Shown here: positions 1-64,000 of the stretch, piece by piece
Layout: each line of letters starts with the position of its first letter
How positions within the stretch are numbered: the first letter of the stretch is position 1
Source of the DNA: a virus
Virus record (IMG/VR): IMGVR_UViG_3300013126_000010
Span: 62,001 to 126,000 of that record
DNA length: 64,000 nucleotides
Direction: 5' to 3' (one strand)
Notes under the pieces: generated by a model
What the model saw: only the letters and a program-made list of their open reading frames with translations
Told to the model about the DNA's origin: nothing
The model's database searches: none
Program-made: the position numbers and the translations under genes

Positions 1-2
1 TA

Positions 3-278
3 GAAGATAGAGAAAAGTCATCTGGGGATCTTAAATCCACAATTTCAATATACCCGTTTAAATCAGAAGTGATGCAATATACTCCTGCTGTTTCAGTATA
101 TTTGTCTGAGTTTAAGGGAAGAGATGGAAAATCTAGATTTCATTTTTCAGTTAAGCCTGCTTCCTCAAATAATTATCAATTATCATGCTCTGCAGATGAT
201 GACCCAAGTAGCGGCAATGATAATTATAGGTATAGTGTATCAGTGAAAATGGTGCAATTTATTAAAATTAGTTGGTAA
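3..278 (+). CDS. C-terminal end of an unknown protein, cut by window edge
   Basis: The plus-strand frame that ends with TAA at 276-278 stays open to the left edge of the window, so this is probably the last 91 codons of a longer gene and not a protein starting at the GTG/ATG near 69-74. No family is recognised; the segment is polar and rich in Ser and Tyr. A strong hairpin terminator follows the stop at once, which supports real plus-strand transcription. It converges on the thymidylate synthase gene. Confidence 0.5.
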   Translation, partial: EDREKSSGDLKSTISIYPFKSEVMQYTPAVSVYLSEFKGRDGKSRFHFSVKPASSNNYQLSCSADDDPSSGNDNYRYSVSVKMVQFIKISW

Positions 279-302
279 AAAAGGGGCTGTACGCCCCTTT
301 TG
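277..302. terminator. bidirectional rho-independent terminator
   Basis: AAGGGGC and GCCCCTT form a 7-bp stem around a TGTAC loop, with A-runs before and T-runs after. It sits between the convergent partial plus-strand ORF and thyA, so it can terminate both. Confidence 0.85.
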
Positions 303-1148
303 TTATACAGCCATTGGTGCTTTAATAAATGGATGGTGTTGATAATTAATTAATTTAATATCGTCCATTGTAAAGTCAAATATATTTTTTATATCAGGGT
401 TTAACCACAACGTTGGTAGCTCATATGGATCTCTTGATAATTGGGTAATACAATGTGACATATGATTATTGTATATATGCAAATCACCGAATGTATGAAT
501 AAATTCACCAACTTGTAAATCACATACTTGTGCAATCATATGTGTCAATAATGCATATGATGCGATATTGTATGTAACACCAAGAAATAAATCAGCACTG
601 CGTTGATATAATTGACATGATAATTTGCCATCTCCTACATAGAATTGAAATAATGCATGACATGGATTCAATGACATTTGATCCACTTCTCCTGGATTAT
701 AGTTAACAACAATATGTCTTCTACTATCAGGATCTTTTTTAATACCATCCACTAATTCTTGTAGTTGATCTAATGTTGTACCATCTGGTCTAATCCATGA
801 ACGCATCTGTGCACCATAAATTCTACCACAATCCCCATCAAATGTTGCTTTGCTAACCCAATTGGGGGCATAGGCATTGTTAGTCCATATAGTCGTGTAA
901 CTTAGATCACGAGAACCATGTAAAATTTCACATAATTCTCGTTCATCGACTGATCCACGTAAAAACCATAACAATTCTGATTTTACATTGTCAAATAATA
1001 ATTTTTTGGTAGTAACTGCTGGAAATCCATCTGATAAATTAAATCTACATTGATACCCGAACACACTGCGTGTTCCAGTATTAGTTCTATCAGATTTATC
1101 TAACCCATTATTCATCACATGGGTTATCATATTTAAATATTGGTGCAT
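303..1148 (-). CDS. thyA: thymidylate synthase (ThyA type)
   Basis: Folate-dependent thymidylate synthase, converting dUMP plus methylene-THF to dTMP plus DHF in the cytoplasm. The 281-residue protein matches the ThyA family length (264 in E. coli). Visible motifs are the dUMP-phosphate loop DPDSRRH, the catalytic cysteine in NPCHALFQFYV, QRSADLFLGVTYNIASYALL, and the DLHIYNNH segment. It overlaps the DHFR gene by 16 nt, the same functional pairing as T4 td/frd: DHFR regenerates the folate that ThyA oxidises. There is no intron interruption here, unlike T4 td. A terminator follows the stop. Confidence 0.97.
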   Translation of the reverse strand: MHQYLNMITHVMNNGLDKSDRTNTGTRSVFGYQCRFNLSDGFPAVTTKKLLFDNVKSELLWFLRGSVDERELCEILHGSRDLSYTTIWTNNAYAPNWVSKATFDGDCGRIYGAQMRSWIRPDGTTLDQLQELVDGIKKDPDSRRHIVVNYNPGEVDQMSLNPCHALFQFYVGDGKLSCQLYQRSADLFLGVTYNIASYALLTHMIAQVCDLQVGEFIHTFGDLHIYNNHMSHCITQLSRDPYELPTLWLNPDIKNIFDFTMDDIKLINYQHHPFIKAPMAV

Positions 1149-1624
1149 CGTTTATACTCCTCTATTACACATGTTTCCATATCATGAGATTGTTGTAATT
1201 CAAATTCTTCTAAGAACTCAGATAGATTGATGAAGGTATCATTAACATACTCACCTGGAATTCTGGTTAGATATATACAATCTATGACCGGTAATGCTTG
1301 CATTAATATATTTGGACCACCAATAACATAAATTTGCTCATGATTATGATAGTTTTGTAAATGGAGTAATAGATCACAAACATCCCCATGTGCTTGGAGA
1401 ATATCTTCATTATCTACAAATTTATTTGTAATTAATACATTTGTTCTATTTGGTAATGGGACTGGCATATCGGTACACTCCCATGTTTTTTTACCCATCA
1501 CTACAGTATTATTCTGTGTTTTGTTTTTAAACCACATTAAATCTTGTTTATTTCGTGGCCATGGCATACTACCTTGAAAACCCATTCCACCAGTTTCATC
1601 GACTGCGAATATAGCATAAATCAT
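1133..1624 (-). CDS. folA: dihydrofolate reductase
   Basis: NADPH-dependent reduction of dihydrofolate to tetrahydrofolate. The 163 residues equal the usual DHFR size. The N-terminus MIYAIFAVDETGGMGFQGSM followed by PWPRNKQDLMWFK carries the family's substrate-side residues, VVMGKKTWE is the NADPH phosphate region, and YVIGGPNIL is the conserved GG turn. The stop overlaps the thyA start and the start overlaps the upstream small gene, so all three are translated as one operon. Confidence 0.95.
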   Translation of the reverse strand: MIYAIFAVDETGGMGFQGSMPWPRNKQDLMWFKNKTQNNTVVMGKKTWECTDMPVPLPNRTNVLITNKFVDNEDILQAHGDVCDLLLHLQNYHNHEQIYVIGGPNILMQALPVIDCIYLTRIPGEYVNDTFINLSEFLEEFELQQSHDMETCVIEEYKRCTNI

Positions 1625-1923
1625 AGATTATAGTGTGTTAAAAATTTGTTGGTTGAGTTTGATATATCATCTTTTATTTGTTCTAGATCAATATTGTATG
1701 AGACAGTTTTGACTTTATCCTTGTATTTTAATAAAAATTCATGTAAAGTTTCTTCCCAATAATTATCTTGTTTATCAATGGGGACTTCAAAGTTTTTATT
1801 ATTTTTAAATATTACAGACACTGATGCAATGTATTTTGATGGAAGCATGGGTTTTGAAGTTACCATGATCCCATCAAATATTTCATACCAGTATTCTTCA
1901 TTCAATACTGGATAATTTATCAT
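1621..1923 (-). CDS. hypothetical protein
   Basis: 100 residues, no family recognised. It is acidic at the N-terminus and otherwise mixed. It lies between the DHFR gene and a 229-residue gene with 4-nt overlaps on both sides, which indicates translational coupling in the nucleotide-metabolism operon. Confidence 0.75.
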   Translation of the reverse strand: MINYPVLNEEYWYEIFDGIMVTSKPMLPSKYIASVSVIFKNNKNFEVPIDKQDNYWEETLHEFLLKYKDKVKTVSYNIDLEQIKDDISNSTNKFLTHYNL

Positions 1924-2609
1924 ACTTTAGTTGATTTTTTACGATTAGAACGAGCAACGGATGGTTTTAACACAGCTTTGGGTGCATCTATGATAAGATC
2001 GGTGTGTGGCTGTTCTATCGCAGTTTCCACTTTAGATGGAACCAATTGTTCAGCCATTTCTAATAATCTTGATACTTCGTCTGTTAAACGAGCAGCATCT
2101 TTACGATATTTTTCCGCTAGTTGTTCATCAGTTATTACATTGTTTAATTGTTGTACCGGTTCAGGTACTTTTTCAGGGAGTGGTTTGGTTATTTCTTCAA
2201 TATTAGCAGACTGTTGTTCATCTGATTTTATTGCTAAATCTTGTACGCTAACCCCTTTATTTTGTGCAATAATTTGATTTAATTCAGCTAAATTGATAGA
2301 AGTCAACTGATTGGGGATCATTTCAATTTTATCTGTCGGAATTTTAACTAAATGACCTTTTGCATGGAGAGAAACAAGCATATTGCTTCCGTCAGGAAAA
2401 GTTGATCTATATAGTACATCAGCTAGTTCAAATGATGATTGAGCAGCATTGGATTCCACCAGTTTCATTAATGAATCATGGTAGGAATCCTGCAAGGATT
2501 CGGTGGGGATGATTAGACAACTAAATGCATCCCCTGGTAAAGTCCTGTATGCCACTAAACAACGTCTGCCGTTTGAAATAACTTTGCCTACGTGATTTAG
2601 GTTTGACAT
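1920..2609 (-). CDS. hypothetical protein with Pro/Glu-rich linker
   Basis: 229 residues. Residues 1-110 look globular, with beta-strand-like alternation. Residues 120-175 are a Gln/Glu/Pro linker and a short helix, and the C-terminus is basic (SNRKKSTKV). The start is supported by GGAG nine bases upstream. No function is recognised. It overlaps the next gene in the operon by 4 nt. Confidence 0.75.
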   Translation of the reverse strand: MSNLNHVGKVISNGRRCLVAYRTLPGDAFSCLIIPTESLQDSYHDSLMKLVESNAAQSSFELADVLYRSTFPDGSNMLVSLHAKGHLVKIPTDKIEMIPNQLTSINLAELNQIIAQNKGVSVQDLAIKSDEQQSANIEEITKPLPEKVPEPVQQLNNVITDEQLAEKYRKDAARLTDEVSRLLEMAEQLVPSKVETAIEQPHTDLIIDAPKAVLKPSVARSNRKKSTKV

Positions 2610-2612
2610 ATA

Positions 2613-2873
2613 TTATTCTCCGGTTTGATCGCCACTGTCACCAGTGGTTTGTTCACTTTGGGTTTTTGCTGCTTGATTAACGAATGCAGCTAATTTTTTC
2701 CAAACACGACCAACATCTTCAGATTCTGGTGCTTTGATTGCGCCACGTTCAATTGCTGCACCGATGATACGGGTAGCTAATTCCAAATCTTGCAGCGTGA
2801 TAACCACATCTTGTGGTGCTTGTTCTTGTTGTACTTGATCGGTTGGTTCAGTTGTTGTTACTTCTTCAGTCAT
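2613..2873 (-). CDS. small acidic hypothetical protein
   Basis: 86 residues with low-complexity Thr/Glu/Gln ends around a helical core (residues 25-70). AGGA lies 8 nt upstream of the ATG. Function unknown; it heads the run leading to DHFR and ThyA. Confidence 0.7.
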   Translation of the reverse strand: MTEEVTTTEPTDQVQQEQAPQDVVITLQDLELATRIIGAAIERGAIKAPESEDVGRVWKKLAAFVNQAAKTQSEQTTGDSGDQTGE

Positions 2874-2889
2874 GTTAAATTTCCTATGG

Positions 2890-3315
2890 TTAAATATTGG
2901 TTTTTGGTAAGGCTTTCTGAGCCTTTATTGCTTTTGTCAACCCATATCGTTTAATATCACCAGAAAATAGGTATAATTCTATACTCTTACGTTCTGAAAA
3001 TACTATTATTGAATGATACCTAAGTAAATAGGGACATTCCATATGTTTTGACAAAAATACTATCACACTTGGATTAATTTCCATGTGTTCGGCAAATGGT
3101 ACTTCATATGCCTGAATCTTTAAATCATTTATGAGAAATGAATACCCTTCTTCACTTAATCTTAGTCCTGATGTTTTTGCAGTAGAATTCCACCATTTAT
3201 ACATATGGTATTTTATATTTGCATCATCACAACTTAATCCAGCTTTTTTTAAGAATATTTCTGTATATATCTCTTTAGAAAGAATAACATTTCTCCTACG
3301 TTTTAAAATCACCAC
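2890..3315 (-). CDS. hypothetical protein, start uncertain
   Basis: Up to 141 residues, no family recognised. The start is unclear. The frame opens with tandem GTG codons near 3310-3315 inside the previous gene, while the only good Shine-Dalgarno (AGGAG near 3300) sits in front of an out-of-frame ATG and an in-frame AUU. The shared region with the upstream ORF is 20 nt. The body is mixed alpha/beta with aromatic residues. Confidence 0.6.
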   Translation of the reverse strand: MVILKRRRNVILSKEIYTEIFLKKAGLSCDDANIKYHMYKWWNSTAKTSGLRLSEEGYSFLINDLKIQAYEVPFAEHMEINPSVIVFLSKHMECPYLLRYHSIIVFSERKSIELYLFSGDIKRYGLTKAIKAQKALPKTNI

Positions 3316-3535
3316 CGTCCATTTTAATTGATATTGTATCAGTTGATGGAGTGGTTGAAATTTTATCTATTATAGCAGAAAAATCACCAACTAGCACACT
3401 ATTTACTTCAGATAAACAATATACAAGTGATTTAGCTGTTTTGATATCCATTTTTACTTCTTTTTGAGAACTTAGCTCTGCCGATTTAACTAAATTGATA
3501 AATTGTTGAATAGGAATTGTATTTATCTTACTCAT
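3296..3535 (-). CDS. hypothetical protein
   Basis: 79 residues, helical at the N-terminus. It overlaps the exonuclease gene by 8 nt at its start and the next gene at its stop. No motif is recognised; it is probably translated as part of the exonuclease operon. Confidence 0.65.
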   Translation of the reverse strand: MSKINTIPIQQFINLVKSAELSSQKEVKMDIKTAKSLVYCLSEVNSVLVGDFSAIIDKISTTPSTDTISIKMDGGDFKT

Positions 3536-4517
3536 ATGGGTACCCTGTCTGGAATGCTACCGCATAATGCGAGGCATATTCTCCTATAGTAGTTAAATCA
3601 TATAAGCCACAAAATTTCATAAGTTTTATTCCTACCTGTGAATTTTTCTTTGGATATGATTGGTTTAATATGGTTTCATATATTTTTATTTTAATATCAT
3701 CTGGTTGGGCATTTAAATCAATTAACATTTTGTTACGGTTGTAATCTTGTTCAACAATATGTTCTAATCCATTATGATCTTTCCACGTGGCATTCATTAT
3801 ATTATTCCATGCCCACCCTTTATCATGCCTGTCATTATATGCATCCAACATTCCGACTTTACTTTTTGATCCTTTTTTACGAACACCTGGGTATGCACTG
3901 AAAATATTGTCAGATGTATCGCCTCTAATGCATTTTTCAAATAATAACCATTCTGGGTCTGGTGCAGGAACTGGAGTTTGGGATACTTTATCTAATTCTG
4001 GTAAACCATCTTTATCAAATATACCAGAAGTAGTCATCAACTTTTCAGAAATACCATTATATTGAACTACATTATCAGCTAATAACTGATAAAAATCAGA
4101 ATCAGATGAAATGATAATATGCATATCATCTGGATGTGAATTGATGAACCCAGCAATTAAATCATCTGCTTCTAGCTCTGGATGTTGCAATACAGTGCAA
4201 TTCGTGCTGTTTGTGATAAATGATTGTAATTCGTTAAATGTTTCCCAAAAAAGCTTATCTTCTTCTAATTCTTTGGGTGATAATTGCGCTTTTTTATCTG
4301 ATCGGTTGGCTTTGTATGGTTGATAAACGGATTTCCGCCATGATTTACCTTCAAATGCAAATATAATATGATCACAATTAAATTTGTTCCACATTTTTTT
4401 GATACTGTTGAACATGATATGAAGTGACATACCAAGTTTAGTGTCAATCGTACCATGGGTCACATGGCGACTGCGATGAAACATGTTGCTGGAGTCAATT
4501 ATCAAAAAACTTTTCAT
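3528..4517 (-). CDS. 5'-3' exonuclease, PIN/FEN family (T4 RNase H-like)
   Basis: FEN-type 5' nuclease that would remove RNA primers and flaps during lagging-strand synthesis. Visible motifs are FLIIDSSNMFHR with the first metal-binding Asp, the FAFEGKSWRKS and YQPYKANR arch region, LEADDLIAGF with paired acidic residues, IISSDSDFYQLL, and RGDTSDNI from the helix-hairpin-helix region. The 329-residue length is close to T4 RNase H (305). The start overlaps the upstream stop as TAATG. The replisome genes lie 4 kb further along the same strand. Confidence 0.9.
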   Translation of the reverse strand: MKSFLIIDSSNMFHRSRHVTHGTIDTKLGMSLHIMFNSIKKMWNKFNCDHIIFAFEGKSWRKSVYQPYKANRSDKKAQLSPKELEEDKLFWETFNELQSFITNSTNCTVLQHPELEADDLIAGFINSHPDDMHIIISSDSDFYQLLADNVVQYNGISEKLMTTSGIFDKDGLPELDKVSQTPVPAPDPEWLLFEKCIRGDTSDNIFSAYPGVRKKGSKSKVGMLDAYNDRHDKGWAWNNIMNATWKDHNGLEHIVEQDYNRNKMLIDLNAQPDDIKIKIYETILNQSYPKKNSQVGIKLMKFCGLYDLTTIGEYASHYAVAFQTGYPYE

Positions 4518-4981
4518 TAACTAGCCTCAGAATGTTCATCAGAAATTCGTTTCAGGTTTATAAAACCGGCAGTAGTATGTTCGGTGATTGGTGCTTCTGC
4601 TTCTACTAACATGTTATATGCTAGTGTTCGAAACCACCTATCAACTATTTCTTCTTCAGGATCATTTTCAAATCCAAACCCATTGGTAATTAAATAATCA
4701 ATGAATTGTTTGTTCCAGTCTAATTCAAAAAACCCATGACCAGCATTTTTATCACTTAATTGTGTATCTAATACAGATACCCACGGTTCATCACGCTCAG
4801 TTGCTAATTCCTTTGGTGTTTTTGATATTTTATTCTTTTCTTCGATAGCTTTTTCAGTTTCTTTTTTTATATATTCTAATTCTAATTTTTGCTTATCGAT
4901 GTCCTCTTGGATGGATTTTTTAAGATCACTGAACCCTAAATAATCTTCTATGATAGATTTTAATGTTTTTTTACTAGTCAT
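4517..4981 (-). CDS. coiled-coil hypothetical protein
   Basis: 154 residues. Residues 10-60 are a Lys/Glu-rich amphipathic helix likely to form a coiled coil; the rest is acidic. It is coupled to the exonuclease gene by a TAATG overlap and overlaps the upstream membrane gene by 8 nt. No family is recognised. Confidence 0.7.
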   Translation of the reverse strand: MTSKKTLKSIIEDYLGFSDLKKSIQEDIDKQKLELEYIKKETEKAIEEKNKISKTPKELATERDEPWVSVLDTQLSDKNAGHGFFELDWNKQFIDYLITNGFGFENDPEEEIVDRWFRTLAYNMLVEAEAPITEHTTAGFINLKRISDEHSEAS

Positions 4982-5213
4982 TTGCCAAAATTTCCTTAAA
5001 TGTTGTTAATACATAGTTCACGATTGTTATAAAAAATGCGCCAGTGATTATGGTGTTTAATATAGGTATCACTGAGTTTCTTACCATTTCATCAAAGGAT
5101 AATCCAGTTTCTGGTTCAACAAAACCGATTCTATAGAATGTTTTATGTACGATCCAGTAATTAAATAATGATACTATGCAACTAACTAAGTATATATAAG
5201 CTAATACTTCCAT
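4974..5213 (-). CDS. small membrane protein
   Basis: 79 residues with two hydrophobic segments (about 2-22 and 47-70) separated by a polar stretch, so probably a two-pass inner-membrane protein. Unknown function. It lies between two soluble unknowns in the same operon. Confidence 0.7.
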   Translation of the reverse strand: MEVLAYIYLVSCIVSLFNYWIVHKTFYRIGFVEPETGLSFDEMVRNSVIPILNTIITGAFFITIVNYVLTTFKEILAND

Positions 5214-5215
5214 TA

Positions 5216-5443
5216 CTATTCTTTATTTACTAGAATGGATTCTGTTCTAATTTGACCGGGACGAGTTTCATCCATTACTGCCACCATAATTAATCCAGTA
5301 CCAGTTGAAAGGTTTGAAATTTGTTTCTCAATTCCTTCCACAGTAGTCATTAAATTGGTATTTAAATTATCTTTTAAATGTTCAGGAATTGGGTTTTTCT
5401 CCCATTGTTCCATTATTAAGTTCATTTTGTCTTGAAAGTTCAT
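5216..5443 (-). CDS. hypothetical protein
   Basis: 75 residues. The start ATG at 5443 is preceded by AAGGA and lies inside the end of the upstream gene, a 62-nt overlap that is long even for this genome; the internal Met at 5413 is an alternative. The family is not recognised. Confidence 0.6.
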   Translation of the reverse strand: MNFQDKMNLIMEQWEKNPIPEHLKDNLNTNLMTTVEGIEKQISNLSTGTGLIMVAVMDETRPGQIRTESILVNKE

Positions 5444-5870
5444 CTTTTAATTCCTTGTAACGTTGTACATCTATTATAGCTTGTTTTATAGTTTCTGCAT
5501 AATTGCATGCTTGCTGTTTGTTCATTATAATGGTATGGTTATACTGAACATAACCATTAACCCATACATTGTATGTTATATTTAGTCTATGATATAAACC
5601 ATTAATGATATATCTAAACCAATTATCAATGTTATACAATATTGGATTAGAACATGAAGAATAGGTATTGACTATATTCTTCCAGTATGCAGATTTTGGT
5701 TTGACATCAGTTGATATAGTGATCTCGCCACCATCATCTATTTCAATCATCATGTCTACCTCATCATCAGCATTCATACATGAACATGGTATGTTATATG
5801 AAACTAAATCTCCATAATCGTAGGATTTTAAAATCCCCATTGCCGGTTTTTGATATTGATAATCAATCAT
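5382..5870 (-). CDS. hypothetical protein
   Basis: 162 residues with an acidic central loop (DDEVDMMIEIDDGGE) and many Tyr/Asn. No function is recognised. It is separated by one base from the next gene. Confidence 0.7.
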   Translation of the reverse strand: MIDYQYQKPAMGILKSYDYGDLVSYNIPCSCMNADDEVDMMIEIDDGGEITISTDVKPKSAYWKNIVNTYSSCSNPILYNIDNWFRYIINGLYHRLNITYNVWVNGYVQYNHTIIMNKQQACNYAETIKQAIIDVQRYKELKDELSRQNELNNGTMGEKPNS

Positions 5871-5871
5871 A

Positions 5872-6054
5872 TTATTGAGTTTTTGTTAATTTACTTGTTG
5901 GTGATATAACAATTTTACAATCATATATCATTACATTATTAATGGCTATATCTAGTTCATTACTTATACCAGGGGATAGTTTGATGACGACTTCCAAATC
6001 GTCGTCATCAGTATCTACTGTATTAAGCAGTTTCTTTAATTCAGATACCTTCAT
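5872..6054 (-). CDS. hypothetical protein
   Basis: 60 residues from the ATG at 6054 (MKVSELKKLLNTVDTDDDDL). This start overlaps the stop of the upstream gene by 14 nt. The N-terminal helix followed by an Asp-rich turn and beta strands resembles the small phage proteins that begin xVxELxxxLxxxxxDxxVxV, but no function is known for them here. Confidence 0.65.
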   Translation of the reverse strand: MKVSELKKLLNTVDTDDDDLEVVIKLSPGISNELDIAINNVMIYDCKIVISPTSKLTKTQ

Positions 6055-6610
6055 CTTCAACAACAATCATATCTGGTGTTGTATATAAATGTGCCAATAA
6101 ATTGATTGCAATAAAATCGGTGTCAATGTTAGGCAAATTATGGATATAATTTGATGCAATTAATAATTGTTCTTTTGCTTCTTCAGAATTAACTACTACT
6201 TTAACACCGTAATAGGTGTCTTTAGTTTTTTTATTGTAGCGTTTTAATCCAACCGGATACATTGCATTTTCAACCAGCAATTGTTCAGCCCAATCAGGGT
6301 AGGTACCTTTATCAAAGATATCATCAATAATATCTAATATAACAATATTATGTTGTAGAACTGATAATGGGATAAAAATACCATTTTTACGATTGTCAGT
6401 TAATCGTTCAGATGCCAATTGGATTCCATATGGCTTATCATATTGCACGAATGGTAGTTGTTTACCATTTTCGTCATACGTGGCAACAGTCAATTCGTGT
6501 GGGGAATAATAAGACACCCCATAAAAAATTTTATTATCTTCAATGTGTGATGCGACAGTGATCACGCCAGTCTTTGGAGTCCGATGCCCCATCCGAAATA
6601 CTTTAAACAT
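6041..6610 (-). CDS. hypothetical protein
   Basis: 189 residues, mixed alpha/beta. The N-terminal third is strand-rich (VFRMGHRTPKTGVITVAS). No motif identifies a function. It overlaps the next gene by 14 nt. Confidence 0.75.
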   Translation of the reverse strand: MFKVFRMGHRTPKTGVITVASHIEDNKIFYGVSYYSPHELTVATYDENGKQLPFVQYDKPYGIQLASERLTDNRKNGIFIPLSVLQHNIVILDIIDDIFDKGTYPDWAEQLLVENAMYPVGLKRYNKKTKDTYYGVKVVVNSEEAKEQLLIASNYIHNLPNIDTDFIAINLLAHLYTTPDMIVVEDEGI

Positions 6611-6624
6611 GTTATTACCTTATA

Positions 6625-6909
6625 TTAATATTTGAGATTTTCCATTGTTATAATTTTGGATAATTTATCCGCAAAATCATCACCGTCCTTAATAATGTAT
6701 CTGGAAATATGGCTCTTATCTTTCATTCTGTCATATTTCCTAAATTCTATTACTTTCCCACCAGTTGCAGGAAATATATATAAATGTGTTGCATCTTCAG
6801 TATGCAATTCTTCATCAGTTGTGCATCGAACGAGTTCCGGGGTACTACGCACGTTGTTAACGTAACCATGGTCCGCAAATAACCACTCTCTTAATAATTT
6901 TTTTAACAT
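6625..6909 (-). CDS. hypothetical protein
   Basis: 94 residues, basic and aromatic at the N-terminus. It lies one base from the upstream gene, so it is co-transcribed. Nothing recognised. Confidence 0.65.
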   Translation of the reverse strand: MLKKLLREWLFADHGYVNNVRSTPELVRCTTDEELHTEDATHLYIFPATGGKVIEFRKYDRMKDKSHISRYIIKDGDDFADKLSKIITMENLKY

Positions 6910-6910
6910 T

Positions 6911-7252
6911 TTAGCCTACTGGTATCAATTCGACAAATGGATAGTCGATGTTATTGTCTTTTCCAACCGTTTGGTGCAAATGAAATGTTGCCCATTTTTC
7001 TTGTTGGATTCCTATAACTCCAAAACTATATGCTGCTTTGTAGCATGCAACCATATCATGGATATTGTTTGTCACTGGAGTAAAAATTGATGATTTACCA
7101 TCATTATCAAACATCCAATAATCGGTGGTGCGATATTCGATTGTTTTCCATGGTATTATATTTGAATCTAATGCTTTTATTATATCGCTCATGATTATGA
7201 ATGATGAGTTAATTGTTGCCCACGAATGAGCAACAATTATGTTATATGTCAA
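6911..7252 (-). CDS. hypothetical protein, start uncertain
   Basis: 113 residues if the first Met is used. The first 21 codons run through a perfect 9-bp inverted repeat (7211-7238), so the true start may be the Met at 7189 (MSDIIKALDSN), leaving the repeat as a leader. The protein has aromatic-rich patches and no recognised family. Confidence 0.6.
   Translation of the reverse strand: MTYNIIVAHSWATINSSFIIMSDIIKALDSNIIPWKTIEYRTTDYWMFDNDGKSSIFTPVTNNIHDMVACYKAAYSFGVIGIQQEKWATFHLHQTVGKDNNIDYPFVELIPVG
7211..7238 (-). promoter_or_regulatory. 9-bp inverted repeat in a gene leader
   Basis: AATTGTTGC and GCAACAATT flank a 10-base spacer. It lies either inside codons 5-14 of the 113-residue ORF or, if translation starts at 7189, in its 5' leader, where it could act as an attenuator or mRNA-end hairpin. 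Confidence 0.5.
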
Positions 7253-7462
7253 TTATTTTTTATTTTCGATTCTAAGTTTCTTTTGAGTATGGTTGTAATA
7301 TCTGTTCCATACTGGGCTAGATCTGTTGTACAGGTCAGCTTCGTCAAAAGGTAACATTTTATCTCTACAAAAATCACGTAATTTATCTAAATCATCAAAA
7401 ATTTGATTAATATCTTGACGAGTTTGTGATGAAACATATGATCCTTTGTTTATTTTTGCCAT
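7253..7462 (-). CDS. hypothetical protein
   Basis: 69 residues, charged and helical (DINQIFDDLDKLRDF; basic C-terminus KKLRIENKK). A good AGGA precedes the ATG. It may be a small nucleic-acid-binding protein, but this is only inferred from charge. Confidence 0.65.
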   Translation of the reverse strand: MAKINKGSYVSSQTRQDINQIFDDLDKLRDFCRDKMLPFDEADLYNRSSPVWNRYYNHTQKKLRIENKK

Positions 7463-7487
7463 ATTGAATATCCTATAAAGGTTGTTA

Positions 7488-7523
7488 ATAAATACATTGT
7501 CCGAATGTGGACAATGTATTTAT
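7488..7523. repeat. perfect 15-bp inverted repeat with late-promoter-like arms
   Basis: ATAAATACATTGTCC and its exact complement are separated by GAATGT. It lies downstream of the HNH gene and upstream of a 69-residue gene. Each arm carries ATAAATA, the core of the T4-like late promoter, so it may be a terminator hairpin of the HNH gene, a symmetrical late promoter, or both. Confidence 0.7.
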
Positions 7524-7539
7524 GTTTTAACAAACTAAA

Positions 7540-7959
7540 TCAAAATGGGTTTAAACCCTCACCATTATCTCTGTGCCATTGTACATGGTGCATTTGGCAC
7601 ATCCACCTTATGTCGTGGGGTTTGTTATAATCATCATGATGAGCCACTGTTTTGTAATTCCCACATATAATACATGGCTCTTTTGATATTTTACCATCAC
7701 GCAATGCATTATTAATAATGTTATGTGCTTTATATTTCTTGGGGAATTTTAGACGATACTGTTTTATATCATCAGCTGTTTGTCTACTTCCTCTACGTTT
7801 ATCATATTCTCTACACGCATCAATAGTATTGTTGCGATGATTGGTTGAATCAATTTTAGTACAAGATTTGCATTTACCCAAATGACCATCACTCATCATT
7901 TTGTGTATGTAAAAATCTGACAACGGTTTTTCAATATTACATTTAAAACATTTTTTCAT
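7540..7959 (-). CDS. HNH endonuclease
   Basis: 139 residues. The N-terminal zinc knuckle CFKCNIEKPLSDFY pairs with CKSC, followed by a basic linker. The C-terminal HNH fold is visible as CIICGNYKTVAHHDDYNKP...WMCQMHHVQWH with His-His-Asp and two Cys pairs. This architecture is common in phage free-standing homing nucleases. It is inserted next to the SSB gene with a CATAAATA late-promoter-like motif just upstream and a large hairpin downstream, so it looks like an autonomous unit. Confidence 0.88.
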   Translation of the reverse strand: MKKCFKCNIEKPLSDFYIHKMMSDGHLGKCKSCTKIDSTNHRNNTIDACREYDKRRGSRQTADDIKQYRLKFPKKYKAHNIINNALRDGKISKEPCIICGNYKTVAHHDDYNKPHDIRWMCQMHHVQWHRDNGEGLNPF

Positions 7960-7999
7960 TATGTTTCTTAATCAGTTATTTATGGTTAAATATAATGAC

Positions 8000-8404
8000 T
8001 TAATTAACAGGCACATCATGTTGTTCCTCATCAAATTCATACATGACACATTTACTTACTGTTGGTAAACTATCAGATATTTTTGGTTTTTCCAATACTC
8101 TAAATTCTTCTGCAATAATATCCACATATTTGTGGGTAACATCATTTGTATCTTTCCATTTTGTTGTCTTAATACGTCCTTTTACGTATACTAATGAACC
8201 AACTGTTAGTTTGTCCATAACATAAGATCCTAATTTACCGTATAAAACAACATTGTGCCATTCTGTTTCAGAATGTCTCTCATTATTCCTATCTTTCCAT
8301 TCCCGTTTTGTTGCAACATTCACGTTGGTTACAGAACCAGTTGGAATATCTTTTCTTTCTGGTTCTGTGCCTACTCTACCAATTAACGTAACTTCATTTA
8401 TCAT
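8000..8404 (-). CDS. ssb: single-stranded DNA-binding protein, bacterial SSB type
   Basis: 134 residues with a bacterial OB-fold SSB signature: MINEVTLIGRVGTEPE, then ETEWHNVVLYGKLG and LVYVKGRIKTTKW. T4 uses the unrelated gp32, so this T4-like replisome has adopted a bacterial-type SSB. The acidic C-terminal tail is atypical because the conserved DDDIPF-type end is absent. It lies directly downstream of the clamp and polymerase genes. Confidence 0.92.
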   Translation of the reverse strand: MINEVTLIGRVGTEPERKDIPTGSVTNVNVATKREWKDRNNERHSETEWHNVVLYGKLGSYVMDKLTVGSLVYVKGRIKTTKWKDTNDVTHKYVDIIAEEFRVLEKPKISDSLPTVSKCVMYEFDEEQHDVPVN

Positions 8405-8413
8405 TTTTCTTTC

Positions 8414-9151
8414 CTATTGTGCAGCTGGGATAATATAATCATAAACCACCATACCACTATCAACTGAGATTTTTAATCCTCCGTTGTCTGATATAAACAT
8501 GGTCTTTTCGCCGTCCAGATTTAGTACACTTAATACAGGATCAACTAGCCATTCCCATTTATGTTTTAATATTCCATCAACATCTGAATGGAATACAAAT
8601 GAACCAGCATGGGATGCAGCATTCCCGAATGAAATAACTAAGTTGGAACGTTCTGTTTTCGCCTGAAACTTCTTCTCTTCTTTATTTGCAGTAGATTGTA
8701 GTTTCAAACGTTTTATGGATTCTATGGTTGGTTTAAACTCTATAACCCATTTTGGTTCACTGAAAATAACACCATTCATTTTTTGATCGATTAACATGGT
8801 GTGCATGAACCTATATTCATTTCTGAAATCACCAGATTCATTTTCAAAGTGAATATGATCTGGTGATGTTATGTCATTTTTAGTGACGTTTACTACTTTG
8901 ATGGTGGCATTTTCTTTATATTCTGGATTTTTTAGATGATGGTCTAATTTTTCCATGTTTGAAAAACCAAAAGAACCCGAAAATTCAGGAATAACTTCAT
9001 GGGTTTTTGCATATAAAATTATAGATCTGTCTGGTGCAACTGATTCCAATCCAGTTGAAGTGTTGTCTGATGTAATTTTTACCATAGGTAAATAGCCAAG
9101 ACCATATGTATGGTCTACAATATCGCGTAAAATTTCTTGTAAAGTACTCAT
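8414..9151 (-). CDS. 45: sliding clamp, T4 gp45-like
   Basis: Processivity clamp for the DNA polymerase, and in T4 also the late-transcription activator. The start is chosen at MSTLQEILRDIVDH (9151), right after the polymerase stop, giving 245 residues against 228 in T4; an upstream Met would lie inside the polymerase gene. The alternating beta/alpha pattern and the position between polymerase and SSB support the call, which otherwise rests on overall resemblance and synteny. Confidence 0.75.
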   Translation of the reverse strand: MSTLQEILRDIVDHTYGLGYLPMVKITSDNTSTGLESVAPDRSIILYAKTHEVIPEFSGSFGFSNMEKLDHHLKNPEYKENATIKVVNVTKNDITSPDHIHFENESGDFRNEYRFMHTMLIDQKMNGVIFSEPKWVIEFKPTIESIKRLKLQSTANKEEKKFQAKTERSNLVISFGNAASHAGSFVFHSDVDGILKHKWEWLVDPVLSVLNLDGEKTMFISDNGGLKISVDSGMVVYDYIIPAAQ

Positions 9152-9152
9152 A

Positions 9153-12026
9153 TTATTTGAATGTAAATAAAGTGTCGAAAGTATTTTTCTTTGTTGTTGA
9201 TGCAATGTCGAAATCTAATACACCGATCAGGTTTTCTAATTTCTTGTCTACTATTGTTTCCTCCATTAAATCGTCATCGAACGGCATATCCTTAAACCAT
9301 TCTGGTAATCGCATTTCATCAATTGGGTATGCAACACTAGTAAAACCAAGAGGATTATTAGTTAATTTACATACTATCACTTTAAAACCATCAACAATAT
9401 TCATTGAATATTTGTCATTATGAATTTTTTTAAGCATATTCCAATTAATAGCAGCTCTAACATGCCCTGGCATATTAGCTTTACCTTTATCATCCTCTAT
9501 TTTCATGAATTTTCCGATATTATTAACTCGTTTCGGTGTCCCTTTTTCCCATCCTGGTCGTTTTCTAAATTCATCTCTGAATTCTCGAATACGATTTAAG
9601 ATAGTTTCATGATCAACATCCAGCAAAACATTTTCAAGTATTTCGGATAGAAAGTCTTGCATGTACTCAGGGGTATCTGCGCGTTTTAAATCTAATCCCA
9701 TTGCCTTGATTTCGCCTTCTTTTCCGTTTTTATCATAGCGTTTCCCTTCTTTGTCATAGTATAGCACTGCATAACGTTTTTTGGTAATGAAAAGAGCATT
9801 CGTACCAACAATTTCTCTACCAGCCCTTATAACATCACCTCTATTTTTTGGACAATTGAATGCATTGAACATAAAATCAGGGAATGTTTCATTTACCATT
9901 TCACCTATGTTATCGTATAATTCAACAACAAGGTTTTTATCCCATGGAATAGTTCCATTATCTATTTCTGGTTTAAACGTATCATACGCAGAAAAATATA
10001 CACTATCTGTATCATTATAGATGATAGATTTCCCCAAATAATCATAATTACCAGTTATAATTTGATTTACTTCTGCAGTCATATGTTTAACAATCTGTCT
10101 ACCAGTTAGTGTAGTTGATTGCCCAATTCGTTTATCAAAAAATCTACATCCACTATTAAGTATTGCACCATACAGTGAATTCAAGTTAATCTTTCTAATA
10201 TGCTGCGATTTATCCCAATATTCAATTAATCTGGTGACTTCAGCTTTATCATTGGCTAATATTTTTCCATTATCGATAGTTAAATCATATTTAACTATCA
10301 TATTTTGAAATTCTTCGGTTGAACCATTTTCTAATGTACTATAAAAAGTATCCCAATCAATATCTTTTACTGACATTTTTGTAGATGTGGTAGATAATGG
10401 TAAGATTATTTTATCTTTAAATCGTTCTGGTATTGAAATACCACCATCGAGATTAATGTAATTTTTAGTAATCTTTTGTTGAGATTTTCGTTCTGCATAC
10501 CATTTTTTCAATAATCCAGGAATTATACCTTCACGTTCATATGAAAACAATGTTCCATTGGCAGATAACATTAATTTATTTGACTTTGTATTAAAGATCA
10601 AATTATAAATTTCAGCGGCACTATGTTGGGTAGATTTACCATCTGTCCAATCAATGTATAACATAGTGCCTTTATCTTGTTTCATTACAAAGTCATATTC
10701 CAATGAGGCAAATATACCTTCCCATGCAGCAGCAAATGAATGACCGTCTTTTAATTTAGAATTAATATAATTATCAGTATATTCTTGTCGTATTTGACCA
10801 ATGATGGACTCTGGTCCCATGTTTAATGCACGAATGGTACTTGGGTACAGTGAGTTGATGTCAAGAGAACCGATCCATTTATGCAATCCTTTTCGTGGGT
10901 ATGCAACATATGCCCCTGCAGCTTGCGTAGATTCGCTCTCAGGGATTCTTTTACGGGATGGCACCCGTAGCCCTAGTTCATGTGCTTCGTTGATTATAGC
11001 CTGTTCTGTGACGGCTACAGCCCCCATTGTGGTTTGTAATAAAACAGTATTGGTGTGTGCAAGTGCATTGGCAGTATTAATGAATTTCAGTTTTACATCC
11101 AATTTATTCAATAATGCAACGTCTTGTCGATTGTATATAACAAATGTTCTAAAGTCATTGTTATATAATTGATCTAATGTTCCTTCATATACAGTTTTAC
11201 TTTCATTAACTTCTAATTGTCCAATGAAATCTAATCGATATGATGATTGTTCTTCATAAGTGTATTTTTGATACAATTCCAAATAGTCTAAATGAACCCT
11301 ACCAAATAGGTCATAAGTAACTGATGTTTTTCCAAATTTTTCATATTCACGTGCTCTGGGCAATAAATCCCATAAACAAAATCTCCTTGATTCATCATTC
11401 GATAATGTCATTTTGACTCTGTTTACAGTATATGGAATATCATAGCCAGTACTGTTCCAGCCAGATAATACATCAGCATCCTCAATCAGATCAAGAAAAT
11501 TTAATAATAATTCTCTTTCATTTCTACAAATGATAGTATTTGGTAAATCTTTTACTAACTCTTCTGCTTGTTCAAATGTTATTGTTTTTGGTGGGACTGC
11601 TAGAGTAACTAATGTATCCAACCATTGTAAATGCAGAGAAACAGCTGTAATAGGCATGAAGGCATCGGCAGTACTTGAATAACCAAGCTCTGGATCAAAA
11701 TCCACCTCGATGTCGAAAAAGCAGACATTTAATATTGGTGGTTCTGCATGCATATAATTTTCACTCAAACATACAAATGTTTGGTTTAAATCTGATTCAT
11801 ATACTTTTTTATTTTGGTGGAGTTTCAGGTTTTTTTGAAACTCCTTATATGACTTTGACCTTATAGGTATAAGGGGTTCGTTATATATTGATCGGTGTGT
11901 TCCTGATGGGCTAGGAACAAAGAATTGGTACGTTGCAGGGTAATCAATAAACTTACGTCTACCATTTTTACGTTCTACAACATGCACCATATTCCCATCT
12001 TTATTAAAATGAGCGTCTACGTACAT
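9153..12026 (-). CDS. 43: DNA polymerase, family B, T4 gp43-like
   Basis: Replicative polymerase with proofreading exonuclease. The start is set at MYVDAHFNKDGN (12026) because AGGAG lies five bases upstream; this gives 957 residues (T4: 898). Exo I is FFDIEVDFDPE and Exo II is SGWNSTGYDIPY. Pol motif A is DINSLYPSTI, motif B KINLNSLYGAILN and motif C YNDTDSVYF. All catalytic acids are present. The gene is uninterrupted, with no intron or split. Clamp and SSB follow on the same strand. Confidence 0.97.
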   Translation of the reverse strand: MYVDAHFNKDGNMVHVVERKNGRRKFIDYPATYQFFVPSPSGTHRSIYNEPLIPIRSKSYKEFQKNLKLHQNKKVYESDLNQTFVCLSENYMHAEPPILNVCFFDIEVDFDPELGYSSTADAFMPITAVSLHLQWLDTLVTLAVPPKTITFEQAEELVKDLPNTIICRNERELLLNFLDLIEDADVLSGWNSTGYDIPYTVNRVKMTLSNDESRRFCLWDLLPRAREYEKFGKTSVTYDLFGRVHLDYLELYQKYTYEEQSSYRLDFIGQLEVNESKTVYEGTLDQLYNNDFRTFVIYNRQDVALLNKLDVKLKFINTANALAHTNTVLLQTTMGAVAVTEQAIINEAHELGLRVPSRKRIPESESTQAAGAYVAYPRKGLHKWIGSLDINSLYPSTIRALNMGPESIIGQIRQEYTDNYINSKLKDGHSFAAAWEGIFASLEYDFVMKQDKGTMLYIDWTDGKSTQHSAAEIYNLIFNTKSNKLMLSANGTLFSYEREGIIPGLLKKWYAERKSQQKITKNYINLDGGISIPERFKDKIILPLSTTSTKMSVKDIDWDTFYSTLENGSTEEFQNMIVKYDLTIDNGKILANDKAEVTRLIEYWDKSQHIRKINLNSLYGAILNSGCRFFDKRIGQSTTLTGRQIVKHMTAEVNQIITGNYDYLGKSIIYNDTDSVYFSAYDTFKPEIDNGTIPWDKNLVVELYDNIGEMVNETFPDFMFNAFNCPKNRGDVIRAGREIVGTNALFITKKRYAVLYYDKEGKRYDKNGKEGEIKAMGLDLKRADTPEYMQDFLSEILENVLLDVDHETILNRIREFRDEFRKRPGWEKGTPKRVNNIGKFMKIEDDKGKANMPGHVRAAINWNMLKKIHNDKYSMNIVDGFKVIVCKLTNNPLGFTSVAYPIDEMRLPEWFKDMPFDDDLMEETIVDKKLENLIGVLDFDIASTTKKNTFDTLFTFK

Positions 12027-12076
12027 ATTTCTCCTACAGTTCTTCGGGCGACTGTTAACCAAATTACATAGATTAA

Positions 12077-12331
12077 TTAAATATTATTAATTAATCCAAT
12101 GACCACTAAAGACATTATAACTGAGTATATTAGTAAGAATATACTAATATATTTCCACATACTTATAATACTATTTTTGTGGTCGATAAGATATTTGTTG
12201 ACATTAATCTGATTATTTAAGATTTGAATCTCTAATAATAATTGTTTATTCTCAAATTCAAGATCTTGTTGGGTATTATCAGATGTTTTTAGTAATGTCC
12301 AGAATTGCTTCAACTTCTTGGAAATCTTCAT
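12077..12331 (-). CDS. coiled-coil protein with C-terminal membrane anchor
   Basis: 84 residues from MKISKKLKQFW (12331). There is a Gln/Asn/Glu heptad-like helix (20-55) and then one hydrophobic segment near the C-terminus (MWKYISIFLLIYSVIMSLVV). It is probably a tail-anchored inner-membrane protein. The start lies 52 nt inside the upstream DsbA-like gene. Confidence 0.6.
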   Translation of the reverse strand: MKISKKLKQFWTLLKTSDNTQQDLEFENKQLLLEIQILNNQINVNKYLIDHKNSIISMWKYISIFLLIYSVIMSLVVIGLINNI

Positions 12332-12539
12332 TGTATTGTTCCCATTGACCTTTGTGTGCAATTTTTATTGCTTTATTGATAATAGCTGGTTTAATTTGTA
12401 GTTCTTCAGCCATTGCTTTTACTGTTTCTGATAATCCTTCTTTTAGATCATCGATTTCTCGCATAACTACTGAACCTTCACTGATAAGTTTTTCTAGTTT
12501 AGCTTTTTCTTCTGGACCGTAAATTCTTGATGATGACAT
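12279..12539 (-). CDS. T4 DsbA-like small DNA-binding protein
   Basis: 86 residues, all helical: an N-terminal EEKAKLEKLISEG helix, DLKEGLSETVKAMAEELQIKP, then AIINKAIKIAHKG. Size, spacing and the L-x-E-G...DLKEGL...EEL-x-IKP pattern resemble the T4 DsbA family, double-stranded DNA-binding proteins that bind late promoter regions. This is a resemblance by eye, not a search result. A clear Shine-Dalgarno precedes the start. Confidence 0.55.
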   Translation of the reverse strand: MSSSRIYGPEEKAKLEKLISEGSVVMREIDDLKEGLSETVKAMAEELQIKPAIINKAIKIAHKGQWEQYNEDFQEVEAILDITKNI

Positions 12540-12568
12540 ATTTTCTCCTATTAAAGATATATTTACTG

Positions 12569-12597
12569 TTTACAAAAATGTAGTAATGTGTTATTAT
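12569..12597 (+). promoter_or_regulatory. sigma70-type promoter
   Basis: TTTACA, a 17-nt spacer, then TATTAT, each hexamer one mismatch from consensus. It lies 30 nt before the isolated plus-strand secreted-protein gene, which therefore has its own host-type (early) promoter. Confidence 0.75.
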
Positions 12598-12626
12598 AGT
12601 GTTAACCTTAATAATTTACCACTACT

Positions 12627-12965
12627 ATGAAATCACTACTCTTTGTGTTGATAATTTTAGCAAGTTTTTCTGTGAATGCAAATGAAGCATATGGAACCTA
12701 TGTTGATGACCCAACGAAACCATTTGATGCTACTAATGTTAGGCATGAAACGGTTTCTATAACATGGGTTCGAGTCGCACCTTCGAATATTAATTCTGCA
12801 TGCGCAGTGGAATCAAAAAAACGTGGTTATACCCCTATTAAATATAATAAAGATGCATGTTCGTTTTGGGATGGGACAGAATGTACTATTATTACTGGAA
12901 ACAATACAACGATGCATACAACTGGGCATGAATTTCGCCATTGTTTCCAGGGTTCATGGCATTAA
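12627..12965 (+). CDS. small secreted protein with HExxH motif
   Basis: 112 residues. Residues 1-18 are a classic Sec signal peptide with cleavage after VNA. The mature part has four Cys (two potential disulfides) and ends with TTGHEFRHCFQGSWH, which contains HEFRH, a zincin-type HExxH motif that could bind zinc as a tiny metallopeptidase. The isolated plus-strand position, own sigma70 promoter and convergent 4-nt overlap with the next gene mark it as cargo. No family is recognised, and the third zinc ligand is uncertain (His112 at the end is possible). Confidence 0.7.
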   Translation: MKSLLFVLIILASFSVNANEAYGTYVDDPTKPFDATNVRHETVSITWVRVAPSNINSACAVESKKRGYTPIKYNKDACSFWDGTECTIITGNNTTMHTTGHEFRHCFQGSWH

Positions 12966-13864
12966 TCTTTGCCGTACATTGCGTAATATGGTTCTAGTAG
13001 TTTAGCCAATTCTGGTTGATATTCTATATTTTTTTCCAGATCAAACGCTAATGCGTTTAATTCCATTTCTTCTGCTCTAGTGAAATTAGATGTAGCTGGG
13101 TTAGTAACCTTTTTGATAGCTGATCCAGTGGCTGCGGTATTAGAATTAGTAGCCTGTTTGGTAGTTGAGCCTGCTCCTGTAGTATTATTTTGGGATGGTT
13201 TATTACCACCGCTTGCCATTGCACTACTGCCATTATCAGTTGATGCGTTACTTAAATATTTTTTCCCAGCAGCAACCAATGCAATTGCTGACCCACCAAT
13301 TGCGGCTGATCCTAATATAGAAGAAATCCCAGGAATTTTCTTTAATTCGGCTGCAGCAACTTCTGGATTTGCATTTTGTAATGCTTTTTGGATAGGAACT
13401 AATGCTGTTGATTTTGATACTAATTCCCCAGGAATATCAGCCAATGGTGGCGCTGATGATCCAATTGGGTTGTTTTTAGGGATATATTCTCCTTCAATGG
13501 GTTTTGGAGATATACTTGACCCAGTTTTCGGTACACCAGCTGGATTGTTATGCAATTGTTTTACCAGTGCGGTTCCTTTACTCAAATCACCAATATTATT
13601 AGCTACTGATCCAATTGAGGATTTTGGATTTGCGGTTTTTGACGCATATGCGGCATTTTTTGGTAATAATTCAATTTGCTTTGGTGATAATTGCTGTCCT
13701 ATAGAAGAAAAATAACTTTTAACATCATTGATTATTTCTTCTGCAGACTTGCCATTACGTGCCGCAGCAGTAATTGCTTTTTGCAATTGTATAGCATTAA
13801 CCTCAGTGATGTATTGTTCCGAGACAATGGTTTGATATTTTTTCATTTCTTGTATCATATTCAT
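12962..13864 (-). CDS. low-complexity virion-like protein
   Basis: 300 residues. There is a helical N-terminus (1-55), a Ser/Pro/Asn-rich middle, one hydrophobic Gly/Ala segment (about 175-200, SSILGSAAIGGSAIALVAAG), a Thr/Asn/Ser-rich tract (205-255), and a helical acidic C-terminus. No enzyme motif. It lies in a block of similar proteins with a CHAP hydrolase behind a late promoter, so a structural role is inferred. Confidence 0.65.
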   Translation of the reverse strand: MNMIQEMKKYQTIVSEQYITEVNAIQLQKAITAAARNGKSAEEIINDVKSYFSSIGQQLSPKQIELLPKNAAYASKTANPKSSIGSVANNIGDLSKGTALVKQLHNNPAGVPKTGSSISPKPIEGEYIPKNNPIGSSAPPLADIPGELVSKSTALVPIQKALQNANPEVAAAELKKIPGISSILGSAAIGGSAIALVAAGKKYLSNASTDNGSSAMASGGNKPSQNNTTGAGSTTKQATNSNTAATGSAIKKVTNPATSNFTRAEEMELNALAFDLEKNIEYQPELAKLLEPYYAMYGKD

Positions 13865-13866
13865 AA

Positions 13867-14454
13867 TTATTCTTGCCCTATTAATTCATACTGTACCATT
13901 AAGTTATACAGATCTTCGGTATAAATTCCATCCACTTCAATGTCTGCGCCCATGTTATTTAATTCGGATTGAACTGCCGCGATATCAGCATTATATTCTT
14001 GTGAATTATACTCAGGTGACTGTTCTGGCGCATCTTGTTTATTATTAAAAAAACGGGTGATAGCTTGCATAACCTCTTCTCTATTTTCATATAATAAACT
14101 GAATAGGTCATACAATCCAGCAATAGCAGCAGTCTGTGGGATCACATATCCTATCGCAGTTAATGCATGTATAATTGCTGATTTATATTCGCCATTTTGA
14201 TAATCGGTAAATGCATCTTTTCCTAATTCTCCTGCGCGAATGAATGAAAATATCTTAGAAAAAAATTTAGCCGCGCCATCACCGATCATTGCCATCATGG
14301 GTGATGATATTTTATTTCCTATCGCAGCAGTAGCACTTCCAATTATTGCGGTGTTACCAGACGTTGATTTTACATCATCAACAGATAATTCATACAATGG
14401 AATGCCGGATTCTAACAATCTTATTGTGTCGAGTGTGTGTTTTATATGATTCAT
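13867..14454 (-). CDS. virion-like protein with possible peptidoglycan-binding C-terminus
   Basis: 195 residues. A hydrophobic Gly/Ala-rich stretch at 30-60 and helices at 85-125 precede a C-terminal segment (AVQSELNNMGADIEVDGIYT) that matches the repeat rhythm of PG_binding_1 domains (LQxxLxxxGxxxxxDGxxG). That resemblance is suggestive only. It overlaps the next gene by 4 nt. Confidence 0.6.
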   Translation of the reverse strand: MNHIKHTLDTIRLLESGIPLYELSVDDVKSTSGNTAIIGSATAAIGNKISSPMMAMIGDGAAKFFSKIFSFIRAGELGKDAFTDYQNGEYKSAIIHALTAIGYVIPQTAAIAGLYDLFSLLYENREEVMQAITRFFNNKQDAPEQSPEYNSQEYNADIAAVQSELNNMGADIEVDGIYTEDLYNLMVQYELIGQE

Positions 14455-15182
14455 GACGGCTTATTCAAAAAACCAATAATTTCACGCTTTGTTTGCATAT
14501 CAGTAGTATTAAACATTTTTTTAGTTTCCGCGTCCAACATATCATCTACACCCATATCCATTCCACCTAATTTACCAAGTATTGATGTATTTTTATCTTT
14601 TAAAAATTGTTTCAACTTTATTTTTTTATCTTGTGGCAGTGCATTAAATGCCGCTGCTAATTTATCTGGTGTTGAGTTTAGCGACAATGCTGCTTTTTGT
14701 GTGGTAACGGCTGGAGTAATATTATTAGGTTTAGCTGCTTGTCCACTCTGCCCATTATTTGCTGGCACTGCTTGAGGTTGCATAGCAGGAGTTGTTCCTT
14801 TATTAGCTATGTCAGGTACATCATCTGCTGGTACAACGCGAGGTTGGGTGGCTGGAGTTTGTGTAGAAGGAGCAGTTGCAGGAGTAGCTGCTTTTGCACT
14901 TTGTCCTTTATTTTGAGTAGGAGCAGGCGATGTTGTTTTATTAGGAGCAGATGAAGTTTTTCCATGTGCTGCTTGCGCTTTTGACATAAGCTGTTTAAAT
15001 CTAGCTATTTTTTGTGGAGTAGCAGTAAAAATAGGATGACCAGTTTGAACTGATGGTGATCCTGATGCAACAGGAGCTGCGGCAGATTTGTTGATTTCAT
15101 CCTGTGATGGTATATAATCTCCATGATCATCTTCAAATAATCCAAAAGATTCCAATAACTGTTGAGCAATGCCTTTTTTCAT
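14451..15182 (-). CDS. Ala/Pro/Thr-rich virion-like protein
   Basis: 243 residues. It starts MKKGIAQQLLESFGLFEDD, then a long Ala/Pro/Gln/Thr linker (30-160) and a helical Lys-rich C-terminus. It resembles extended linker proteins of phage heads or tails. Preceded by a GC-rich structured leader (15183-15281). Confidence 0.65.
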   Translation of the reverse strand: MKKGIAQQLLESFGLFEDDHGDYIPSQDEINKSAAAPVASGSPSVQTGHPIFTATPQKIARFKQLMSKAQAAHGKTSSAPNKTTSPAPTQNKGQSAKAATPATAPSTQTPATQPRVVPADDVPDIANKGTTPAMQPQAVPANNGQSGQAAKPNNITPAVTTQKAALSLNSTPDKLAAAFNALPQDKKIKLKQFLKDKNTSILGKLGGMDMGVDDMLDAETKKMFNTTDMQTKREIIGFLNKPS

Positions 15183-15281
15183 GATATATCCTATTTAATT
15201 TGTGCTACATTTTATATAATGAGGGTAGCGGGTCATTATATCGGCTGTAGCTACCGTGCGCCCTAACGTAACAGTCCCAGG
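15183..15281 (-). other. GC-rich structured intergenic leader
   Basis: A 99-base gap with unusually high GC for this genome. On the minus strand GGTAGC and GCTACC pair around a segment holding GATATAATG, and a GGGCGCAC run precedes it. It may be a structured 5' leader or a promoter with TATAAT; the -35 region is poor. Confidence 0.4.
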
Positions 15282-15755
15282 CTAAATGTGTTCAGGTGGT
15301 GGTAATTGTTCTTGTTCACCTACAATAGCATCATATTGATCCATTGTTAAAGTTTCACCATCTTTGCTGAATTCTATTAATTTTTCTGCAACATTATGAA
15401 GATCCATATCTGTTTGTGCATCTTCTTTTGCGTATTCTAATAATCTGATTAATAACGGAACATCCATTGATACAATATCAACTGGATTAGATTCATCTTT
15501 CAAAAAGTGTTTTGCACCATGTCTAGAAGTTCGTCTTACACTTTTTTTCAAACCATGGGTACGTTTTAAATCTCTGGATAATGAAGAACTACGACCAGTA
15601 TGATGAAAACCAATTTTTTCATTCATCGAGTTTTCTTCCAAAATGATTGACATATATTTTGACAATTCATTGGAAGTTGATTCTGATAATATTTCAGTAG
15701 ATTTAATCTCTGAATCTAAATTATCAATCACTGACAATAATTTCTTCATTTCCAT
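15282..15755 (-). CDS. hypothetical virion-like protein
   Basis: 157 residues. It has a helical N-terminus, a basic middle (DLKRTHGLKKSVRRTSRHGAK), then an acidic helical half ending PPPEHI. The basic patch suggests nucleic-acid or membrane contact. Function unknown. Confidence 0.65.
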   Translation of the reverse strand: MEMKKLLSVIDNLDSEIKSTEILSESTSNELSKYMSIILEENSMNEKIGFHHTGRSSSLSRDLKRTHGLKKSVRRTSRHGAKHFLKDESNPVDIVSMDVPLLIRLLEYAKEDAQTDMDLHNVAEKLIEFSKDGETLTMDQYDAIVGEQEQLPPPEHI

Positions 15756-15758
15756 TAT

Positions 15759-16619
15759 TTATCCTTTTTTAGCTTGCTGTTTCCACATTGCGGAAGCGGC
15801 GATAGCAGTTGGATTTGATGCTCCAGATTTTTTAGCAGCTTTTTCTACCTTTGAAAATCCTTTTCCTTTCTTACCGATGTCTTCACCAGCTTTTGCTTTT
15901 TTCACCACAGTTGATTTTTCTTTTTTTGTCATTCCTGCACTTGGTTTCGCTTTTTCAGCCAAAGATTCAGTTGCACGTTTTAATGGACCTAATCCCATTG
16001 TCTCAAAACCACCTGCACGAGCTTTTTCCATTTTTGCATCATGAATTAATGCTTTCCATTTATCTCTTACAGATTTTGGGTCGCCTTTTATATCTTTGAA
16101 TCCACTATTTGGTTCACCGATAATCATCATGAATGACCCTAAATTCAATAACTCTAATTTACCAAATTTTGGATGGTGGACATCAACATACTTGGTACCA
16201 AGATATGGACCTTCATCTAATCGTGTATCACATGATTCATTACATTGTGAGCAGTCTTCGGTGCATGCATTTTTTACTTCTTTTTTAACAGCTTTCTTTT
16301 TAGCATGTTTTAAATTAGCTTTAGCTTCCATTAGTTTTTGTTGATATTTTGTTTGCAAATGTTCTGCATAAATATCAGCATTATCTAAATGATCACCAAA
16401 TTCTGATTTTTTGATATCAAATTCCATAAAATGATATACACTTGCAATATAATCAGCTGCTTTAGTAATTTTTGCTTGAACCCATGCTGGTAATTCTTGA
16501 CCATCATGAATCATTTTTATTAATTTTAAACTATACTTGCCGGTTTTATATAAATCAGCACGTGCCATAGGTGCATCATCACTAAAATCTTCCATAGGTT
16601 GGTTATTATCTAAATTCAT
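15759..16619 (-). CDS. virion-like protein with Lys/Gly-rich tail
   Basis: 286 residues. The N-terminal helical part (KLIKMIHDGQELPAWVQAKI) is common in phage structural proteins. A four-Cys cluster (CTEDCSQCNESC, about 117-128) could bind zinc. The C-terminus is a Lys/Gly/Ala tract (GKKGKGFSKVEKAAKKSG) ending AASAMWKQQAKKG, seen in head-associated phage proteins. A CATAAATA motif upstream is late-promoter-like. Confidence 0.65.
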   Translation of the reverse strand: MNLDNNQPMEDFSDDAPMARADLYKTGKYSLKLIKMIHDGQELPAWVQAKITKAADYIASVYHFMEFDIKKSEFGDHLDNADIYAEHLQTKYQQKLMEAKANLKHAKKKAVKKEVKNACTEDCSQCNESCDTRLDEGPYLGTKYVDVHHPKFGKLELLNLGSFMMIIGEPNSGFKDIKGDPKSVRDKWKALIHDAKMEKARAGGFETMGLGPLKRATESLAEKAKPSAGMTKKEKSTVVKKAKAGEDIGKKGKGFSKVEKAAKKSGASNPTAIAASAMWKQQAKKG

Positions 16620-16644
16620 TATTATCTCCGTTTTATTATTTATG

Positions 16645-16989
16645 CTAAAAGCCCAAAGATTTTTTTATGCGCTGCGACAATGATGGTTGCGCAATAACTT
16701 TCACTGGTTTTAATAGTGCTTGTTTTTTTACTATCTTTTGTGAACGATCAATACCTTTTTCACGTTTATCTCTTTTTGCAAAATCAGCATCACCTTGAGA
16801 TTCATCACCTTCATTGTCAAAATCGCCATTCCATGTATTATGAATTTTTCTATTACCTTCATCATCATGTTCTTTAGCATCTTTAGCTGCTTTTGATCTA
16901 TATCTTACATGGGTATTATTACTTAATTCGGTTAACCCATCTTTATCCATCCATTCATGTAATAATTGTGTTAAATGTTTTTTGCTCAT
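16645..16989 (-). CDS. hypothetical basic protein
   Basis: 114 residues with dense charge (Lys, Asp, Arg) and little predicted core, so probably disordered. It lies in the late virion-like block. No family recognised. Confidence 0.6.
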   Translation of the reverse strand: MSKKHLTQLLHEWMDKDGLTELSNNTHVRYRSKAAKDAKEHDDEGNRKIHNTWNGDFDNEGDESQGDADFAKRDKREKGIDRSQKIVKKQALLKPVKVIAQPSLSQRIKKSLGF

Positions 16990-16990
16990 A

Positions 16991-17236
16991 TTATGCTCTC
17001 TTAACTACTGATCCAAATAGATTATTTGAATCTAATCCATTATCCGTTGGTTTTTGTTTTTTTGGTTTAGGCTGTGCCGGTGATTTGGTACCAGACCCAG
17101 TTGCAATTGAACCGGTGTATGATTTGTTACCACGAGCAGATCCAGGAGATATATGTGGATTTGGACTAACCGCTATACTGCCTGCACTAGTAGAACCAAC
17201 TGTCGCTGTCTCTGAAATTATTTCCCATGTTTTCAT
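16991..17236 (-). CDS. hypothetical Ser/Gly/Pro-rich protein
   Basis: 81 residues, low complexity (Ser, Gly, Pro, Lys), lying between a charged unknown and the CHAP-like hydrolase and separated from each by only a few bases. It is probably a flexible virion component. Confidence 0.55.
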   Translation of the reverse strand: MKTWEIISETATVGSTSAGSIAVSPNPHISPGSARGNKSYTGSIATGSGTKSPAQPKPKKQKPTDNGLDSNNLFGSVVKRA

Positions 17237-17240
17237 TATA

Positions 17241-17807
17241 TTACCACTCTATTGGATTTAAAAAACCTAGTAAATGAAGACCGGATGACTTGGTAAAATC
17301 AAAACTTCGTATTTTTCTATATATACCATCACCATTGCGATCTGCTTCTGCTGATATAGCTTTACCAGGAGAAGTATTTGCTTCTAATGTCGCCATTGAT
17401 TTACCATCACATGCGACGACAATTCCAGCATGACCGTTAGATGTTGACCCTTTTTGCATAAAAAATATAGATCCTGGAATTGGATCTTTTGTAATTAATC
17501 CTTTACATGCATTATAACTGGTCATTACACTTGGGTTTAGTTTTTTACCAAAATTAGATAATACTTCAGATGGTGCATTTAAATTAGAATATGCCAATCT
17601 CCAAATAGTCTCGGAAAATGCCATACAATATGGCCATCCTGGTTGCCATCCTGATTTTTTCATTTCAGCTTCCAATAATGCACTTTCTTCTTTTCCACTA
17701 TTTGGGTCCAGTATTGACCTCCATGCAGCATTGTCTTTTATTTCAAATAAATTGACAAAATGTGAACCAACTTTAATTATTTCATTCCCTATTTCTTGTT
17801 TATTCAT
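17241..17807 (-). CDS. CHAP/NlpC-like peptidoglycan hydrolase
   Basis: 188 residues. The putative catalytic Cys lies in WPYCMAFSETIWRLAY and the His in NGHAGIVVACDGKSMATLEA, followed by an Asn-containing turn (ANTSPG). This is the Cys-His-polar order of CHAP amidase/endopeptidase domains. There is no signal peptide or separate binding domain. It could be the endolysin or a virion-associated muramidase-like enzyme; its place among virion-like genes slightly favours the latter. Confidence 0.75.
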   Translation of the reverse strand: MNKQEIGNEIIKVGSHFVNLFEIKDNAAWRSILDPNSGKEESALLEAEMKKSGWQPGWPYCMAFSETIWRLAYSNLNAPSEVLSNFGKKLNPSVMTSYNACKGLITKDPIPGSIFFMQKGSTSNGHAGIVVACDGKSMATLEANTSPGKAISAEADRNGDGIYRKIRSFDFTKSSGLHLLGFLNPIEW

Positions 17808-18358
17808 TATTTTCTACCTCTGAATCCAGTAGGAAATCTAGAAGTATCTAATGGAAACCAAGTATCAAACCATTCTTTTGTACCGGGTTTGATGTTATTC
17901 TCTTTCACATACTCAGCATTGGCAGCAGCTTTATTATTTATATGTTCCAATGTTACCGGAGTAAATGTATTAGAACCATTACCAATACCTGCTAGTTTGG
18001 CTATGTGATTAATTTCTTCTGAAACAGAATCAGTAAGTGGGCTAGATGGGGAATCCGGTGAATTATCTTTTTCCAATTTGTCGGATTCTTGTTGATATAG
18101 TTGGTTACATATATCACTTAAATCTTCTGGAGACAATTTTTCTGGCAGTTGGTCAAGATCGTATACATCTTTGTATACATCATAGGCACGTTTAACTACT
18201 GGTACTAATAATGCCTTATTAATAGGCAAATTGTACTTGTGATGGTTTTCTATTTTTTGAACTATCGGATAGAAAACTTCTTTATAGAATGTTGTATCAT
18301 TATTGATAAACTGTAGCAAGTCATCAACAATATCAAAATCAATGTCATTTTTATGCAT
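17807..18358 (-). CDS. hypothetical late protein
   Basis: 183 residues. Acidic helical first half, a Ser/Pro linker at 98-112, and a Trp/Phe-rich C-terminus (EWFDTWFPLDTSRFPTGF). The ATG follows a hairpin whose 3' arm supplies the GAGG Shine-Dalgarno and whose loop holds a late-promoter-like GATAAAT. It is the first gene of the virion-like block. Confidence 0.65.
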   Translation of the reverse strand: MHKNDIDFDIVDDLLQFINNDTTFYKEVFYPIVQKIENHHKYNLPINKALLVPVVKRAYDVYKDVYDLDQLPEKLSPEDLSDICNQLYQQESDKLEKDNSPDSPSSPLTDSVSEEINHIAKLAGIGNGSNTFTPVTLEHINNKAAANAEYVKENNIKPGTKEWFDTWFPLDTSRFPTGFRGRK

Positions 18359-18363
18359 AAAAA

Positions 18364-18398
18364 ATCCTCATATTATATTTATCATAATATGAGGATTG
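18364..18398 (-). terminator. clpA terminator containing a late-promoter motif in its loop
   Basis: A perfect 14-bp stem (AATCCTCATATTAT with its complement), a 7-nt loop GATAAAT, and six T residues on the minus strand: a textbook intrinsic terminator for the clpA transcript. The loop plus the next base is GATAAATA (18377-18384), matching late-promoter-like sites elsewhere, and the ATG of the next gene follows the T-run directly. Confidence 0.8.
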
Positions 18399-18433
18399 TA
18401 GTTATATACTCAATACTTAGTATTTCATGAGTA

Positions 18434-20731
18434 TCATTTTGATAAGTCTTCTTTGGTAGTGTCTGAATCTACCGTTGTCACTGCACGTTGTTGTTTAGCT
18501 TTGGCATCCAATATTAACCCATCATTACCGACTTTAATAGTCAATGTCCCACCATTTTTTAAATTACCAAATAATAGTAGTTTTGCTAATGGGCGTTTGA
18601 TATGTTTATCGATGATTCTGTTTAATGGTCTAGCACCCATTTTTGGATCAAACCCATTTTCTACCAACCAATCAATTGCATCATCACTGATTTTGAATTT
18701 AACTGATTTTGCTGTTAGTTGTGTTTTAACATCGACCAAGAATTTACCAACAACTTTGATCATTGTTTCTTTGGACAATTTATTAAAGGTGATAATACCA
18801 TCCAATCTGTTTCTGAACTCAGGTGATAGGAACTTATTGATTTCCTTGTTGTCTAATGTTTTTTCAAGAGAACCAAATCCTATGCTATTGCGTTCAGAGT
18901 CAGCTGCACCAGCATTGGTAGTCATAATAATTACCGAATTTCGGCAATCAGCAACTTTGCCATTTGAACCAGTAATAGTACCGTAATCCAGCATCTGCAG
19001 GCAAATTTGCATAACATCAGGGTGTGCTTTTTCAATTTCGTCTAATAATAGTACACAATTGGGGTTTTCTTGTACACTAGTGATTAGTTGACCAGCATTA
19101 TCATCGAAACCAACATATCCTGGTGGGCTACCAATCAACTTTGCAACAGAATGTTTCTCTTGATATTCACTCATATCAAATCGAATAAGTTTAACTCCCA
19201 GCAGTGTTGCTAATTGTTTTGATAATTCCGTTTTACCACACCCGGTTGGACCAATAAACACAAATGAACCAATGGGTTTTGATTCATCTTTTAGACCTGC
19301 TCTACTAACCATAATCTTATCAGCAACTTCAGTAATTGCTTCATCTTGACCATATATGGTTGATCTAAGATTACTTTCCAAGTTTTCCATTACGGTACTT
19401 TCCTGTTCAGCAATTTGATCTACTGGCATATTGATCATTTTTGCCAATTCAAATTGTACGGAATGTTCATTTACGATTTTTTTACTGTCAACCATAAGGT
19501 TAAATCGTGAACATGCACAATCAATCAAGTCAATGGCTTTATCTGGTAGTTTTTTATCAGTCTGATATTTTACCGACAGTTGTACTGCTGCTTTGATAGC
19601 TTCATCACGGATTTTTACTTTATGATGTTGTTCATAATATTTTTTCAATCCCTTTAAAATATCAATTGAGTCAGAAATTGATGGTTCGTCAACAGTAATA
19701 CGTTGAAAACGGCGCATTAATGCCCGATCTTTTTCGAAATGTTTTCGATATTCTTCCCAGGTGGTTGATGCAACAACTTTTACATTCCCCCTGCTTAATG
19801 CAGGTTTCATCATGTTTGCTAAATCATTTGCACTATTATTACCTGAACCTGCCCCATTCATCATATGTGCTTCATCGATAAACATGATAGCTTTTGGTTT
19901 ATTTGATAATGCTTTTAATACCAGTTTGAACCGTTCTTCGAAGTCACCACGATATTTGCTACCTGCAAGCATTGCTGTGATATCTAAACTATAAACAACA
20001 TAGTCTTTTAAAAATTCTGGTACATCACCGTTGACGATCTTAAATGCAAGACCTTCGATAACTGCAGTTTTGCCTACACCCGGTGCACCAACTAAAATGG
20101 CATTAGATTTAGACCGTCTGCCCAAAGTTAGTGCCAGTTGTTCCAATTCATCTGATCGACCAATTACTGGATCAATCTTGCCAGTTTTTACCTCATCATT
20201 CAGGTTTACAGTGAATGCTTTCAATGCACGGGATGCTTGCGAATCTCTTGATTTACCAGATGAGCTGTTATCAGCTGTATCTGATTCATCATCATCTGCA
20301 GTAGATGCTGATGTATAATCGATAAATTTATCTTTATCAACACCGGCTTTTTGGATGAAATACAATGCATGTGAATGTTTTTCACTAAAAATGGCAATGA
20401 ATGCATCACGCACCTCAATCAATTGTCTACCATTAAACAAAACTTGAGTGAATGCTCGATTTAATACTCGTTCAATTGCTTGGGTTTTTTTGGGCTTCAC
20501 TACACTGCTATTGGTTTTGATATCATTCATTGCTGTATTAATATGTGTTTCCACGTCATTTTGCAATGATTTGACATTGGTTCCGAAACCTTTTAGTTGT
20601 TCAGCCAATTCGTCATGTTGCAGCATTATGAATAACAAATGCTCAACCGTTAGATATTCATGTTTTAGTTGGATTGCAAGATTGATCGAATCTTCAAAAA
20701 TTGATTGAAGACTTTTACTAGGTTCTACCAT
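18434..20731 (-). CDS. clpA: ClpA-like AAA+ unfoldase
   Basis: 765 residues (E. coli ClpA 758). An N-terminal Clp-repeat domain (residues 8-140, LKHEYLTVEHLLFIML) is followed by D1 with Walker A GAPGVGKTAVIEG and Walker B MFIDEAHMM. D2 has Walker A GPTGCGKTELSKQ, Walker B LLLDEIEKAH and sensor FRNRLDGIITF. There is no long ClpB middle domain, so it is a ClpA/ClpC-type unfoldase that would feed ClpP, which this phage also encodes (44270-44863). No perfect IGF/IGL loop is obvious, though IGFGSLEKT lies in the right region. It has a sigma70 promoter of its own and a terminator. Confidence 0.93.
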   Translation of the reverse strand: MVEPSKSLQSIFEDSINLAIQLKHEYLTVEHLLFIMLQHDELAEQLKGFGTNVKSLQNDVETHINTAMNDIKTNSSVVKPKKTQAIERVLNRAFTQVLFNGRQLIEVRDAFIAIFSEKHSHALYFIQKAGVDKDKFIDYTSASTADDDESDTADNSSSGKSRDSQASRALKAFTVNLNDEVKTGKIDPVIGRSDELEQLALTLGRRSKSNAILVGAPGVGKTAVIEGLAFKIVNGDVPEFLKDYVVYSLDITAMLAGSKYRGDFEERFKLVLKALSNKPKAIMFIDEAHMMNGAGSGNNSANDLANMMKPALSRGNVKVVASTTWEEYRKHFEKDRALMRRFQRITVDEPSISDSIDILKGLKKYYEQHHKVKIRDEAIKAAVQLSVKYQTDKKLPDKAIDLIDCACSRFNLMVDSKKIVNEHSVQFELAKMINMPVDQIAEQESTVMENLESNLRSTIYGQDEAITEVADKIMVSRAGLKDESKPIGSFVFIGPTGCGKTELSKQLATLLGVKLIRFDMSEYQEKHSVAKLIGSPPGYVGFDDNAGQLITSVQENPNCVLLLDEIEKAHPDVMQICLQMLDYGTITGSNGKVADCRNSVIIMTTNAGAADSERNSIGFGSLEKTLDNKEINKFLSPEFRNRLDGIITFNKLSKETMIKVVGKFLVDVKTQLTAKSVKFKISDDAIDWLVENGFDPKMGARPLNRIIDKHIKRPLAKLLLFGNLKNGGTLTIKVGNDGLILDAKAKQQRAVTTVDSDTTKEDLSK

Positions 20732-20760
20732 TTTGTTACCTCGTTGTTGATAATAATCTT

Positions 20761-20789
20761 ATTGTAGCACACTATGATGATAATGTAAA
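20761..20789 (-). promoter_or_regulatory. sigma70-type promoter for clpA
   Basis: On the minus strand TTTACA, exactly 17 nt, TACAAT. The gene has a GAGGT Shine-Dalgarno. The -35 overlaps the hairpin of the preceding terminator. Confidence 0.75.
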
Positions 20790-20808
20790 GGGGCATTTTG
20801 CCCCTTTT
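20787..20808. terminator. rho-independent terminator
   Basis: AAAGGGGC and GCCCCTTT around ATTTT, flanked by A/T runs on both sides. It ends the metallophosphatase transcript immediately before the clpA promoter. Confidence 0.85.
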
Positions 20809-22326
20809 TTATCTACGCCATTTACCTTCTTTTATAAGGATCATTTGTCGTTTTCCATTAGGGTGAATAATGCAGTGTCCATGATGCCAAGATGATGGAC
20901 TCTTTTTATTGTATTCCATTTTACTTATACAGCTATGACCTACACTATATGCACCTTCAATAATCGCTGGTACATGAGTGTGCCCAGTTATAACCTTTAA
21001 GCCAAGTCTTGCAAATTGCGCAGTAGAACCCTTGGAACCATTTAATCCATGATCCCCATGCATTGATAATTCTATATCATGAAGTTTAAATGATTCTGCA
21101 TTTTTTAAGAATCTAATATTGTCATAATCGTAATATTCTCTACTCCATAATTCAAATAGGGACATTGATTCTTTTTTTTGTTTTATATGATACCCAATCA
21201 ATCTACTTAGATCGTGATATATACAATAATTAGTTAAATCTTTATTAATTGCATCAGCAGATGAAATCCATTTGTCTAAATGCCCATTATGATTTGATTC
21301 AACGATAATACTGGTACAATCACTTGGTGTAGTATCTATTAAATATTCTATAGTTGTCTTTAATTCTTTTTCAACATCATTGTCACCATTAACTAGTTTT
21401 GCAAATTGAAGAACAATATCAGTTTTATGATGATGTGATGCTGAATAAAAATCCAGAACATCATGTCTAATTAAATATTCTGGTCTTAATGTATTTACCA
21501 TACTATCAGTATTATAATATGTGGCTGCTGCAACAGATTGGTCAATAAATTTAACGTGTTCATCCCCAATAACAATACCAGATACTTTATTACATGAAGA
21601 AATTGATTTCATGAAGTAATACTTATCGACATCATAAAAACCACCATCATTATCACAATTTAGAACTCTAACATGAAATGATTCTATTGATGGATCTTCC
21701 TCTACTACCAATGCTGCAAATGAATGATTAAAGGTAGCACGTTCTCCTTGTTTTGATTTTGTATATACAGGATAAGATACACACCCAGTAGTATATAATG
21801 CACATGGTGTATCTATTTGATTTCTTGCCACCATTGCCATTCTAATTTGTGGTGATGGTATTATATGTGATATACCTTTAGTTGAGTCGTTCCATCCAGC
21901 AAAAGGGTTAGTAACTGTTGGTGATATTTTCATACCAGCTAACAGTTTTAATGCTTGCAGCAAGTGTACTGTGTTTGAATAAAAATATGGTTCTAGATTT
22001 GAATCCCATGCTACATTTTTTATATTTAATTCAGGGACAGTATATTTTAATGGTATTATTAATAAATCAGCATCATTATGCTCACAATACGTATGCAATG
22101 ATTCCACGAATTGTGTATTAGTATCAGCATTATTAATACATGTAGTAATAACCCATGTATTAACTTTCTTTTTACTTACATATTGCGGGATAATACCTTC
22201 TTCGATAAATTCATAGAAATTACTATGGCAATTTTTACATTTATAACGCTGACGATTTCTCCCACCTATTGGTGTTGGACCTTTTTTTATTACATGTTTA
22301 CTGCCGCAGTTTCCACATCTAGCCAT
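20809..22326 (-). CDS. zinc-ribbon metallophosphatase
   Basis: 505 residues. Residues 1-40 are a zinc ribbon like those of insertion-sequence and transcription proteins (CGNCGS...CKNCHS). The remainder carries calcineurin-like phosphoesterase elements: GDEHVKFID, an Asn-His centre VESNHNGHLDKW, MHGDHGLNGS, and the terminal ITGHTHVPAI with GHxH. The combination recalls phage proteins such as T5 A1, implicated in host DNA degradation, but that parallel is from memory and uncertain. It overlaps dnaJ by 8 nt and is followed by a terminator. Confidence 0.75.
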   Translation of the reverse strand: MARCGNCGSKHVIKKGPTPIGGRNRQRYKCKNCHSNFYEFIEEGIIPQYVSKKKVNTWVITTCINNADTNTQFVESLHTYCEHNDADLLIIPLKYTVPELNIKNVAWDSNLEPYFYSNTVHLLQALKLLAGMKISPTVTNPFAGWNDSTKGISHIIPSPQIRMAMVARNQIDTPCALYTTGCVSYPVYTKSKQGERATFNHSFAALVVEEDPSIESFHVRVLNCDNDGGFYDVDKYYFMKSISSCNKVSGIVIGDEHVKFIDQSVAAATYYNTDSMVNTLRPEYLIRHDVLDFYSASHHHKTDIVLQFAKLVNGDNDVEKELKTTIEYLIDTTPSDCTSIIVESNHNGHLDKWISSADAINKDLTNYCIYHDLSRLIGYHIKQKKESMSLFELWSREYYDYDNIRFLKNAESFKLHDIELSMHGDHGLNGSKGSTAQFARLGLKVITGHTHVPAIIEGAYSVGHSCISKMEYNKKSPSSWHHGHCIIHPNGKRQMILIKEGKWRR

Positions 22327-23095
22327 ATATTTGCTCGTGTATGTTGGTTAATGTTCTGACAATTTCTTGATCAGTTATTTTTGGGATATCAACATTGATT
22401 GTTATTATTAAATTTCCAGCTGTGTTCTTATTAATATTAATAAATCCGATTCCAGTGAACGTTATTTCATTCTTTTCTGGTAATCCTGGTGGGATAGCAA
22501 CCGTTAATACATTACCATCTATATTTTTTATTGCTTTGGTAGCTCCAATCATAGCTTCAAATACAGAAATGTCAATAGTGGTATGCAGGTCATCCCCGGA
22601 TCTCCAGAATGATTCATGCTCTTCCAGTATAAATGTAACATGCAAATCACCTCTATCAATATTGCTGATTGAATTATCACCTAAACCATGATAACAAATT
22701 AATTGATTATTTCTAACCCCGGCAGGAACAAATAGTTCCACCAATTGAATAGTACCATTTAACAATTCATAACGTGTATCAATGTTACCACCATTATAGC
22801 TAATTTCAAGTGAAAGTGGTACTAAAATTGCCAAATCTTTATTGGTTTCGGTTGAATCATATCCCAAATCATCAAAATAATCGTCCGATATCGTCCAATT
22901 AAATTCAATTTCGTCTTCGGTATCTGGAGTGGTTAAATTATAAATTATGTTTGTGTATGCGCGTTTTATTTTGGAAAAGTGTTCAGCATTACCACCACGA
23001 TCAGGATGATGCTTCATTGCCATTTTTCTATAAGCTCGTTTTACATCATCAATCGAGGTGGTATACTGTATCCCAAGTACTGAATAGTTATCCAT
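22319..23095 (-). CDS. dnaJ: DnaJ/CbpA-like co-chaperone
   Basis: 258 residues. The J domain (1-60) has the HPD motif in MKHHPDRGGNAEHFSKI. The zinc-finger domain of full DnaJ is absent. The C-terminal peptide-binding domains are recognisable (VPAGVRNNQLICYHGLGD, DLHVTFILEEHESFWR, IPPGLPEKNEITFTGIG), so this is a CbpA-like class II J protein. It would stimulate host DnaK. It is encoded with GroES-like, ClpA and ClpP proteins, forming a proteostasis set. Confidence 0.93.
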   Translation of the reverse strand: MDNYSVLGIQYTTSIDDVKRAYRKMAMKHHPDRGGNAEHFSKIKRAYTNIIYNLTTPDTEDEIEFNWTISDDYFDDLGYDSTETNKDLAILVPLSLEISYNGGNIDTRYELLNGTIQLVELFVPAGVRNNQLICYHGLGDNSISNIDRGDLHVTFILEEHESFWRSGDDLHTTIDISVFEAMIGATKAIKNIDGNVLTVAIPPGLPEKNEITFTGIGFININKNTAGNLIITINVDIPKITDQEIVRTLTNIHEQIYG

Positions 23096-23133
23096 GTTTA
23101 TGATATGATTGTGTGCTTATTGCACAGTTATGG

Positions 23134-23871
23134 TTATTTGGTGGTTCTTAATACTAATGCTTTATTGCTGTTTTCAAATATAAAGTTTTCACCAATCTTT
23201 GATATATTGAATTCTCCAATATATTTAGAAAGGAACATAATCTCACCTATATCTTTTGACTCGAACATTGGTTTTTCTGTTTGATTGGAATACACATCTA
23301 TTTTATTACCAAATTCTATTATTTTCATTTTTAGTGGTTCTGCGAATCTTTTTTTGAATATTAGATTATCATCATCTATATGAATACTTTCTAGATAACT
23401 TCTATGAAAAAAGTTAGAAAAGTTGTTCAAATGCTCAGAATTCTTACGTGACTCATATTCTTCTTTTGAAACAGGGACATTTTCTGTTAATGATTCATCA
23501 GATGCCGGTATGCTGTGAAATGATTTATAATATCTAAATTTAAACTCTTTTAAGTTAGTTAATAGTTTAATACCATTTAACAATTCCATTATTTGAGATG
23601 GTATTCTTCTAGTACGTTGTATTTCTACGAATACTTTATATTTACCGTCATTTAGTTCCCCTGGTGTAAAGTCAGAATCCAGTACGAAATCATATCCACG
23701 TTCTATAAAGTTAACTAAATCTTTTGATGCTTCTAAACTATCGATAGTAAATGATAACACGCAAATATCTGCATCTGTTCCCATTTTAGATGTATAACTA
23801 TCTATTTCAAAAATATTGTCAACAAGATCTTCCAGATCATTTGCAAGTAATTCTTCATTAAGCTGGGACAT
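23134..23871 (-). CDS. hypothetical protein
   Basis: 245 residues, acidic N-terminus and mixed alpha/beta throughout, no motif. It overlaps the 193-residue neighbour by 14 nt. It may be a conserved virion or assembly protein of T4-like phages, but this is not shown by sequence. Confidence 0.65.
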   Translation of the reverse strand: MSQLNEELLANDLEDLVDNIFEIDSYTSKMGTDADICVLSFTIDSLEASKDLVNFIERGYDFVLDSDFTPGELNDGKYKVFVEIQRTRRIPSQIMELLNGIKLLTNLKEFKFRYYKSFHSIPASDESLTENVPVSKEEYESRKNSEHLNNFSNFFHRSYLESIHIDDDNLIFKKRFAEPLKMKIIEFGNKIDVYSNQTEKPMFESKDIGEIMFLSKYIGEFNISKIGENFIFENSNKALVLRTTK

Positions 23872-24439
23872 TTGATCCTCCAGTTAAATCAGCTGGCATT
23901 CCTACTCCTGGTGCAGGTGTTCCTGGCATTGGTTGCATTTGTGTTTGCATTGCATCTGCCTGTTGAGCTGCTGATGCGTCCACCCGTGAGTTTCTACCAA
24001 CCCCCATTTTATGTTTCATCATTGCCATGTAACCTTCATACATATCTGATATTAATTCTTTTGGTAATATGAAATGAACTACCCATACTTCTTTTCTATC
24101 TAACCTGGGTTTTTTTGTTCCTGGTCTAAAATCTTCTTCTGATTTTACCTTTCTAGGTTCAATCATATGAGTTTTTTCATATTTTATTTTGCATCCATAA
24201 TCTAGTAATCTTTTTGCACCCATTGGGTCAGGCATTTTGTTACGTGGCCACATAAAGGCTACTTTAATCCAATGCCTTTTCACTTCAGGTCCATAAACAA
24301 GTTCGCCATCAATCCAATTTTCGTACACGTATAAATCCATTTCATCTAATACTCGTTCAATATCCTTGAGAACAGACAAACTAGAGTTTGATGAATATAT
24401 TGTGTTAATATTTTGTATGATATCCAATTGATCGATCAT
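23858..24439 (-). CDS. hypothetical protein with Gln/Met/Pro-rich tail
   Basis: 193 residues. The first 140 are compact with many Trp/Tyr (YENWIDGELVYGPEV, KEVWVVHFILPKEL). Residues 150-193 are a Gln/Met/Pro/Gly tail. A late-promoter-like GATAAATA lies 31 nt upstream of the start, consistent with a structural gene. Function not recognised. Confidence 0.65.
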   Translation of the reverse strand: MIDQLDIIQNINTIYSSNSSLSVLKDIERVLDEMDLYVYENWIDGELVYGPEVKRHWIKVAFMWPRNKMPDPMGAKRLLDYGCKIKYEKTHMIEPRKVKSEEDFRPGTKKPRLDRKEVWVVHFILPKELISDMYEGYMAMMKHKMGVGRNSRVDASAAQQADAMQTQMQPMPGTPAPGVGMPADLTGGSNVPA

Positions 24440-24469
24440 TGATAAAATCCATGTTTTTAAATGTATAAG

Positions 24470-24477
24470 TATTTATC
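24470..24477 (-). promoter_or_regulatory. late-promoter-like GATAAATA
   Basis: GATAAATA followed by CTTATAC on the minus strand, 31 nt upstream of the 193-residue gene. It matches the recurrent motif seen before virion-like and homing-endonuclease genes. Confidence 0.5.
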
Positions 24478-24514
24478 TTAATAAATAAATTATATATACA
24501 TCGGAGAATATATA

Positions 24515-25240
24515 ATGGCAAGACAACGAACAGAAAAAAAGTTAACAACAGAAAAAGTGATAAAACCTAAATTTATGGAGGAACGCACACAAAACATAAC
24601 ACCGTTAGTCCCATTAAACCCATTACAGGCACAATATATTAAATTCGTGCAAGAAAAAAGGCTGGTGATTGCGACTGGTTATCCAGGTACCAGTAAAACG
24701 TATATTCCTACTGTTATTGCATGTGATTTATGGCGCAAAGGTGAAATAGATCAGATATTTTTAACTAGACCAAATATATCACAATCAAAAAGTCTAGGTT
24801 TTTTTAGTGGTTCACTAGTTGAAAAAATGATGAACTGGTTGTTACCTGTTTTAGATATTATGTATAAACGATTAGGACGAAATGTAGTAGAAATAGCTAT
24901 AAAGAATGGTGATATAGCATTCATACCATTGGAGACCATAAAAGGTATGTCATTTGGACAGAGAACTTTTGTTATATGTGATGAGGCCGAGGATTTAACA
25001 GTTGCCGAAGCGAAAGCGGTAGTCACCAGACAAGGGGGTGGTACCATGATATTGGCTGGTGACTTGGAACAATCTGCACTGGATGAAAAATCTGGGTTAT
25101 TATTTTTGAAAAATATAGTTGAAAAAACCCCAGAATTGGAGAAATTCACAGGGTTTGTAGATTTTAATAGACCATCTGATATCGTTCGTTCAGCAGAATG
25201 TAAAGCATGGATATTGGCACTTAAAAATCATAAATGCTAG
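24515..25240 (+). CDS. phoH: PhoH-like ATPase
   Basis: 241 residues. Walker A is GYPGTSKTYIP, Walker B FVICDEAEDLT, with the downstream GGGTMILAGDLEQS loop typical of PhoH. A GGAG Shine-Dalgarno supports the start. PhoH is frequent in marine T4-like phages and is linked in bacteria to phosphate stress and RNA metabolism, although its phage role is unproven. It is one of few plus-strand genes and is convergent with the clamp loader, with a shared hairpin terminator. Confidence 0.92.
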   Translation: MARQRTEKKLTTEKVIKPKFMEERTQNITPLVPLNPLQAQYIKFVQEKRLVIATGYPGTSKTYIPTVIACDLWRKGEIDQIFLTRPNISQSKSLGFFSGSLVEKMMNWLLPVLDIMYKRLGRNVVEIAIKNGDIAFIPLETIKGMSFGQRTFVICDEAEDLTVAEAKAVVTRQGGGTMILAGDLEQSALDEKSGLLFLKNIVEKTPELEKFTGFVDFNRPSDIVRSAECKAWILALKNHKC

Positions 25241-25245
25241 TTAAC

Positions 25246-25267
25246 TAGCCCTTGTAATAGAGGGCTA
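25246..25267. terminator. bidirectional terminator between phoH and clamp loader
   Basis: TAGCCCT and AGGGCTA form a 7-bp stem around an 8-nt loop in the 27-base gap between two convergent genes. Confidence 0.65.
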
Positions 25268-26197
25268 TTACTTTAACGCTGCTGCAATCCTAATCAATGT
25301 AGCAGATAAGTTTATTTCTGGGTCAGAAATCATAGTATGTTCAACTAATCCACGTTTTACTTCTAGTATAATCTTTTCTTGGATATCTATATTATCAGTA
25401 AGTATATCCAAGTTGGTATAAATCCATTTAAATATGTCTTCCATATCTTCTGGTCTAGCTTTTTCACACAGTAATAATCTTGCTTCTCGAATTTTACCTT
25501 CTTTGAATAATTCAACCATTTCTATTTTATAGTCTGCAGTTGTGCTATCACCAGTATCAGGGATTAATAGTTGATTATTTACTGTATTATACTGTAATAA
25601 ATTAATACATTTTCTAAGATCTGGATATGTTGCCTTTACATAGGTATCTAACGTATCTAATTCAAACTCAATTCCTTCGGTAGCTAGAATGGTTGCTGCT
25701 CTAATTGAATATTCAACTTTATCAAGTTTTTCAATATGAAATCCCTGACATCTTGAGTGAATTGCTGGTATTATTCTATTAGGATAGTTAGCAGTTAGTA
25801 TAAACCTAGAAGTTATATGATATTCTTCTAATAATCCTCGTAATGCAGCCTGTGCGTTAACACTTAAATAATCGGCCTCATCCAAAAATACCACTCTCTT
25901 TTCACCAAATGGCATTAATTCTACAAATTTTACTATAGTATCCCTGATATCATCGATAGAATTAGTTCTAGATGCATTAATTTCCAACACATCATATTCA
26001 TGAATACCAATTTCATTAATTAACAATTTCGCAAGCGTGGTTTTTCCGACGCCAGGGCTACCACTGAACAAACAATGTGGTATTTCTTTATCATTAATCC
26101 ATCGTTGAACTTTTAATTTTTGTTCAGTGTCTTTAAATACATAATCATCTACTGAAGCTGGTCGGTATTTTTCAACCCAGAGTGTTTTTTCAATCAT
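25268..26197 (-). CDS. 44: clamp loader large subunit, T4 gp44-like
   Basis: 309 residues (T4 gp44: 319). AAA+ ATPase loading the gp45 clamp. Walker A is GSPGVGKTTLAKLL, Walker B VVFLDEADYLS, arginine-finger SRC lies in AIHSRCQGF, and the N-terminal signature is LWVEKYRPASVDDYV. A small-subunit gp62 homologue is not next to it, unlike T4, and none was recognised in the window. It is driven by its own sigma70 promoter. Confidence 0.95.
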   Translation of the reverse strand: MIEKTLWVEKYRPASVDDYVFKDTEQKLKVQRWINDKEIPHCLFSGSPGVGKTTLAKLLINEIGIHEYDVLEINASRTNSIDDIRDTIVKFVELMPFGEKRVVFLDEADYLSVNAQAALRGLLEEYHITSRFILTANYPNRIIPAIHSRCQGFHIEKLDKVEYSIRAATILATEGIEFELDTLDTYVKATYPDLRKCINLLQYNTVNNQLLIPDTGDSTTADYKIEMVELFKEGKIREARLLLCEKARPEDMEDIFKWIYTNLDILTDNIDIQEKIILEVKRGLVEHTMISDPEINLSATLIRIAAALK

Positions 26198-26223
26198 TGT
26201 TTTGTTAAACTTGTAAATTAAAC

Positions 26224-26252
26224 ATTATAGGACTATACTGGACAATTTGCAA
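26224..26252 (-). promoter_or_regulatory. sigma70-type promoter for clamp loader
   Basis: TTGCAA, 17 nt, TATAAT on the minus strand, between the terminator of the mazG operon and the clamp-loader gene. The -10 is perfect. Confidence 0.75.
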
Positions 26253-26254
26253 CA

Positions 26255-26280
26255 TAAAAAAGGGGCCAATGCCCCTTAAA
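26255..26280 (-). terminator. terminator of the mazG operon
   Basis: AAGGGGC and GCCCCTT with loop ATTG, followed on the minus strand by a T-run. It directly follows the mazG stop. Confidence 0.88.
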
Positions 26281-26691
26281 TTATAGATCACCTTCTTGTC
26301 GATGTTCACTATAGTATGGATCAAATGTTCCACCTGGATATCGTTTTTCTAGCTTTACCACATTTTCTGCTAAAACATCGTTAGGATCTAGGTTTAATGC
26401 ACGACACGCATTAATCCAGTACCAACCAATATCACCTAATTCTCGTTTCATGTGAAATATAGTGTCACTATTTAATTCCTTTCCCTGGAACAAAATTTTC
26501 TTTGGCAATTCACAAAATTCGCCTGATTCTGCTGCTAATCCAATCGCGCCAGTTAATAATAATGGGATATTCACCCCAGTATCTGCTAGTTCTCTAACTC
26601 TATTAATAAATAATTCAACATCATTAGATTCATTTGATGTAACTTCAGATACGAATGCTTTATATTTGTTTAAATCGATTTGTTTTGTCAT
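26281..26691 (-). CDS. mazG: MazG-like nucleotide pyrophosphohydrolase
   Basis: 136 residues. The MazG fold shows as AIGLAAESGEFCELPKKI and HMKRELGDIGWYWINA, giving the ExxE...ExxD metal-binding pattern, then a conserved NVVKLEKRYPGGTFD end. It hydrolyses non-canonical or regulatory NTPs and is common in aquatic T4-like phages. It overlaps the GroES-like gene by 4 nt. Confidence 0.9.
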   Translation of the reverse strand: MTKQIDLNKYKAFVSEVTSNESNDVELFINRVRELADTGVNIPLLLTGAIGLAAESGEFCELPKKILFQGKELNSDTIFHMKRELGDIGWYWINACRALNLDPNDVLAENVVKLEKRYPGGTFDPYYSEHRQEGDL

Positions 26692-27023
26692 TTTGCTATA
26701 TTATAGTCTAAAGGTTTTTCATCACTGACTAGTAAAATATCATTATTATCCACTTTACGGATATCAAATTTTGAACCATCAGCCTCTTCTATTGTCACAC
26801 CACGAGTCCATCGACCATGGTCTACATAGATCCATTGTCCAACTGAAACATCTTTTTGTTCTGGACCCACCGCATATACTTTACCCCAGCGTGGTTTAAT
26901 CCCCTCAACTTTACCATCTTGATTAGGAATGATAATACCAGTGGTGGTAAATTCTTCTTTAAATTCCATGTCAACGACAATAACATCATCGTGTATAGCT
27001 CTTAGTTTACCTTTGATTGCCAT
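26688..27023 (-). CDS. GroES-like co-chaperonin
   Basis: 111 residues. The GroES fold is seen in LRAIHDDVIVVDMEF, a TTGIIIPNQD mobile-loop region, RWGKVYAVGPEQKDVSVGQW (VxxVGxG-like turn), a roof segment, and a terminal NDILLVSDEKP strand. It would cap host GroEL, as T4 gp31 does for capsid folding. It lies between mazG and an unknown gene with short overlaps on both sides. Confidence 0.88.
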   Translation of the reverse strand: MAIKGKLRAIHDDVIVVDMEFKEEFTTTGIIIPNQDGKVEGIKPRWGKVYAVGPEQKDVSVGQWIYVDHGRWTRGVTIEEADGSKFDIRKVDNNDILLVSDEKPLDYNIAK

Positions 27024-27361
27024 TATGCCTCCGGCACATCTGATTGTTCAACTGACCGAGTTGATTTTGTTTTTTGTTGAGTAGTTTGCTGGACAACCGG
27101 TGTAGGTTGTGTTGGTTGGGACATTGCTTTAACTCTAGCTGGTTGTGACACTACATTATCGCTAGTTGGGTAGTTTTCTGCAACCGGATCTTCGATTTTT
27201 TTAATTATTTTCCCACCTGGACCAATTGTATCACCTCGTGCATTTACTTTAGCATTACCAACTGCTAGTGTTGTTTCATTTCTCATGATTAATTTGTCTA
27301 GCTCAATGGCAACGCCATTCATAGATCTATATATTTTTCTACCACGGTCATTAAATGACAT
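27023..27361 (-). CDS. hypothetical protein
   Basis: 112 residues. A compact N-terminal 55 residues (DRGRKIYRSMNGVAIELDKL; ARGDTIGPGGKIIKK) is followed by a Gln/Thr/Pro-rich disordered tail. The stop/start overlap with the GroES-like gene indicates coupling. Function unknown. Confidence 0.65.
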   Translation of the reverse strand: MSFNDRGRKIYRSMNGVAIELDKLIMRNETTLAVGNAKVNARGDTIGPGGKIIKKIEDPVAENYPTSDNVVSQPARVKAMSQPTQPTPVVQQTTQQKTKSTRSVEQSDVPEA

Positions 27362-27873
27362 TAATTTTCTCCTGTTCTTAAAAATTCGGTATAGTCAAGG
27401 TTATATTTCAATGAATCTATTTTATGCACTCCTAATATATACAGTACATAACTAGCCACGGAACTACCCCGACCAACACCCCATACGATGTTACATTCTC
27501 GCAACGTATCAACAATATATTTAAGTACCGTTAATACTGGTATCATATTTAGTTTTTCAAATAACATCAATTCTTCCATACATCGTATTTTCTGAGAATC
27601 AGATTGACAATTCTCTAAACAAAATACATATATATCAAAATCATTATATTCTGGTGGTATCATCCATTCAGATTGTTTGATTTTGTCATATTCTTCTATA
27701 TCAAAAGATTGATTAGCATTTGTATCGATATTTAGCATACTATTACTGATGAATTTTTTTATTTCTTCAGTATTTTCAGCTTTTATACCATCAAATTTAA
27801 ATTTACCCTTATAAATCAGGTCAAATAGATCATTTGATTGAAATATTGGGCTTCCATAATTGTCATATTTCAT
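27361..27873 (-). CDS. DnaE-like polymerase III alpha fragment
   Basis: 170 residues. The last 50 (IVWGVGRGSSVASYVLYILG then a D-L-Y-TEFLR pattern) match the bacterial DnaE palm entry GPGRGSAAGSLVAYLLGIT...P..FERFL. The protein stops where DnaE would continue into its catalytic aspartates, so it is not a polymerase. It may be a regulatory relic or a stand-alone domain with a new role. It overlaps both neighbours by 1-4 nt, so it is translated as a normal member of the operon. Confidence 0.65.
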   Translation of the reverse strand: MKYDNYGSPIFQSNDLFDLIYKGKFKFDGIKAENTEEIKKFISNSMLNIDTNANQSFDIEEYDKIKQSEWMIPPEYNDFDIYVFCLENCQSDSQKIRCMEELMLFEKLNMIPVLTVLKYIVDTLRECNIVWGVGRGSSVASYVLYILGVHKIDSLKYNLDYTEFLRTGEN

Positions 27874-28052
27874 TTAGCCTGCACACATGTTATGGTAGTA
27901 TCTACTTCTTTTTCATACTTCTTCAAATCAGTAACGGTTTGCTCACCGATAATCTTACAAGAAGTCTCTGATGGTAAGTTTGTAATTATCTTAGTATCCA
28001 AATCGTGATGGAATTGACCAAGCAGTGATGTAGTTAGTATTAAAGTCCACAT
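27870..28052 (-). CDS. small exported protein
   Basis: 60 residues with a short hydrophobic N-terminus (MWTLILTTSLLGQF), two Cys in the mature part, and charged helices. Probably secreted to the periplasm, but the signal is weak. An extended -10 promoter lies just upstream. Confidence 0.55.
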   Translation of the reverse strand: MWTLILTTSLLGQFHHDLDTKIITNLPSETSCKIIGEQTVTDLKKYEKEVDTTITCVQAK

Positions 28053-28081
28053 AAAGGTTATATTGGAATAATGTGAACTCT

Positions 28082-28090
28082 ATTATAGCA
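28082..28090 (-). promoter_or_regulatory. extended -10 promoter
   Basis: TGCTATAAT on the minus strand, a perfect TATAAT with a TGn extension, and a weak -35. The same TGCTATAAT string recurs near 57628, 61239, 61538 and 61664, and TTGCTATAAT near 51080. Confidence 0.6.
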
Positions 28091-28106
28091 TAAAACCTTT
28101 GATGTG

Positions 28107-28337
28107 CTACTCGACTCGAATCAATGAAGCCAAATCAACATCCATTTCATCCTGTTGTTTCTTCCACACCTTGAGTCTACGTTGCTGGAGTTCATTTTGA
28201 TAGTCTTCTATGATCATTGCCAATTGAAATCGCATATCCTGGTTAGTGGCTAACCAATATTTTCTGTTCAGGTCTGACAGTTTAGTTTCAAGTTGAGTAT
28301 CGTTAAGATCTGATAAATTATTAATTAATGGATGCAT
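28107..28337 (-). CDS. hypothetical helical protein
   Basis: 76 residues, almost entirely helical and Gln/Leu-rich (LNDTQLETKLSDLNRKYW; NELQQRRLKVWKKQQDEM). It follows the tail-adhesin gene by two bases. It may be a small chaperone or assembly factor, inferred only from position. Confidence 0.6.
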   Translation of the reverse strand: MHPLINNLSDLNDTQLETKLSDLNRKYWLATNQDMRFQLAMIIEDYQNELQQRRLKVWKKQQDEMDVDLASLIRVE

Positions 28338-28339
28338 AG

Positions 28340-29353
28340 TTATATAGAGTAAAATAAAAGATTTGTTCCGCCAGATTGAGAAGTTGTTATTAAAATTTTA
28401 TTATTTACTGGATCATACGTCATTTTATTAAGAGTTTGGCCAGAAGCTAATGTCACCGGGAGGATATTTGAATACCAGCTAACTAAATCAGCAGAATAAA
28501 GATAAGTTGATGAACCAGAAGTTAATATATAAAATCCATTCAAATAAGAAATGTTTGTCCATGTTGTAGTTGAATAAGCGCTAGGTAACGTAATTGCTGT
28601 CCACGTTAACCCGTCAGAAGATGAATATAAAGAATTTGCAATCGATTGTCTTCTACAAAATAGTAAATTATTTGCCATCCCTATAGGATTGACATAATTC
28701 GTTGACGAAAATGGGGTTGTCTCCGCAACAGTAGTCCACACCATAGATGTTGGATTAACAGAAGATAATGAACAATAATTAACATTTCCTCCACTATTAT
28801 ACACAAATAATGTATTATTTAAAATCCACGCAGAAAGTGGACTTAATCCCGTTACTCCAGAACTTACAGGAGTAGACCAAGTTGATCCATTTGTTGTATA
28901 AGATATAATACTTGCCGTAAAAACTCTTATTAAATAAAAAGTTCCATTGTCTGAAACTCCAGAAAAAATTCCAGTTGAACTAGATGTTGGGAATAAACCA
29001 GCTGTTAATGACCAAGTATTACCTCCATTAGTTGTTATTAACCCAGCGCTAGTATTTGTTCTAGTGCATATTAAAGTGGTTGAATTAACAACAAATGGTG
29101 TTTTATAAGACAAATTACTAACAGGATCATTCGGGATTGTTTGATCAACCCAATTTACACCATCAGAAGAATATTGTCCTATTGTAGCTTTAGATATTGT
29201 TGGTATAATAAAATTTTTACCATTCATTGTCATCACCTGTGACCAAAATGAAGTTGTTGGTAAGGTGACTGCTGCAAATGTTGGTCCTATTGGGTTAGAG
29301 ATACCAACTACTTCATTCCCAGCAGCAGCCATAATTAAATTTAATACACTCAT
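28340..29353 (-). CDS. tail adhesin with BNR/Asp-box-like repeats
   Basis: 337 residues, beta-rich and Ser/Thr-rich. At least four Asp-box-like repeats are visible (SSDGVNW, TNGGNTW, TNGSTW, SSDGLTW), the S/T-x-D/N-G-x-x-W pattern of beta-propeller sialidase folds. At the distal end of the fibre operon it is a good candidate for the receptor-binding tip. Confidence 0.75.
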   Translation of the reverse strand: MSVLNLIMAAAGNEVVGISNPIGPTFAAVTLPTTSFWSQVMTMNGKNFIIPTISKATIGQYSSDGVNWVDQTIPNDPVSNLSYKTPFVVNSTTLICTRTNTSAGLITTNGGNTWSLTAGLFPTSSSTGIFSGVSDNGTFYLIRVFTASIISYTTNGSTWSTPVSSGVTGLSPLSAWILNNTLFVYNSGGNVNYCSLSSVNPTSMVWTTVAETTPFSSTNYVNPIGMANNLLFCRRQSIANSLYSSSDGLTWTAITLPSAYSTTTWTNISYLNGFYILTSGSSTYLYSADLVSWYSNILPVTLASGQTLNKMTYDPVNNKILITTSQSGGTNLLFYSI

Positions 29354-29354
29354 A

Positions 29355-31808
29355 TTAGTTGCTATCCTTTGCTAATACTAAACCTCTCCACGTAACACCA
29401 GCATCATAAGTATAAAATCCAAGTATATCAACACCAGTAGTGGTTAATGTTGGGGCAACACCACCAGCCCATTTTACTGATGATGGCCATGTTATATTTG
29501 TTCCAGGATTTGTGACTTCTAAAATAAATGAATACACGTTTCCAGACGTTGACGCATTAATAAATGTAAAAGAAGTGGCACCAGAAATAGTCTTATAGAA
29601 TACCGATCCAGATGAAACATCTATTGAAGTACTTGCAATAGATAACGCTTTTTCTATAGTTCTATTAACTGTTAAATTACCGGAAATAGTTGAACTTGAT
29701 GTAGTAGAAACTGCATTAGTAATCCCATATCCAGCTAGTGTTGTAGGTTTTCCGGTTACAATTTTAGACCAATCTAAATCAGGTATATCATTTGAAGTTA
29801 ATGCCACTGTACCAGAAGTAACTCGACCAAAACTATCAACACCAACACTATAATACGCCCCACTAACTCCAACAGGTTTTAATGCTAAACCAGTAGTCGT
29901 CATAATAATAGTGTTATTATCAGTCATTACATCTTGATAATTAGTTCTCCATGATGGAACTAATCCCGGACCATTAGATGTTAATACTTGTCCAACTTCG
30001 CCGACACCATTTTCCAAAACCAAAGAACTACTTAAATTTAATTGATATATATTTGTGTTCGTAAACGGTATAACTGAAAAATTGTTTTCATATTTTGAGA
30101 TTTCACTTATGTTACAAGATGGAATTGATAATACTGGGTTTGTTAATAAATCAATTCGGCCTGTTATCCCATTAGTACTAATAAAAGTATCATCGTTAGT
30201 AACTAAATCAAAATTATTAAGTGTCAAACCAACAGAAGATATTAATCCAGATATAGAATTATTATTTGGATATTTAACTAAATTAGGACTTGATGATATT
30301 AATAGAAATGAATCTGTTGCATTTAATTCATCGGCTGGCATCCCATATGATGTTAATCCGTCAATTTTATTTTGCCAATTAATTACTCCATTTTCAGTTA
30401 TTTGTAACACAATAACAGTATTAATATATACAGCTTTTATAAAAATATTATTTCCATTATTAGCTATTGCAATTGGTTCAATACTATCAAAATTTGTATT
30501 TGAAATACTTGATAATCTTTTTTGCCAAATAATGGAACCATCAGTGCCTGAAAATTTAATTATAGCAAATGATATATTATCATCAAGGATTAATCCGTAA
30601 ATATCATTATTGTTATCAATGCAAAAATCTATTAATGTGGAAATAGTAGAATTTATATAAATCGAAAATATTTCTGTTGCCAATCCATTATTATATTTTA
30701 TGAATCCAGGTCCTAATACATCTGTTAATGTGTGGAATTCAACAAGTGCTATTAAATTTTGATTAGAATCATATTTTACTTTTCTAAAATTACATTCAGA
30801 AAAACTAGCATAATTTTGGTATATTAATCCATCTAAATTGAATGAAAATTCATAGATGAATTGAATTTCTTGATAATGGTAGCTAATAATGAAAACTGGG
30901 TCAGTTAGATTATTAGTTGAAGGTTTTAACGCAATATCTGCATATTGATTATTATCATAAGATGGTATTAAGTATTCATTTATTAGCATACCGGATTCAG
31001 GATCAATACTTAACAAATATAGATTTGTTTGTTGATCGGAAGCTAAAACAACTAATACTTTATATTTTGATTCATATAAAACTTTAATCGGTGATAAATA
31101 TGTTTGATTTTTTAATTCTTTAGACCATATTAACCCACCATCTGCAGAAAATTTTACAAGAACTCCACCATCCATTCCTTCACTAGGAATACCATATAAT
31201 CTATAGATAAATCCATCTGGATCAATTTCTGTATTAAAATTAATTAGCGAAGTTCTAAATGAATACCAATTCATCCAATAATCATAATGCTTAGTAGTTC
31301 CTATTTCAGTATTACCGGCACTACTCATCATTACTAATGTATTATCAACTGTAGTTAATACCTGACCTAAACCAGCATCCGCCACTTGCACAGAAGAATT
31401 ACCCTGATATATTTTACTAACGATTACGTCCCCAATATCCCCATTGACAGAGGTGACTAAATTAGTGAAATTATCAATATCTTGTATCCATTGATATGTG
31501 GTGCCGTCCCATGATAAAATAGTATTTGCTATCGTTGGTGATGGTAACGGATTCCATGCATCAGTCAAACGTCCTTTACCATCAACGGTAAATCCAAAAT
31601 AATTACCAGGAGTAACTCCTGTATCTGGTAATGTTATTAAATCAATGTTAGAAACTGTCAATTTTAAATCTTCGATTTCAGAATCTATTAATAATAAACT
31701 ATTTTTGATGTATGAATAGTTATCTCTAAATCCTTGTGATGAATTATCTACCCCTAATACGGGAAAGTTTATAACGATATCGTTGATTGCGTTTAGTAAG
31801 TTGCTCAT
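29355..31808 (-). CDS. tail fibre protein
   Basis: 817 residues. Residues 1-160 have a phage tail-fibre head pattern (DNSSQGFRDNYSYIK, then LPDTGVTPGNYFGFTVDGKG). The middle (180-590) has repeated D/SPESG and strand-turn patterns as in a propeller, and the C-terminus (600-817) contains LVWSKI-like collar repeats and a trimerisation-like end. It overlaps the upstream gene by 4 nt in the fibre operon. Confidence 0.75.
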   Translation of the reverse strand: MSNLLNAINDIVINFPVLGVDNSSQGFRDNYSYIKNSLLLIDSEIEDLKLTVSNIDLITLPDTGVTPGNYFGFTVDGKGRLTDAWNPLPSPTIANTILSWDGTTYQWIQDIDNFTNLVTSVNGDIGDVIVSKIYQGNSSVQVADAGLGQVLTTVDNTLVMMSSAGNTEIGTTKHYDYWMNWYSFRTSLINFNTEIDPDGFIYRLYGIPSEGMDGGVLVKFSADGGLIWSKELKNQTYLSPIKVLYESKYKVLVVLASDQQTNLYLLSIDPESGMLINEYLIPSYDNNQYADIALKPSTNNLTDPVFIISYHYQEIQFIYEFSFNLDGLIYQNYASFSECNFRKVKYDSNQNLIALVEFHTLTDVLGPGFIKYNNGLATEIFSIYINSTISTLIDFCIDNNNDIYGLILDDNISFAIIKFSGTDGSIIWQKRLSSISNTNFDSIEPIAIANNGNNIFIKAVYINTVIVLQITENGVINWQNKIDGLTSYGMPADELNATDSFLLISSSPNLVKYPNNNSISGLISSVGLTLNNFDLVTNDDTFISTNGITGRIDLLTNPVLSIPSCNISEISKYENNFSVIPFTNTNIYQLNLSSSLVLENGVGEVGQVLTSNGPGLVPSWRTNYQDVMTDNNTIIMTTTGLALKPVGVSGAYYSVGVDSFGRVTSGTVALTSNDIPDLDWSKIVTGKPTTLAGYGITNAVSTTSSSTISGNLTVNRTIEKALSIASTSIDVSSGSVFYKTISGATSFTFINASTSGNVYSFILEVTNPGTNITWPSSVKWAGGVAPTLTTTGVDILGFYTYDAGVTWRGLVLAKDSN

Positions 31809-34654
31809 GCTATTTGTGTCCTGTCCGTGGGGAAGTAGATATATTTATCTGTGGTATTATATGAATACTGAATAGAGTAAGCTGAATCTACCACTGGAGT
31901 AAATGATAATGGTGAATTTAATACTGCTTGTTTTGTTGCACCATTATATGATAATATTGTTTTAGTTTCGTTATTAATGATAAAATTCATACCTACATAA
32001 CTATTATCATTAGTAGACGCTGACAAATCCAGCACTACTGTAGAATTTGTGCTATTTGCTTGTAATTTATCATCAATGTTAGAGGCTACTACTATGTTAT
32101 TTTTCGTAGAAGATATGATATATCTATCAATGTCAAAATCGATATCATTGAAATTAAAACCAGTAGTTGAAATATAATTTTGAATATTTAACAATATACT
32201 ATCAGCCATTCCAATTTTGCAATAACATAGAACTATTGCAGGGGTATAATCTAATTCTACCATAGAACCATCTTGAATAGTTCTCATCCATAATGGTAAT
32301 CTATGTCGTTCATGATGTCCCATATCATTAATACGCTTTCTCCATAATGATATACTTGATGGTTGTTTATACTGAGTATATTGATCATTAAATACCATAT
32401 TGGTTCTATCAATAGTTACACTAAATGGGCTATTATCAATTGTTATAGGAACATTGTCTTTCGATGTGAATATATTAAGTGGTAAGTGTTTTTTCCCTAT
32501 TTCTAATGGATCTAATATTTCAACATATATTACTTCATATATTTTAGTATGCGTTCCGGGTATTTTTGCTACAGCCTTTTTTACATCACCGAATTGAAAC
32601 TTTTTTCGTAAATGATTTTGACCAACCGTGCTTAGAATATCAATCATAGATTTAGTTTCTATACCTGCATAAACTAACATGGTCATATCTGATTGTATTC
32701 CGAAATATTGATCACCGTGTCTATATATTGCATCATTTTCGAATACTTCATTATTGTATATAAATGAAGTAAATGCATCTCGTTGTTTTGGTTTCAATAA
32801 TGGTTTTACATAAACGTCACTATACTGAATATCATTTGGTACGTACACCTCTATGGTAAACTTTTTCGATATTTGTGCCAATCCGAACAGGTCACTTGCT
32901 AATACTTCGAATGTATACGATCTATCTATTGTGGTGGTATCATTATCAAGGATAAAATCATAATTAGTAATTCTAGGATATTCGAATTGATTTATTTTTC
33001 CAGTGATTTCCCCTAGACTATTCATATATAATCCAGGAGGCAATGTTCCAGATATTATAGAATAGGTAACACGAATTGTGTTAGTGCATTTTGCTTCAAC
33101 ATATAATGTACTAGGTGTTTCAACTTCTAATACTCCTAGATTTGATTCAGTGATCCATTTAATATTATTATCTATTTCCCCAATAACTTTTAATGTGAAT
33201 GTCCTCGAAGATGACGCAGTATCATAGTTACTTTTATATGTACCAATGTTTGTTGGTAATACAGTTAATGTGGGACCAGTAGCAGATATTGTATGATTAA
33301 TATCTGCATACCATTGATATATTTCCCATGGATATAAAACTGATTGTTCAGAATAATATGTTTCACCAGATGTAAAATTTCTATATATCCAAACAGAATT
33401 TAATGTTGGTCTATACAACTTTACCCCGGATTCACCACTTATATAATCTAAACTGGTGTATATTCTATATGCATCATATGATTCGAGTGCATAATTTCTA
33501 TAAACAATTGTGTTATTTAATTTTATAGGGAAAGTATCTATCGTACTTTCAATTGGTTCTGGTCTAACTTTCCCAATTCTAGTAGCAGTAACTGTGAAAT
33601 TAAATGTTTTGGTAACTGCCGGTTGATATGGTATGATTCCAAATATTTCTGCAGTAGTAGTATCGAATTGCATTCCGTGCGGTAACTGACATATAGTTCC
33701 ATCTGGATTGAAAGTATCTATTGAATATAATACTGGATTTTTTGCTTCTGTTTCATATATATCTAGTTTAAATGTTTGATAATTGCTTGCACGTACAGAT
33801 CCTAAATCACTTGGGGTAAACCATAATGGATTTCTTAAACTGCTCACGTCTGCTGTATAATCAGTATCACCTAAGTGTAAACTATCATTGTCACTAAAAA
33901 ATGAATCATCACCAACAACAAATATTTTAAATTTTCGTTGGGTTATTGTATTTCCGTCAGAAATAGATACTACAAATTCATAATTTCTATTAAGTTTTTT
34001 AGGCTGCGGATAATACTCGGAATAACCATATCCTAAAAAATCGAAACCATATGAATCAAAACCATATGAATTTATTGTTCCTTTATCATATCCAGCACTA
34101 TCATATGGATTCGTATCATAAAATCCAGATGATTGTTGGTTTAATGTTTGTGATAGTAATGGTTTTATAAATCCATATATTCTACCGGTAGGTGATAATG
34201 TAAGTCCAGGAGGTAATATTCCATCTTTTTGGTTAATCCAGAATGTCAACTGCTGACCAGCAACAATATCATTATCAATTGCTAACAACTGGAAATCGAC
34301 ATATGATTCATCAAGTATATAATAAGAATCACTTGGCCCAATCGGTAATTCACCTTCATTTGTGACCCATGATGTAATATCAGCGCCATCAACATTTATG
34401 GTAAAAGTTCTATCTGATATCAAGCTGTTAAGAACTGCTCGTATAACAAATTTTGATTTTTTTAATGATACTACTTCGTGTGGTGTACCAATGATTTCAT
34501 TATTTTTTAAATAAAGTCCCCCAGGCAATGATCCAGATATCAATGTTGTAGTCGTATTAATAGAATCTACTAATGGCAATGTATATTGATATGCAGATGC
34601 TTCAGGTATAGTATCTAATGATATAGGGTTAGGAATACTCCAAATATTTGCCAT
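31805..34654 (-). CDS. large tail fibre/baseplate-type protein with He_PIG domains
   Basis: 949 residues with several Ig-like putative domains of the He_PIG kind: LPGGLYLKNNEIIGTP, LPPGLTLSPTGRIYGF, LPHGMQFDTTTAEIFG, LPPGLYMNSLGEITGK, each followed by a strand-rich region. The C-terminal 250 residues are distinct (QTDMTMLVYAGIETK type). It is the longest gene in the fibre operon and is likely a proximal fibre or baseplate-attached protein. Confidence 0.75.
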   Translation of the reverse strand: MANIWSIPNPISLDTIPEASAYQYTLPLVDSINTTTTLISGSLPGGLYLKNNEIIGTPHEVVSLKKSKFVIRAVLNSLISDRTFTINVDGADITSWVTNEGELPIGPSDSYYILDESYVDFQLLAIDNDIVAGQQLTFWINQKDGILPPGLTLSPTGRIYGFIKPLLSQTLNQQSSGFYDTNPYDSAGYDKGTINSYGFDSYGFDFLGYGYSEYYPQPKKLNRNYEFVVSISDGNTITQRKFKIFVVGDDSFFSDNDSLHLGDTDYTADVSSLRNPLWFTPSDLGSVRASNYQTFKLDIYETEAKNPVLYSIDTFNPDGTICQLPHGMQFDTTTAEIFGIIPYQPAVTKTFNFTVTATRIGKVRPEPIESTIDTFPIKLNNTIVYRNYALESYDAYRIYTSLDYISGESGVKLYRPTLNSVWIYRNFTSGETYYSEQSVLYPWEIYQWYADINHTISATGPTLTVLPTNIGTYKSNYDTASSSRTFTLKVIGEIDNNIKWITESNLGVLEVETPSTLYVEAKCTNTIRVTYSIISGTLPPGLYMNSLGEITGKINQFEYPRITNYDFILDNDTTTIDRSYTFEVLASDLFGLAQISKKFTIEVYVPNDIQYSDVYVKPLLKPKQRDAFTSFIYNNEVFENDAIYRHGDQYFGIQSDMTMLVYAGIETKSMIDILSTVGQNHLRKKFQFGDVKKAVAKIPGTHTKIYEVIYVEILDPLEIGKKHLPLNIFTSKDNVPITIDNSPFSVTIDRTNMVFNDQYTQYKQPSSISLWRKRINDMGHHERHRLPLWMRTIQDGSMVELDYTPAIVLCYCKIGMADSILLNIQNYISTTGFNFNDIDFDIDRYIISSTKNNIVVASNIDDKLQANSTNSTVVLDLSASTNDNSYVGMNFIINNETKTILSYNGATKQAVLNSPLSFTPVVDSAYSIQYSYNTTDKYIYFPTDRTQIA

Positions 34655-34663
34655 GTAGAATCC

Positions 34664-35566
34664 TTAGCTCAAATTCACCCACACACCATTCTGATAGCCC
34701 TGGAACGCATTGTCAGTCGTGTTGTAAATCATATCACCAGCGACAGCGGTAATGGCATCTCGTTCAATGGTGGTCATCTGAGCGAGTCTCAGTGGTGCTT
34801 TAACAGTTAATTCCTCTAACGTGGTTGGAATATAATGAATCCCATCCCACACTAATAACTGATTTATAGCAGGGACATTGGTTGAAACATTATACAATCC
34901 TTCAATACTATGATTACTTATATTGTCTACCGTGCCAGATACATCACCAATGACTGATCCGGTATGAACTCCAGTAGTATTACCGAATACGTTGCCATAT
35001 ACATCACCCGTAAGTACACCATCAATAGATGTTGTTACAGTAATGATATCAGTTACAATATTACCACATGTTATATTTTTACCACTGGCATTTACATCAG
35101 ATGAAAATATTATAGAATTGTTAGTTTTTAATACTAATGATTTATCAGAAAATAATTCTACCGCATTATTTACAGTAGATATTGCTATTTCATTCAGTTT
35201 TAGGTTAGAGTATTCACCATCAACTTTATTGAATATTGAATACCCATTAGTGTCTAAATCACTAGAAAGAGTAGGTGATAAATCATCAATTAACCCATTA
35301 ATAGATTCTGGTACACTAATTATAATATGTTCAGGGGTATCTGTTATAATAACTTGCTGAGAATATGATATTAATGGTTTGAATTTTATATTTACACCAT
35401 CAACTACTAACACTGAAGAACCGGTGGTTGTGGTGTTGTCAAATGTGTTTAATCTTTCTTTTAGATATTTTAAATTATTATCTGTTTTGTGGAAAGCAGT
35501 ATTAAGGTCATCTGCTGTTCCAGAATTAGCCAATGCTCCAAAATTGTAATTAGTCCATTCAGTCAT
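34664..35566 (-). CDS. tail fibre protein
   Basis: 300 residues. An N-terminal FNTAFHKTDNNLKYLKERL-like helix is followed by beta-rich repeats (DVYGNVFGNTTGVHTGSVIG), and the C-terminus RDAITAVAGDMIYNTTDNAF is a frequent phage-fibre ending. It lies between two other fibre genes. Confidence 0.75.
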   Translation of the reverse strand: MTEWTNYNFGALANSGTADDLNTAFHKTDNNLKYLKERLNTFDNTTTTGSSVLVVDGVNIKFKPLISYSQQVIITDTPEHIIISVPESINGLIDDLSPTLSSDLDTNGYSIFNKVDGEYSNLKLNEIAISTVNNAVELFSDKSLVLKTNNSIIFSSDVNASGKNITCGNIVTDIITVTTSIDGVLTGDVYGNVFGNTTGVHTGSVIGDVSGTVDNISNHSIEGLYNVSTNVPAINQLLVWDGIHYIPTTLEELTVKAPLRLAQMTTIERDAITAVAGDMIYNTTDNAFQGYQNGVWVNLS

Positions 35567-35575
35567 TTTTATTCC

Positions 35576-36727
35576 TTATAATTGGTATACACTAAACCAT
35601 GTTGTTCCATCACATGCAATAATAGCTGATGTCATTACAGTGTTGAGTATATCTATTCCACTATACTTCAAGTTAATATTATCACTGCTAGTACTATGAA
35701 TAATTACTGATCTACCAGCGATAAGTGGTAAATTATATACCCGTGCTGAACCGTGGGTGTCATTAATTGATAACACAGTTGGTAAATTTGCATTGGTAAA
35801 TGTAATTGGTCCAGTTGTAGAATCGACTAAAGCAGATGGTGATGGCTCTAATGCAGTTATTCTAGATGCCAATGAAGATTCAGCTGATTGTGCGCGTGTT
35901 ATCTCATTATTAATACTAGTTGTTCTTGATGATGCTTCATTGCTTATAGCAGTAGTTAATGATGCTTCGGCTGCTTGGGCACGTGTTATCTCACTATTAA
36001 TACTGGATGTTCTTGATGATGCTTCATTACTGATAGCAGTAGCTAATGATGATTCAGCTGATTGTGCGCGTGTTATCTCATTATTAATACTAGTTGTTCT
36101 TAATGATGCTTCATTACTGATAGCAGTAGCTAATGATGATTCAGCTGATTGTGCACGTGTTGTTTCGGATGAAATAGCATCAGAAATGGTTGTAATACTA
36201 TTGGTAATAGCCAGTTCAGCCGCAGTTGCTCGTGATATTTCAGAATCCAACGAAGAAATTGATGCTACTACGTTGCTATCAACGGCAATAGTTCCAACAG
36301 TAAGTTCAATAGGTAAAATACCATACCCAGCCGTAAATGCATTCCATGCTAATTCATTACTGAAATAATACTTACCACCGCTTTCTGTAATTTGATCAGT
36401 ATATAGATTGGCTAATGAATTTGCTGATATTAGTATATTATTATCTGATGATACATCAATGGTAACACCTGCTCCAGCGATAATATTTCTGCATGAAATA
36501 CTATTACCAGAATTGTTGCTCATTAAAAGTTGATTGGAACTATATGGATTGGTAGTTTTATTTCCAAAATCGGATAGATTTGCAAATTTTAACGTATCTC
36601 CACCAAGTATTGCACTGGATAGTAACGAAAAATTAGAATTAACTTTTTTGAATGCTTCTCTGATGGTGTCACCAGAACCGTCATTTCCACGTGTCCCTAC
36701 ATCGATGGATTGAATTGTTGTTGCCAT
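35576..36727 (-). CDS. tail fibre protein with coiled-coil tandem repeats
   Basis: 383 residues. The N-terminus (GTRGNDGSGDTIREAFKKVN) is a conserved T4-like fibre/baseplate hook. Residues 180-285 hold about four copies of a 29-residue repeat (EITRAQSAESSLATAISNEA), a trimeric coiled-coil stalk. The C-terminal 90 residues form a beta tip. A GATAAATA late-promoter motif lies 28 nt upstream, so this is the first gene of the late fibre operon. Confidence 0.8.
   Translation of the reverse strand: MATTIQSIDVGTRGNDGSGDTIREAFKKVNSNFSLLSSAILGGDTLKFANLSDFGNKTTNPYSSNQLLMSNNSGNSISCRNIIAGAGVTIDVSSDNNILISANSLANLYTDQITESGGKYYFSNELAWNAFTAGYGILPIELTVGTIAVDSNVVASISSLDSEISRATAAELAITNSITTISDAISSETTRAQSAESSLATAISNEASLRTTSINNEITRAQSAESSLATAISNEASSRTSSINSEITRAQAAEASLTTAISNEASSRTTSINNEITRAQSAESSLASRITALEPSPSALVDSTTGPITFTNANLPTVLSINDTHGSARVYNLPLIAGRSVIIHSTSSDNINLKYSGIDILNTVMTSAIIACDGTTWFSVYQL
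35865..36165 (-). repeat. tandem 87-nt coding repeats
   Basis: About 3.5 copies of an 87-nt unit encoding the coiled-coil stalk of the 383-residue fibre. The copies differ by scattered substitutions. Such repeats can expand or shrink by recombination and change fibre length. Confidence 0.75.
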
Positions 36728-36754
36728 TAGGATAAAATCTCCGCATATTTCTAT

Positions 36755-36762
36755 TATTTATC
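36755..36762 (-). promoter_or_regulatory. late promoter-like GATAAATA
   Basis: GGATAAATAATAG on the minus strand, 28 nt before the first tail-fibre gene. One base from the T4 late consensus TATAAATA, and the same motif precedes other late-type genes here. Confidence 0.6.
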
Positions 36763-36775
36763 CATAATAGAAAAC

Positions 36776-37477
36776 TCAGATCCAATGGTTTATAATAATA
36801 TCATCGATGACATCTGATGGCTTTGGATCGCCATGAAAAACTAAAATTTTAGTGTCCGGGTGAATAATAGGTGCTGATTTTTGTTGGAATGTTATCTTAT
36901 TTTCGATTTTTATTAATTCATTTCTATTTCTCACTTCCCATTTATAACTTCGTATCCAGTTATCAGGAAAATATTCAAAATTATCGGTTAAGTATTTATT
37001 TAAAAAATCTTGGTCACCATGAAATGAATGTATTTGATTAAAATCATTTTTCAGAATGTCCCAAAGATGGTGGTAATTGGCTGATTTAAATTTGAATACC
37101 GAACTATTGAATTTCGTCCATGTTGGTATCGATGCTCTAGTAAAATCCCTGATGATACTAAATTTGGTTGGTTCATACTGAAATATATCGTCAATGTTGT
37201 TAATTATGACGACATCGAGGTCAATAAATAAAATTTCACCATGGATAGGCATTTCATCACTGAATACCCACGGTTTGAACCACCATCCAGATAAATTGTA
37301 ATCTGGTAATGGTATATGATGTATATTTGGGTGCAACCCAAGTGGATCTTCTGTTATACAAGCAAAACGAAAAGGAATTGTTAAGTTCCTTTTCGTCATG
37401 TTGTACAATTTATTCACATAATCATATGAATATTTGGTGCCATGCTTTAGACATAACACCCATTTTTCATTTAGCAT
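36776..37477 (-). CDS. glycosyltransferase (GT-A fold, DxD)
   Basis: 233 residues. LFIDLDVVIINNID holds the DxD metal/nucleotide-sugar motif, preceded by FACITEDPLGL and the WWFKPWVFSDE acceptor region. It resembles GT8/alpha-1,4-GT-like enzymes. It probably modifies host surface glycans or phage DNA/virion proteins; no substrate can be assigned. It overlaps the pilin-like gene by 7 nt. Confidence 0.78.
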   Translation of the reverse strand: MLNEKWVLCLKHGTKYSYDYVNKLYNMTKRNLTIPFRFACITEDPLGLHPNIHHIPLPDYNLSGWWFKPWVFSDEMPIHGEILFIDLDVVIINNIDDIFQYEPTKFSIIRDFTRASIPTWTKFNSSVFKFKSANYHHLWDILKNDFNQIHSFHGDQDFLNKYLTDNFEYFPDNWIRSYKWEVRNRNELIKIENKITFQQKSAPIIHPDTKILVFHGDPKPSDVIDDIIINHWI

Positions 37478-37701
37478 GCACCTGGGCCACTGATAGGCTG
37501 TGCATTACCATTTTCATCAATCAGTATTTTAACGTGGTCAATACATCTCGTTTCAATACGTCCATTTAAACCATACGAATAGTCTGATTGTGTTGATATC
37601 GTATCCCCGTTAAGAGCAGGTATTGCGATAGATGCAATAATACCAATAATAGCAATTACTATCATCAGTTCAATTAAAGTGAATCCGTTAACAGCTTTCA
37701 T
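37471..37701 (-). CDS. type IV pilin-like protein
   Basis: 76 residues. The N-terminus MKAVNGFTLIELMIVIAIIG has a short basic leader, the prepilin peptidase site G|FTLIE with Glu at mature position 5, and the hydrophobic helix of type IV pilins/type II secretion pseudopilins. The remaining 45 residues include two Cys (a possible C-terminal disulfide loop) and end in GPGAC. It is shorter than typical major pilins. A strong AGGA precedes the ATG. Pilin-like genes are unusual in phages; it may have been acquired from a host and could compete with pilus assembly. Confidence 0.85.
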   Translation of the reverse strand: MKAVNGFTLIELMIVIAIIGIIASIAIPALNGDTISTQSDYSYGLNGRIETRCIDHVKILIDENGNAQPISGPGAC

Positions 37702-37713
37702 ATGTTTCCTGTA

Positions 37714-38175
37714 TTATGCAATTGTGCGATTAATTGAACCATATCTGATAGCAATTCTTGTCAGAATTGTTGGATGGCTCAGGTCTTTGTTATACTTACC
37801 AAGAACGATTTCTTCGGCAATATCATCAGGTTTTGATGATGAATAATCAAAACTACCCAGTTTGATATCACCAAGTAAGCAACCACCAAAGGTGATGGTT
37901 TCAATTACATTACCGTTATTCAGTACTTCTAAATTCATATTGAACTTAGTATGCTGTGTACCAGTGTTTAATGATTGGATACTTTTAGCCAGATCGTTAT
38001 TTACATCATCTTCACAATACAAATATACAGTGGCATAGTCACGAGTAGAATTGAGTGAAAATGGGGAGATTTTGACCAATTGTTCTGAAATCACAGTTGT
38101 TACTTCATCCTCGACTGTGCGGCATTTGATTGATAGACGAAAATTATCACGCAGTTTTGGTGTACGAATTGTCAT
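37714..38175 (-). CDS. hypothetical virion-like protein
   Basis: 153 residues, strand-rich, beginning TIRTPKLRDNFRLSIKC. The size and beta pattern resemble tail-tube or tail-sheath-associated proteins of T4-like phages, but no motif proves it. Confidence 0.6.
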   Translation of the reverse strand: MTIRTPKLRDNFRLSIKCRTVEDEVTTVISEQLVKISPFSLNSTRDYATVYLYCEDDVNNDLAKSIQSLNTGTQHTKFNMNLEVLNNGNVIETITFGGCLLGDIKLGSFDYSSSKPDDIAEEIVLGKYNKDLSHPTILTRIAIRYGSINRTIA

Positions 38176-38209
38176 ATTGTTACCTTGAGTTGTTGTTAAA
38201 AAATTGTAG

Positions 38210-38452
38210 TCATTTCCATTTAAGAATATAAAATATTAGCTTTTCTTCTGTAAATAATACTCTGACATTTATCATCATATCACCATCTGGTGTATATGTC
38301 AATAGTTTTTCGATAGAAACAGCATTATTTTTCACCCATCGTCCTTTTGATGTTTTCATAAATTGTTCAATACTACTATCATGATACATCATTTTAGTAG
38401 TATACACTATGATTGATTTTAATGTGCGAGTTTTTCCTGCTACCAGGGTCAT
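38210..38452 (-). CDS. hypothetical protein
   Basis: 80 residues, basic, strand-rich. It overlaps the upstream 387-residue gene by 4 nt. Not recognised. Confidence 0.6.
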   Translation of the reverse strand: MTLVAGKTRTLKSIIVYTTKMMYHDSSIEQFMKTSKGRWVKNNAVSIEKLLTYTPDGDMMINVRVLFTEEKLIFYILKWK

Positions 38453-39609
38453 AATGCTTTTAATAATACTTGATTTTCAGTTAATTTTCCAGATGCTTTG
38501 ATATCTAATGTATCAATATCATCAATAAAAGTCTTTAAAGCTAGTTTACCACTATTTTTAAACTTTGTCAACTGTTCAACTGGTTTTAATAACGTTTTTC
38601 CTATGGATTTTATACTATCATAATTATCAATAGAGGTTCCATTGACCGATAACCCCCCATCTTTACCAACAAATCGATAAAGTTTCCTAGTTTTTGTATC
38701 ATAAAGGAACAATTCGGTTGCACCAATGATGGTAATGGGATCAATACTACTCAAACCCAATTTTTCATCCGTTGATTTGAACTTTAGTTTTGCCACCATC
38801 TTTTCTTTACTGATAGGTTTGGCTGCACGAGGTTTCTTGATATTGGTATTTTCTACCAGTTTATCACATTCCTCAAATAATTTCAAGTATATTTCATATA
38901 ATGATCTTATTAACTTTATTGGGTATGAGCTATATGCTTCTTTTATTTGTTCATCACATGTTTTTTCTACTACTGACTGTAATTCAGTTGATATTGATGC
39001 AAATGCAGATTTAATGGTCGCAACATGCTGATGTTTAATGTTATATTCTCGTAATAGTTCATCAACTTTTATGATAATAGATTGATTTTTGTAAAATTTT
39101 TCAACAATATCATCAAATTCTGAAATAAACCGGTGAACAATCTCTTCATTTTTATCCACTTTTGGTTTTTCTTCAATTTGATCATCGTCATCAAACTCTG
39201 AAATATCCTGTTTACTGTCCTCTAGTATGCTTACAATGCGATTGCTTATCCAACCCTTTATGTCATGGTTACCCAATGCTAAGGAACGTTCTACAGGCAT
39301 TCCATTAAGCACACAGCTTATTAATCCACTAATGGTTGAATTGCATCTCCAATCTTTTACTTTTTTGAATTGTCGTATGGTATCTACATCATATCCTTCT
39401 ATAGTCATCCATTTTATAACTAATCGCTTTGATTCCTTTTTGTCTAACATGAGGTTGTAATACTGCATTGCCTCGTGGAATTTACTTCTGAATTCAGTAT
39501 CAATCCATTCTTCTGCACCGTTCCAGCTGGGACTGTTATCTTGTTTTAATGATTGTCGTATGGTATGAATATTGGTTGTTGATTTTTTCTTACGTGATTT
39601 TGCCGCCAT
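38449..39609 (-). CDS. hypothetical helical protein
   Basis: 387 residues. The start is moved to MAAKSRKKKSTT (39609) because GGAG precedes it. A basic N-terminus, a long helical middle (about 50-260) with an acidic linker (EFDDDDQIEEKPKVDKNEE), and a compact C-terminus. No enzymatic motif. It may be a scaffold or structural protein, not established. Confidence 0.7.
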   Translation of the reverse strand: MAAKSRKKKSTTNIHTIRQSLKQDNSPSWNGAEEWIDTEFRSKFHEAMQYYNLMLDKKESKRLVIKWMTIEGYDVDTIRQFKKVKDWRCNSTISGLISCVLNGMPVERSLALGNHDIKGWISNRIVSILEDSKQDISEFDDDDQIEEKPKVDKNEEIVHRFISEFDDIVEKFYKNQSIIIKVDELLREYNIKHQHVATIKSAFASISTELQSVVEKTCDEQIKEAYSSYPIKLIRSLYEIYLKLFEECDKLVENTNIKKPRAAKPISKEKMVAKLKFKSTDEKLGLSSIDPITIIGATELFLYDTKTRKLYRFVGKDGGLSVNGTSIDNYDSIKSIGKTLLKPVEQLTKFKNSGKLALKTFIDDIDTLDIKASGKLTENQVLLKAL

Positions 39610-39709
39610 TGTTCGCTCCGAATGCAATTATTTATTAATGATAGCAAATTTTTTAGATCTTACAAGATGGTGAGTTATGATCAGTTGTCCAATCATAACT
39701 CAAATGATA

Positions 39710-39940
39710 TTATTTTTTAGATTGACACGCATCTACTATGGCGTTGACTTGGTGTGACATATTGACATAATTTTTTAACAATATGTTACCTCCATCATCA
39801 GCCATAATGTTGTCTGCAATTTCAATATTTGCAGATTTTGGGATTTTTGCAGCTGGTTGTAAATTATCAATAGCTAATTCACATTGTGAACGAGCACAAC
39901 CAGATAGTAATACTATGATGAATAATGATAATTTTCTCAT
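39710..39940 (-). CDS. small lipoprotein, possible outer-membrane spanin
   Basis: 76 residues. A signal peptide with lipobox LLSGC (Cys15) predicts a lipid-anchored periplasmic protein. Its size and position directly after a holin-like gene fit an o-spanin (Rz1-like), although it is not embedded in another ORF and is not Pro-rich. It overlaps the upstream gene by 4 nt. Confidence 0.6.
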   Translation of the reverse strand: MRKLSLFIIVLLSGCARSQCELAIDNLQPAAKIPKSANIEIADNIMADDGGNILLKNYVNMSHQVNAIVDACQSKK

Positions 39941-40332
39941 TGTAATTTCTCTATATCGTCATTTAACGAAGAAGATACAAGTCGTTTTTTGGACGGAGTT
40001 GGTGCAGGTTCAGGTTCAGATACTTCTTCTACGTTAACTTCTTCGGGTGCTGATATATTCTTAGGTTTAAAACCTACTTTTGTAGACGTTGCCATAGTTG
40101 ATCCAATATTGAATAAACCAGCAACAGTAGTTATACCAGTTGCTAATCCAATAAGTTGTTCCGGGGTTAATTGCATATTACAAATACCACAGTCAAACAT
40201 ATTTAATACAGCAACCAATCCAGATAGTAAAACCATTATTGTATTAGCATTAATGGTTTTTTGTTTCCAGAATTCAGGATTTGCAACAGATTTTCCTGCT
40301 TGGAAAATCTCCATCATTTGTGAAATTTTCAT
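39937..40332 (-). CDS. holin-like membrane protein
   Basis: 131 residues. Two hydrophobic segments (about 30-50 and 57-80) flank a short Cys-containing loop (FDCGICNMQ), and the C-terminus is a charged Pro/Glu tail. The topology suits a phage holin. Its neighbours are a small amphipathic protein and a lipoprotein, making a lysis cassette likely. Confidence 0.6.
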   Translation of the reverse strand: MKISQMMEIFQAGKSVANPEFWKQKTINANTIMVLLSGLVAVLNMFDCGICNMQLTPEQLIGLATGITTVAGLFNIGSTMATSTKVGFKPKNISAPEEVNVEEVSEPEPAPTPSKKRLVSSSLNDDIEKLQ

Positions 40333-40598
40333 TATTCTATACCTTTTAGCTCAACTACTGCAATTTCTATTGCCAAGTTAACTAAACGATTTGCATAAGA
40401 AATTTCTTTTACTGCAAGTTCAGCTAAAATAATACCGATAGCTGCGGTGCGTTTTGCGTCAGATGTCAACAGTGATGGATCTGATTCAATCTGTCTGATT
40501 GCATCTCTGGCAACTGGTATAATAATATCCAATTGTTCTTGTACTGCTTTTTTAAAAAACTTTGAAAAAAAGTTTTTTAGTGCGTCGAATAGTTTCAT
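40332..40598 (-). CDS. small amphipathic protein of lysis-like cassette
   Basis: 88 residues. A strongly amphipathic Phe/Lys-rich N-terminus (FDALKNFFSKFFKKAVQEQL) suggests membrane-surface binding; the rest is helical. It overlaps the holin-like gene by one base. A GATAAATA late motif lies just upstream at 40622-40629. A holin partner or antiholin role is inferred only. Confidence 0.55.
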   Translation of the reverse strand: MKLFDALKNFFSKFFKKAVQEQLDIIIPVARDAIRQIESDPSLLTSDAKRTAAIGIILAELAVKEISYANRLVNLAIEIAVVELKGIE

Positions 40599-40621
40599 GA
40601 TTTTCTCCTAATTAGTATGAC

Positions 40622-40629
40622 TATTTATC
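40622..40629 (-). promoter_or_regulatory. late promoter-like GATAAATA
   Basis: GATAAATAGTCATA on the minus strand, 24 nt upstream of the lysis-like cassette and overlapping the last codons of the zinc-ribbon gene. Confidence 0.55.
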
Positions 40630-40789
40630 ATTCTAATGGATGTTCTGGCCTATTTGAGCAGTACTCACAATTTTCATCGTCACATTTATGTTCTAACCAA
40701 ATATTACATAGCGCACAAAAATATGCATCATATTTTTGATCATACATTTGTGGTTGTTTGCAATGTGGACAAATATCGATTTGTATCAT
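40628..40789 (-). CDS. small zinc-ribbon protein
   Basis: 53 residues with CPHC (8-11) and CALC (25-28), a zinc-ribbon pair, and a second cluster CDDENCEYC. The ATG overlaps the upstream stop (ATGA), so it is translationally coupled to the 273-residue gene. Such small ribbons often modulate transcription or bind nucleic acid. Confidence 0.7.
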   Translation of the reverse strand: MIQIDICPHCKQPQMYDQKYDAYFCALCNIWLEHKCDDENCEYCSNRPEHPLE

Positions 40790-41607
40790 GTCCACATTGA
40801 TTGACGAACTTTTATCAATCTTATCATCATTTTTTCATCTTCATCATCATATTCCTTTTCTATATGATGTAAAACATCTAATAATTTTGATGTCTTCTTT
40901 TGCTCTTCTGGTGTTTTATCGTTAAAATATGAAAATAAATTATCTTCATTGGATCGTCGTGAATCACAATAAGCAGACCATCCACTAATATCATATGGGT
41001 CTGGTCTATTTGGTCTAATATTTTTCCACCATTCATACAATTCTAATTGTTCTTTTGCTGCAATAGCTTGTAATGTTGGTGTTCCATAATCCTGATCTAA
41101 CCAATGGGTGTATTCTTCATTGGTTAATGTCATTTCCCATTTTAAATAATCGACTCCAGCTTCAGGGCATCTCCACTCTCTAAACCATCTTAACAACCAA
41201 TATTTGCGGAATGTGGGTACAGCATATTTTTTCTGTGCATCTTTACTCCACATACAGTAATGCCATGCTTTTTCCACTTCAACGAAGTTTACCAATTCAT
41301 CAAACAAACAGTTTAAGATTCTAGTATCAAAATCGTACCATTGTCCTTTTTTTAAATTAGACGTTAACGCATGGGTTTTTGTAGTGAATCTATTATTCAA
41401 ATAATATCTGACATCATTAATTTTACCAGGGATATAATTAACAAACTTTTGCACATCATCAAAAAATTCTTCAACTAACCAATATCGAAACGGGAAATCA
41501 TCTTTTGCTGTTTTATGCCAATCATCCCATCCTTCCCATGTTTCACTATATGGTTTTGTTGTTCCGCGAATTTTGTCTGCAAGTTTGCTACAACTCCAGT
41601 AGTTCAT
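40786..41607 (-). CDS. hypothetical Trp-rich protein
   Basis: 273 residues, very rich in Trp/Tyr/Asp (KPYSETWEGWDDWHKT; FRKYWLLRWFREWR). Globular with no enzyme motif recognised. Coupled to the downstream zinc ribbon by ATGA. Confidence 0.7.
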   Translation of the reverse strand: MNYWSCSKLADKIRGTTKPYSETWEGWDDWHKTAKDDFPFRYWLVEEFFDDVQKFVNYIPGKINDVRYYLNNRFTTKTHALTSNLKKGQWYDFDTRILNCLFDELVNFVEVEKAWHYCMWSKDAQKKYAVPTFRKYWLLRWFREWRCPEAGVDYLKWEMTLTNEEYTHWLDQDYGTPTLQAIAAKEQLELYEWWKNIRPNRPDPYDISGWSAYCDSRRSNEDNLFSYFNDKTPEEQKKTSKLLDVLHHIEKEYDDEDEKMMIRLIKVRQSMWT

Positions 41608-41608
41608 G

Positions 41609-41794
41609 TTACCTCTGATATTTAATTAATGGTTGTTGATCTTCTTTTAGTGGCCAACTGTATGTTCTATAACAATCAACACACCCTTTCATAAACTGTG
41701 TTCTAAATAGGAGCATTGATGTTTTGCAAAATGGGCATTTATCATTATTAAACAATATCAATTGTTCGATTGTTAATGATGAATTATTTGTCAT
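41609..41794 (-). CDS. small zinc-ribbon protein
   Basis: 61 residues from MTNNSSLTIEQ (41794). CPFC and CVDC are 16 residues apart, forming a zinc ribbon. The start overlaps the ligase stop by 11 nt. Confidence 0.65.
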   Translation of the reverse strand: MTNNSSLTIEQLILFNNDKCPFCKTSMLLFRTQFMKGCVDCYRTYSWPLKEDQQPLIKYQR

Positions 41795-43082
41795 GCCTAA
41801 ATCCAGCAAATCTTGGAAAACGCAATGAGTAAGTTAAATCTTGATTCTGTGTAATAGCATCTGCCATAATTTCTACTGTTTTTCCAATAATATCACGTTT
41901 ATTTATCCAATATTCACCTCGTTGTTCATCTGAAAATCCAGAACCACAACTAACATCAATTAATCGTCCATCATCTATTCCATTACACGAGAATGCCCCC
42001 ATCATCCCTTCATATTTACCAGTACCCTCTACTACATCAAATACAACAAGATCAACTGATATAACAGGTTTTTTCTTTAGCCATGCCACTGAACGTTTTA
42101 ATTCATACGGAGCATCGGGATCTTTTAACATTATTCCTTCAAATCCACCAGCAATTGCAGTTTCATTAAGTTGTTTGAATCGTATGTTACCTTCTGCAGT
42201 GTCTAAATCAACCAACTCTTGATTAACAACTTGTATATAATTAGCAAGAGCCAAAAATATGTTTCTGCCATACCAATTATGCAATTTTTCAAGACGTTCG
42301 TATTGTGGTATTTCACATTTACCACGTTGAAAATCAACAAGTGGGATCATGTCAAACAAATACAATACTGAATCATTTGTAACAACATTATCTTTTCGAT
42401 AAAGTTGTTTCATTAATGCTTGAAAATTAGAACCCATTATCTCACCATCAAAAACATACGGTTGATCTAAATGAATGGACATTTGACCAAGCTGGTTTCG
42501 AATTTGTGGGAAGTTTATAAATTCTTTTCCATTTCTACTATATTGACACACATGGCCATTTGGATACACTATCGAAACAATACGAACACCATCATATTTT
42601 ATATCTATTAGTTTTTTACCCTTTACTTTTGATTCATGTTTTGCAGAATCATGTGCCAATTGTACAGAAAATACTGGTACGTGATATTGATTAAACTGTT
42701 TATCAACAACGTTATTGACTGTTTTTTCATTTACGCCACATTTTAGATTTTTATCTAATATTCGACGATACCAGAAATTCCATTCATCTGCAATAGACAA
42801 TTCCATCATTGTTTGGATTGCATCCCTTGCTGCATGACCAGTAAGGTCTCGATCACGTAATTGTATAAGCAATCCTTCGAAATCATCCCAGGTGATACCA
42901 GGACCATCAATTTTGGCAACTGGTAATTGTTTCACTCCAAAAGTAGTTAATGCATCAAGACAGTATTTTAATCCATTAAAAAACTCATCATTTTGTGACT
43001 GTGCTGCATCCAAGATAACACTTTCTTTGAATAATCTACTGTTATCGGTTTCTAATTGTTGGATGATTTCGAATGGTTTCAT
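41784..43082 (-). CDS. lig: ATP-dependent DNA ligase
   Basis: 432 residues. Nucleotidyltransferase motif I is KYDGVRIVSIV with the adenylated Lys, followed by YVFDGEIMGSN (III), GFEGIMLKDPD (IV) and AWLKKKP (V). The C-terminal OB domain is present. Intermediate between T7 ligase (359) and T4 gp30 (487). Joins Okazaki fragments after the RNase H-like exonuclease. Confidence 0.93.
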   Translation of the reverse strand: MKPFEIIQQLETDNSRLFKESVILDAAQSQNDEFFNGLKYCLDALTTFGVKQLPVAKIDGPGITWDDFEGLLIQLRDRDLTGHAARDAIQTMMELSIADEWNFWYRRILDKNLKCGVNEKTVNNVVDKQFNQYHVPVFSVQLAHDSAKHESKVKGKKLIDIKYDGVRIVSIVYPNGHVCQYSRNGKEFINFPQIRNQLGQMSIHLDQPYVFDGEIMGSNFQALMKQLYRKDNVVTNDSVLYLFDMIPLVDFQRGKCEIPQYERLEKLHNWYGRNIFLALANYIQVVNQELVDLDTAEGNIRFKQLNETAIAGGFEGIMLKDPDAPYELKRSVAWLKKKPVISVDLVVFDVVEGTGKYEGMMGAFSCNGIDDGRLIDVSCGSGFSDEQRGEYWINKRDIIGKTVEIMADAITQNQDLTYSLRFPRFAGFRHDK

Positions 43083-43083
43083 G

Positions 43084-44154
43084 TTATTTACAGTTTAAGA
43101 GTTGGTGGTAAACAATTGTAGCTCCTATTTGTACTTTTGCCAAACATGATTGATATGGGTCGAACATAAATGGTGCCATTTTCCAGTTCATATCAGTATC
43201 AATTACCAAATCATGACTATCATCCCACACAGAGGCCACATTGTAGTTATTGATAAAATATGTTTCATCGGTACTTTCATCTAATACCAATTTACCACCA
43301 ATAATCACCATATTGTTTTTTACAATGGCTGGATTAAAAACCACTTTATTAATAGGATCTGTTGTGTCATACACGTAAATATTAAGAACAATTGGTTTTT
43401 TAGATACTAATTTTTTTGAAGTATCTGGTTCTTTTGCTTTTAATGTCACAGTGTGCCACAAATTTGCTTGTTCAACGGTTGGGGTCCAAATTATATCAAT
43501 AGTTGGAATTCCAGTGTGTTCAGATGTGTAAATATCAGATAATGTCGCACCAATTGGTAAAATACCATCTAGCGTAATCACATCTTCTTGCTTATCATAA
43601 ACTTGGATTGATATTTTAGATTCAACTCCAGCTTTAATATTCCAAACACTTTCTGTTGAAAAGATAACTGGGGCACTGTTTGGTAGTTTTGCATTGGTTT
43701 TATGCACAACTGGCTTAGGTGTCGCAGTAGGTTTAGGAGTAGAAGTTGGTGTAGGTGTTGGTGGTGTGGTTGGTAATGGTGTACTTGTTGGTAATGGTGT
43801 ACTGGTTGGAACCGGGGTACTTGTTGATGGCGTAGTTGGTTTGGGTGTAGATGTAGGTTGGGCAGTTGGTGTTGCAGTAACGGTCGGTTTTGTCGTGGCA
43901 GTTGGGTTGGGAGTTGCTGTTGCGACTGGTGCTGTACAAACAAATGAACCATTGTATGCTCCTCCCATTGTTGGGTATTTTGCTAAACAAAATGCAGCAA
44001 TACCGTTTTTACCAGTAGTCTTTAAACTACCAGATGGGTAACCAGCGTGGCATGCAGCACAGTTGGATGTACCATTTGCAGTGGCTATAGCCGGAGTCGC
44101 ATAGGCATCTACTCATACAATAGATGCCATTAACAATACAATATATTTAATCAT
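43084..44154 (-). pseudogene. exported cytochrome c-like/Ig-like protein, in-frame UGA at codon 14
   Basis: The frame from the ATG at 44154 gives MIKYIVLLMASIV, then UGA (44113-44115), then continues open for 342 codons. The start would be a signal peptide, and CAACH (codons 32-36) is a c-type heme-binding CxxCH. A Thr/Pro-rich linker (about codons 70-130) and an Ig/cadherin-like beta domain follow. Without the stop this is a normal exported protein. The 294-residue ORF from Met63 lacks both the signal peptide and CxxCH. The UGA may be a mutation, sequencing error or programmed readthrough; UGA works as a normal stop elsewhere here. An AAAGG Shine-Dalgarno supports the upstream start. Confidence 0.7.
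43700..43930 (-). repeat. Thr/Pro repeat tract
   Basis: Near-tandem TPxPTSTP-type units (for example PTSTPLPTSTPLPTTP) in the linker of the exported protein. The repetitive codons also create long spurious ORFs in other frames. Confidence 0.75.
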
Positions 44155-44233
44155 GATAGTACCTTTAAGTTATTAGAAATACACGGTGTTTATCACCGGC
44201 TATGTTTATTATATCAGATGTTGGTGCGGAAAT

Positions 44234-44263
44234 AATTGATTAAGTTAACAATTTTAATCAATT
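44234..44263 (-). terminator. clpP terminator
   Basis: AATTGATTAA and its complement make a 10-bp stem seven bases after the clpP stop, followed by a T-rich stretch. Confidence 0.65.
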
Positions 44264-44269
44264 ATCAAG

Positions 44270-44863
44270 TTATGGACGTTTTTCTATCACTTTATCCGCT
44301 AACCCGAATGAGACAGCATCGTCTGCACTCATGAAAAAATCTCGTTGCATTGCATTTTTAAAATCATCATATGATTTTCCAGCAGAATTATGTTTAACAT
44401 ACAACTCTGTCAACCGTTCATTCAACCGCTCAGATTCTTCGAACTGTATTTTCATATCGTGGATAGTACCACGGGTGCCAGCAGATACACTGTGAATCAT
44501 TGTTCTGGTATCTGGAAGAATAAATCGTTTACTGGGTGCACCAGCTTGTGCAAGGAATGAACCCATTGAGCACACTTGACCCATTGCATAAGTTGCAACA
44601 TCTGGTTTGATAAACTCCATTGTATTATAGATGGACAATCCTGCAGTAACTGATCCACCAGGAGAATTAATAAAAATGCTTATGTCAGAGGTTGGATCTT
44701 CTGATTCTAAGAATAATAGTTGTGCAACAATGACATGTGACATTTCATCATGGATTTCGCCATTGATAAAAATCACTCTATCACGCAACATTCTGCTAAA
44801 AATATCGAAGCTACGTTCACCACGCGATGATTGTTCAACAACAACCGGGATTAAATTACTCAT
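44270..44863 (-). CDS. clpP: ClpP protease
   Basis: 197 residues from [11 protein letters not shown] (44863), close to E. coli ClpP. The catalytic triad is visible: Ser in [13 protein letters not shown], His in TMIHSVSAG, Asp in [12 protein letters not shown]. The [16 protein letters not shown] oligomerisation/oxyanion strip is intact. With the phage ClpA it could form a complete ClpAP protease. A 47-residue membrane ORF overlaps its start. Confidence 0.96.
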
Positions 44864-44999
44864 TATTATATTCACCATTTACTAAGGGGGTTTCAGAAAA
44901 ATCTTTAATTGTGTTAGTCATTATAACATGATCTATAATGTTTGGCAATATAAAAACACTTAATAAAATGACAACAGTCCAAAATAAATAATTATTCAT
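44856..44999 (-). CDS. small membrane protein
   Basis: 47 residues: one hydrophobic helix (5-22, [18 protein letters not shown]) and a polar tail. The ATG follows the phosphoesterase stop by one base, and its stop lies inside codons 2-3 of clpP, so the three genes are coupled. Unknown role. Confidence 0.6.
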
Positions 45000-45000
45000 G

Positions 45001-45852
45001 TTAAATCTCAATAGTCAAAAATTCATCCCATCCAGTATATTCTGTATATCTTTCAGAAATATAACCACGAGGATTACAGATTATATTAGTTTGTCCTATC
45101 ATATAATTTTTATAATTATGCATGTGCCCATGCGTCCACACCTTTATTTGTGGATTATCCAATATCATCTCTTCTAAATTAGTGGCATATGCACCATTCA
45201 TTTCTTTTTCATGCGCGAAACGTTCATCTACACTTTGAAAACTAGGAGCATGATGAGTACAAATAATAACATTATCATTTGTAGAATATGCTAATTCTTT
45301 CTTTAAGTAATCTAATGATTTTTGATGACGCTTGATTGTGTCAATCGGTAATACTTTTCTATACCCAGCATGATCATTTTTAATAACTTTATAATCTGAC
45401 ATACAATCTTTGACGATGTATTCTGTCAATTGATTGTAATTATTTAAATCAGTCCATAATGTACAACCAATGAATTTAATATCATCGATGGTTATCGTTT
45501 CATTTTCTAAGTAATGAATATTTCCATAGTTTGCACATTCATTTCTTAAATCATCAATTGATTCATGAAATTTAGAATGATAGAATTCATGATTTCCGGC
45601 AACATAAACCACATGTTTAAATAATTTACTGGCTGTTTCCAAGAATCTTCTAAAACGTATTGCTAGTTGTTGTGTGGGACCATATTCATTCTCGTCGTCC
45701 CAAACAGGCAATGAACCATATGGATAATCATGAAATGCATGCGCCAACATGATATCACCAGATAATATTAATATATCTGCATCAGATGGATTAGTAATAG
45801 TATAATCATACCATTCAGTATGTAAATCCGATAAAATTCTAATTCGATTCAT
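45001..45852 (-). CDS. calcineurin-like phosphoesterase
   Basis: 283 residues with all metallophosphatase blocks: ILSDLHTEW, LILSGDIMLA, VVYVAGNHEFYH, CTHHAP and VWTHGHMH. Soluble. Similar phage enzymes act on nucleotides or nucleic acids, but the substrate is unknown. It overlaps the 223-residue neighbour by 14 nt. Confidence 0.88.
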   Translation of the reverse strand: MNRIRILSDLHTEWYDYTITNPSDADILILSGDIMLAHAFHDYPYGSLPVWDDENEYGPTQQLAIRFRRFLETASKLFKHVVYVAGNHEFYHSKFHESIDDLRNECANYGNIHYLENETITIDDIKFIGCTLWTDLNNYNQLTEYIVKDCMSDYKVIKNDHAGYRKVLPIDTIKRHQKSLDYLKKELAYSTNDNVIICTHHAPSFQSVDERFAHEKEMNGAYATNLEEMILDNPQIKVWTHGHMHNYKNYMIGQTNIICNPRGYISERYTEYTGWDEFLTIEI

Positions 45853-46510
45853 CGTTAATCTTATATCCTTTAATTGCAGTCAGCCTAGTGGCATTTTTAT
45901 CTGCATAATAACAATAGTCTGTATTTTTTATAATAGCAGTAGTTATGCTATACATTCCCAATGATAACTCATATGGACTGTACCAAGAAACCAATTTGTA
46001 ATCAATTATACCAGTAACATTATACCCATTATAATGTTTTGTTTTGATTGTATGGATAATTTCACATAGTACATTTGATATCATTTCACCTGGATTACCC
46101 AGAATACTATCTTCTACGAATTTTGCCTTACGCTTTATAATTTTAGATGACTTATATTTTACATAAAAATCCGGTAATTTTGCTAATTTTCGGAGATTGG
46201 TTAATGATACTCGCTCAGTATCCAATAATCTAAAAATTGACAGCAAATAACTTTGGGAATAACTTAATTCATCCTTATTGAATTCAAGTGATTCTAGATT
46301 TCTATATTTACGAATGAAATCAATCATTTCATCAGCCAACGTAATATCTTGATCAGTTACTGTGCAGATTGGTGCATCAGCGTGAACTCTATACAATGTA
46401 TTTTCAGCTAACCTGAATACAACATCTGGATCATCTTTATGTGAACTATATCCACCTGATTCACGAAATGCAGCACAGCACACTCGAAGTTCATTTGTCA
46501 ACTTATTCAT
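45839..46510 (-). CDS. hypothetical protein
   Basis: 223 residues from MNKLTNELRVC (46510). A longer frame would extend to 46567 but runs through the conserved hairpin of the divergent GIY-YIG gene, so the shorter start is preferred. No motif recognised. Confidence 0.6.
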   Translation of the reverse strand: MNKLTNELRVCCAAFRESGGYSSHKDDPDVVFRLAENTLYRVHADAPICTVTDQDITLADEMIDFIRKYRNLESLEFNKDELSYSQSYLLSIFRLLDTERVSLTNLRKLAKLPDFYVKYKSSKIIKRKAKFVEDSILGNPGEMISNVLCEIIHTIKTKHYNGYNVTGIIDYKLVSWYSPYELSLGMYSITTAIIKNTDYCYYADKNATRLTAIKGYKINDESN

Positions 46511-46530
46511 AATATCGGTATTTGTGTAAT

Positions 46531-46571
46531 GATAAATATAGGTAGATCGCGGAATAGCCGTTCCCATCTAC
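46531..46571 (+). promoter_or_regulatory. late promoter-like motif plus conserved hairpin upstream of GIY-YIG gene
   Basis: GATAAATA (46531-46538) is followed by GTAGATCGC, an inner GGAA/TTCC stem, then CATCTAC. Outer stem GTAGAT pairs with ATCTAC. The same design with a different inner stem precedes the second GIY-YIG gene (53396-53439). Confidence 0.75.
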
Positions 46572-46608
46572 TCTTAACATACTTTTATTATATCATAAGG
46601 ATACAACT

Positions 46609-47502
46609 ATGTCAAGCATTAATATTTATACATCATCACAATTTGATAACTTTAAGCCAACATGGCTTTACATAAAACAACATAACAAAACTGGTTTGAA
46701 ATATTTTGGTAAAACAATATTAGATCCTATTAATTACAACGGTTCTGGTAAACACTGGAAGCGTCATTTAAAAAAGCATGGAGCTGATATAGTAACATCA
46801 TGGTGTAAATTATTTACTGATATCGATGAATTAGTTAACTATGCCATAAATTTTTCAATAGAAAATCGTATCGTGGAATCACCTGATTGGGCAAATTTAA
46901 TAATAGAAAATGGTTTGGATGGTGGTGGGTCTCCATCTATTGAAACTAGAAAAAAGATTTCAAATTCTCTTATTGGGTATGGCAAGGGTATGGCAAAAGG
47001 GCCATTTACAGTGTCACATTTAAATAATATGTCATTATGTAGAAAAGGGATATCAACCGGTCCATGCTCACCAGAAACTAAGAAAAAAATTGCAGCAGCA
47101 AATAAAATGCCAACCGCAGAATTTATAACAAAATCAATGGGCATCCATGGTAATAAGTATAATTATGATAAAGTTGCACACATCAATCACCATACCCCTG
47201 TTATTCTTATATGTCCAAAACACGGAGAATGGTACCAAACCCCAATGGATCATTTGGCTGGATGTGGCTGCCCAGCGTGTGGTAATATTAAAAAAGGTAT
47301 TTCAAAATCAAAAACTGCATTTTTAAAGTTTTCTACACAAGCTAGTCACAAATTTAATAATAAATTTATATACGACATTAAAAATTATAATGGAGCCAGA
47401 CATCCAATGATTATTATTTGTCCAATTCATGGTGCGTTTGAACAAATCCCATATGTACATCTGAGATCAAGATGTGGATGTAATTACTGTTTAACATTAT
47501 AA
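46609..47502 (+). CDS. GIY-YIG homing endonuclease with NUMOD3 and zinc repeats
   Basis: 297 residues. The N-terminal GIY-YIG-like domain (15-100) shows PTWLYIKQHNKTGLKYFGKT and NGSGKHWKRHLKKHG. A NUMOD3-like helix follows (SIETRKKISNSLIG). Then there are two DUF723-like zinc units: NKYNYDKVAH...VILICPKHGEW...CGCPACG, and HPMIIICPIHGAF...CGCNYC. It stands alone on the plus strand between minus-strand genes and shares its terminal TTATAA with the IF-1 gene stop. The N-terminus and upstream hairpin are paralogous to the 53467 gene. Confidence 0.88.
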   Translation: MSSINIYTSSQFDNFKPTWLYIKQHNKTGLKYFGKTILDPINYNGSGKHWKRHLKKHGADIVTSWCKLFTDIDELVNYAINFSIENRIVESPDWANLIIENGLDGGGSPSIETRKKISNSLIGYGKGMAKGPFTVSHLNNMSLCRKGISTGPCSPETKKKIAAANKMPTAEFITKSMGIHGNKYNYDKVAHINHHTPVILICPKHGEWYQTPMDHLAGCGCPACGNIKKGISKSKTAFLKFSTQASHKFNNKFIYDIKNYNGARHPMIIICPIHGAFEQIPYVHLRSRCGCNYCLTL

Positions 47503-47715
47503 ACGGAATGATATCCTCCCACGTGCTAAATCATAAGGTGACATTTCTATTCTCACTGTATCACCCAGTACGATCTTAATCTTATGTTGTTTAAGTCGTC
47601 CACTTAGATAACATAGAACCATGTGGTCATTTGTTTCTAATTTTACTTTGAATGTTGAATTTGGTAATACATCAATCACCGAACCAACTACCTCAATCAC
47701 ATCACTCTTTGCCAT
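47497..47715 (-). CDS. infA: translation initiation factor IF-1
   Basis: 72 residues from MAKSDVIEVVGSVIDVLPNS, the same length as bacterial IF-1. It aligns along its whole OB-fold: VxVLPNSTFKVKLETNDHMV, CYLSGRLKQHKIKIVLGD, TVRIEMSPYDLARGRISFR (E. coli KVTVELTPYDLSKGRIVFR). It would bind the 30S A site and act in initiation with IF-2 and IF-3. A phage copy may favour phage mRNA initiation. It overlaps the AbrB-like gene and shares its stop region with a homing endonuclease, like other HEGs next to conserved genes. Confidence 0.95.
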   Translation of the reverse strand: MAKSDVIEVVGSVIDVLPNSTFKVKLETNDHMVLCYLSGRLKQHKIKIVLGDTVRIEMSPYDLARGRISFRL

Positions 47716-47878
47716 TTTGTTTTTTAATATAAAGTTTATCATTATCGACAGTCAAAATCACAGTATCACCTGGATTCAAACCAATTTTACCACACACATC
47801 TTCTGGAATCGTCATTAATGCCGAACCATCTGGAAGATCAGTGAATATTTCATCATATGTATAAGTCGTTATCATCAT
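47702..47878 (-). CDS. AbrB/SpoVT-like DNA-binding protein
   Basis: 58 residues from one of two Met codons at 47875-47878. The swapped-hairpin motif ALMTIPEDVCGKIGLNPGDT and the VILTVDNDKLYIKK strand fit the AbrB/MazE family. It could be a small transcription regulator or an antitoxin-like protein; no toxin is adjacent. It overlaps IF-1 by 14 nt. Confidence 0.8.
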   Translation of the reverse strand: MMITTYTYDEIFTDLPDGSALMTIPEDVCGKIGLNPGDTVILTVDNDKLYIKKQNGKE

Positions 47879-48251
47879 ATGGAACCACAATCCATCCTAA
47901 TTTACGCAGATCTTCTCTTACTTCATCTGATACTGCACTTTCTGGAAGATGCATTCGTATTATACCATCATCTTCTATAGGTGTCAACTCTGCTGTACCA
48001 ATTCCTGAACAATAATAGTCCATGTAATCACCTTCACCACGTATATTTGCCATTATACCACCAGCATATCGCCATGAACATGACCACATTTCATCAGAAA
48101 GTATGCACCAATTATCAATTTTTTGAAATTGATTGTTACATAGTGCTGCATATAAGTTTTGAGCATACATTTCAGAGCTTTGTATCTTTTTTTTCATCCA
48201 CTCAACCTCTGATAAATCAACTTCTAAATCATATTTTCTATTAATAGCCAT
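47853..48251 (-). CDS. hypothetical protein
   Basis: 132 residues, acidic, with Trp/Cys-rich centre (NWCILSDEMWSCSWRYAGGI). A distant pattern resemblance to the 125-residue protein at 49317-49691 (Trp-Cys followed by Ala/Gly) is noted but weak. An AGGA supports the start. Confidence 0.65.
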   Translation of the reverse strand: MAINRKYDLEVDLSEVEWMKKKIQSSEMYAQNLYAALCNNQFQKIDNWCILSDEMWSCSWRYAGGIMANIRGEGDYMDYYCSGIGTAELTPIEDDGIIRMHLPESAVSDEVREDLRKLGWIVVPYDDNDLYI

Positions 48252-48291
48252 TAAAAAATCCTAAATACATTTTTACTTATTTATTTACACC

Positions 48292-48903
48292 ATGTCTAAA
48301 CTATTTTTACCAAATGTTACATTACTAATCGTCGATTGTTTAGAATATGATAGAGCAAAATTAGCATTTGACCATTGTTGCGCCAATATTAAGTTTGGTG
48401 ATGCCAAAATTTTAACAAGTTTGGACATTGATTCACCAGAAATAATCAAAATCGATCCAATAACCACTATAGAACAGTATTCTGACTTCATGATATATGA
48501 ATTATACAAATATTGCAACACTGAGAAGATGTTAATAGCACAATGGGATGGATTCGTTAGAAATATGGCAATGTGGGATGATAACTTCCTATTATATGAC
48601 TATATAGGAGCACCATGGCCATCTAATCTTCTATATAATGGAGTTCCATCAACATTTACGGTTGGAAATGGTGGTTTTTCATTAAGAAGTAGAAAATTAA
48701 TGGAGTTCATGGCGACTGATAACAGATTAACCTATCATTACTTGGAAGATGTCATGATATGCCAATTAAATCGGGCATATTTAGAAATGAATGGTTTTGT
48801 ATTTGCTCCATTTGAGTTAGCATACAATTTTAGTTGGGAATGTGGGGAAGAACATGATTCATTTGGTGTTCACCAGCGTATGAGATTATATCGCCCTAGT
48901 TAG
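48292..48903 (+). CDS. DUF5672-type glycosyltransferase-like protein
   Basis: 203 residues. Characteristic blocks are LIAQWDGFVRNMAMWDDNFL, YDYIGAPWPSN, VGNGGFSLRSRKLMEFM and HYLEDVMICQLNR. These match DUF5672, a family found with glycan biosynthesis genes. No strong Shine-Dalgarno is visible, so the translation level or start is uncertain. It is an isolated plus-strand gene. Confidence 0.8.
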   Translation: MSKLFLPNVTLLIVDCLEYDRAKLAFDHCCANIKFGDAKILTSLDIDSPEIIKIDPITTIEQYSDFMIYELYKYCNTEKMLIAQWDGFVRNMAMWDDNFLLYDYIGAPWPSNLLYNGVPSTFTVGNGGFSLRSRKLMEFMATDNRLTYHYLEDVMICQLNRAYLEMNGFVFAPFELAYNFSWECGEEHDSFGVHQRMRLYRPS

Positions 48904-48905
48904 AA

Positions 48906-49079
48906 TTATATTTTAAATGTATTTTTTGCTCGTGCTGATATACATACATACGGGTTCATTCGTAGCACCGCATATTCCTTATGAAATCTGGTGATGGACA
49001 CTTTGACTAACTTATTTTTATAACTTACCAAAACCTCATCACCAACTTCCAATTTAGAACCTAATTTATCAGTAATCAT
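48906..49079 (-). CDS. small SH3/KOW-like hypothetical protein
   Basis: 57 residues, LGSKLEVGDEVLVSYKNKLV then basic strands, resembling small SH3-like barrels. The ATG overlaps the upstream stop (ATGA). Role unknown; nucleic-acid binding is an inference. Confidence 0.6.
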   Translation of the reverse strand: MITDKLGSKLEVGDEVLVSYKNKLVKVSITRFHKEYAVLRMNPYVCISARAKNTFKI

Positions 49080-49324
49080 AATTTCAACAAATACATTGTA
49101 ACTAATTTTTGATCAAGAACAACAATATCATAAGGATATCGTAATAATGTTTCAGAACTTCTATATCGTTTATCACCTGTTCTTAACTTTCGAATCTTTA
49201 CCATTTTTGGAGTCATTTTTTCAACAGTCCCCACTTTAATAGTATTACCATCGGCATATCCAACTGGTGATCCTTCAACAATTGGATTACCTAACAAATC
49301 GTTATATTCTATATCATCATTCAT
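49076..49324 (-). CDS. small hypothetical protein with SH3-like pattern
   Basis: 82 residues from MNDDIEYNDLLGNPI (49324). GNPIVEGSPVGYADGNTIKVG then basic KMVKIRKLRTGDKRYRSS suggests an SH3-like barrel. Coupled to the following 57-residue gene. Confidence 0.6.
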   Translation of the reverse strand: MNDDIEYNDLLGNPIVEGSPVGYADGNTIKVGTVEKMTPKMVKIRKLRTGDKRYRSSETLLRYPYDIVVLDQKLVTMYLLKL

Positions 49325-49691
49325 AACGTTTAAGAAATATTCGTAGAATCTCAAATTTATCAAATCCTTTTAGATTTGATTTTATATGTGGTGCTAATTT
49401 TTTTTGATAATATGAAACTACACCGGACCCTGCAATTGAATACCAACTATCATCCTTTATTTTATCAAAAAACCCACTTTCTAAATATACCCTAAACTTG
49501 TGATTACATATCGCTGCTGTTTCTGTAGCGATTGGGGATTTAAACATCATATATCCAGCTACACTAAATGCAGCATTATATAACATGAATATCCCATTCC
49601 AATATACACACCAATCATCAATTTCATTATTGAAAAATACGATAGGCTTAGGATCTATTAAACTCCATTGATAATATTTTTCAAAATTCAT
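49317..49691 (-). CDS. hypothetical protein
   Basis: 125 residues from MNFEKYYQWSL (49691). Aromatic-rich, with IDDWCVYWNGIFMLYNAAF. No family recognised. Overlaps neighbours at both ends. Confidence 0.6.
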   Translation of the reverse strand: MNFEKYYQWSLIDPKPIVFFNNEIDDWCVYWNGIFMLYNAAFSVAGYMMFKSPIATETAAICNHKFRVYLESGFFDKIKDDSWYSIAGSGVVSYYQKKLAPHIKSNLKGFDKFEILRIFLKRYE

Positions 49692-50337
49692 AATCAGATA
49701 CTTCAGTGTTAAAATCAAGTAAAAGTTCGTTATTTGTAATATGATTTATTAATTCTTTATCAGGAGTATAACCATATGATATATACTTTATTAATCGTTT
49801 TATAAATCCGGCTCTACTTATCTTATCTGGTTCACATGTAATGGTTTTGTTATTTTCATCTGCGAAAGTAGTTTCACCAACTTTTAATTTATATCCATCA
49901 GTTGCATATTTACAGATACCAAAATCAAAGTCATCTAATAAATCTTCTACCGAATTGTAAAATTTTCGTTTAATAAGTTGGATGTGAACCTCATGTCCAA
50001 CATTAAACGAAAATGTTTCGGCATTATTTGATGAAAATATAATACTACCTTCTCTACATGCTCTTAATTTAGAAGATAGTAATGCAAATTGAGTGTTATC
50101 TTTGAAAAATATATCCCAATCTGAATGACTCATAACTTCACGATTCATCATTTTTCTGACAGAACCACCGGCTAACCATGGACCATCATGTATATCTAAT
50201 TTTAAATACTCAGCTAATTTATTTCCAGTGTTCGTAAGTAACGAACGATTGGTGATAATATCTTTAAATGGTGGTCCTACAAATCGTTCGCGCTTAAAAG
50301 AATCACTTACGAAAGAATCCAAATTAAAAAAACTCAT
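49681..50337 (-). CDS. nucleotidyltransferase-like protein (polymerase beta superfamily)
   Basis: 218 residues. GPWLAGGSVRKMMNREVMSH followed by SDWDIFF is the GGS...DxD signature of pol-beta nucleotidyltransferases, with the GG-x-x-R arrangement typical of the CCA-adding/poly(A) polymerase head. A third acidic residue may be in HEVHIQLI. It lacks the long C-terminal body of CCA enzymes. With CCA-less tRNA genes in the same genome, a tRNA-end function is possible but unproven. Confidence 0.6.
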   Translation of the reverse strand: MSFFNLDSFVSDSFKRERFVGPPFKDIITNRSLLTNTGNKLAEYLKLDIHDGPWLAGGSVRKMMNREVMSHSDWDIFFKDNTQFALLSSKLRACREGSIIFSSNNAETFSFNVGHEVHIQLIKRKFYNSVEDLLDDFDFGICKYATDGYKLKVGETTFADENNKTITCEPDKISRAGFIKRLIKYISYGYTPDKELINHITNNELLLDFNTEVSDYEF

Positions 50338-51029
50338 GATACTGGTATCTCACCTGTTGTAACTTTACGGATAACTTCGACCTTTTTTTGATCTTCGGAT
50401 ATTGTAGCAGGTTTTACAAAACCATCCAAACCATATTTCTTACCGTTCCAAAAATCAGTTTTTTTATCAAGTATTCGTTCTGGATATTCTTCGACATATG
50501 CAACATCTTTTAAAATAACAGCCACAAAGTCATTCCAAATACCTCTATTCTGCGCACTTGTGTACGATTCTAGGAGCACCGAGTTAAGACCGTTACGTTT
50601 GCCCCAGGTAACTAATGCATCACCGGAATCAGGATAAAATCTCCAGCAATCTACTGGCCATCTATGAACATCACCATTACTGGGTACATTCAAATAGAAC
50701 AATCCATGAGGTTTTAATACTCTCATTATTTCTAAGTATAATACCCAAAATAATTCAGAATGTTCAAATACACTACTACATACGATAACATCGGTGGAAT
50801 TATCGGCAAATGGTAGAACATATGGATCATCTAATTTAACATCAACTCCGTTTCCATCAACAAAGTCAACGCCAATATATTCTAATCCAGGGGGGAATAT
50901 AGGACGTAAACTTCCATTTACGTCCTGGGAACCAATTTCAATGATTTTATAATCATCATTAATATTGATTAAATGATCATGATAGGTGTCTTTAAATTCT
51001 GTGCAATTTTTGTATGCAGTTGGATGCAT
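50334..51029 (-). CDS. SAM-dependent methyltransferase
   Basis: 231 residues. Class I fold: KIIEIGSQDVNGSL (motif I), YIGVDFVDGNGVDVKLDD, VIVCSSVFEHSELFW and VLKPHGLFYLNVPSNGDVHR. Methyltransf_11/FkbM-like pattern often found in glycan modification. Overlaps the nucleotidyltransferase-like gene by 4 nt. Confidence 0.85.
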   Translation of the reverse strand: MHPTAYKNCTEFKDTYHDHLININDDYKIIEIGSQDVNGSLRPIFPPGLEYIGVDFVDGNGVDVKLDDPYVLPFADNSTDVIVCSSVFEHSELFWVLYLEIMRVLKPHGLFYLNVPSNGDVHRWPVDCWRFYPDSGDALVTWGKRNGLNSVLLESYTSAQNRGIWNDFVAVILKDVAYVEEYPERILDKKTDFWNGKKYGLDGFVKPATISEDQKKVEVIRKVTTGEIPVS

Positions 51030-51045
51030 TATATATCTCCATAAT

Positions 51046-51079
51046 AAAAAAGGTGATTACCATAATGATAACCACCTTT
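51046..51079 (-). terminator. terminator overlapping a promoter
   Basis: AAAGGTG and CACCTTT enclose a partly paired middle and are followed by six T on the minus strand. It follows the 192-residue membrane gene. TTGCTATAAT, an extended -10, lies just 5' on the same strand, so transcripts from that promoter would begin with this hairpin. Confidence 0.7.
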
Positions 51080-51082
51080 GTA

Positions 51083-51661
51083 TTATAGCAATATAATGGT
51101 AATCGCCAAGCAAAACAGTGAAATAAGAACTATAGCCCATGACCGGTCATCTGATAAACCTTCTTTGTAGTATTCTTCAATCACTGGATTATTCAACCAA
51201 TTAAATTTAGTAGTAGAATACTTGATTCTAACATCACGATTGTTTCTAATATACCAGAATAAATATCCCAACCAAATTGTTGTAAACACAAATGATTGAA
51301 TTATGTCATGTATTTGTGTTAATACATCATTACCTAGTACTTTGTATACAATTAGTCCAGTAGTAATCATACCAACCGGTGTAGTTAAAAAGTTGTTGGC
51401 TTCAACGTTTAATTCTTTCATTGCTGCACCGAGTGCTTTAGCAACACTTTGTCCAATATCAGCATACTTACCAATATCTTCTGCTGATGGTGCAATAACT
51501 TGGTTAGGTTTTGAATTTAACGCCGCTGTCTCAGCGATTGTTTTTGCAATCTCTGCTCGTTGTACAGCCGTTAGGTTATCAAACCCTGTTAAATCATTAG
51601 TTGTAATGGCACTTGCATGATACGACAACATAATACCGCATAACATAATAATATATTTCAT
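51083..51661 (-). CDS. exported/membrane protein
   Basis: 192 residues. Residues 1-18 form a signal peptide (MKYIIMLCGIMLSYHASA). The next 80 are polar and helical, then three hydrophobic segments follow (about 96-116, 123-140 and 172-192). Topology suggests a periplasmic N-domain and membrane C-domain. Superinfection exclusion or envelope remodelling are possible roles, not shown. Confidence 0.65.
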   Translation of the reverse strand: MKYIIMLCGIMLSYHASAITTNDLTGFDNLTAVQRAEIAKTIAETAALNSKPNQVIAPSAEDIGKYADIGQSVAKALGAAMKELNVEANNFLTTPVGMITTGLIVYKVLGNDVLTQIHDIIQSFVFTTIWLGYLFWYIRNNRDVRIKYSTTKFNWLNNPVIEEYYKEGLSDDRSWAIVLISLFCLAITIILL

Positions 51662-51685
51662 TTTATTTTTACCTATATAGTGTGA

Positions 51686-52183
51686 TTAAGAAACTTGACA
51701 TCCAAGATTGCGCAACTCTTTTCTAAATTCAGTTGCAACTTTTGCATCACTGCATTTGATGTGTTGGATATTTATTTTAGAAGCATCCCAATAATCTTTT
51801 GCTTCTTTAAAACCAAATCCCGTGAATGTTGTAATACATTTAATAACTGGCACAGCATTACCTGCACTCTCTGCAGCGGCAGCACGAAATGCTACCGTGT
51901 GGGATGTTCCACCTGACATCATTGCCATAAAAATTTTATGTTTCAATGATTTACCGACTGCTTCTCCCATTGCATCCCAAACTTCCATTCCTTTAGTTGG
52001 ACCATAATATGCAGTCAATGATGTCACGAATTGAATTCCATCGGCAATTACTGATTCCATTTCATGATCTGGTTCAGGATTTTCAACCACATCATGTGAA
52101 ATACAACTTGGGTCATGTTCAATGATGCCATCGATTCTTGGGTGACCGCAGCAAGAACAATAACCAGTAATTTTACCACTCAT
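51686..52183 (-). CDS. zinc-knuckle protein with ribosomal L7/L12 C-terminal-like domain
   Basis: 165 residues from MSGKITGYCSCCGH (52183; GGAG upstream). N-terminal CSCCGHPRIDGIIEHDPSC probably binds zinc. The C-terminal 65 residues (AVPVIKCITTFTGFGFKEAK, DYWDASKINI, then a KCSDAKVATEFRKELRNLGC run) match the L7/L12 CTD rhythm KxxVIKxVRxxTGLGLKEAKxLV...A..xxxxLExAGA. In bacteria that domain recruits translation GTPases. The phage protein may present it away from the ribosome or compete for factors. A consensus-like sigma70 promoter lies upstream of the following gene region. Confidence 0.72.
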   Translation of the reverse strand: MSGKITGYCSCCGHPRIDGIIEHDPSCISHDVVENPEPDHEMESVIADGIQFVTSLTAYYGPTKGMEVWDAMGEAVGKSLKHKIFMAMMSGGTSHTVAFRAAAAESAGNAVPVIKCITTFTGFGFKEAKDYWDASKINIQHIKCSDAKVATEFRKELRNLGCQVS

Positions 52184-52195
52184 AATAATCTCCAA

Positions 52196-52244
52196 ATAAA
52201 AAGGCGTATAATTTACTTAACTTATAAGTATATCATACGCCTTT
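52196..52244 (-). terminator. terminator after the Ro-like C-terminal gene
   Basis: AAAGGCGTAT and ATACGCCTTT pair (10 bp), with a smaller hairpin ACTTATAAGT in the middle, and a T-run follows on the minus strand. Confidence 0.75.
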
Positions 52245-52260
52245 ATTATGGTTATGTCAA
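52232..52260 (-). promoter_or_regulatory. sigma70-type promoter for the L7/L12-like gene
   Basis: TTGACA, 17 nt, TATGAT on the minus strand. The -10 lies inside the first arm of the terminator hairpin, so promoter and terminator overlap and the new transcript begins inside the hairpin. Confidence 0.65.
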
Positions 52261-52265
52261 GTATT

Positions 52266-53318
52266 TTATGCTAAGTCAACATCATATCGACCTGAGTTGA
52301 TAGTATCAAGCATAATCGAAACTGGTGTAAAGTTTTCAGCTGCTAAAATACTACGTAATATACTTGGACTGTATCCACTTACCATTGCAGTTCCTGTTTG
52401 ATCAAATTTTACAGGTACATGGCCTGCATCATTCAGGTTCCAAAATATGATCGACGGCAAAGTAAATCCTGCTTTTTCATATTTTCTTTTTACCATTAGT
52501 AAAGCACAATCATATTTATTACATGCCTGATTAAATTGCATGTCAGAGCATATTAACAAATATTTTGGCATTTCTTCATCGGTCAATTTATTATCCAAAC
52601 CAACTTTCAAAATAGCATCGAATGCTGATGCCAATGATGTACTCATCCCCCATTCCATTCGGTTCAATTGATTCATTTTTTGAATCAAGTTTCCTTTCAG
52701 AACTTCAATACGAGAATTTTCAGAGAATGTCAATACAACATCTTTAAATGGTCCAGTATTTTTATCTGCACAGTATAAACCAAGTGCAATAGAAATATCT
52801 ATACAACGTAGGTTAGGATTGCCACCGACTGAACAAGTCATTGAACCAGAAACGTCTGCCATAACCAAAATATTACCACCAGTCATATAGTTAGGCAATG
52901 CTTCCCATTGTGCCAATGCAACGTCCCTATCACCAGTATTAACTGATTTTACCACATCATGAGGATAAATTGCACTAGCATTAATTTTGGTATCACCTGA
53001 TACCAATCCAGCTTTATATGCGGTATATTGTTCAGGAGCATTTTTATTAAATGCTTTTTGGTATCGTGCTGCAGCTACAGATGGTACATGTGAAAACTCA
53101 ATGGAATCCCATTGTTGGGCGCACATCAAATCCTCCACCGTTTCTGACATATCAGCAACAGTTTTTCTATACATCTTAGGTGATAGTTTGAAGAATTGTC
53201 TCAATTCTATAGCAATGTCTTTTTTAGATGATTTTTCACGAGGAAGCCATTTACAGCATGTTCCTGCAGTGTTTAATTGTTGTTTTAACAGGTTAGTAAG
53301 TTCGATTTTAGAAGTCAT
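52266..53318 (-). CDS. Ro60/DUF2828-like protein, C-terminal part with vWA domain
   Basis: 351 residues from MTSKIELTNLLKQQL. The first 110 residues hold the end of the helical HEAT-like ring seen in TROVE/DUF2828 proteins (CKWLPREKSSKKDIAIELRQ, KMYRKTVADMSETVEDLM). Then a von Willebrand A domain has the MIDAS residues: DVSGS in ILVMADVSGSMT, Thr/Ser in GMSTSLAS, Asp in ICSDMQFN. The matching N-terminal ring part is a separate ORF at 54317-54808; a GIY-YIG gene on the opposite strand lies between. The family binds misfolded and Y RNAs in its ring. Confidence 0.8.
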   Translation of the reverse strand: MTSKIELTNLLKQQLNTAGTCCKWLPREKSSKKDIAIELRQFFKLSPKMYRKTVADMSETVEDLMCAQQWDSIEFSHVPSVAAARYQKAFNKNAPEQYTAYKAGLVSGDTKINASAIYPHDVVKSVNTGDRDVALAQWEALPNYMTGGNILVMADVSGSMTCSVGGNPNLRCIDISIALGLYCADKNTGPFKDVVLTFSENSRIEVLKGNLIQKMNQLNRMEWGMSTSLASAFDAILKVGLDNKLTDEEMPKYLLICSDMQFNQACNKYDCALLMVKRKYEKAGFTLPSIIFWNLNDAGHVPVKFDQTGTAMVSGYSPSILRSILAAENFTPVSIMLDTINSGRYDVDLA

Positions 53319-53395
53319 ATTATTCACTCTGGAAAGTTATTAAAGAAAGTATACTTTATTATATCAGGTATATAGAAAAAATCAAGAAATATTTT

Positions 53396-53439
53396 GATAA
53401 ATAATAGATGTAGATCGCGATATGGGGATATCCATCTAC
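53396..53439 (+). promoter_or_regulatory. late promoter-like motif plus conserved hairpin upstream of second GIY-YIG gene
   Basis: GATAAATA (53396-53403), then GTAGATCGC, inner GATAT/ATATC stem, then CATCTAC. The outer stem and CGC bulge are identical to 46542-46571 but the inner stem bases differ on both sides. Confidence 0.75.
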
Positions 53440-53466
53440 TTTAACAGTCATTAGGAGACTATCAAC

Positions 53467-54399
53467 ATGAATATTTATTCAAACTTTAAACCAACATATT
53501 TATATATCAAAACACACAACGTTACTGGCCTTCAGTATTTTGGTAAAACAATAAATGATCCATTTAAATATAAAGGTTCTGGTAAACGCTGGTTAAATCA
53601 TTTAAAAATTCATGGAAATAATGTCACTACTTCAGTAATTGGTTATTACACTGATGTTAATTCCTGTATCGATGTTGCTATTAAATTTAGTGCAGAACAT
53701 AATATAGTAGAATCAACTGCATGGGCAAATATTATACCAGAAAATGGAATTAATGGTGGTGGAACTGCATCACAACTGCACACTGTTCCTGTAAGAGAAC
53801 AGGCTGCATTAACATGTTTAGCAAGATATGGTAAAGAACACCCCTCATTAGTTCCATCGATAAAATTAAAAGCCAAGGTCACTCATATACAAAGATATGG
53901 TGACCTTGGGTGTAATTTAAATTCATCCAACTCCATCGCAAAACGGAATAAAACGAATTTAATTAAATACGGTAATGCATGTGCCGCCAACAAAGATGGT
54001 AATAAATCATCAATAATTGCACAGAGAACATTAAGATCTAGACCAGTCATTTTGGAACTAAAATTTCATGCATATAAAAGAAAAATATCACTACCATCTA
54101 ATTGGGTGTATAAGGACGACGACTGGCTGAATAACACATTATCTACCATATTAAAACTACCTGTATATGCTCCTGATATTAGTATGTACAATAATAGTCA
54201 ATTATCTAGATATAACAAGTTAAATAGACCACAAGTAATCAGATTATTAGAAATATCAAATTTATTGGATATAAAATTAGGTAAAAACTGGTTTCAACAA
54301 TCTGATTATTATATTTCTAACCTTCTTGACGAAGTTTTAATAACAATTTCTGACAGTCATCTTCCGACATCTCTTCAATTTTTGAAAGATATAATTTAG
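53467..54399 (+). CDS. GIY-YIG homing endonuclease inside the split Ro-like gene
   Basis: 310 residues. The GIY-YIG-like domain (1-95) shows PTYLYIKTHNVTGLQYFGKT and GSGKRWLNHLKIHG, closely paralogous to the 46609 gene. The middle has repeated ARYGKEHPS and QRYGDLGC units, and the rest is a helical DNA-binding region. It is antisense to its surroundings and its last 83 nt overlap the end of the Ro-like N-terminal ORF. A GGAG-like AGGAG supports the start. Confidence 0.88.
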   Translation: MNIYSNFKPTYLYIKTHNVTGLQYFGKTINDPFKYKGSGKRWLNHLKIHGNNVTTSVIGYYTDVNSCIDVAIKFSAEHNIVESTAWANIIPENGINGGGTASQLHTVPVREQAALTCLARYGKEHPSLVPSIKLKAKVTHIQRYGDLGCNLNSSNSIAKRNKTNLIKYGNACAANKDGNKSSIIAQRTLRSRPVILELKFHAYKRKISLPSNWVYKDDDWLNNTLSTILKLPVYAPDISMYNNSQLSRYNKLNRPQVIRLLEISNLLDIKLGKNWFQQSDYYISNLLDEVLITISDSHLPTSLQFLKDII

Positions 54400-54808
54400 C
54401 TTGTATTCCAGCATCCAATGCTTCTTTGATCAATCCATAAGCTTGATCTTTAAAATGTTTGGTAGTGAAAATTAACAAATCATCAAATCTACCATATTCT
54501 GGAACATATGGAATTACTTTTTCCAGCATTTCTGGATGGTTTGTTTCCATATATTGCAGAATATCACGGAAGATTTTACGTTCACCTGCACCACCACGAA
54601 CATCACGTGCCCATAATGCCACCTTGATGGCTAATTCTTTATCTTCTTGAAATGCTCGTTCGAATTGTGGGGTAATATCTTTTCCACGTGATGCGCCTAT
54701 TGCGAAAAACAAATTTACCAAGTTGTCACAAGAAGTTGTGTAAGCTACCATACCATTTGCGGTAGTGGTTTCGAATTGGGTGTTTTGTACTGCTGTTGAA
54801 AAGCTCAT
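54317..54808 (-). CDS. Ro60/DUF2828-like protein, N-terminal ring part
   Basis: 163 residues. It matches the start of TROVE/DUF2828 proteins: TTANGMVAYTTSCDNLVNLF, IGASRGKD, ELAIKVALWARDVRGGAGER, IPYVPEYGRFDDLL. It ends shortly after the EALDAG helix, where intact homologues would continue into the AKWLPREKS helix now found at the start of the 52266-53318 ORF. That second ORF opens with its own LLKQQLNTAG helix, so the junction region is duplicated in function: a split protein rather than a simple intron. Confidence 0.78.
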   Translation of the reverse strand: MSFSTAVQNTQFETTTANGMVAYTTSCDNLVNLFFAIGASRGKDITPQFERAFQEDKELAIKVALWARDVRGGAGERKIFRDILQYMETNHPEMLEKVIPYVPEYGRFDDLLIFTTKHFKDQAYGLIKEALDAGIQAKLYLSKIEEMSEDDCQKLLLKLRQEG

Positions 54809-54875
54809 GTTTCACCTATCAGGTTAATGTTAATTTTAAGTTGTTGCTGTATATAACCTTATTATACCATATAAG

Positions 54876-55157
54876 TTATGGTATGTCAAAATATTTTTTT
54901 AATTTATTAAGTTTAATATTCCATCTATTAGTATGTTCATGAAATGAACCGAATATACTATCTTGATTTTCATTAACCCAGTCTTTCACTATATCAACTT
55001 CATGTGAATATAACCATGATGATGGGATTGTGAATTTATTTGTTAGATTCTCAAGAATATCATAATATTTGTCCAAATAATATACTTTATCATTTTTTAA
55101 GATATCATTAGTGTCATGTTTATTATGAATAGGATCTAATATTTCACAAACCTTCAT
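54876..55157 (-). CDS. hypothetical protein
   Basis: 93 residues, charged and aromatic, with a NRWNIKLNKLKKYF basic end. Overlaps the upstream 66-residue gene by 4 nt. It lies between the tRNA-like array and the Ro-like gene. Not recognised. Confidence 0.6.
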   Translation of the reverse strand: MKVCEILDPIHNKHDTNDILKNDKVYYLDKYYDILENLTNKFTIPSSWLYSHEVDIVKDWVNENQDSIFGSFHEHTNRWNIKLNKLKKYFDIP

Positions 55158-55354
55158 AGTTTACCTTCTGCTTTTAACCGAAGATATTCTTCTCGTTTTC
55201 TTAGTACTTCTGGGTTGTTTGCCCATCGAGTAACAATATCACCAAACTCATGAATTGCGTTCAATTGTTTAATCAATATATTATATTCTTCTTTTTTCTC
55301 ATCAGACCAATTTTCATCAGCTGGAGGGTATTCTTTTAATTCATTGATGTTCAT
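55154..55354 (-). CDS. hypothetical protein
   Basis: 66 residues, strongly helical and charged (DEKKEEYNILIKQLNAIHEF; RKREEYLRLKAEGKL). Probably a small coiled coil. Nothing recognised. Confidence 0.6.
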   Translation of the reverse strand: MNINELKEYPPADENWSDEKKEEYNILIKQLNAIHEFGDIVTRWANNPEVLRKREEYLRLKAEGKL

Positions 55355-55394
55355 GTTTATTCCAAAAAATAAAATATCAGGGTAAAGATTACGA

Positions 55395-55511
55395 TTATTT
55401 TCCTTGGCTAACGTGGTCCCAAGTTTGTTTGCTCATATGTATTATACCTTCACAGATCTCTATGACTTTCGCCAACATCTCCAGTATTGAATACCCGATT
55501 TCAAACTCCAT
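55395..55511 (-). CDS. possible 38-residue small protein
   Basis: Open frame MEFEIGYSILEMLAKVIEIC and on to HVSQGK, with an amphipathic helix. It follows the last tRNA-like unit and has no clear Shine-Dalgarno, so coding is uncertain. Confidence 0.35.
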   Translation of the reverse strand: MEFEIGYSILEMLAKVIEICEGIIHMSKQTWDHVSQGK

Positions 55512-55589
55512 TAATATAATTATGGTTTTGCTGAATTTACCCTACAACTATTATTAAATGTCTGCATTCTTATACTCTGCCACCCAATA
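55512..55589 (-). ncRNA. degenerate tRNA-like element, unit 5
   Basis: Starts TATTGGG, then TGGCAGAG...ATGC, the D-arm block shared with tRNA-Cys and units 2-4. ATTTA/TAAAT and CCAT/ATGG can form two more hairpins. No acceptor partner is seen, so this is the most decayed copy. Confidence 0.4.
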
Positions 55590-55681
55590 TGATTCGTAGT
55601 CATACTAGTGATGGTTATTCTCCATCCTATCAATAAAATAATAATTCTTATATTACTATACACGTGCCTTAAATGCCTTCT

Positions 55682-55764
55682 CATAGTGGATGACTCATTA
55701 CCTTCATCGTTGGAAAATAGTAGCCTGACTACTACAACCTGCATAATTCTCTGCCATATCTATG
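55682..55764 (-). ncRNA. degenerate tRNA-like element, unit 4
   Basis: CATAG pairs with CTATG as an acceptor-like stem. The D-arm is GCAGAGAATTATGC. A long central arm (GTTG plus TAGTAG/CTACTA with loop TCAGG) replaces the anticodon arm, and GATGA/TCATC follows in the T-arm position. No standard anticodon or T-loop. Confidence 0.45.
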
Positions 55765-55898
55765 GTGTATAGTAATACGTAGTGCTTTTAGACTTATTGT
55801 CTAAGGATCATACTCATTGCTTATATCTCAATTATAAACCGATCTTACAACCCAATATGATATTTTATAGTATAATATTGACTAGTTCGTTACGCTAA

Positions 55899-55984
55899 TG
55901 TATTTGATAGATTCATACTAACTGTAGTATGCAATATATATGTTGTTAACATCAATCTATCTGCATTCTCTCTGCCACAAATAT
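55899..55984 (-). ncRNA. degenerate tRNA-like element, unit 3
   Basis: TATTTG/CAAATA acceptor-like stem, D-arm GCAGAGAGAATGC, then an 8-bp stem GATAGATT/AATCTATC closing two small hairpins. First element downstream of the promoter at 56025-56053. The conserved D-arm and intact but different stems suggest structure is retained. Confidence 0.45.
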
Positions 55985-56024
55985 GTAGTGTATCATGTAG
56001 TATATAATATTATGTCATATTTGT

Positions 56025-56053
56025 ATTATAACATAATTATTTGTCTATGTCTA
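56025..56053 (-). promoter_or_regulatory. near-consensus sigma70 promoter with inverted repeat over the -35
   Basis: TAGACA, exactly 17 nt, TATAAT on the minus strand. An 8-bp inverted repeat (TTTGTCTA-GACA-TAGACAAA, 56041-56060) covers the -35 and could be an operator or the end hairpin of the upstream tRNA transcript. It drives tRNA-like units 3-5. Confidence 0.7.
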
Positions 56054-56109
56054 GACAAATTTGGCGGGCTAGAATAGACATTACTCTATTGTATGTACTG
56101 TTCGTCCAC

Positions 56110-56173
56110 TGTTAGTGTTTACTATGTACGATGGTTGCGATACCATCTGCATATGTTTCTCTGCCACTAACCC
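56110..56173 (-). ncRNA. degenerate tRNA-like element, unit 2
   Basis: GGGTTAG with TGGCAGAG...ATGC like tRNA-Cys, a GATGG/CCATC arm with an 8-nt loop TATCGCAA, then a 14-nt connector without a T-arm and CTAAC pairing with GTTAG. About 64 nt. Lies 9 nt behind tRNA-Cys and is likely co-transcribed. Confidence 0.45.
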
Positions 56174-56182
56174 ATAATTCAT

Positions 56183-56258
56183 TGGAGATCATAGTTGGAT
56201 TTTAACCAACGTAAACACGGTTTTGCAAACCGGCGCATAAACACTCTGCCATATGACC
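56183..56258 (-). tRNA. tRNA-Cys (GCA)
   Basis: Acceptor GGTCATA/TATGATC (one G-U), D-arm GCAGAGTGTTTATGC, anticodon loop TTGCAAA giving GCA, T-arm GTTGG/CCAAC with loop TTAAAAT, discriminator T as in other tRNA-Cys, and encoded CCA. One C-T mismatch at 27-43. No extended acceptor stem. Confidence 0.88.
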
Positions 56259-56271
56259 ATAATTGTTTATT

Positions 56272-56487
56272 TTAACTTTTTTCTATCGTAATTTCGATTG
56301 TTTTTGGCACAATTGAAATATGAATTGGTTCCGGGATAATTTGACGAGCCGCTTGGATAATGCTATCAAAATATTCTTGAATTTTATGCATAGGTAACGT
56401 ACCAGTATCTACTGTAAATATTACCCTATCACCTTCTGTCAATTTAGTTACATCTAACAAATCAATTTTTTCTATTTGTTTTATCAT
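56272..56487 (-). CDS. hypothetical protein
   Basis: 71 residues from MIKQIEKIDLLDV (56487; AGGA upstream). Beta-alpha-beta pattern ending IHISIVPKTIEITIEKS. It lies directly upstream of tRNA-Cys. Not recognised. Confidence 0.65.
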   Translation of the reverse strand: MIKQIEKIDLLDVTKLTEGDRVIFTVDTGTLPMHKIQEYFDSIIQAARQIIPEPIHISIVPKTIEITIEKS

Positions 56488-56501
56488 TTTTATTCCTATA
56501 T

Positions 56502-56530
56502 TGGAGCACAAATCAAGAATTGAACTTGAA
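56502..56530 (-). other. isolated 3' half of a tRNA
   Basis: TCAAG/CTTGA T-arm with loop TTCAATT, then TTTGTGC, T and CCA in the right order for a tRNA 3' end, but no matching 5' acceptor (GCACAAA), D- or anticodon arm is found upstream. A tRNA remnant. Confidence 0.6.
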
Positions 56531-56531
56531 T

Positions 56532-56657
56532 TTAAAAAATATTAAAAAATTTATTAAATAAACTACCTGATACTGGTACACCAGTAATAGTAACAACATT
56601 GGCTATTACATCAGACAGCTGGTCATTTCCTAAATATTTATTCATGTACCGGACCAT
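56532..56657 (-). CDS. possible 41-residue small protein
   Basis: Open frame with LSDVIANVVTITGVPVSGSL and a Phe-rich end; possible membrane-active helix. No Shine-Dalgarno, ends 2 nt before the tRNA remnant. Uncertain. Confidence 0.3.
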   Translation of the reverse strand: MVRYMNKYLGNDQLSDVIANVVTITGVPVSGSLFNKFFNIF

Positions 56658-56696
56658 TTATGCTATTAATACAACAGTAAATCAAAATCGTATGAC

Positions 56697-57368
56697 TTAC
56701 TTATAACGGCAATTATCAAAATGATATCGAGTCATGTTTGATGTGCCACCACTTTTATTACAATATGGACAAACAACAACTTCCTGCTTACCTGTTGTTA
56801 TACCTTTATTCCATGGTATCTGTTCACCAATTTTTCCTTTATTCCACGGAGTATTTCCAAGCCCTTTTCCAGTTCGATTAATAGAGATTTTTTCCTTTAT
56901 TTCTTCTGTCATTGGGTGTGGAGGGATTCCTCTCCTATGTAATAGTACTCTTCCGGTATACCATCCATCTGGAATTAATTCAGTGTTTAGGATTTTTTTA
57001 TTTATTTCTCCGTTAGTTATCCAAATAGTACCATATTGGCTATTATTCGCACCACGTTGATTATCGGAAATGGTGTTAGTGAATCTTCTTTTCAACCATC
57101 CATACAACGTTCGATTGATTCGTTTGCCTTTATGGCCTTGACACATTTTATTAACAGCATAAATTAGTGTGTGATGTTCTGGATATATTTTTACCAATAA
57201 CACGTGGCATAAAAAATGTTCTTCTGGTGTTAGTTTAACCAAATTATCCTTATTATTTGTTCCACCAATACACTTAGGAATAATATGATGTCTCTCATGG
57301 TATTCATTATCTATGTTTCTAGATTGCGCTCTAATAATTAATTTATTATATATTTTTTTATAATCCAT
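56697..57368 (-). CDS. HNH homing endonuclease with NUMOD3
   Basis: 223 residues. The N-terminal HNH: YHERHHIIPKCIGGTNNKDN then LTPEEHFLCHVLL. A Trp/Gly linker (GTIWITNGEINKKI) precedes NUMOD3 (MTEEIKEKISINRTGKG) with NTPWNKGKIGEQIPWNKG, and a C-terminal zinc finger CPYCNKSGGTSNMTRYHFDN. GATAAATA lies five bases upstream of the ATG, so expression is probably late. Confidence 0.9.
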   Translation of the reverse strand: MDYKKIYNKLIIRAQSRNIDNEYHERHHIIPKCIGGTNNKDNLVKLTPEEHFLCHVLLVKIYPEHHTLIYAVNKMCQGHKGKRINRTLYGWLKRRFTNTISDNQRGANNSQYGTIWITNGEINKKILNTELIPDGWYTGRVLLHRRGIPPHPMTEEIKEKISINRTGKGLGNTPWNKGKIGEQIPWNKGITTGKQEVVVCPYCNKSGGTSNMTRYHFDNCRYK

Positions 57369-57372
57369 TAAT

Positions 57373-57380
57373 TATTTATC
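57373..57380 (-). promoter_or_regulatory. late promoter-like GATAAATA
   Basis: TTGATAAATAATTA immediately before the HNH gene start; it would give a nearly leaderless transcript, or the true start lies further in. Confidence 0.5.
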
Positions 57381-57441
57381 AATTTCGAACTTGCGTAACA
57401 GGCGTGGAATGCTAAAATTACTGCTGTAACTATCCTAAATT

Positions 57442-57597
57442 TTATAATTCGTCTTCTTCAAGAAAATGGAACTGATACCCATCTGGCATATTCATTCCAA
57501 CTTGATTACATTCATCAATGGACATTTCTTCATCTTGAAATGCACCAAAAACAAAATCAAACATCGTTTGGGGTTCAACCATCTCAAAAAATGTCAT
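57442..57597 (-). CDS. small acidic protein with its own perfect promoter
   Basis: 51 residues, MTFFEMVEPQTMFDFVFG at the start, and ending FLEEDEL; strongly acidic and hydrophobic. AGAGAG precedes the ATG. The upstream sigma70 promoter is a perfect consensus, so it should be one of the strongest early genes. Small acidic early proteins often bind host proteins. Confidence 0.65.
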   Translation of the reverse strand: MTFFEMVEPQTMFDFVFGAFQDEEMSIDECNQVGMNMPDGYQFHFLEEDEL

Positions 57598-57627
57598 ACT
57601 ATTTCTCTCTAAAATCAATTATAATAT

Positions 57628-57656
57628 ATTATAGCATGATTATGGTTTGATGTCAA
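57628..57656 (-). promoter_or_regulatory. perfect-consensus sigma70 promoter
   Basis: TTGACA, 17 nt, TATAAT with TG extension (TGCTATAAT), on the minus strand. Drives the 51-residue small protein. Confidence 0.88.
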
Positions 57657-57661
57657 CGCTT

Positions 57662-58384
57662 CTACGCTAACAAGTTAGCCCAATCAGGTTTATTTTTATA
57701 GAACATATGAAGATTATTATTTATTTTTTCATAATTTAAGTTATAATATGTTGCTAACACATGTAAACTAGTGGTTGAAAATAAACTAACATGTCCATTA
57801 CGAGGACATGCATACCACCATTCTAGCGGTATTGATATATTTTTATCATTAATTAATGTCGAAAATAATATAACACCAGTAGGTGATAACCTATGTAACA
57901 GTTCTATCATTGTTGCATGGATGTCAATACAATGCTCAAATACTTCAAATGCAGTAATTAGATTATATTCACTATACAAACTAGTTAATTCTATGCTATC
58001 ATAATACTTGTCATATGATATGGAATTCCAGCCATTGCTTTGTAATGTTTTGGATAATAATCCTTTCCCACCACCATAATCAAAATGAGTTATATTAGGT
58101 AAATATTTTAATAATTTATTATTAATAAAGCATGCATTGGTGAATGGTCTGGTGTATTCATGATCTGGATCTATTATAGCATAATCATCATTATATACAT
58201 AATACCCAAGTTTACTATCACCCCAGTCATACATGGTCGGTGTATACACAAACCCACAATATGGGCATCGTCTATATTCGATAAGAATATCACTCCCCCC
58301 ACCATGTATTCCAATACTAGATTTATTGAAATCTATATTATCAATAAATACAGTGTCATTATTACAAATAGTACAGGTATTCAT
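57662..58384 (-). CDS. SAM-dependent methyltransferase with zinc-binding N-terminus
   Basis: 240 residues. CTIC...CPYC near the N-terminus can bind zinc. Methyltransf_23 elements: THFDYGGGKGLLSKTL (motif I), LITAFEVFEHCID, LHRLSPTGVILFSTL. The family modifies sugars or LPS components. Overlaps the 127-residue gene by one base. Confidence 0.82.
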   Translation of the reverse strand: MNTCTICNNDTVFIDNIDFNKSSIGIHGGGSDILIEYRRCPYCGFVYTPTMYDWGDSKLGYYVYNDDYAIIDPDHEYTRPFTNACFINNKLLKYLPNITHFDYGGGKGLLSKTLQSNGWNSISYDKYYDSIELTSLYSEYNLITAFEVFEHCIDIHATMIELLHRLSPTGVILFSTLINDKNISIPLEWWYACPRNGHVSLFSTTSLHVLATYYNLNYEKINNNLHMFYKNKPDWANLLA

Positions 58385-58767
58385 TATAAATATGGTGTAA
58401 TATACAATAATTCAATTTCAGATGTACTCATTGGATTTACATTTGAATATTGTTTGTACAATCCTCCAAATTTCCTAGTTACTCTGTCATAAGTATAAAT
58501 TATATCAACTGTTGTTTGATCAACATAACAAATGATACCTTGACTGGGTATACCATCAAACCATTCTGGTGCAGTATACAATTCCCATTCATCAGTATTT
58601 GCAAATACTTCAGTGTGCGGTTGAGTTACCCCATCCTTATAAACCAATGTCATAATAGTATTGGAATCATATTCCAAATACTTGATTGGATTATCTGGAT
58701 TAGCCCATGCCAATTTCGATACTCTGTCGCCATTTAACATTGCTTGTAAAATTTCTTTACGTGTCAT
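58384..58767 (-). CDS. hypothetical protein, DUF2829-like start
   Basis: 127 residues. The opening MTRKEILQAMLNGDRVSKLAW and later YLEYDSNTIM recall the DUF2829/Tad2-like layout (ALxxGxxVxRxxW), a family containing anti-Thoeris proteins, but only the first 40 residues support it. Treated as unknown. Confidence 0.55.
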   Translation of the reverse strand: MTRKEILQAMLNGDRVSKLAWANPDNPIKYLEYDSNTIMTLVYKDGVTQPHTEVFANTDEWELYTAPEWFDGIPSQGIICYVDQTTVDIIYTYDRVTRKFGGLYKQYSNVNPMSTSEIELLYITPYL

Positions 58768-58792
58768 ATTTTTTTCCTAAACAATAATATAT

Positions 58793-59065
58793 TTACTGTT
58801 TTTTCTTAATACTAAATTTTAATGTACTAAGGTCGTATCCACGTTCTTCTAATAATTTTACCAATGGTTGTTCTGAAATCATCGACCCTGGTCTGTATCT
58901 TTCATTACAGAAAACTTGAAATAATAATGCACTATCTGCACCATTATGTCCTGCACCATCACCCCAGAATACAATTATATCATCTGGATCTTTACGTTCC
59001 AACTTTCCATATTGTAATCTAAGTTCACCATCTTTTGCTTTAGGTGGCCTGAATTGTTTAGCCAT
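58793..59065 (-). CDS. hypothetical protein
   Basis: 90 residues, basic ends and a Gly/Asp/His centre (IIVFWGDGAGHNGADSALLF). Coupled to the upstream two-TM gene by TAATG. Function unknown. Confidence 0.65.
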   Translation of the reverse strand: MAKQFRPPKAKDGELRLQYGKLERKDPDDIIVFWGDGAGHNGADSALLFQVFCNERYRPGSMISEQPLVKLLEERGYDLSTLKFSIKKKQ

Positions 59066-59232
59066 TATAGCAATGATCCCACAACAATCCCAATGGCAAC
59101 ACCGACACTAAGCATGAAAACAAACCATCCATTCAATCCACGTAAAAATCTAGCATGGTCTGTATGATAATCAAATTTTGCATACAAAAATCCACAAACT
59201 ACAATCAATATTGCAATTAAAACAGCCATCAT
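59065..59232 (-). CDS. two-pass small membrane protein
   Basis: 55 residues with hydrophobic segments 2-16 and 37-55. AGGA precedes tandem ATG codons. Its stop overlaps the next start (TAATG). It lies 22 nt after tRNA-Leu. Confidence 0.65.
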   Translation of the reverse strand: MMAVLIAILIVVCGFLYAKFDYHTDHARFLRGLNGWFVFMLSVGVAIGIVVGSLL

Positions 59233-59253
59233 GTTTCCTATTTTTCAATTATA

Positions 59254-59337
59254 TGGTAGGTCAGGTGAGAGTCGAACTCACAATCCTTCCGGCAATGCGA
59301 TCTAAGCGCATCGTGTATGCCATTCCACCACTGACCC
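59254..59337 (-). tRNA. tRNA-Leu (TAG)
   Basis: GGGTCAG/CTGACCT acceptor, perfect ATGCG/CGCAT anticodon stem, loop CTTAGAT giving TAG (reads CUA), long variable arm of 13 nt as expected for Leu, T-arm GTGAG/CTCAC with TTCGACT, discriminator A, encoded CCA. No extended acceptor stem. Confidence 0.95.
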
Positions 59338-59338
59338 A

Positions 59339-59662
59339 TTATATATTTCGTTCTTTTGAATTATCAAAAATTTGTAAAAACTTATTACCATCAGTATGGG
59401 TATCAACTAATATCATGGTGTATTCTTCTCCACGATATACCCATTTATTTAAAAATCGTTGAGTATATATCTCATTACGATAATAATTTCCATCAGAATC
59501 AAGATCTTCTTCAGTTTCAGAAAAAATCACATTATCATTATTTTGTATTCGCCAGAAATAATCCCTGGCATCATCAAATGGATATATACACCAATCTTCT
59601 TTATATCCAAAATATTGAAATATTTGATTTCTAAGACTTTGTTCTTGATCTAATAGATTCAT
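59339..59662 (-). CDS. hypothetical protein
   Basis: 107 residues, acidic and aromatic (SETEEDLDSDGNYYRNEIY). Begins one base after the lipoprotein gene stop and ends at tRNA-Leu. Not recognised. Confidence 0.6.
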   Translation of the reverse strand: MNLLDQEQSLRNQIFQYFGYKEDWCIYPFDDARDYFWRIQNNDNVIFSETEEDLDSDGNYYRNEIYTQRFLNKWVYRGEEYTMILVDTHTDGNKFLQIFDNSKERNI

Positions 59663-60042
59663 TATTTAATAGTTATTTCACTAGGTAAAGTCCACATGGC
59701 ACCAGTGAATGGATCAATTAATACCATCCCAATTATGCCGCCAACCAACAAATTGCCAAAATACCAATTATTCAAGGAACTATCAATAATTCCTAACCCA
59801 ACATGCTCATTATTTTTATCTAAAACATCAACATGATAGGTTGATTTTTGAAAATATCCATTACCAGTTGATAATGAAACTGTTGCTGGAATATTTCCTT
59901 TATAAATGATGGAATTATCGGAATTGGTGATAACTGCTTTCGCATCACCGGTATGTTTAATTGATACTTCTTGTACAGAACCACTAATTATTGTAGCACA
60001 TCCTGATAAAAATAACAAACTTAATGCAAATATCTTTTTCAT
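59662..60042 (-). CDS. lipoprotein
   Basis: 126 residues. Signal peptide with lipobox FLSGC (Cys15), then a beta-rich region (SIKHTGDAKAVITNSDNSII; NIPATVSLSTGNGYF) like PEGA-type folds, and a hydrophobic Gly-rich helix near 94-108. Probably anchored in the envelope. Such phage lipoproteins can block superinfection, but no test is possible here. Confidence 0.7.
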   Translation of the reverse strand: MKKIFALSLLFLSGCATIISGSVQEVSIKHTGDAKAVITNSDNSIIYKGNIPATVSLSTGNGYFQKSTYHVDVLDKNNEHVGLGIIDSSLNNWYFGNLLVGGIIGMVLIDPFTGAMWTLPSEITIK

Positions 60043-60079
60043 AAAAATCTCCTAAAATAATATTTATGAAGATTTCAGG

Positions 60080-60286
60080 TTATTTCCATAATATGAGAGT
60101 ATTAAAAAACCAAACAATTATTACAACAATTATACTAACAACCCAAATGGTCCATTCTGTTGATGTAGCACCATATTCTTTGAAAATTTTGTATGCTCTA
60201 CCTAATGTTGCTAAAAAATATATGGCTGCAACTGTTATAACAATACTACCAAATAATTTTGATTGTAAAAAATCTAATATGTTCAT
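60080..60286 (-). CDS. two-pass small membrane protein
   Basis: 68 residues with hydrophobic helices at 12-28 and 46-64. Unknown role. It follows a structured intergenic region. Confidence 0.65.
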   Translation of the reverse strand: MNILDFLQSKLFGSIVITVAAIYFLATLGRAYKIFKEYGATSTEWTIWVVSIIVVIIVWFFNTLILWK

Positions 60287-60297
60287 AATATTTACTC

Positions 60298-60381
60298 AGG
60301 TTATTAGTAATTTGGATATATCATTTTTCCCACTCTACCACAGTGTATTACTAGGAGATATAATTATGCTGAAAATAACCT
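60298..60381 (-). ncRNA. candidate structured RNA between genes
   Basis: On the minus strand AGGTTATT and AATAACCT pair across 84 nt, enclosing TATATC/GATATA and a terminal hairpin CACT-GTGGTAG-AGTG whose loop resembles a tRNA D-loop. The gap between genes is 108 nt. A Y-RNA-like or leader structure is possible; no promoter is obvious. Confidence 0.35.
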
Positions 60382-60394
60382 ATTATTCATCATA

Positions 60395-60598
60395 TCATGT
60401 TTTTGTCACATGTAATGACGCTACATTATCATGAATTACAACATTTGATGTTACTTGTTGTAATTCCAAATCAATCCCTCTAATAATTTCATCTTCGATA
60501 TTAATGTTGTAATATTCTTTTAAATCTATGCTAGCTTCTTCTGTATAGCGAAAAGTTATACCTTTATAGTTACTTTCATGTACATGGTCGTTGTTCAT
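60395..60598 (-). CDS. hypothetical protein
   Basis: 67 residues, acidic N-terminus with His (NNDHVHESNYKGITFRY). No family recognised. Confidence 0.6.
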   Translation of the reverse strand: MNNDHVHESNYKGITFRYTEEASIDLKEYYNINIEDEIIRGIDLELQQVTSNVVIHDNVASLHVTKT

Positions 60599-60616
60599 AC
60601 CTTATCCTTCAATATG

Positions 60617-60883
60617 TTATCCCCAAACAGTTCCCCATGATTTATCTGAATATAATCTAAACATCATATAATCAGAATGATCACGACTATCCTGTTCTAC
60701 ATACCAACATTCATAAGGTTGGTCTTCATCATCAACATCATCCTTATGGTCATATCTTTCAATCAATTTAATAGTGGCACCTAATTTATTGAAAATATAA
60801 ATTATGGTGTCTTTTACTGATCCATTGACCAATGATGTTCCAATTTGGTCATAATCATCAATCATTTCTGCCATCGTATTCAT
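60617..60883 (-). CDS. hypothetical protein
   Basis: 88 residues, acidic with Trp-rich C-terminus. The start overlaps the upstream stop by one base. Unknown. Confidence 0.6.
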   Translation of the reverse strand: MNTMAEMIDDYDQIGTSLVNGSVKDTIIYIFNKLGATIKLIERYDHKDDVDDEDQPYECWYVEQDSRDHSDYMMFRLYSDKSWGTVWG

Positions 60884-61209
60884 TATGAATCCTTAATTAA
60901 TAATCTATCAATGTTTTGTTCCATTAATTGACTAATTCGTTTATGATCGGTATATGGGTTATCTAACCAATGTGAATATTTTAATCTGAAAAATGTTTCT
61001 TTTTGTTGATCATAGATTGTAACGGCCCATATTTGTATACCATCAAACCCACTAGCAGCTAATAATATTCCTTGCCATCCTACCCCTTTTCTGAAATGGT
61101 GGGTATGTTTTACTTCTGGACCAACGTTACTAATCAAATATGAAAAGGTTTCAGTAATTCTATTTTCATAGTCATGATCATATTGCACATTACCGTATAT
61201 TACTAACAT
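60883..61209 (-). CDS. hypothetical protein
   Basis: 108 residues, His/Tyr-rich N-terminus (YDHDYENRITETFSYL). It is driven by the extended -10 promoter at 61239. No family recognised. Confidence 0.6.
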   Translation of the reverse strand: MLVIYGNVQYDHDYENRITETFSYLISNVGPEVKHTHHFRKGVGWQGILLAASGFDGIQIWAVTIYDQQKETFFRLKYSHWLDNPYTDHKRISQLMEQNIDRLLIKDS

Positions 61210-61238
61210 TATTTCATATATTGATTCAAGTTAAAATT

Positions 61239-61247
61239 ATTATAGCA
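61239..61247 (-). promoter_or_regulatory. extended -10 promoter
   Basis: TGCTATAAT on the minus strand before the 108-residue gene; the -35 is weak. Same extended -10 as four neighbouring promoters. Confidence 0.5.
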
Positions 61248-61333
61248 TGGTTTATTTAAATATTATACGTTAATTAATGGTATATTTATCGAAGATACTA
61301 CATATAGTATAGTGTGACCAATAATGCCACTAG

Positions 61334-61413
61334 AGCTAGGGGTGAGATTCGAACTCACGATGTGGTATTCCTCGTTACAAGGGAGGTACAATCGGCCACT
61401 ATGTGACCCTAGC
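61334..61413 (-). tRNA. tRNA-Thr (TGT, probable) with extended acceptor stem
   Basis: GCTAGGG/CCCTAGC acceptor, loop CTTGTAA giving TGT (C-C mismatch at 31-39), T-arm GTGAG/CTCAC with TTCGAAT, 11-nt variable loop, no CCA encoded. The flanks continue to pair for about 10 more bp (CTACTAGA with TCTAGTGG plus TGC/GCA), so the gene lies in a 17-bp stem. Confidence 0.8.
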
Positions 61414-61446
61414 TCTAGTAGCACTACGGTATGTTAAAGTATTTTG

Positions 61447-61518
61447 CTCCCCCATCTCGATTCGAACGAGACTCACGATGCTTAACAGGCATGCCGCACA
61501 CCTAGTGCGTTCAGGGGA
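61447..61518 (-). tRNA. tRNA-Asn (GTT) with extended acceptor stem
   Basis: TCCCCTG/TGGGGGA acceptor with two wobbles and discriminator G, as in E. coli tRNA-Asn. Anticodon loop CTGTTAA, T-arm TCTCG/CGAGA with TTCGAAT. No CCA encoded. The flanks AGTATTTTGC and GCAAAATACT extend the acceptor stem by 10 bp. Confidence 0.88.
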
Positions 61519-61537
61519 GCAAAATACTCTATTCTTT

Positions 61538-61566
61538 ATTATAGCATTTATTTATCAAAAATGCAA
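61538..61566 (-). promoter_or_regulatory. sigma70 promoter for tRNA-Asn/Thr
   Basis: TTGCAT, 17 nt, TATAAT with TGC extension on the minus strand; the first transcribed gene is tRNA-Asn, then tRNA-Thr. Confidence 0.8.
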
Positions 61567-61657
61567 CAGGATGATATCATTTTGCGGGAACTATGGATTC
61601 AAACCATACAAACGCTTCCACTAGCGGTTCTCGATTAGATTGCAGTAATCATCCTAC
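61562..61657 (-). ncRNA. candidate tRNA-mimicking Y RNA (YrlA-like)
   Basis: From a predicted G start at 61657, the RNA ends pair as AGGATGAT/ATCATCCT (8 bp) and a T-run follows. Inside lies a tRNA-like core of 50 nt: CGAGAAC/GTTCCCG acceptor-like stem with one mismatch, D-arm CGC-TAGTGGAA-GCG with GG, only TTTG where the anticodon arm should be, and T-arm TATGG-TTTGAAT-CCATA. Terminal stem plus D/T-arm tRNA mimic without an anticodon arm is the layout described for bacterial Y RNAs, which partner Ro60; a Ro-like gene lies 7 kb away. No known Y RNA sequence motif was checked. Confidence 0.6.
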
Positions 61658-61663
61658 AATTTC

Positions 61664-61692
61664 ATTATAGCATATAAAATGATTATATGCAA
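61664..61692 (-). promoter_or_regulatory. sigma70 promoter for the Y-RNA-like transcript
   Basis: TTGCAT, 17 nt, TATAAT with TGC extension on the minus strand, 7 nt before the predicted G start at 61657. Confidence 0.8.
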
Positions 61693-61699
61693 GTCTTAT

Positions 61700-62260
61700 T
61701 TAATCGAAAAAATTATACCAGACAGTTGGGCCTGATTCATCCAAAAATTTAGTGGAATATCCACTTCCAAATCTTTCAAATAGATAGCATTTATCGATAT
61801 CCATTAATGTTCCTGAATATGGTTCAATCTCTCCAGAAGATTTATTTAAAATAGAAACTTTCATTATATGATGATTAACGATTGATTTAATCAAACTCTC
61901 ACCTTTATTAAAAATTGCACCATCTGCGATAATAGGATAATCAGATTCTTCTTTTACTGAAAATATCAGCCATTTTATAGCAGATGTGTTTCTATATTCT
62001 GGAAATACATAAATCATGTCAACATTATTATACATAATATGATTTATAGAAACGGATGATAATTTTATTAATCCTAATATAGTATTAGATTCTTTAACTA
62101 ACAGATAGGTATTATTATTTTTATATAATGCAATATTATCATTTACTTCTACAATTTTAGATGATCCGACAAAATAATTATCATACACCCATTTATATGA
62201 TATTTTAGAATCATCAAATGATCCAGCTGAAAATGATTCTATTATTTCGTTAAATCTCAT
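61700..62260 (-). CDS. hypothetical protein, possible acetyltransferase-like fold
   Basis: 186 residues. VDMIYVFPEYRNTSAIKWLI resembles GNAT motif A and the overall beta-alpha pattern fits, but the acetyl-CoA loop is not convincing. The start overlaps the stop of the 56-residue ORF (TAATG). Confidence 0.55.
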   Translation of the reverse strand: MRFNEIIESFSAGSFDDSKISYKWVYDNYFVGSSKIVEVNDNIALYKNNNTYLLVKESNTILGLIKLSSVSINHIMYNNVDMIYVFPEYRNTSAIKWLIFSVKEESDYPIIADGAIFNKGESLIKSIVNHHIMKVSILNKSSGEIEPYSGTLMDIDKCYLFERFGSGYSTKFLDESGPTVWYNFFD

Positions 62261-62430
62261 TAAATTATACCATAAATTGTATCATATTTATCACTAAAAC
62301 TATTATCAAGGATACACTGGGTTTTTACCAATAACACTTGGTCAGTATGTGCATAACATCCCGAATAATCTAGTTTAGGGAACCACCCCGTCACGTTGAT
62401 TACCGATAAGCAGGAATCGTTCACCTGCAT
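62260..62430 (-). CDS. 56-residue hypothetical protein
   Basis: MQVNDSCLSVINVTGWFPKL through DKYDTIYGII. Coupled to the downstream 186-residue gene by TAATG, which supports real translation. CGGGA upstream is a weak Shine-Dalgarno. It begins 30 nt after the tmRNA coding piece. Confidence 0.5.
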   Translation of the reverse strand: MQVNDSCLSVINVTGWFPKLDYSGCYAHTDQVLLVKTQCILDNSFSDKYDTIYGII

Positions 62431-62459
62431 CGTATCCCGATAATAGTTCTATATAATTT

Positions 62460-62790
62460 GGTGGATTGTTTTTTCGTTACTGTATAAGTACAATCCACCT
62501 AAAACTTATTTGCTATTACTTATGCAGTAATAGCAAATCCAGCATAAACGTCATCGTTTGCGTTTAATTTTTTGATTTTTACATCTTTCTCGATGATTCT
62601 AAATTATTCTTTCTCAACCACGTCGAAAACCTTTCATCCCCATAATAAGAGCATTGTTGCTATAATTAGGATTGGGTTCAGGTGTTATCGCTAACAAGGG
62701 AGTTCAATGCCCTTATTGTGGAGATGGGCGTATCGAAACGCCGTCCGCAATTTTTACTTAAATAATCTTTCAGCCATTTCTAGCAACGAA
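62460..62790 (-). ncRNA. ssrA: circularly permuted (two-piece) tmRNA gene
   Basis: Acceptor piece comes first on the minus strand: AATTGCGGACG, T-arm GGCGT-TTCGAT-ACGCC, acceptor CATCTCC and A (ends near 62719). An intervening loop of about 75 nt follows. The coding piece begins GGGGATGAAAGGTTTTCGACG (62641), and GGGGATG pairs with CATCTCC as in E. coli GGGGCTG/CAGCTCC. The resume codon GCA is at 62561 and the tag is ANDDVYAGFAITA, stop at 62520-62522. A TTTGCTATTAC/GTAATAGCAAA hairpin covers the tag end and stop, as helix 5 does. The flanks of the loop extend the acceptor helix to 22 positions. The 5' limit is approximate. Confidence 0.9.
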
Positions 62791-62795
62791 TTCTT

Positions 62796-62996
62796 TTAAT
62801 CATCATCTATTTCATCATCTGTGCTTGCACGAATAATCATAGTATCACATGAACATAATAATTCATATGCTTTCTCAAATGTCCCTTCCAGCCAAAATAT
62901 TTTTTTGGAGCAAGTATGACATTCAAATACAACACATCCTGTAGTAATATCACATATATTTTTAAACTGTATTTTAAATGTTTCAAAATCAATCAT
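62796..62996 (-). CDS. small Cys-rich hypothetical protein
   Basis: 66 residues with CHTC and CSC (possible zinc site) and an acidic DDEIDDD end. It lies directly upstream of the tmRNA acceptor piece and may share its transcript. Confidence 0.6.
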   Translation of the reverse strand: MIDFETFKIQFKNICDITTGCVVFECHTCSKKIFWLEGTFEKAYELLCSCDTMIIRASTDDEIDDD

Positions 62997-63062
62997 ATCG
63001 TTATGTTTTTAATAATATTCTATTGTTGCATGATCGAGTCAGATCATCAACGAATTTATATA

Positions 63063-63129
63063 AGAATACTGTTACATCTGTGAACCAGATAATGACCATC
63101 ATTTTTATAATGATGACCACCAGTATTCT
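63063..63129 (-). ncRNA. candidate structured RNA after the BI-1 gene
   Basis: A 9-bp outer stem AGAATACTG/CAGTATTCT encloses CATCATT/AATGATG and ATCTG-GTTCA-CAGAT hairpins, starting about seven bases after the BI-1 stop. It could be a 3' mRNA stabiliser or an independent RNA. No T-run follows. Confidence 0.4.
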
Positions 63130-63135
63130 ATAATT

Positions 63136-63789
63136 TTAATCTTTACCACTTAATGACAACAGTATTTGAAGAATGTTCAAGAACATATTCAAAATATCCA
63201 AATATAGTTGGACAGTTGCTCTAATGTAATTAGTTTCACCACCATTAATAATTTCACTGGTGTCATACAATATAAATCCAGAGAATATTACAACGGCGGC
63301 AAATGATACCATCAATTGTAATCCAGGAATATGAAATATAATCCCTGCAATACTGACCACGATTAGACCGATCAATGCTACGAATAATGTTCCACCTAAA
63401 AATCCAAAATCTTTCTTAGTGATGGTCACATAAGACGATAATGCGATGAATACAAGAGCAGTAAGACCGAATGCATATGCGATTAGTTCTGGACCATTAA
63501 CAAACTGTTCAGTAACTTGATGCAGTACTGGTCCAAGTGTTAATCCTTCAAATCCAGTGAACAACAGTACACAAACCAACCCAAGTGATGATTCTGCAGT
63601 TGCCATTGTAAGAAATAACAATCCAATTGCTACTATCAATTGCACCCATATATTAATGGGTTCGATATTCATCAGTACTGCCACCCAAGCTGAAATGGCT
63701 GTGTTGAGTAATGTACCGGATAATAACCAGTATGTATTACGTAGTACTTTGTTCGTTTCGAAAGTTGAATCTATTGTTGTAGCTGCCAT
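63136..63789 (-). CDS. Bax inhibitor-1/YccA-family membrane protein
   Basis: 217 residues with seven hydrophobic helices. Family blocks are NTYWLLSGTLLNTAISAWVA, FTGFEGLTLGPVL, GFLGGTLFVALIGLI, SGFILYDTSEIINGGETNYI and ATVQLYLDILNMFLNILQIL. In bacteria YccA binds and inhibits the FtsH protease. A phage copy might protect phage proteins, as lambda CIII does by a different fold. Preceded by sigma70-type promoters. Confidence 0.9.
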   Translation of the reverse strand: MAATTIDSTFETNKVLRNTYWLLSGTLLNTAISAWVAVLMNIEPINIWVQLIVAIGLLFLTMATAESSLGLVCVLLFTGFEGLTLGPVLHQVTEQFVNGPELIAYAFGLTALVFIALSSYVTITKKDFGFLGGTLFVALIGLIVVSIAGIIFHIPGLQLMVSFAAVVIFSGFILYDTSEIINGGETNYIRATVQLYLDILNMFLNILQILLSLSGKD

Positions 63790-63850
63790 TTAAAATTCCT
63801 ATATTGTTAAGATTTATTTATTATAACATGATGTAAAAATATCAGCAGAT

Positions 63851-63864
63851 GATGACTAGTCATC
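63851..63864. promoter_or_regulatory. 14-bp palindrome, possible operator
   Basis: GATGACTAGTCATC is a perfect palindrome in the leader between two promoters of the BI-1 gene, nested in a larger CAGATGA...TCATCTG repeat. Confidence 0.45.
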
Positions 63865-63921
63865 TGTACCCATTGTACTGCACTCCTGGGTGGAAGTCAT
63901 TTAGTCACTGACATTAAATTT

Positions 63922-63951
63922 AGTATATCATACTCCAAAGTATGTTGTCAA
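63922..63951 (-). promoter_or_regulatory. sigma70-type promoter upstream of BI-1
   Basis: TTGACA, 18 nt, TATACT on the minus strand; the spacer holds a 6-bp hairpin. A second, extended -10 (TGTTATAAT) lies nearer the gene. Confidence 0.6.
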
Positions 63952-64000
63952 CTCGTTTATCATTATAACTGGCTGTTCATTTTCAGTAAATATTTTAGGA

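What the first reader, a model, noticed from the sequence alone, without database searches (positions are those of the whole stretch)
62460..62790. Circularly permuted two-piece tmRNA encoded by a phage
The acceptor half (CGGACG, T-arm, CATCTCC) precedes the coding half (GGGGATG...GACG, tag ORF) on the minus strand, and GGGGATG pairs exactly with CATCTCC. Permuted tmRNAs are established in alphaproteobacteria, some betaproteobacteria and cyanobacteria; I know of one-piece tmRNAs in some phages but cannot recall a permuted one. The host may itself have a permuted gene.
Basis: partly seen in the sequence, partly recalled or inferred. Interest (0 to 1): 0.95.

Follow-up and report, generated by a model that had tools for sequence, protein, structure and literature searches.

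The report
Phage-encoded permuted (two-piece) tmRNA
A large T4-like phage carries its own gene for tmRNA, the RNA that frees stuck ribosomes and tags the unfinished protein, in the rearranged "two-piece" form; the gene looks real and intact, but phages with such genes were already known and turn out to be common.

Summary
Rfam RF04321 (tmRNA_permuted) matches minus-strand 62777-62520 over its whole length at 104.7 bits (cut-off 47, E=2e-19). The acceptor half precedes the coding half. GGGGATG pairs with CATCTCC and keeps the G3.U70 wobble that marks alanine identity. The tag reads ANDDVYAGFAITA-stop. A 13-bp helix in the intervening segment brings the two cut sites together. The one-piece model does not win. 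The 184.7-kb record is a T4-like myophage.

It is not a first. Phage two-piece tmRNAs were published in 2022 (Melnitz, PMC9004378). Here I found them by covariance model in phages of Sinorhizobium, Ruegeria, Pseudomonas, Stenotrophomonas and Xanthomonas (often unannotated) and in many IMG/VR contigs. Ten distinct sequences keep all 12 pairs tested, 7 with compensatory change.

Three features are worth keeping. ARAGORN misses this gene (a 6-nt T-loop is a likely reason). The tag ends in ITA instead of AA (relatives: MVA). The phage also encodes intact-looking ClpA and ClpP but no recognisable SmpB. Most likely it supplies extra trans-translation capacity using host SmpB and AlaRS. A private tag-to-phage-ClpAP route is possible but untested. 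New member of a known kind.

The parts
62719..62777 (-). acceptor (tRNA-like 3') piece of the permuted tmRNA, up to the discriminator A; the true 5' end may lie slightly upstream (beta_tmRNA model starts at 62796)
   Evidence: RF04321 match; beta_tmRNA boundary
62727..62742 (-). T-arm GGCGT-TTCGAT-ACGCC; 5-bp stem, loop of 6 nt instead of the usual 7
   Evidence: alignment to other phage tmRNAs
62720..62726 (-). 3' half of acceptor stem CATCTCC; followed by A-CAA, so CCA is not encoded
62642..62718 (-). intervening segment removed on maturation; arms 62717-62705 and 62656-62644 form a 13-bp helix extending the acceptor stem
   Evidence: duplex -21.1 kcal/mol, 0 of 300 shuffles as low; fold
62635..62641 (-). 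5' half of acceptor stem GGGGATG, with G3.U70 wobble; start of coding piece
62520..62561 (-). tag reading frame: GCA resume codon to TAA, ANDDVYAGFAITA
   Evidence: CM alignment to the end of RF04321
62509..62537 (-). hairpin enclosing the tag stop codon (11-bp stem)
62460..62499 (-). second 10-bp hairpin with a 20-nt loop downstream of the tag; probable 3' part of the coding piece
44270..44878 (-). phage ClpP (202 aa), catalytic Ser-His-Asp positions conserved by alignment
   Evidence: PF00574 228 bits; PDB ClpP match 220 bits
18434..20731 (-). phage ClpA-like unfoldase (765 aa), both P-loops and an IGF ClpP-docking tripeptide at the place of E. coli IGL
   Evidence: phrog_4871 856 bits; ClpA 1ksf 692 bits
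61333..61518 (-). neighbouring tRNA-Thr(tgt) and tRNA-Asn(gtt); Asn also lacks encoded CCA (CAA)

Best explanation
A functional, circularly permuted tmRNA gene of a large T4-like phage. One transcript folds so that a helix in the intervening segment joins the two halves. Host tRNA-processing enzymes (RNase P at GGGGATG; 3' trimming plus CCA addition after CATCTCC-A) would cut the intervening segment out, leaving an acceptor piece and a coding piece held together by base pairing. Host AlaRS charges it through G3.U70 and host SmpB delivers it to stalled ribosomes. The ribosome switches to the tag frame, adds (A)ANDDVYAGFAITA and terminates. The phage thereby raises ribosome-rescue capacity during infection, when mRNA is being degraded and ribosomes stall. 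Shown: gene architecture, intact elements, compensatory conservation across phages, phage context. Inferred: transcription, cleavage, charging, tagging and benefit.
For: Full-length RF04321 match far above cut-off. Two-piece models beat the one-piece model. Acceptor and T stems: 120 of 120 cells paired in 10 distinct sequences, 7 pairs with double-sided change, 0 of 500 shuffles equal, U70.G3 invariant. Significant intervening-segment helix here and in most relatives. Open tag frame with resume codon in register. Same gene form in related phages G061, G068 and the isolate Phosso. Phage hallmark genes in the record. No SmpB in this record or 10 others, consistent with use of the host's.
Against: T-loop is one base short and ARAGORN does not call the gene. 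CCA is not encoded (though tRNA-Asn and tRNA-Thr here lack it too). Tag ends ITA, not the common AA. No RNA data. No clear promoter: the scan finds no more sites than chance.
Confidence: 0.8

Rival explanations
1. Private degradation route: the phage tag, with its altered C-terminus, is recognised by the phage's own ClpA-ClpP rather than (or better than) host ClpXP, so the phage controls the fate of tagged proteins.
For: Same record encodes ClpA (both P-loops, IGF docking tripeptide) and ClpP with catalytic residues. The trio recurs in G061, G068, G075 and in Phosso. In the window and G061/G068 the tags end ITA and MVA instead of AA.
Against: ClpA+ClpP occur without permuted tmRNA in Atu_ph07 and PA5oct, and most tmRNA-bearing records have no ClpP detected (39 of 41, many of them fragments and some one-piece). 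Phosso has ClpAP but an ordinary ALAA tag. The tmRNAs of these phages do not group together (weak support).
Confidence: 0.12
2. Interference: the RNA competes with host tmRNA for SmpB or ribosomes and adds a poorly degraded tag, sparing incomplete proteins or blunting host quality control.
For: Non-AA tag end here, in relatives and in a cyanophage-type contig (LV end). A tag-less phage tmRNA form (DS6A type) inhibits host tmRNA (literature, PMC4131195).
Against: The tag frame and resume signals are maintained, and most phage permuted tmRNAs keep AA-ended tags. Stability of an ITA tag was not tested.
Confidence: 0.12
3. Decaying passenger: a captured tmRNA gene on its way to a pseudogene.
For: 6-nt T-loop, no encoded CCA, tag end ITA, sub-cut-off scores with the clade models.
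Against: All stems pair, tag frame open, G3.U70 kept, 13-bp precursor helix intact, 104.7 bits full length. Two phage tRNAs here also lack CCA.
Confidence: 0.1
4. Remnant of a host ssrA integration site carried off by a prophage.
For: ssrA is a common integration site (general knowledge).
Against: The gene is complete at both ends, sits in a tRNA-rich region of a T4-like genome, and no host flank is visible. Integrase absence was not tested systematically.
Confidence: 0.02

Closest known systems
Two-piece tmRNA of Methylophilales phage Melnitz (MZ577097; PMC9004378)
   Same: Permuted tmRNA in a T4-like phage; RF04321 113.4 bits; host SmpB presumed
   Different: Alpha-type (alpha_tmRNA 106.7 bits), tag ANDNYVPVDYALAA, glutamine riboswitch downstream; the window gene is nearest the beta model and has an ITA end
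Permuted tmRNA of Sinorhizobium jumbo phage Phosso (PV764938), closest isolated relative by DNA polymerase (47%)
   Same: Permuted tmRNA (113.3 bits) together with phage ClpA and ClpP
   Different: Groups with Melnitz and RpAliso, 414-nt intervening segment, ALAA tag; probably a separate acquisition
Permuted tmRNAs of related virus records G061/G075 and G068
   Same: Same phage clade, ClpA-ClpP-tmRNA on the same strand in the same order
   Different: 22-aa tag AKASKFEYMTVDFSLEAADMVA; encoded CCA; beta_tmRNA above cut-off
Betaproteobacterial two-piece tmRNA (RF01850)
   Same: Architecture, G3.U70, tag start
   Different: Window scores 50.9, below the 84-bit cut-off
Sinorhizobium jumbo phage AP-J-162 (PMC11242549)
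   Same: Published jumbo phage with one tmRNA and several Clp genes
   Different: Form of its tmRNA not stated in the passages read; sequence not examined here

Membership tests
Permuted (two-piece) tmRNA, RF04321 | Covariance-model match above the gathering score over the whole model | tested here: met
   104.7 bits vs 47, 1-213/213
Permuted (two-piece) tmRNA, RF04321 | Acceptor half encoded upstream of coding half, halves pairing in the acceptor stem | tested here: met
   CATCTCC 62726-62720 precedes GGGGATG 62641-62635 on the minus strand; 7 pairs
Permuted (two-piece) tmRNA, RF04321 | Alanine identity G3.U70 | tested here: met
   Present; invariant in 10 distinct sequences
Permuted (two-piece) tmRNA, RF04321 | Tag reading frame with resume codon and stop | tested here: met
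   GCA...TAA, ANDDVYAGFAITA
Permuted (two-piece) tmRNA, RF04321 | 7-nt T-loop (typical, not required by the model) | tested here: not met
   TTCGAT, 6 nt; total score is far above the cut-off all the same
Permuted (two-piece) tmRNA, RF04321 | Mature RNA in two pieces | not testable with these tools
   Needs RNA data
beta_tmRNA RF01850 | Match above gathering score | tested here: not met
   50.9 vs 84 bits
alpha_tmRNA RF01849 | Match above gathering score | tested here: not met
   35.7 vs 50 bits
One-piece tmRNA RF00023 | Best-scoring model with downstream acceptor end | tested here: not met
   Not reported; the two-piece beta model is the best of the clan
Complete phage trans-translation module | Phage-encoded SmpB | tested here: not met
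   No PF01668 match in the 184.7-kb record, possibly incomplete

The most novel reading that the evidence does not exclude
Some large phages carry a private tag-and-destroy route: their own permuted tmRNA with a tag end no longer suited to host ClpXP, read by a phage-encoded ClpA-ClpP, so that proteins from stalled ribosomes in infected cells are routed to a phage protease.
Probability: 0.1. Interest if true: 0.8.

Novelty: new member of a known kind. Interest (0 to 1): 0.36.

Why it matters
Ribosome stalling should be frequent in phage-infected cells, and why phages carry tmRNA is unsettled. This case adds a divergent member that a standard caller (ARAGORN) misses, shows that permuted tmRNAs are widespread and often unannotated in phages, including phages of Pseudomonas, whose own tmRNA is one-piece (general knowledge), and points to a testable pairing of phage tmRNA with phage ClpAP.

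Tried and rejected
Chance or tRNA false match: rejected by E-value, full-length match and compensatory changes. One-piece tmRNA: not supported. First permuted tmRNA in a phage: rejected by literature and by my own matches. Phage SmpB: none found. ClpAP strictly linked to permuted tmRNA: rejected, since Atu_ph07 and PA5oct have ClpAP without it. Single inherited tmRNA in the ClpAP phages: not supported, since window, G061/G068 and Phosso fall in different places of a weak tree. Neighbour Bax1-I protein as a probe for relatives: no viral-contig hits. First genome contigs pattern scan: nothing. DNA similarity search of the locus in phage records: only chance-level hits. Host could not be assigned.

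Full report
What is there. On the minus strand between 62777 and 62460 the order is: acceptor arm, T-arm (62742-62727), acceptor 3' half CATCTCC (62726-62720), discriminator A and a 77-nt intervening segment, acceptor 5' half GGGGATG (62641-62635), D-loop-like TTTTCGACGTGG, and a tag frame GCA AAC GAT GAC GTT TAT GCT GGA TTT GCT ATT ACT GCA TAA (62561-62520), followed by two hairpins (62537-62509, 62499-62460). Rfam's permuted tmRNA model matches end to end at 104.7 bits, cut-off 47, E=2.4e-19. In a permissive scan the best model of the tRNA/tmRNA clan is the two-piece beta_tmRNA, and the one-piece model is not reported. For scale, in 150 genomes of one bacterial order only five genomes exceed the permuted cut-off and the other listed matches lie at about 27-44 bits. 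The stem is not perfectly Watson-Crick: the third pair is G.U, which is the alanine identity signal and supports the reading.

Is it under selection as an RNA? I aligned acceptor and T stems from ten distinct sequences: the window, two related virus records, and phages Phosso, Melnitz, RpAliso, DLP_6/Marzo, QDWS359, Rb1 and PA_L9. Sequences found only through a pattern with a fixed acceptor were left out. All 120 cells pair, seven pairs show changes on both sides, no shuffle of 500 reaches this, and sliding the partners destroys it. The U.G pair is invariant. The intervening segment of the window forms a 13-bp helix that prolongs the acceptor stem (duplex -21.1 kcal/mol, 0 of 300 shuffles as low); similar helices with different sequence occur in most relatives, though not convincingly in Phosso, G004 or the Rhodocyclaceae gene. 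This is what a precursor cut by tRNA-processing enzymes should look like; the cutting itself is inferred.

What carries it. The window is bases 62001-126000 of a 184,707-base viral record. The record has a portal protein, tail sheath, virion proteins, SbcC-like subunit and ribonucleotide reductase, a T4-like family B DNA polymerase and an ATP-dependent DNA ligase, and at least 14 tRNAs, all within about 26 kb around the tmRNA. The closest isolates by DNA polymerase are the Rhizobiaceae jumbo phages Phosso (47%) and Atu_ph07 (43%). The record may be incomplete, since related records reach 372 kb. The host is unknown.

Known or new. The Melnitz paper (PMC9004378) reports a two-piece tmRNA in a methylophage and 53 two-piece among 133 unique phage tmRNA structures, mostly from marine or aquatic samples. 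I confirmed Melnitz, and found RF04321 above cut-off in Phosso, RpAliso, Pseudomonas PA_L9 and SM1, Stenotrophomonas DLP_6, Marzo and QDWS359, and Xanthomonas Rb1. In the PA_L9, SM1, RpAliso, DLP_6, QDWS359 and Rb1 records no tmRNA is annotated at the place. In IMG/VR one exact pattern gave 62 loci, of which 33 show the permuted layout by a simple rule; all 15 of these loci that I scanned with Rfam scored above the permuted cut-off. Phage two-piece tmRNAs are therefore ordinary as a kind. ARAGORN, the usual caller, finds most of these but neither this one nor Phosso's. The likely reason here is the 6-nt T-loop; Phosso has an aberrant T-loop and a 414-nt intervening segment.

What is particular. 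(1) The tag ends ITA. In the related records G061/G075 and G068 it is AKASKFEYMTVDFSLEAADMVA; most other phage tags end in AA. The final residues are the main ClpX/ClpA recognition site (general knowledge), so degradation may differ. (2) The same genome encodes ClpP (PF00574, 228 bits; catalytic Ser, His and Asp positions conserved in the alignment) and a full-length ClpA homologue with both P-loops and an IGF at the docking loop. ClpA, ClpP and permuted tmRNA occur together, on one strand and in one order, in G000, G061, G075 (nearly identical to G061) and G068; Phosso has all three in another arrangement. Two long relatives, G063 and G076, have ClpA but neither ClpP nor permuted tmRNA. Against a tight link, Atu_ph07 and PA5oct have ClpAP without permuted tmRNA. 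(3) There is no SmpB in this record or ten others, so host SmpB must serve. (4) A weak tree places the window, G061/G068 and Phosso tmRNAs apart, which hints at separate acquisitions. Jumbo phage AP-J-162 was already published with one tmRNA and several Clp genes (PMC11242549), so even the combination is on record, though the passages I read draw no link between them.

How it most likely works. The transcript is processed into two pieces, charged by host AlaRS, delivered by host SmpB, and rescues ribosomes stalled on the broken mRNAs of an infected cell, adding an alanine-plus-13-residue tag. Architecture and conservation are shown; processing, charging, tagging and benefit are inferred. The most novel reading not excluded is a private tag matched to the phage's own ClpAP. 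I give it about one in ten, because Phosso, with ClpAP, has an ordinary AA-ended tag.

Caveats. T-loop deletion, missing CCA and the odd tag end could mark decay, but two of the four window tRNAs also lack CCA and every paired element is intact. Co-occurrence counts are small and come from fragments. The statement that Pseudomonas has a one-piece tmRNA is general knowledge and was not tested here.

Noticed in passing
L238, L239, L240, L241, L242, L244 (Pseudomonas PA_L9 and SM1, Ruegeria RpAliso, Stenotrophomonas DLP_6 and QDWS359, Xanthomonas Rb1): Unannotated permuted tmRNA genes in isolated phages; several are beta-type although the hosts are gammaproteobacteria outside the classical betas.
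   Followed up: partly
L006:7950-8243, L038, and others with a 7-nt interval: Cyano-type phage tmRNAs whose intervening segment is only 7 nt; the L006 tag is ANKIVAFSRQTALV, without the usual AA end.
   Followed up: partly
L263 and L267 (Herbaspirillum sp. alder98, G088): A bacterial genome with both a one-piece tmRNA (tag ANDNSYAQAA) and a permuted one (118.6 bits, tag ANEPQFVAYGT); the second may sit in a mobile element.
   Followed up: partly
window 63136-63789, minus: Bax1-I (BI-1/YccA-like) membrane protein next to the tmRNA, 181 bits; only three relatives in 50,697 phage records. YccA-type proteins modulate the protease FtsH in bacteria (general knowledge).
   Followed up: partly
L249 (Phosso 349596-350198, minus): Permuted tmRNA with a 414-nt intervening segment and an atypical T-loop, not called by ARAGORN.
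   Followed up: no
L065:12049-12126, minus: freshwater-2 cis-regulatory RNA match, 54.4 bits, elsewhere in the same phage record.
   Followed up: no
L067:20-13489, plus: ORF of 4489 codons in the same phage record, not searched.
   Followed up: no
   Followed up: no
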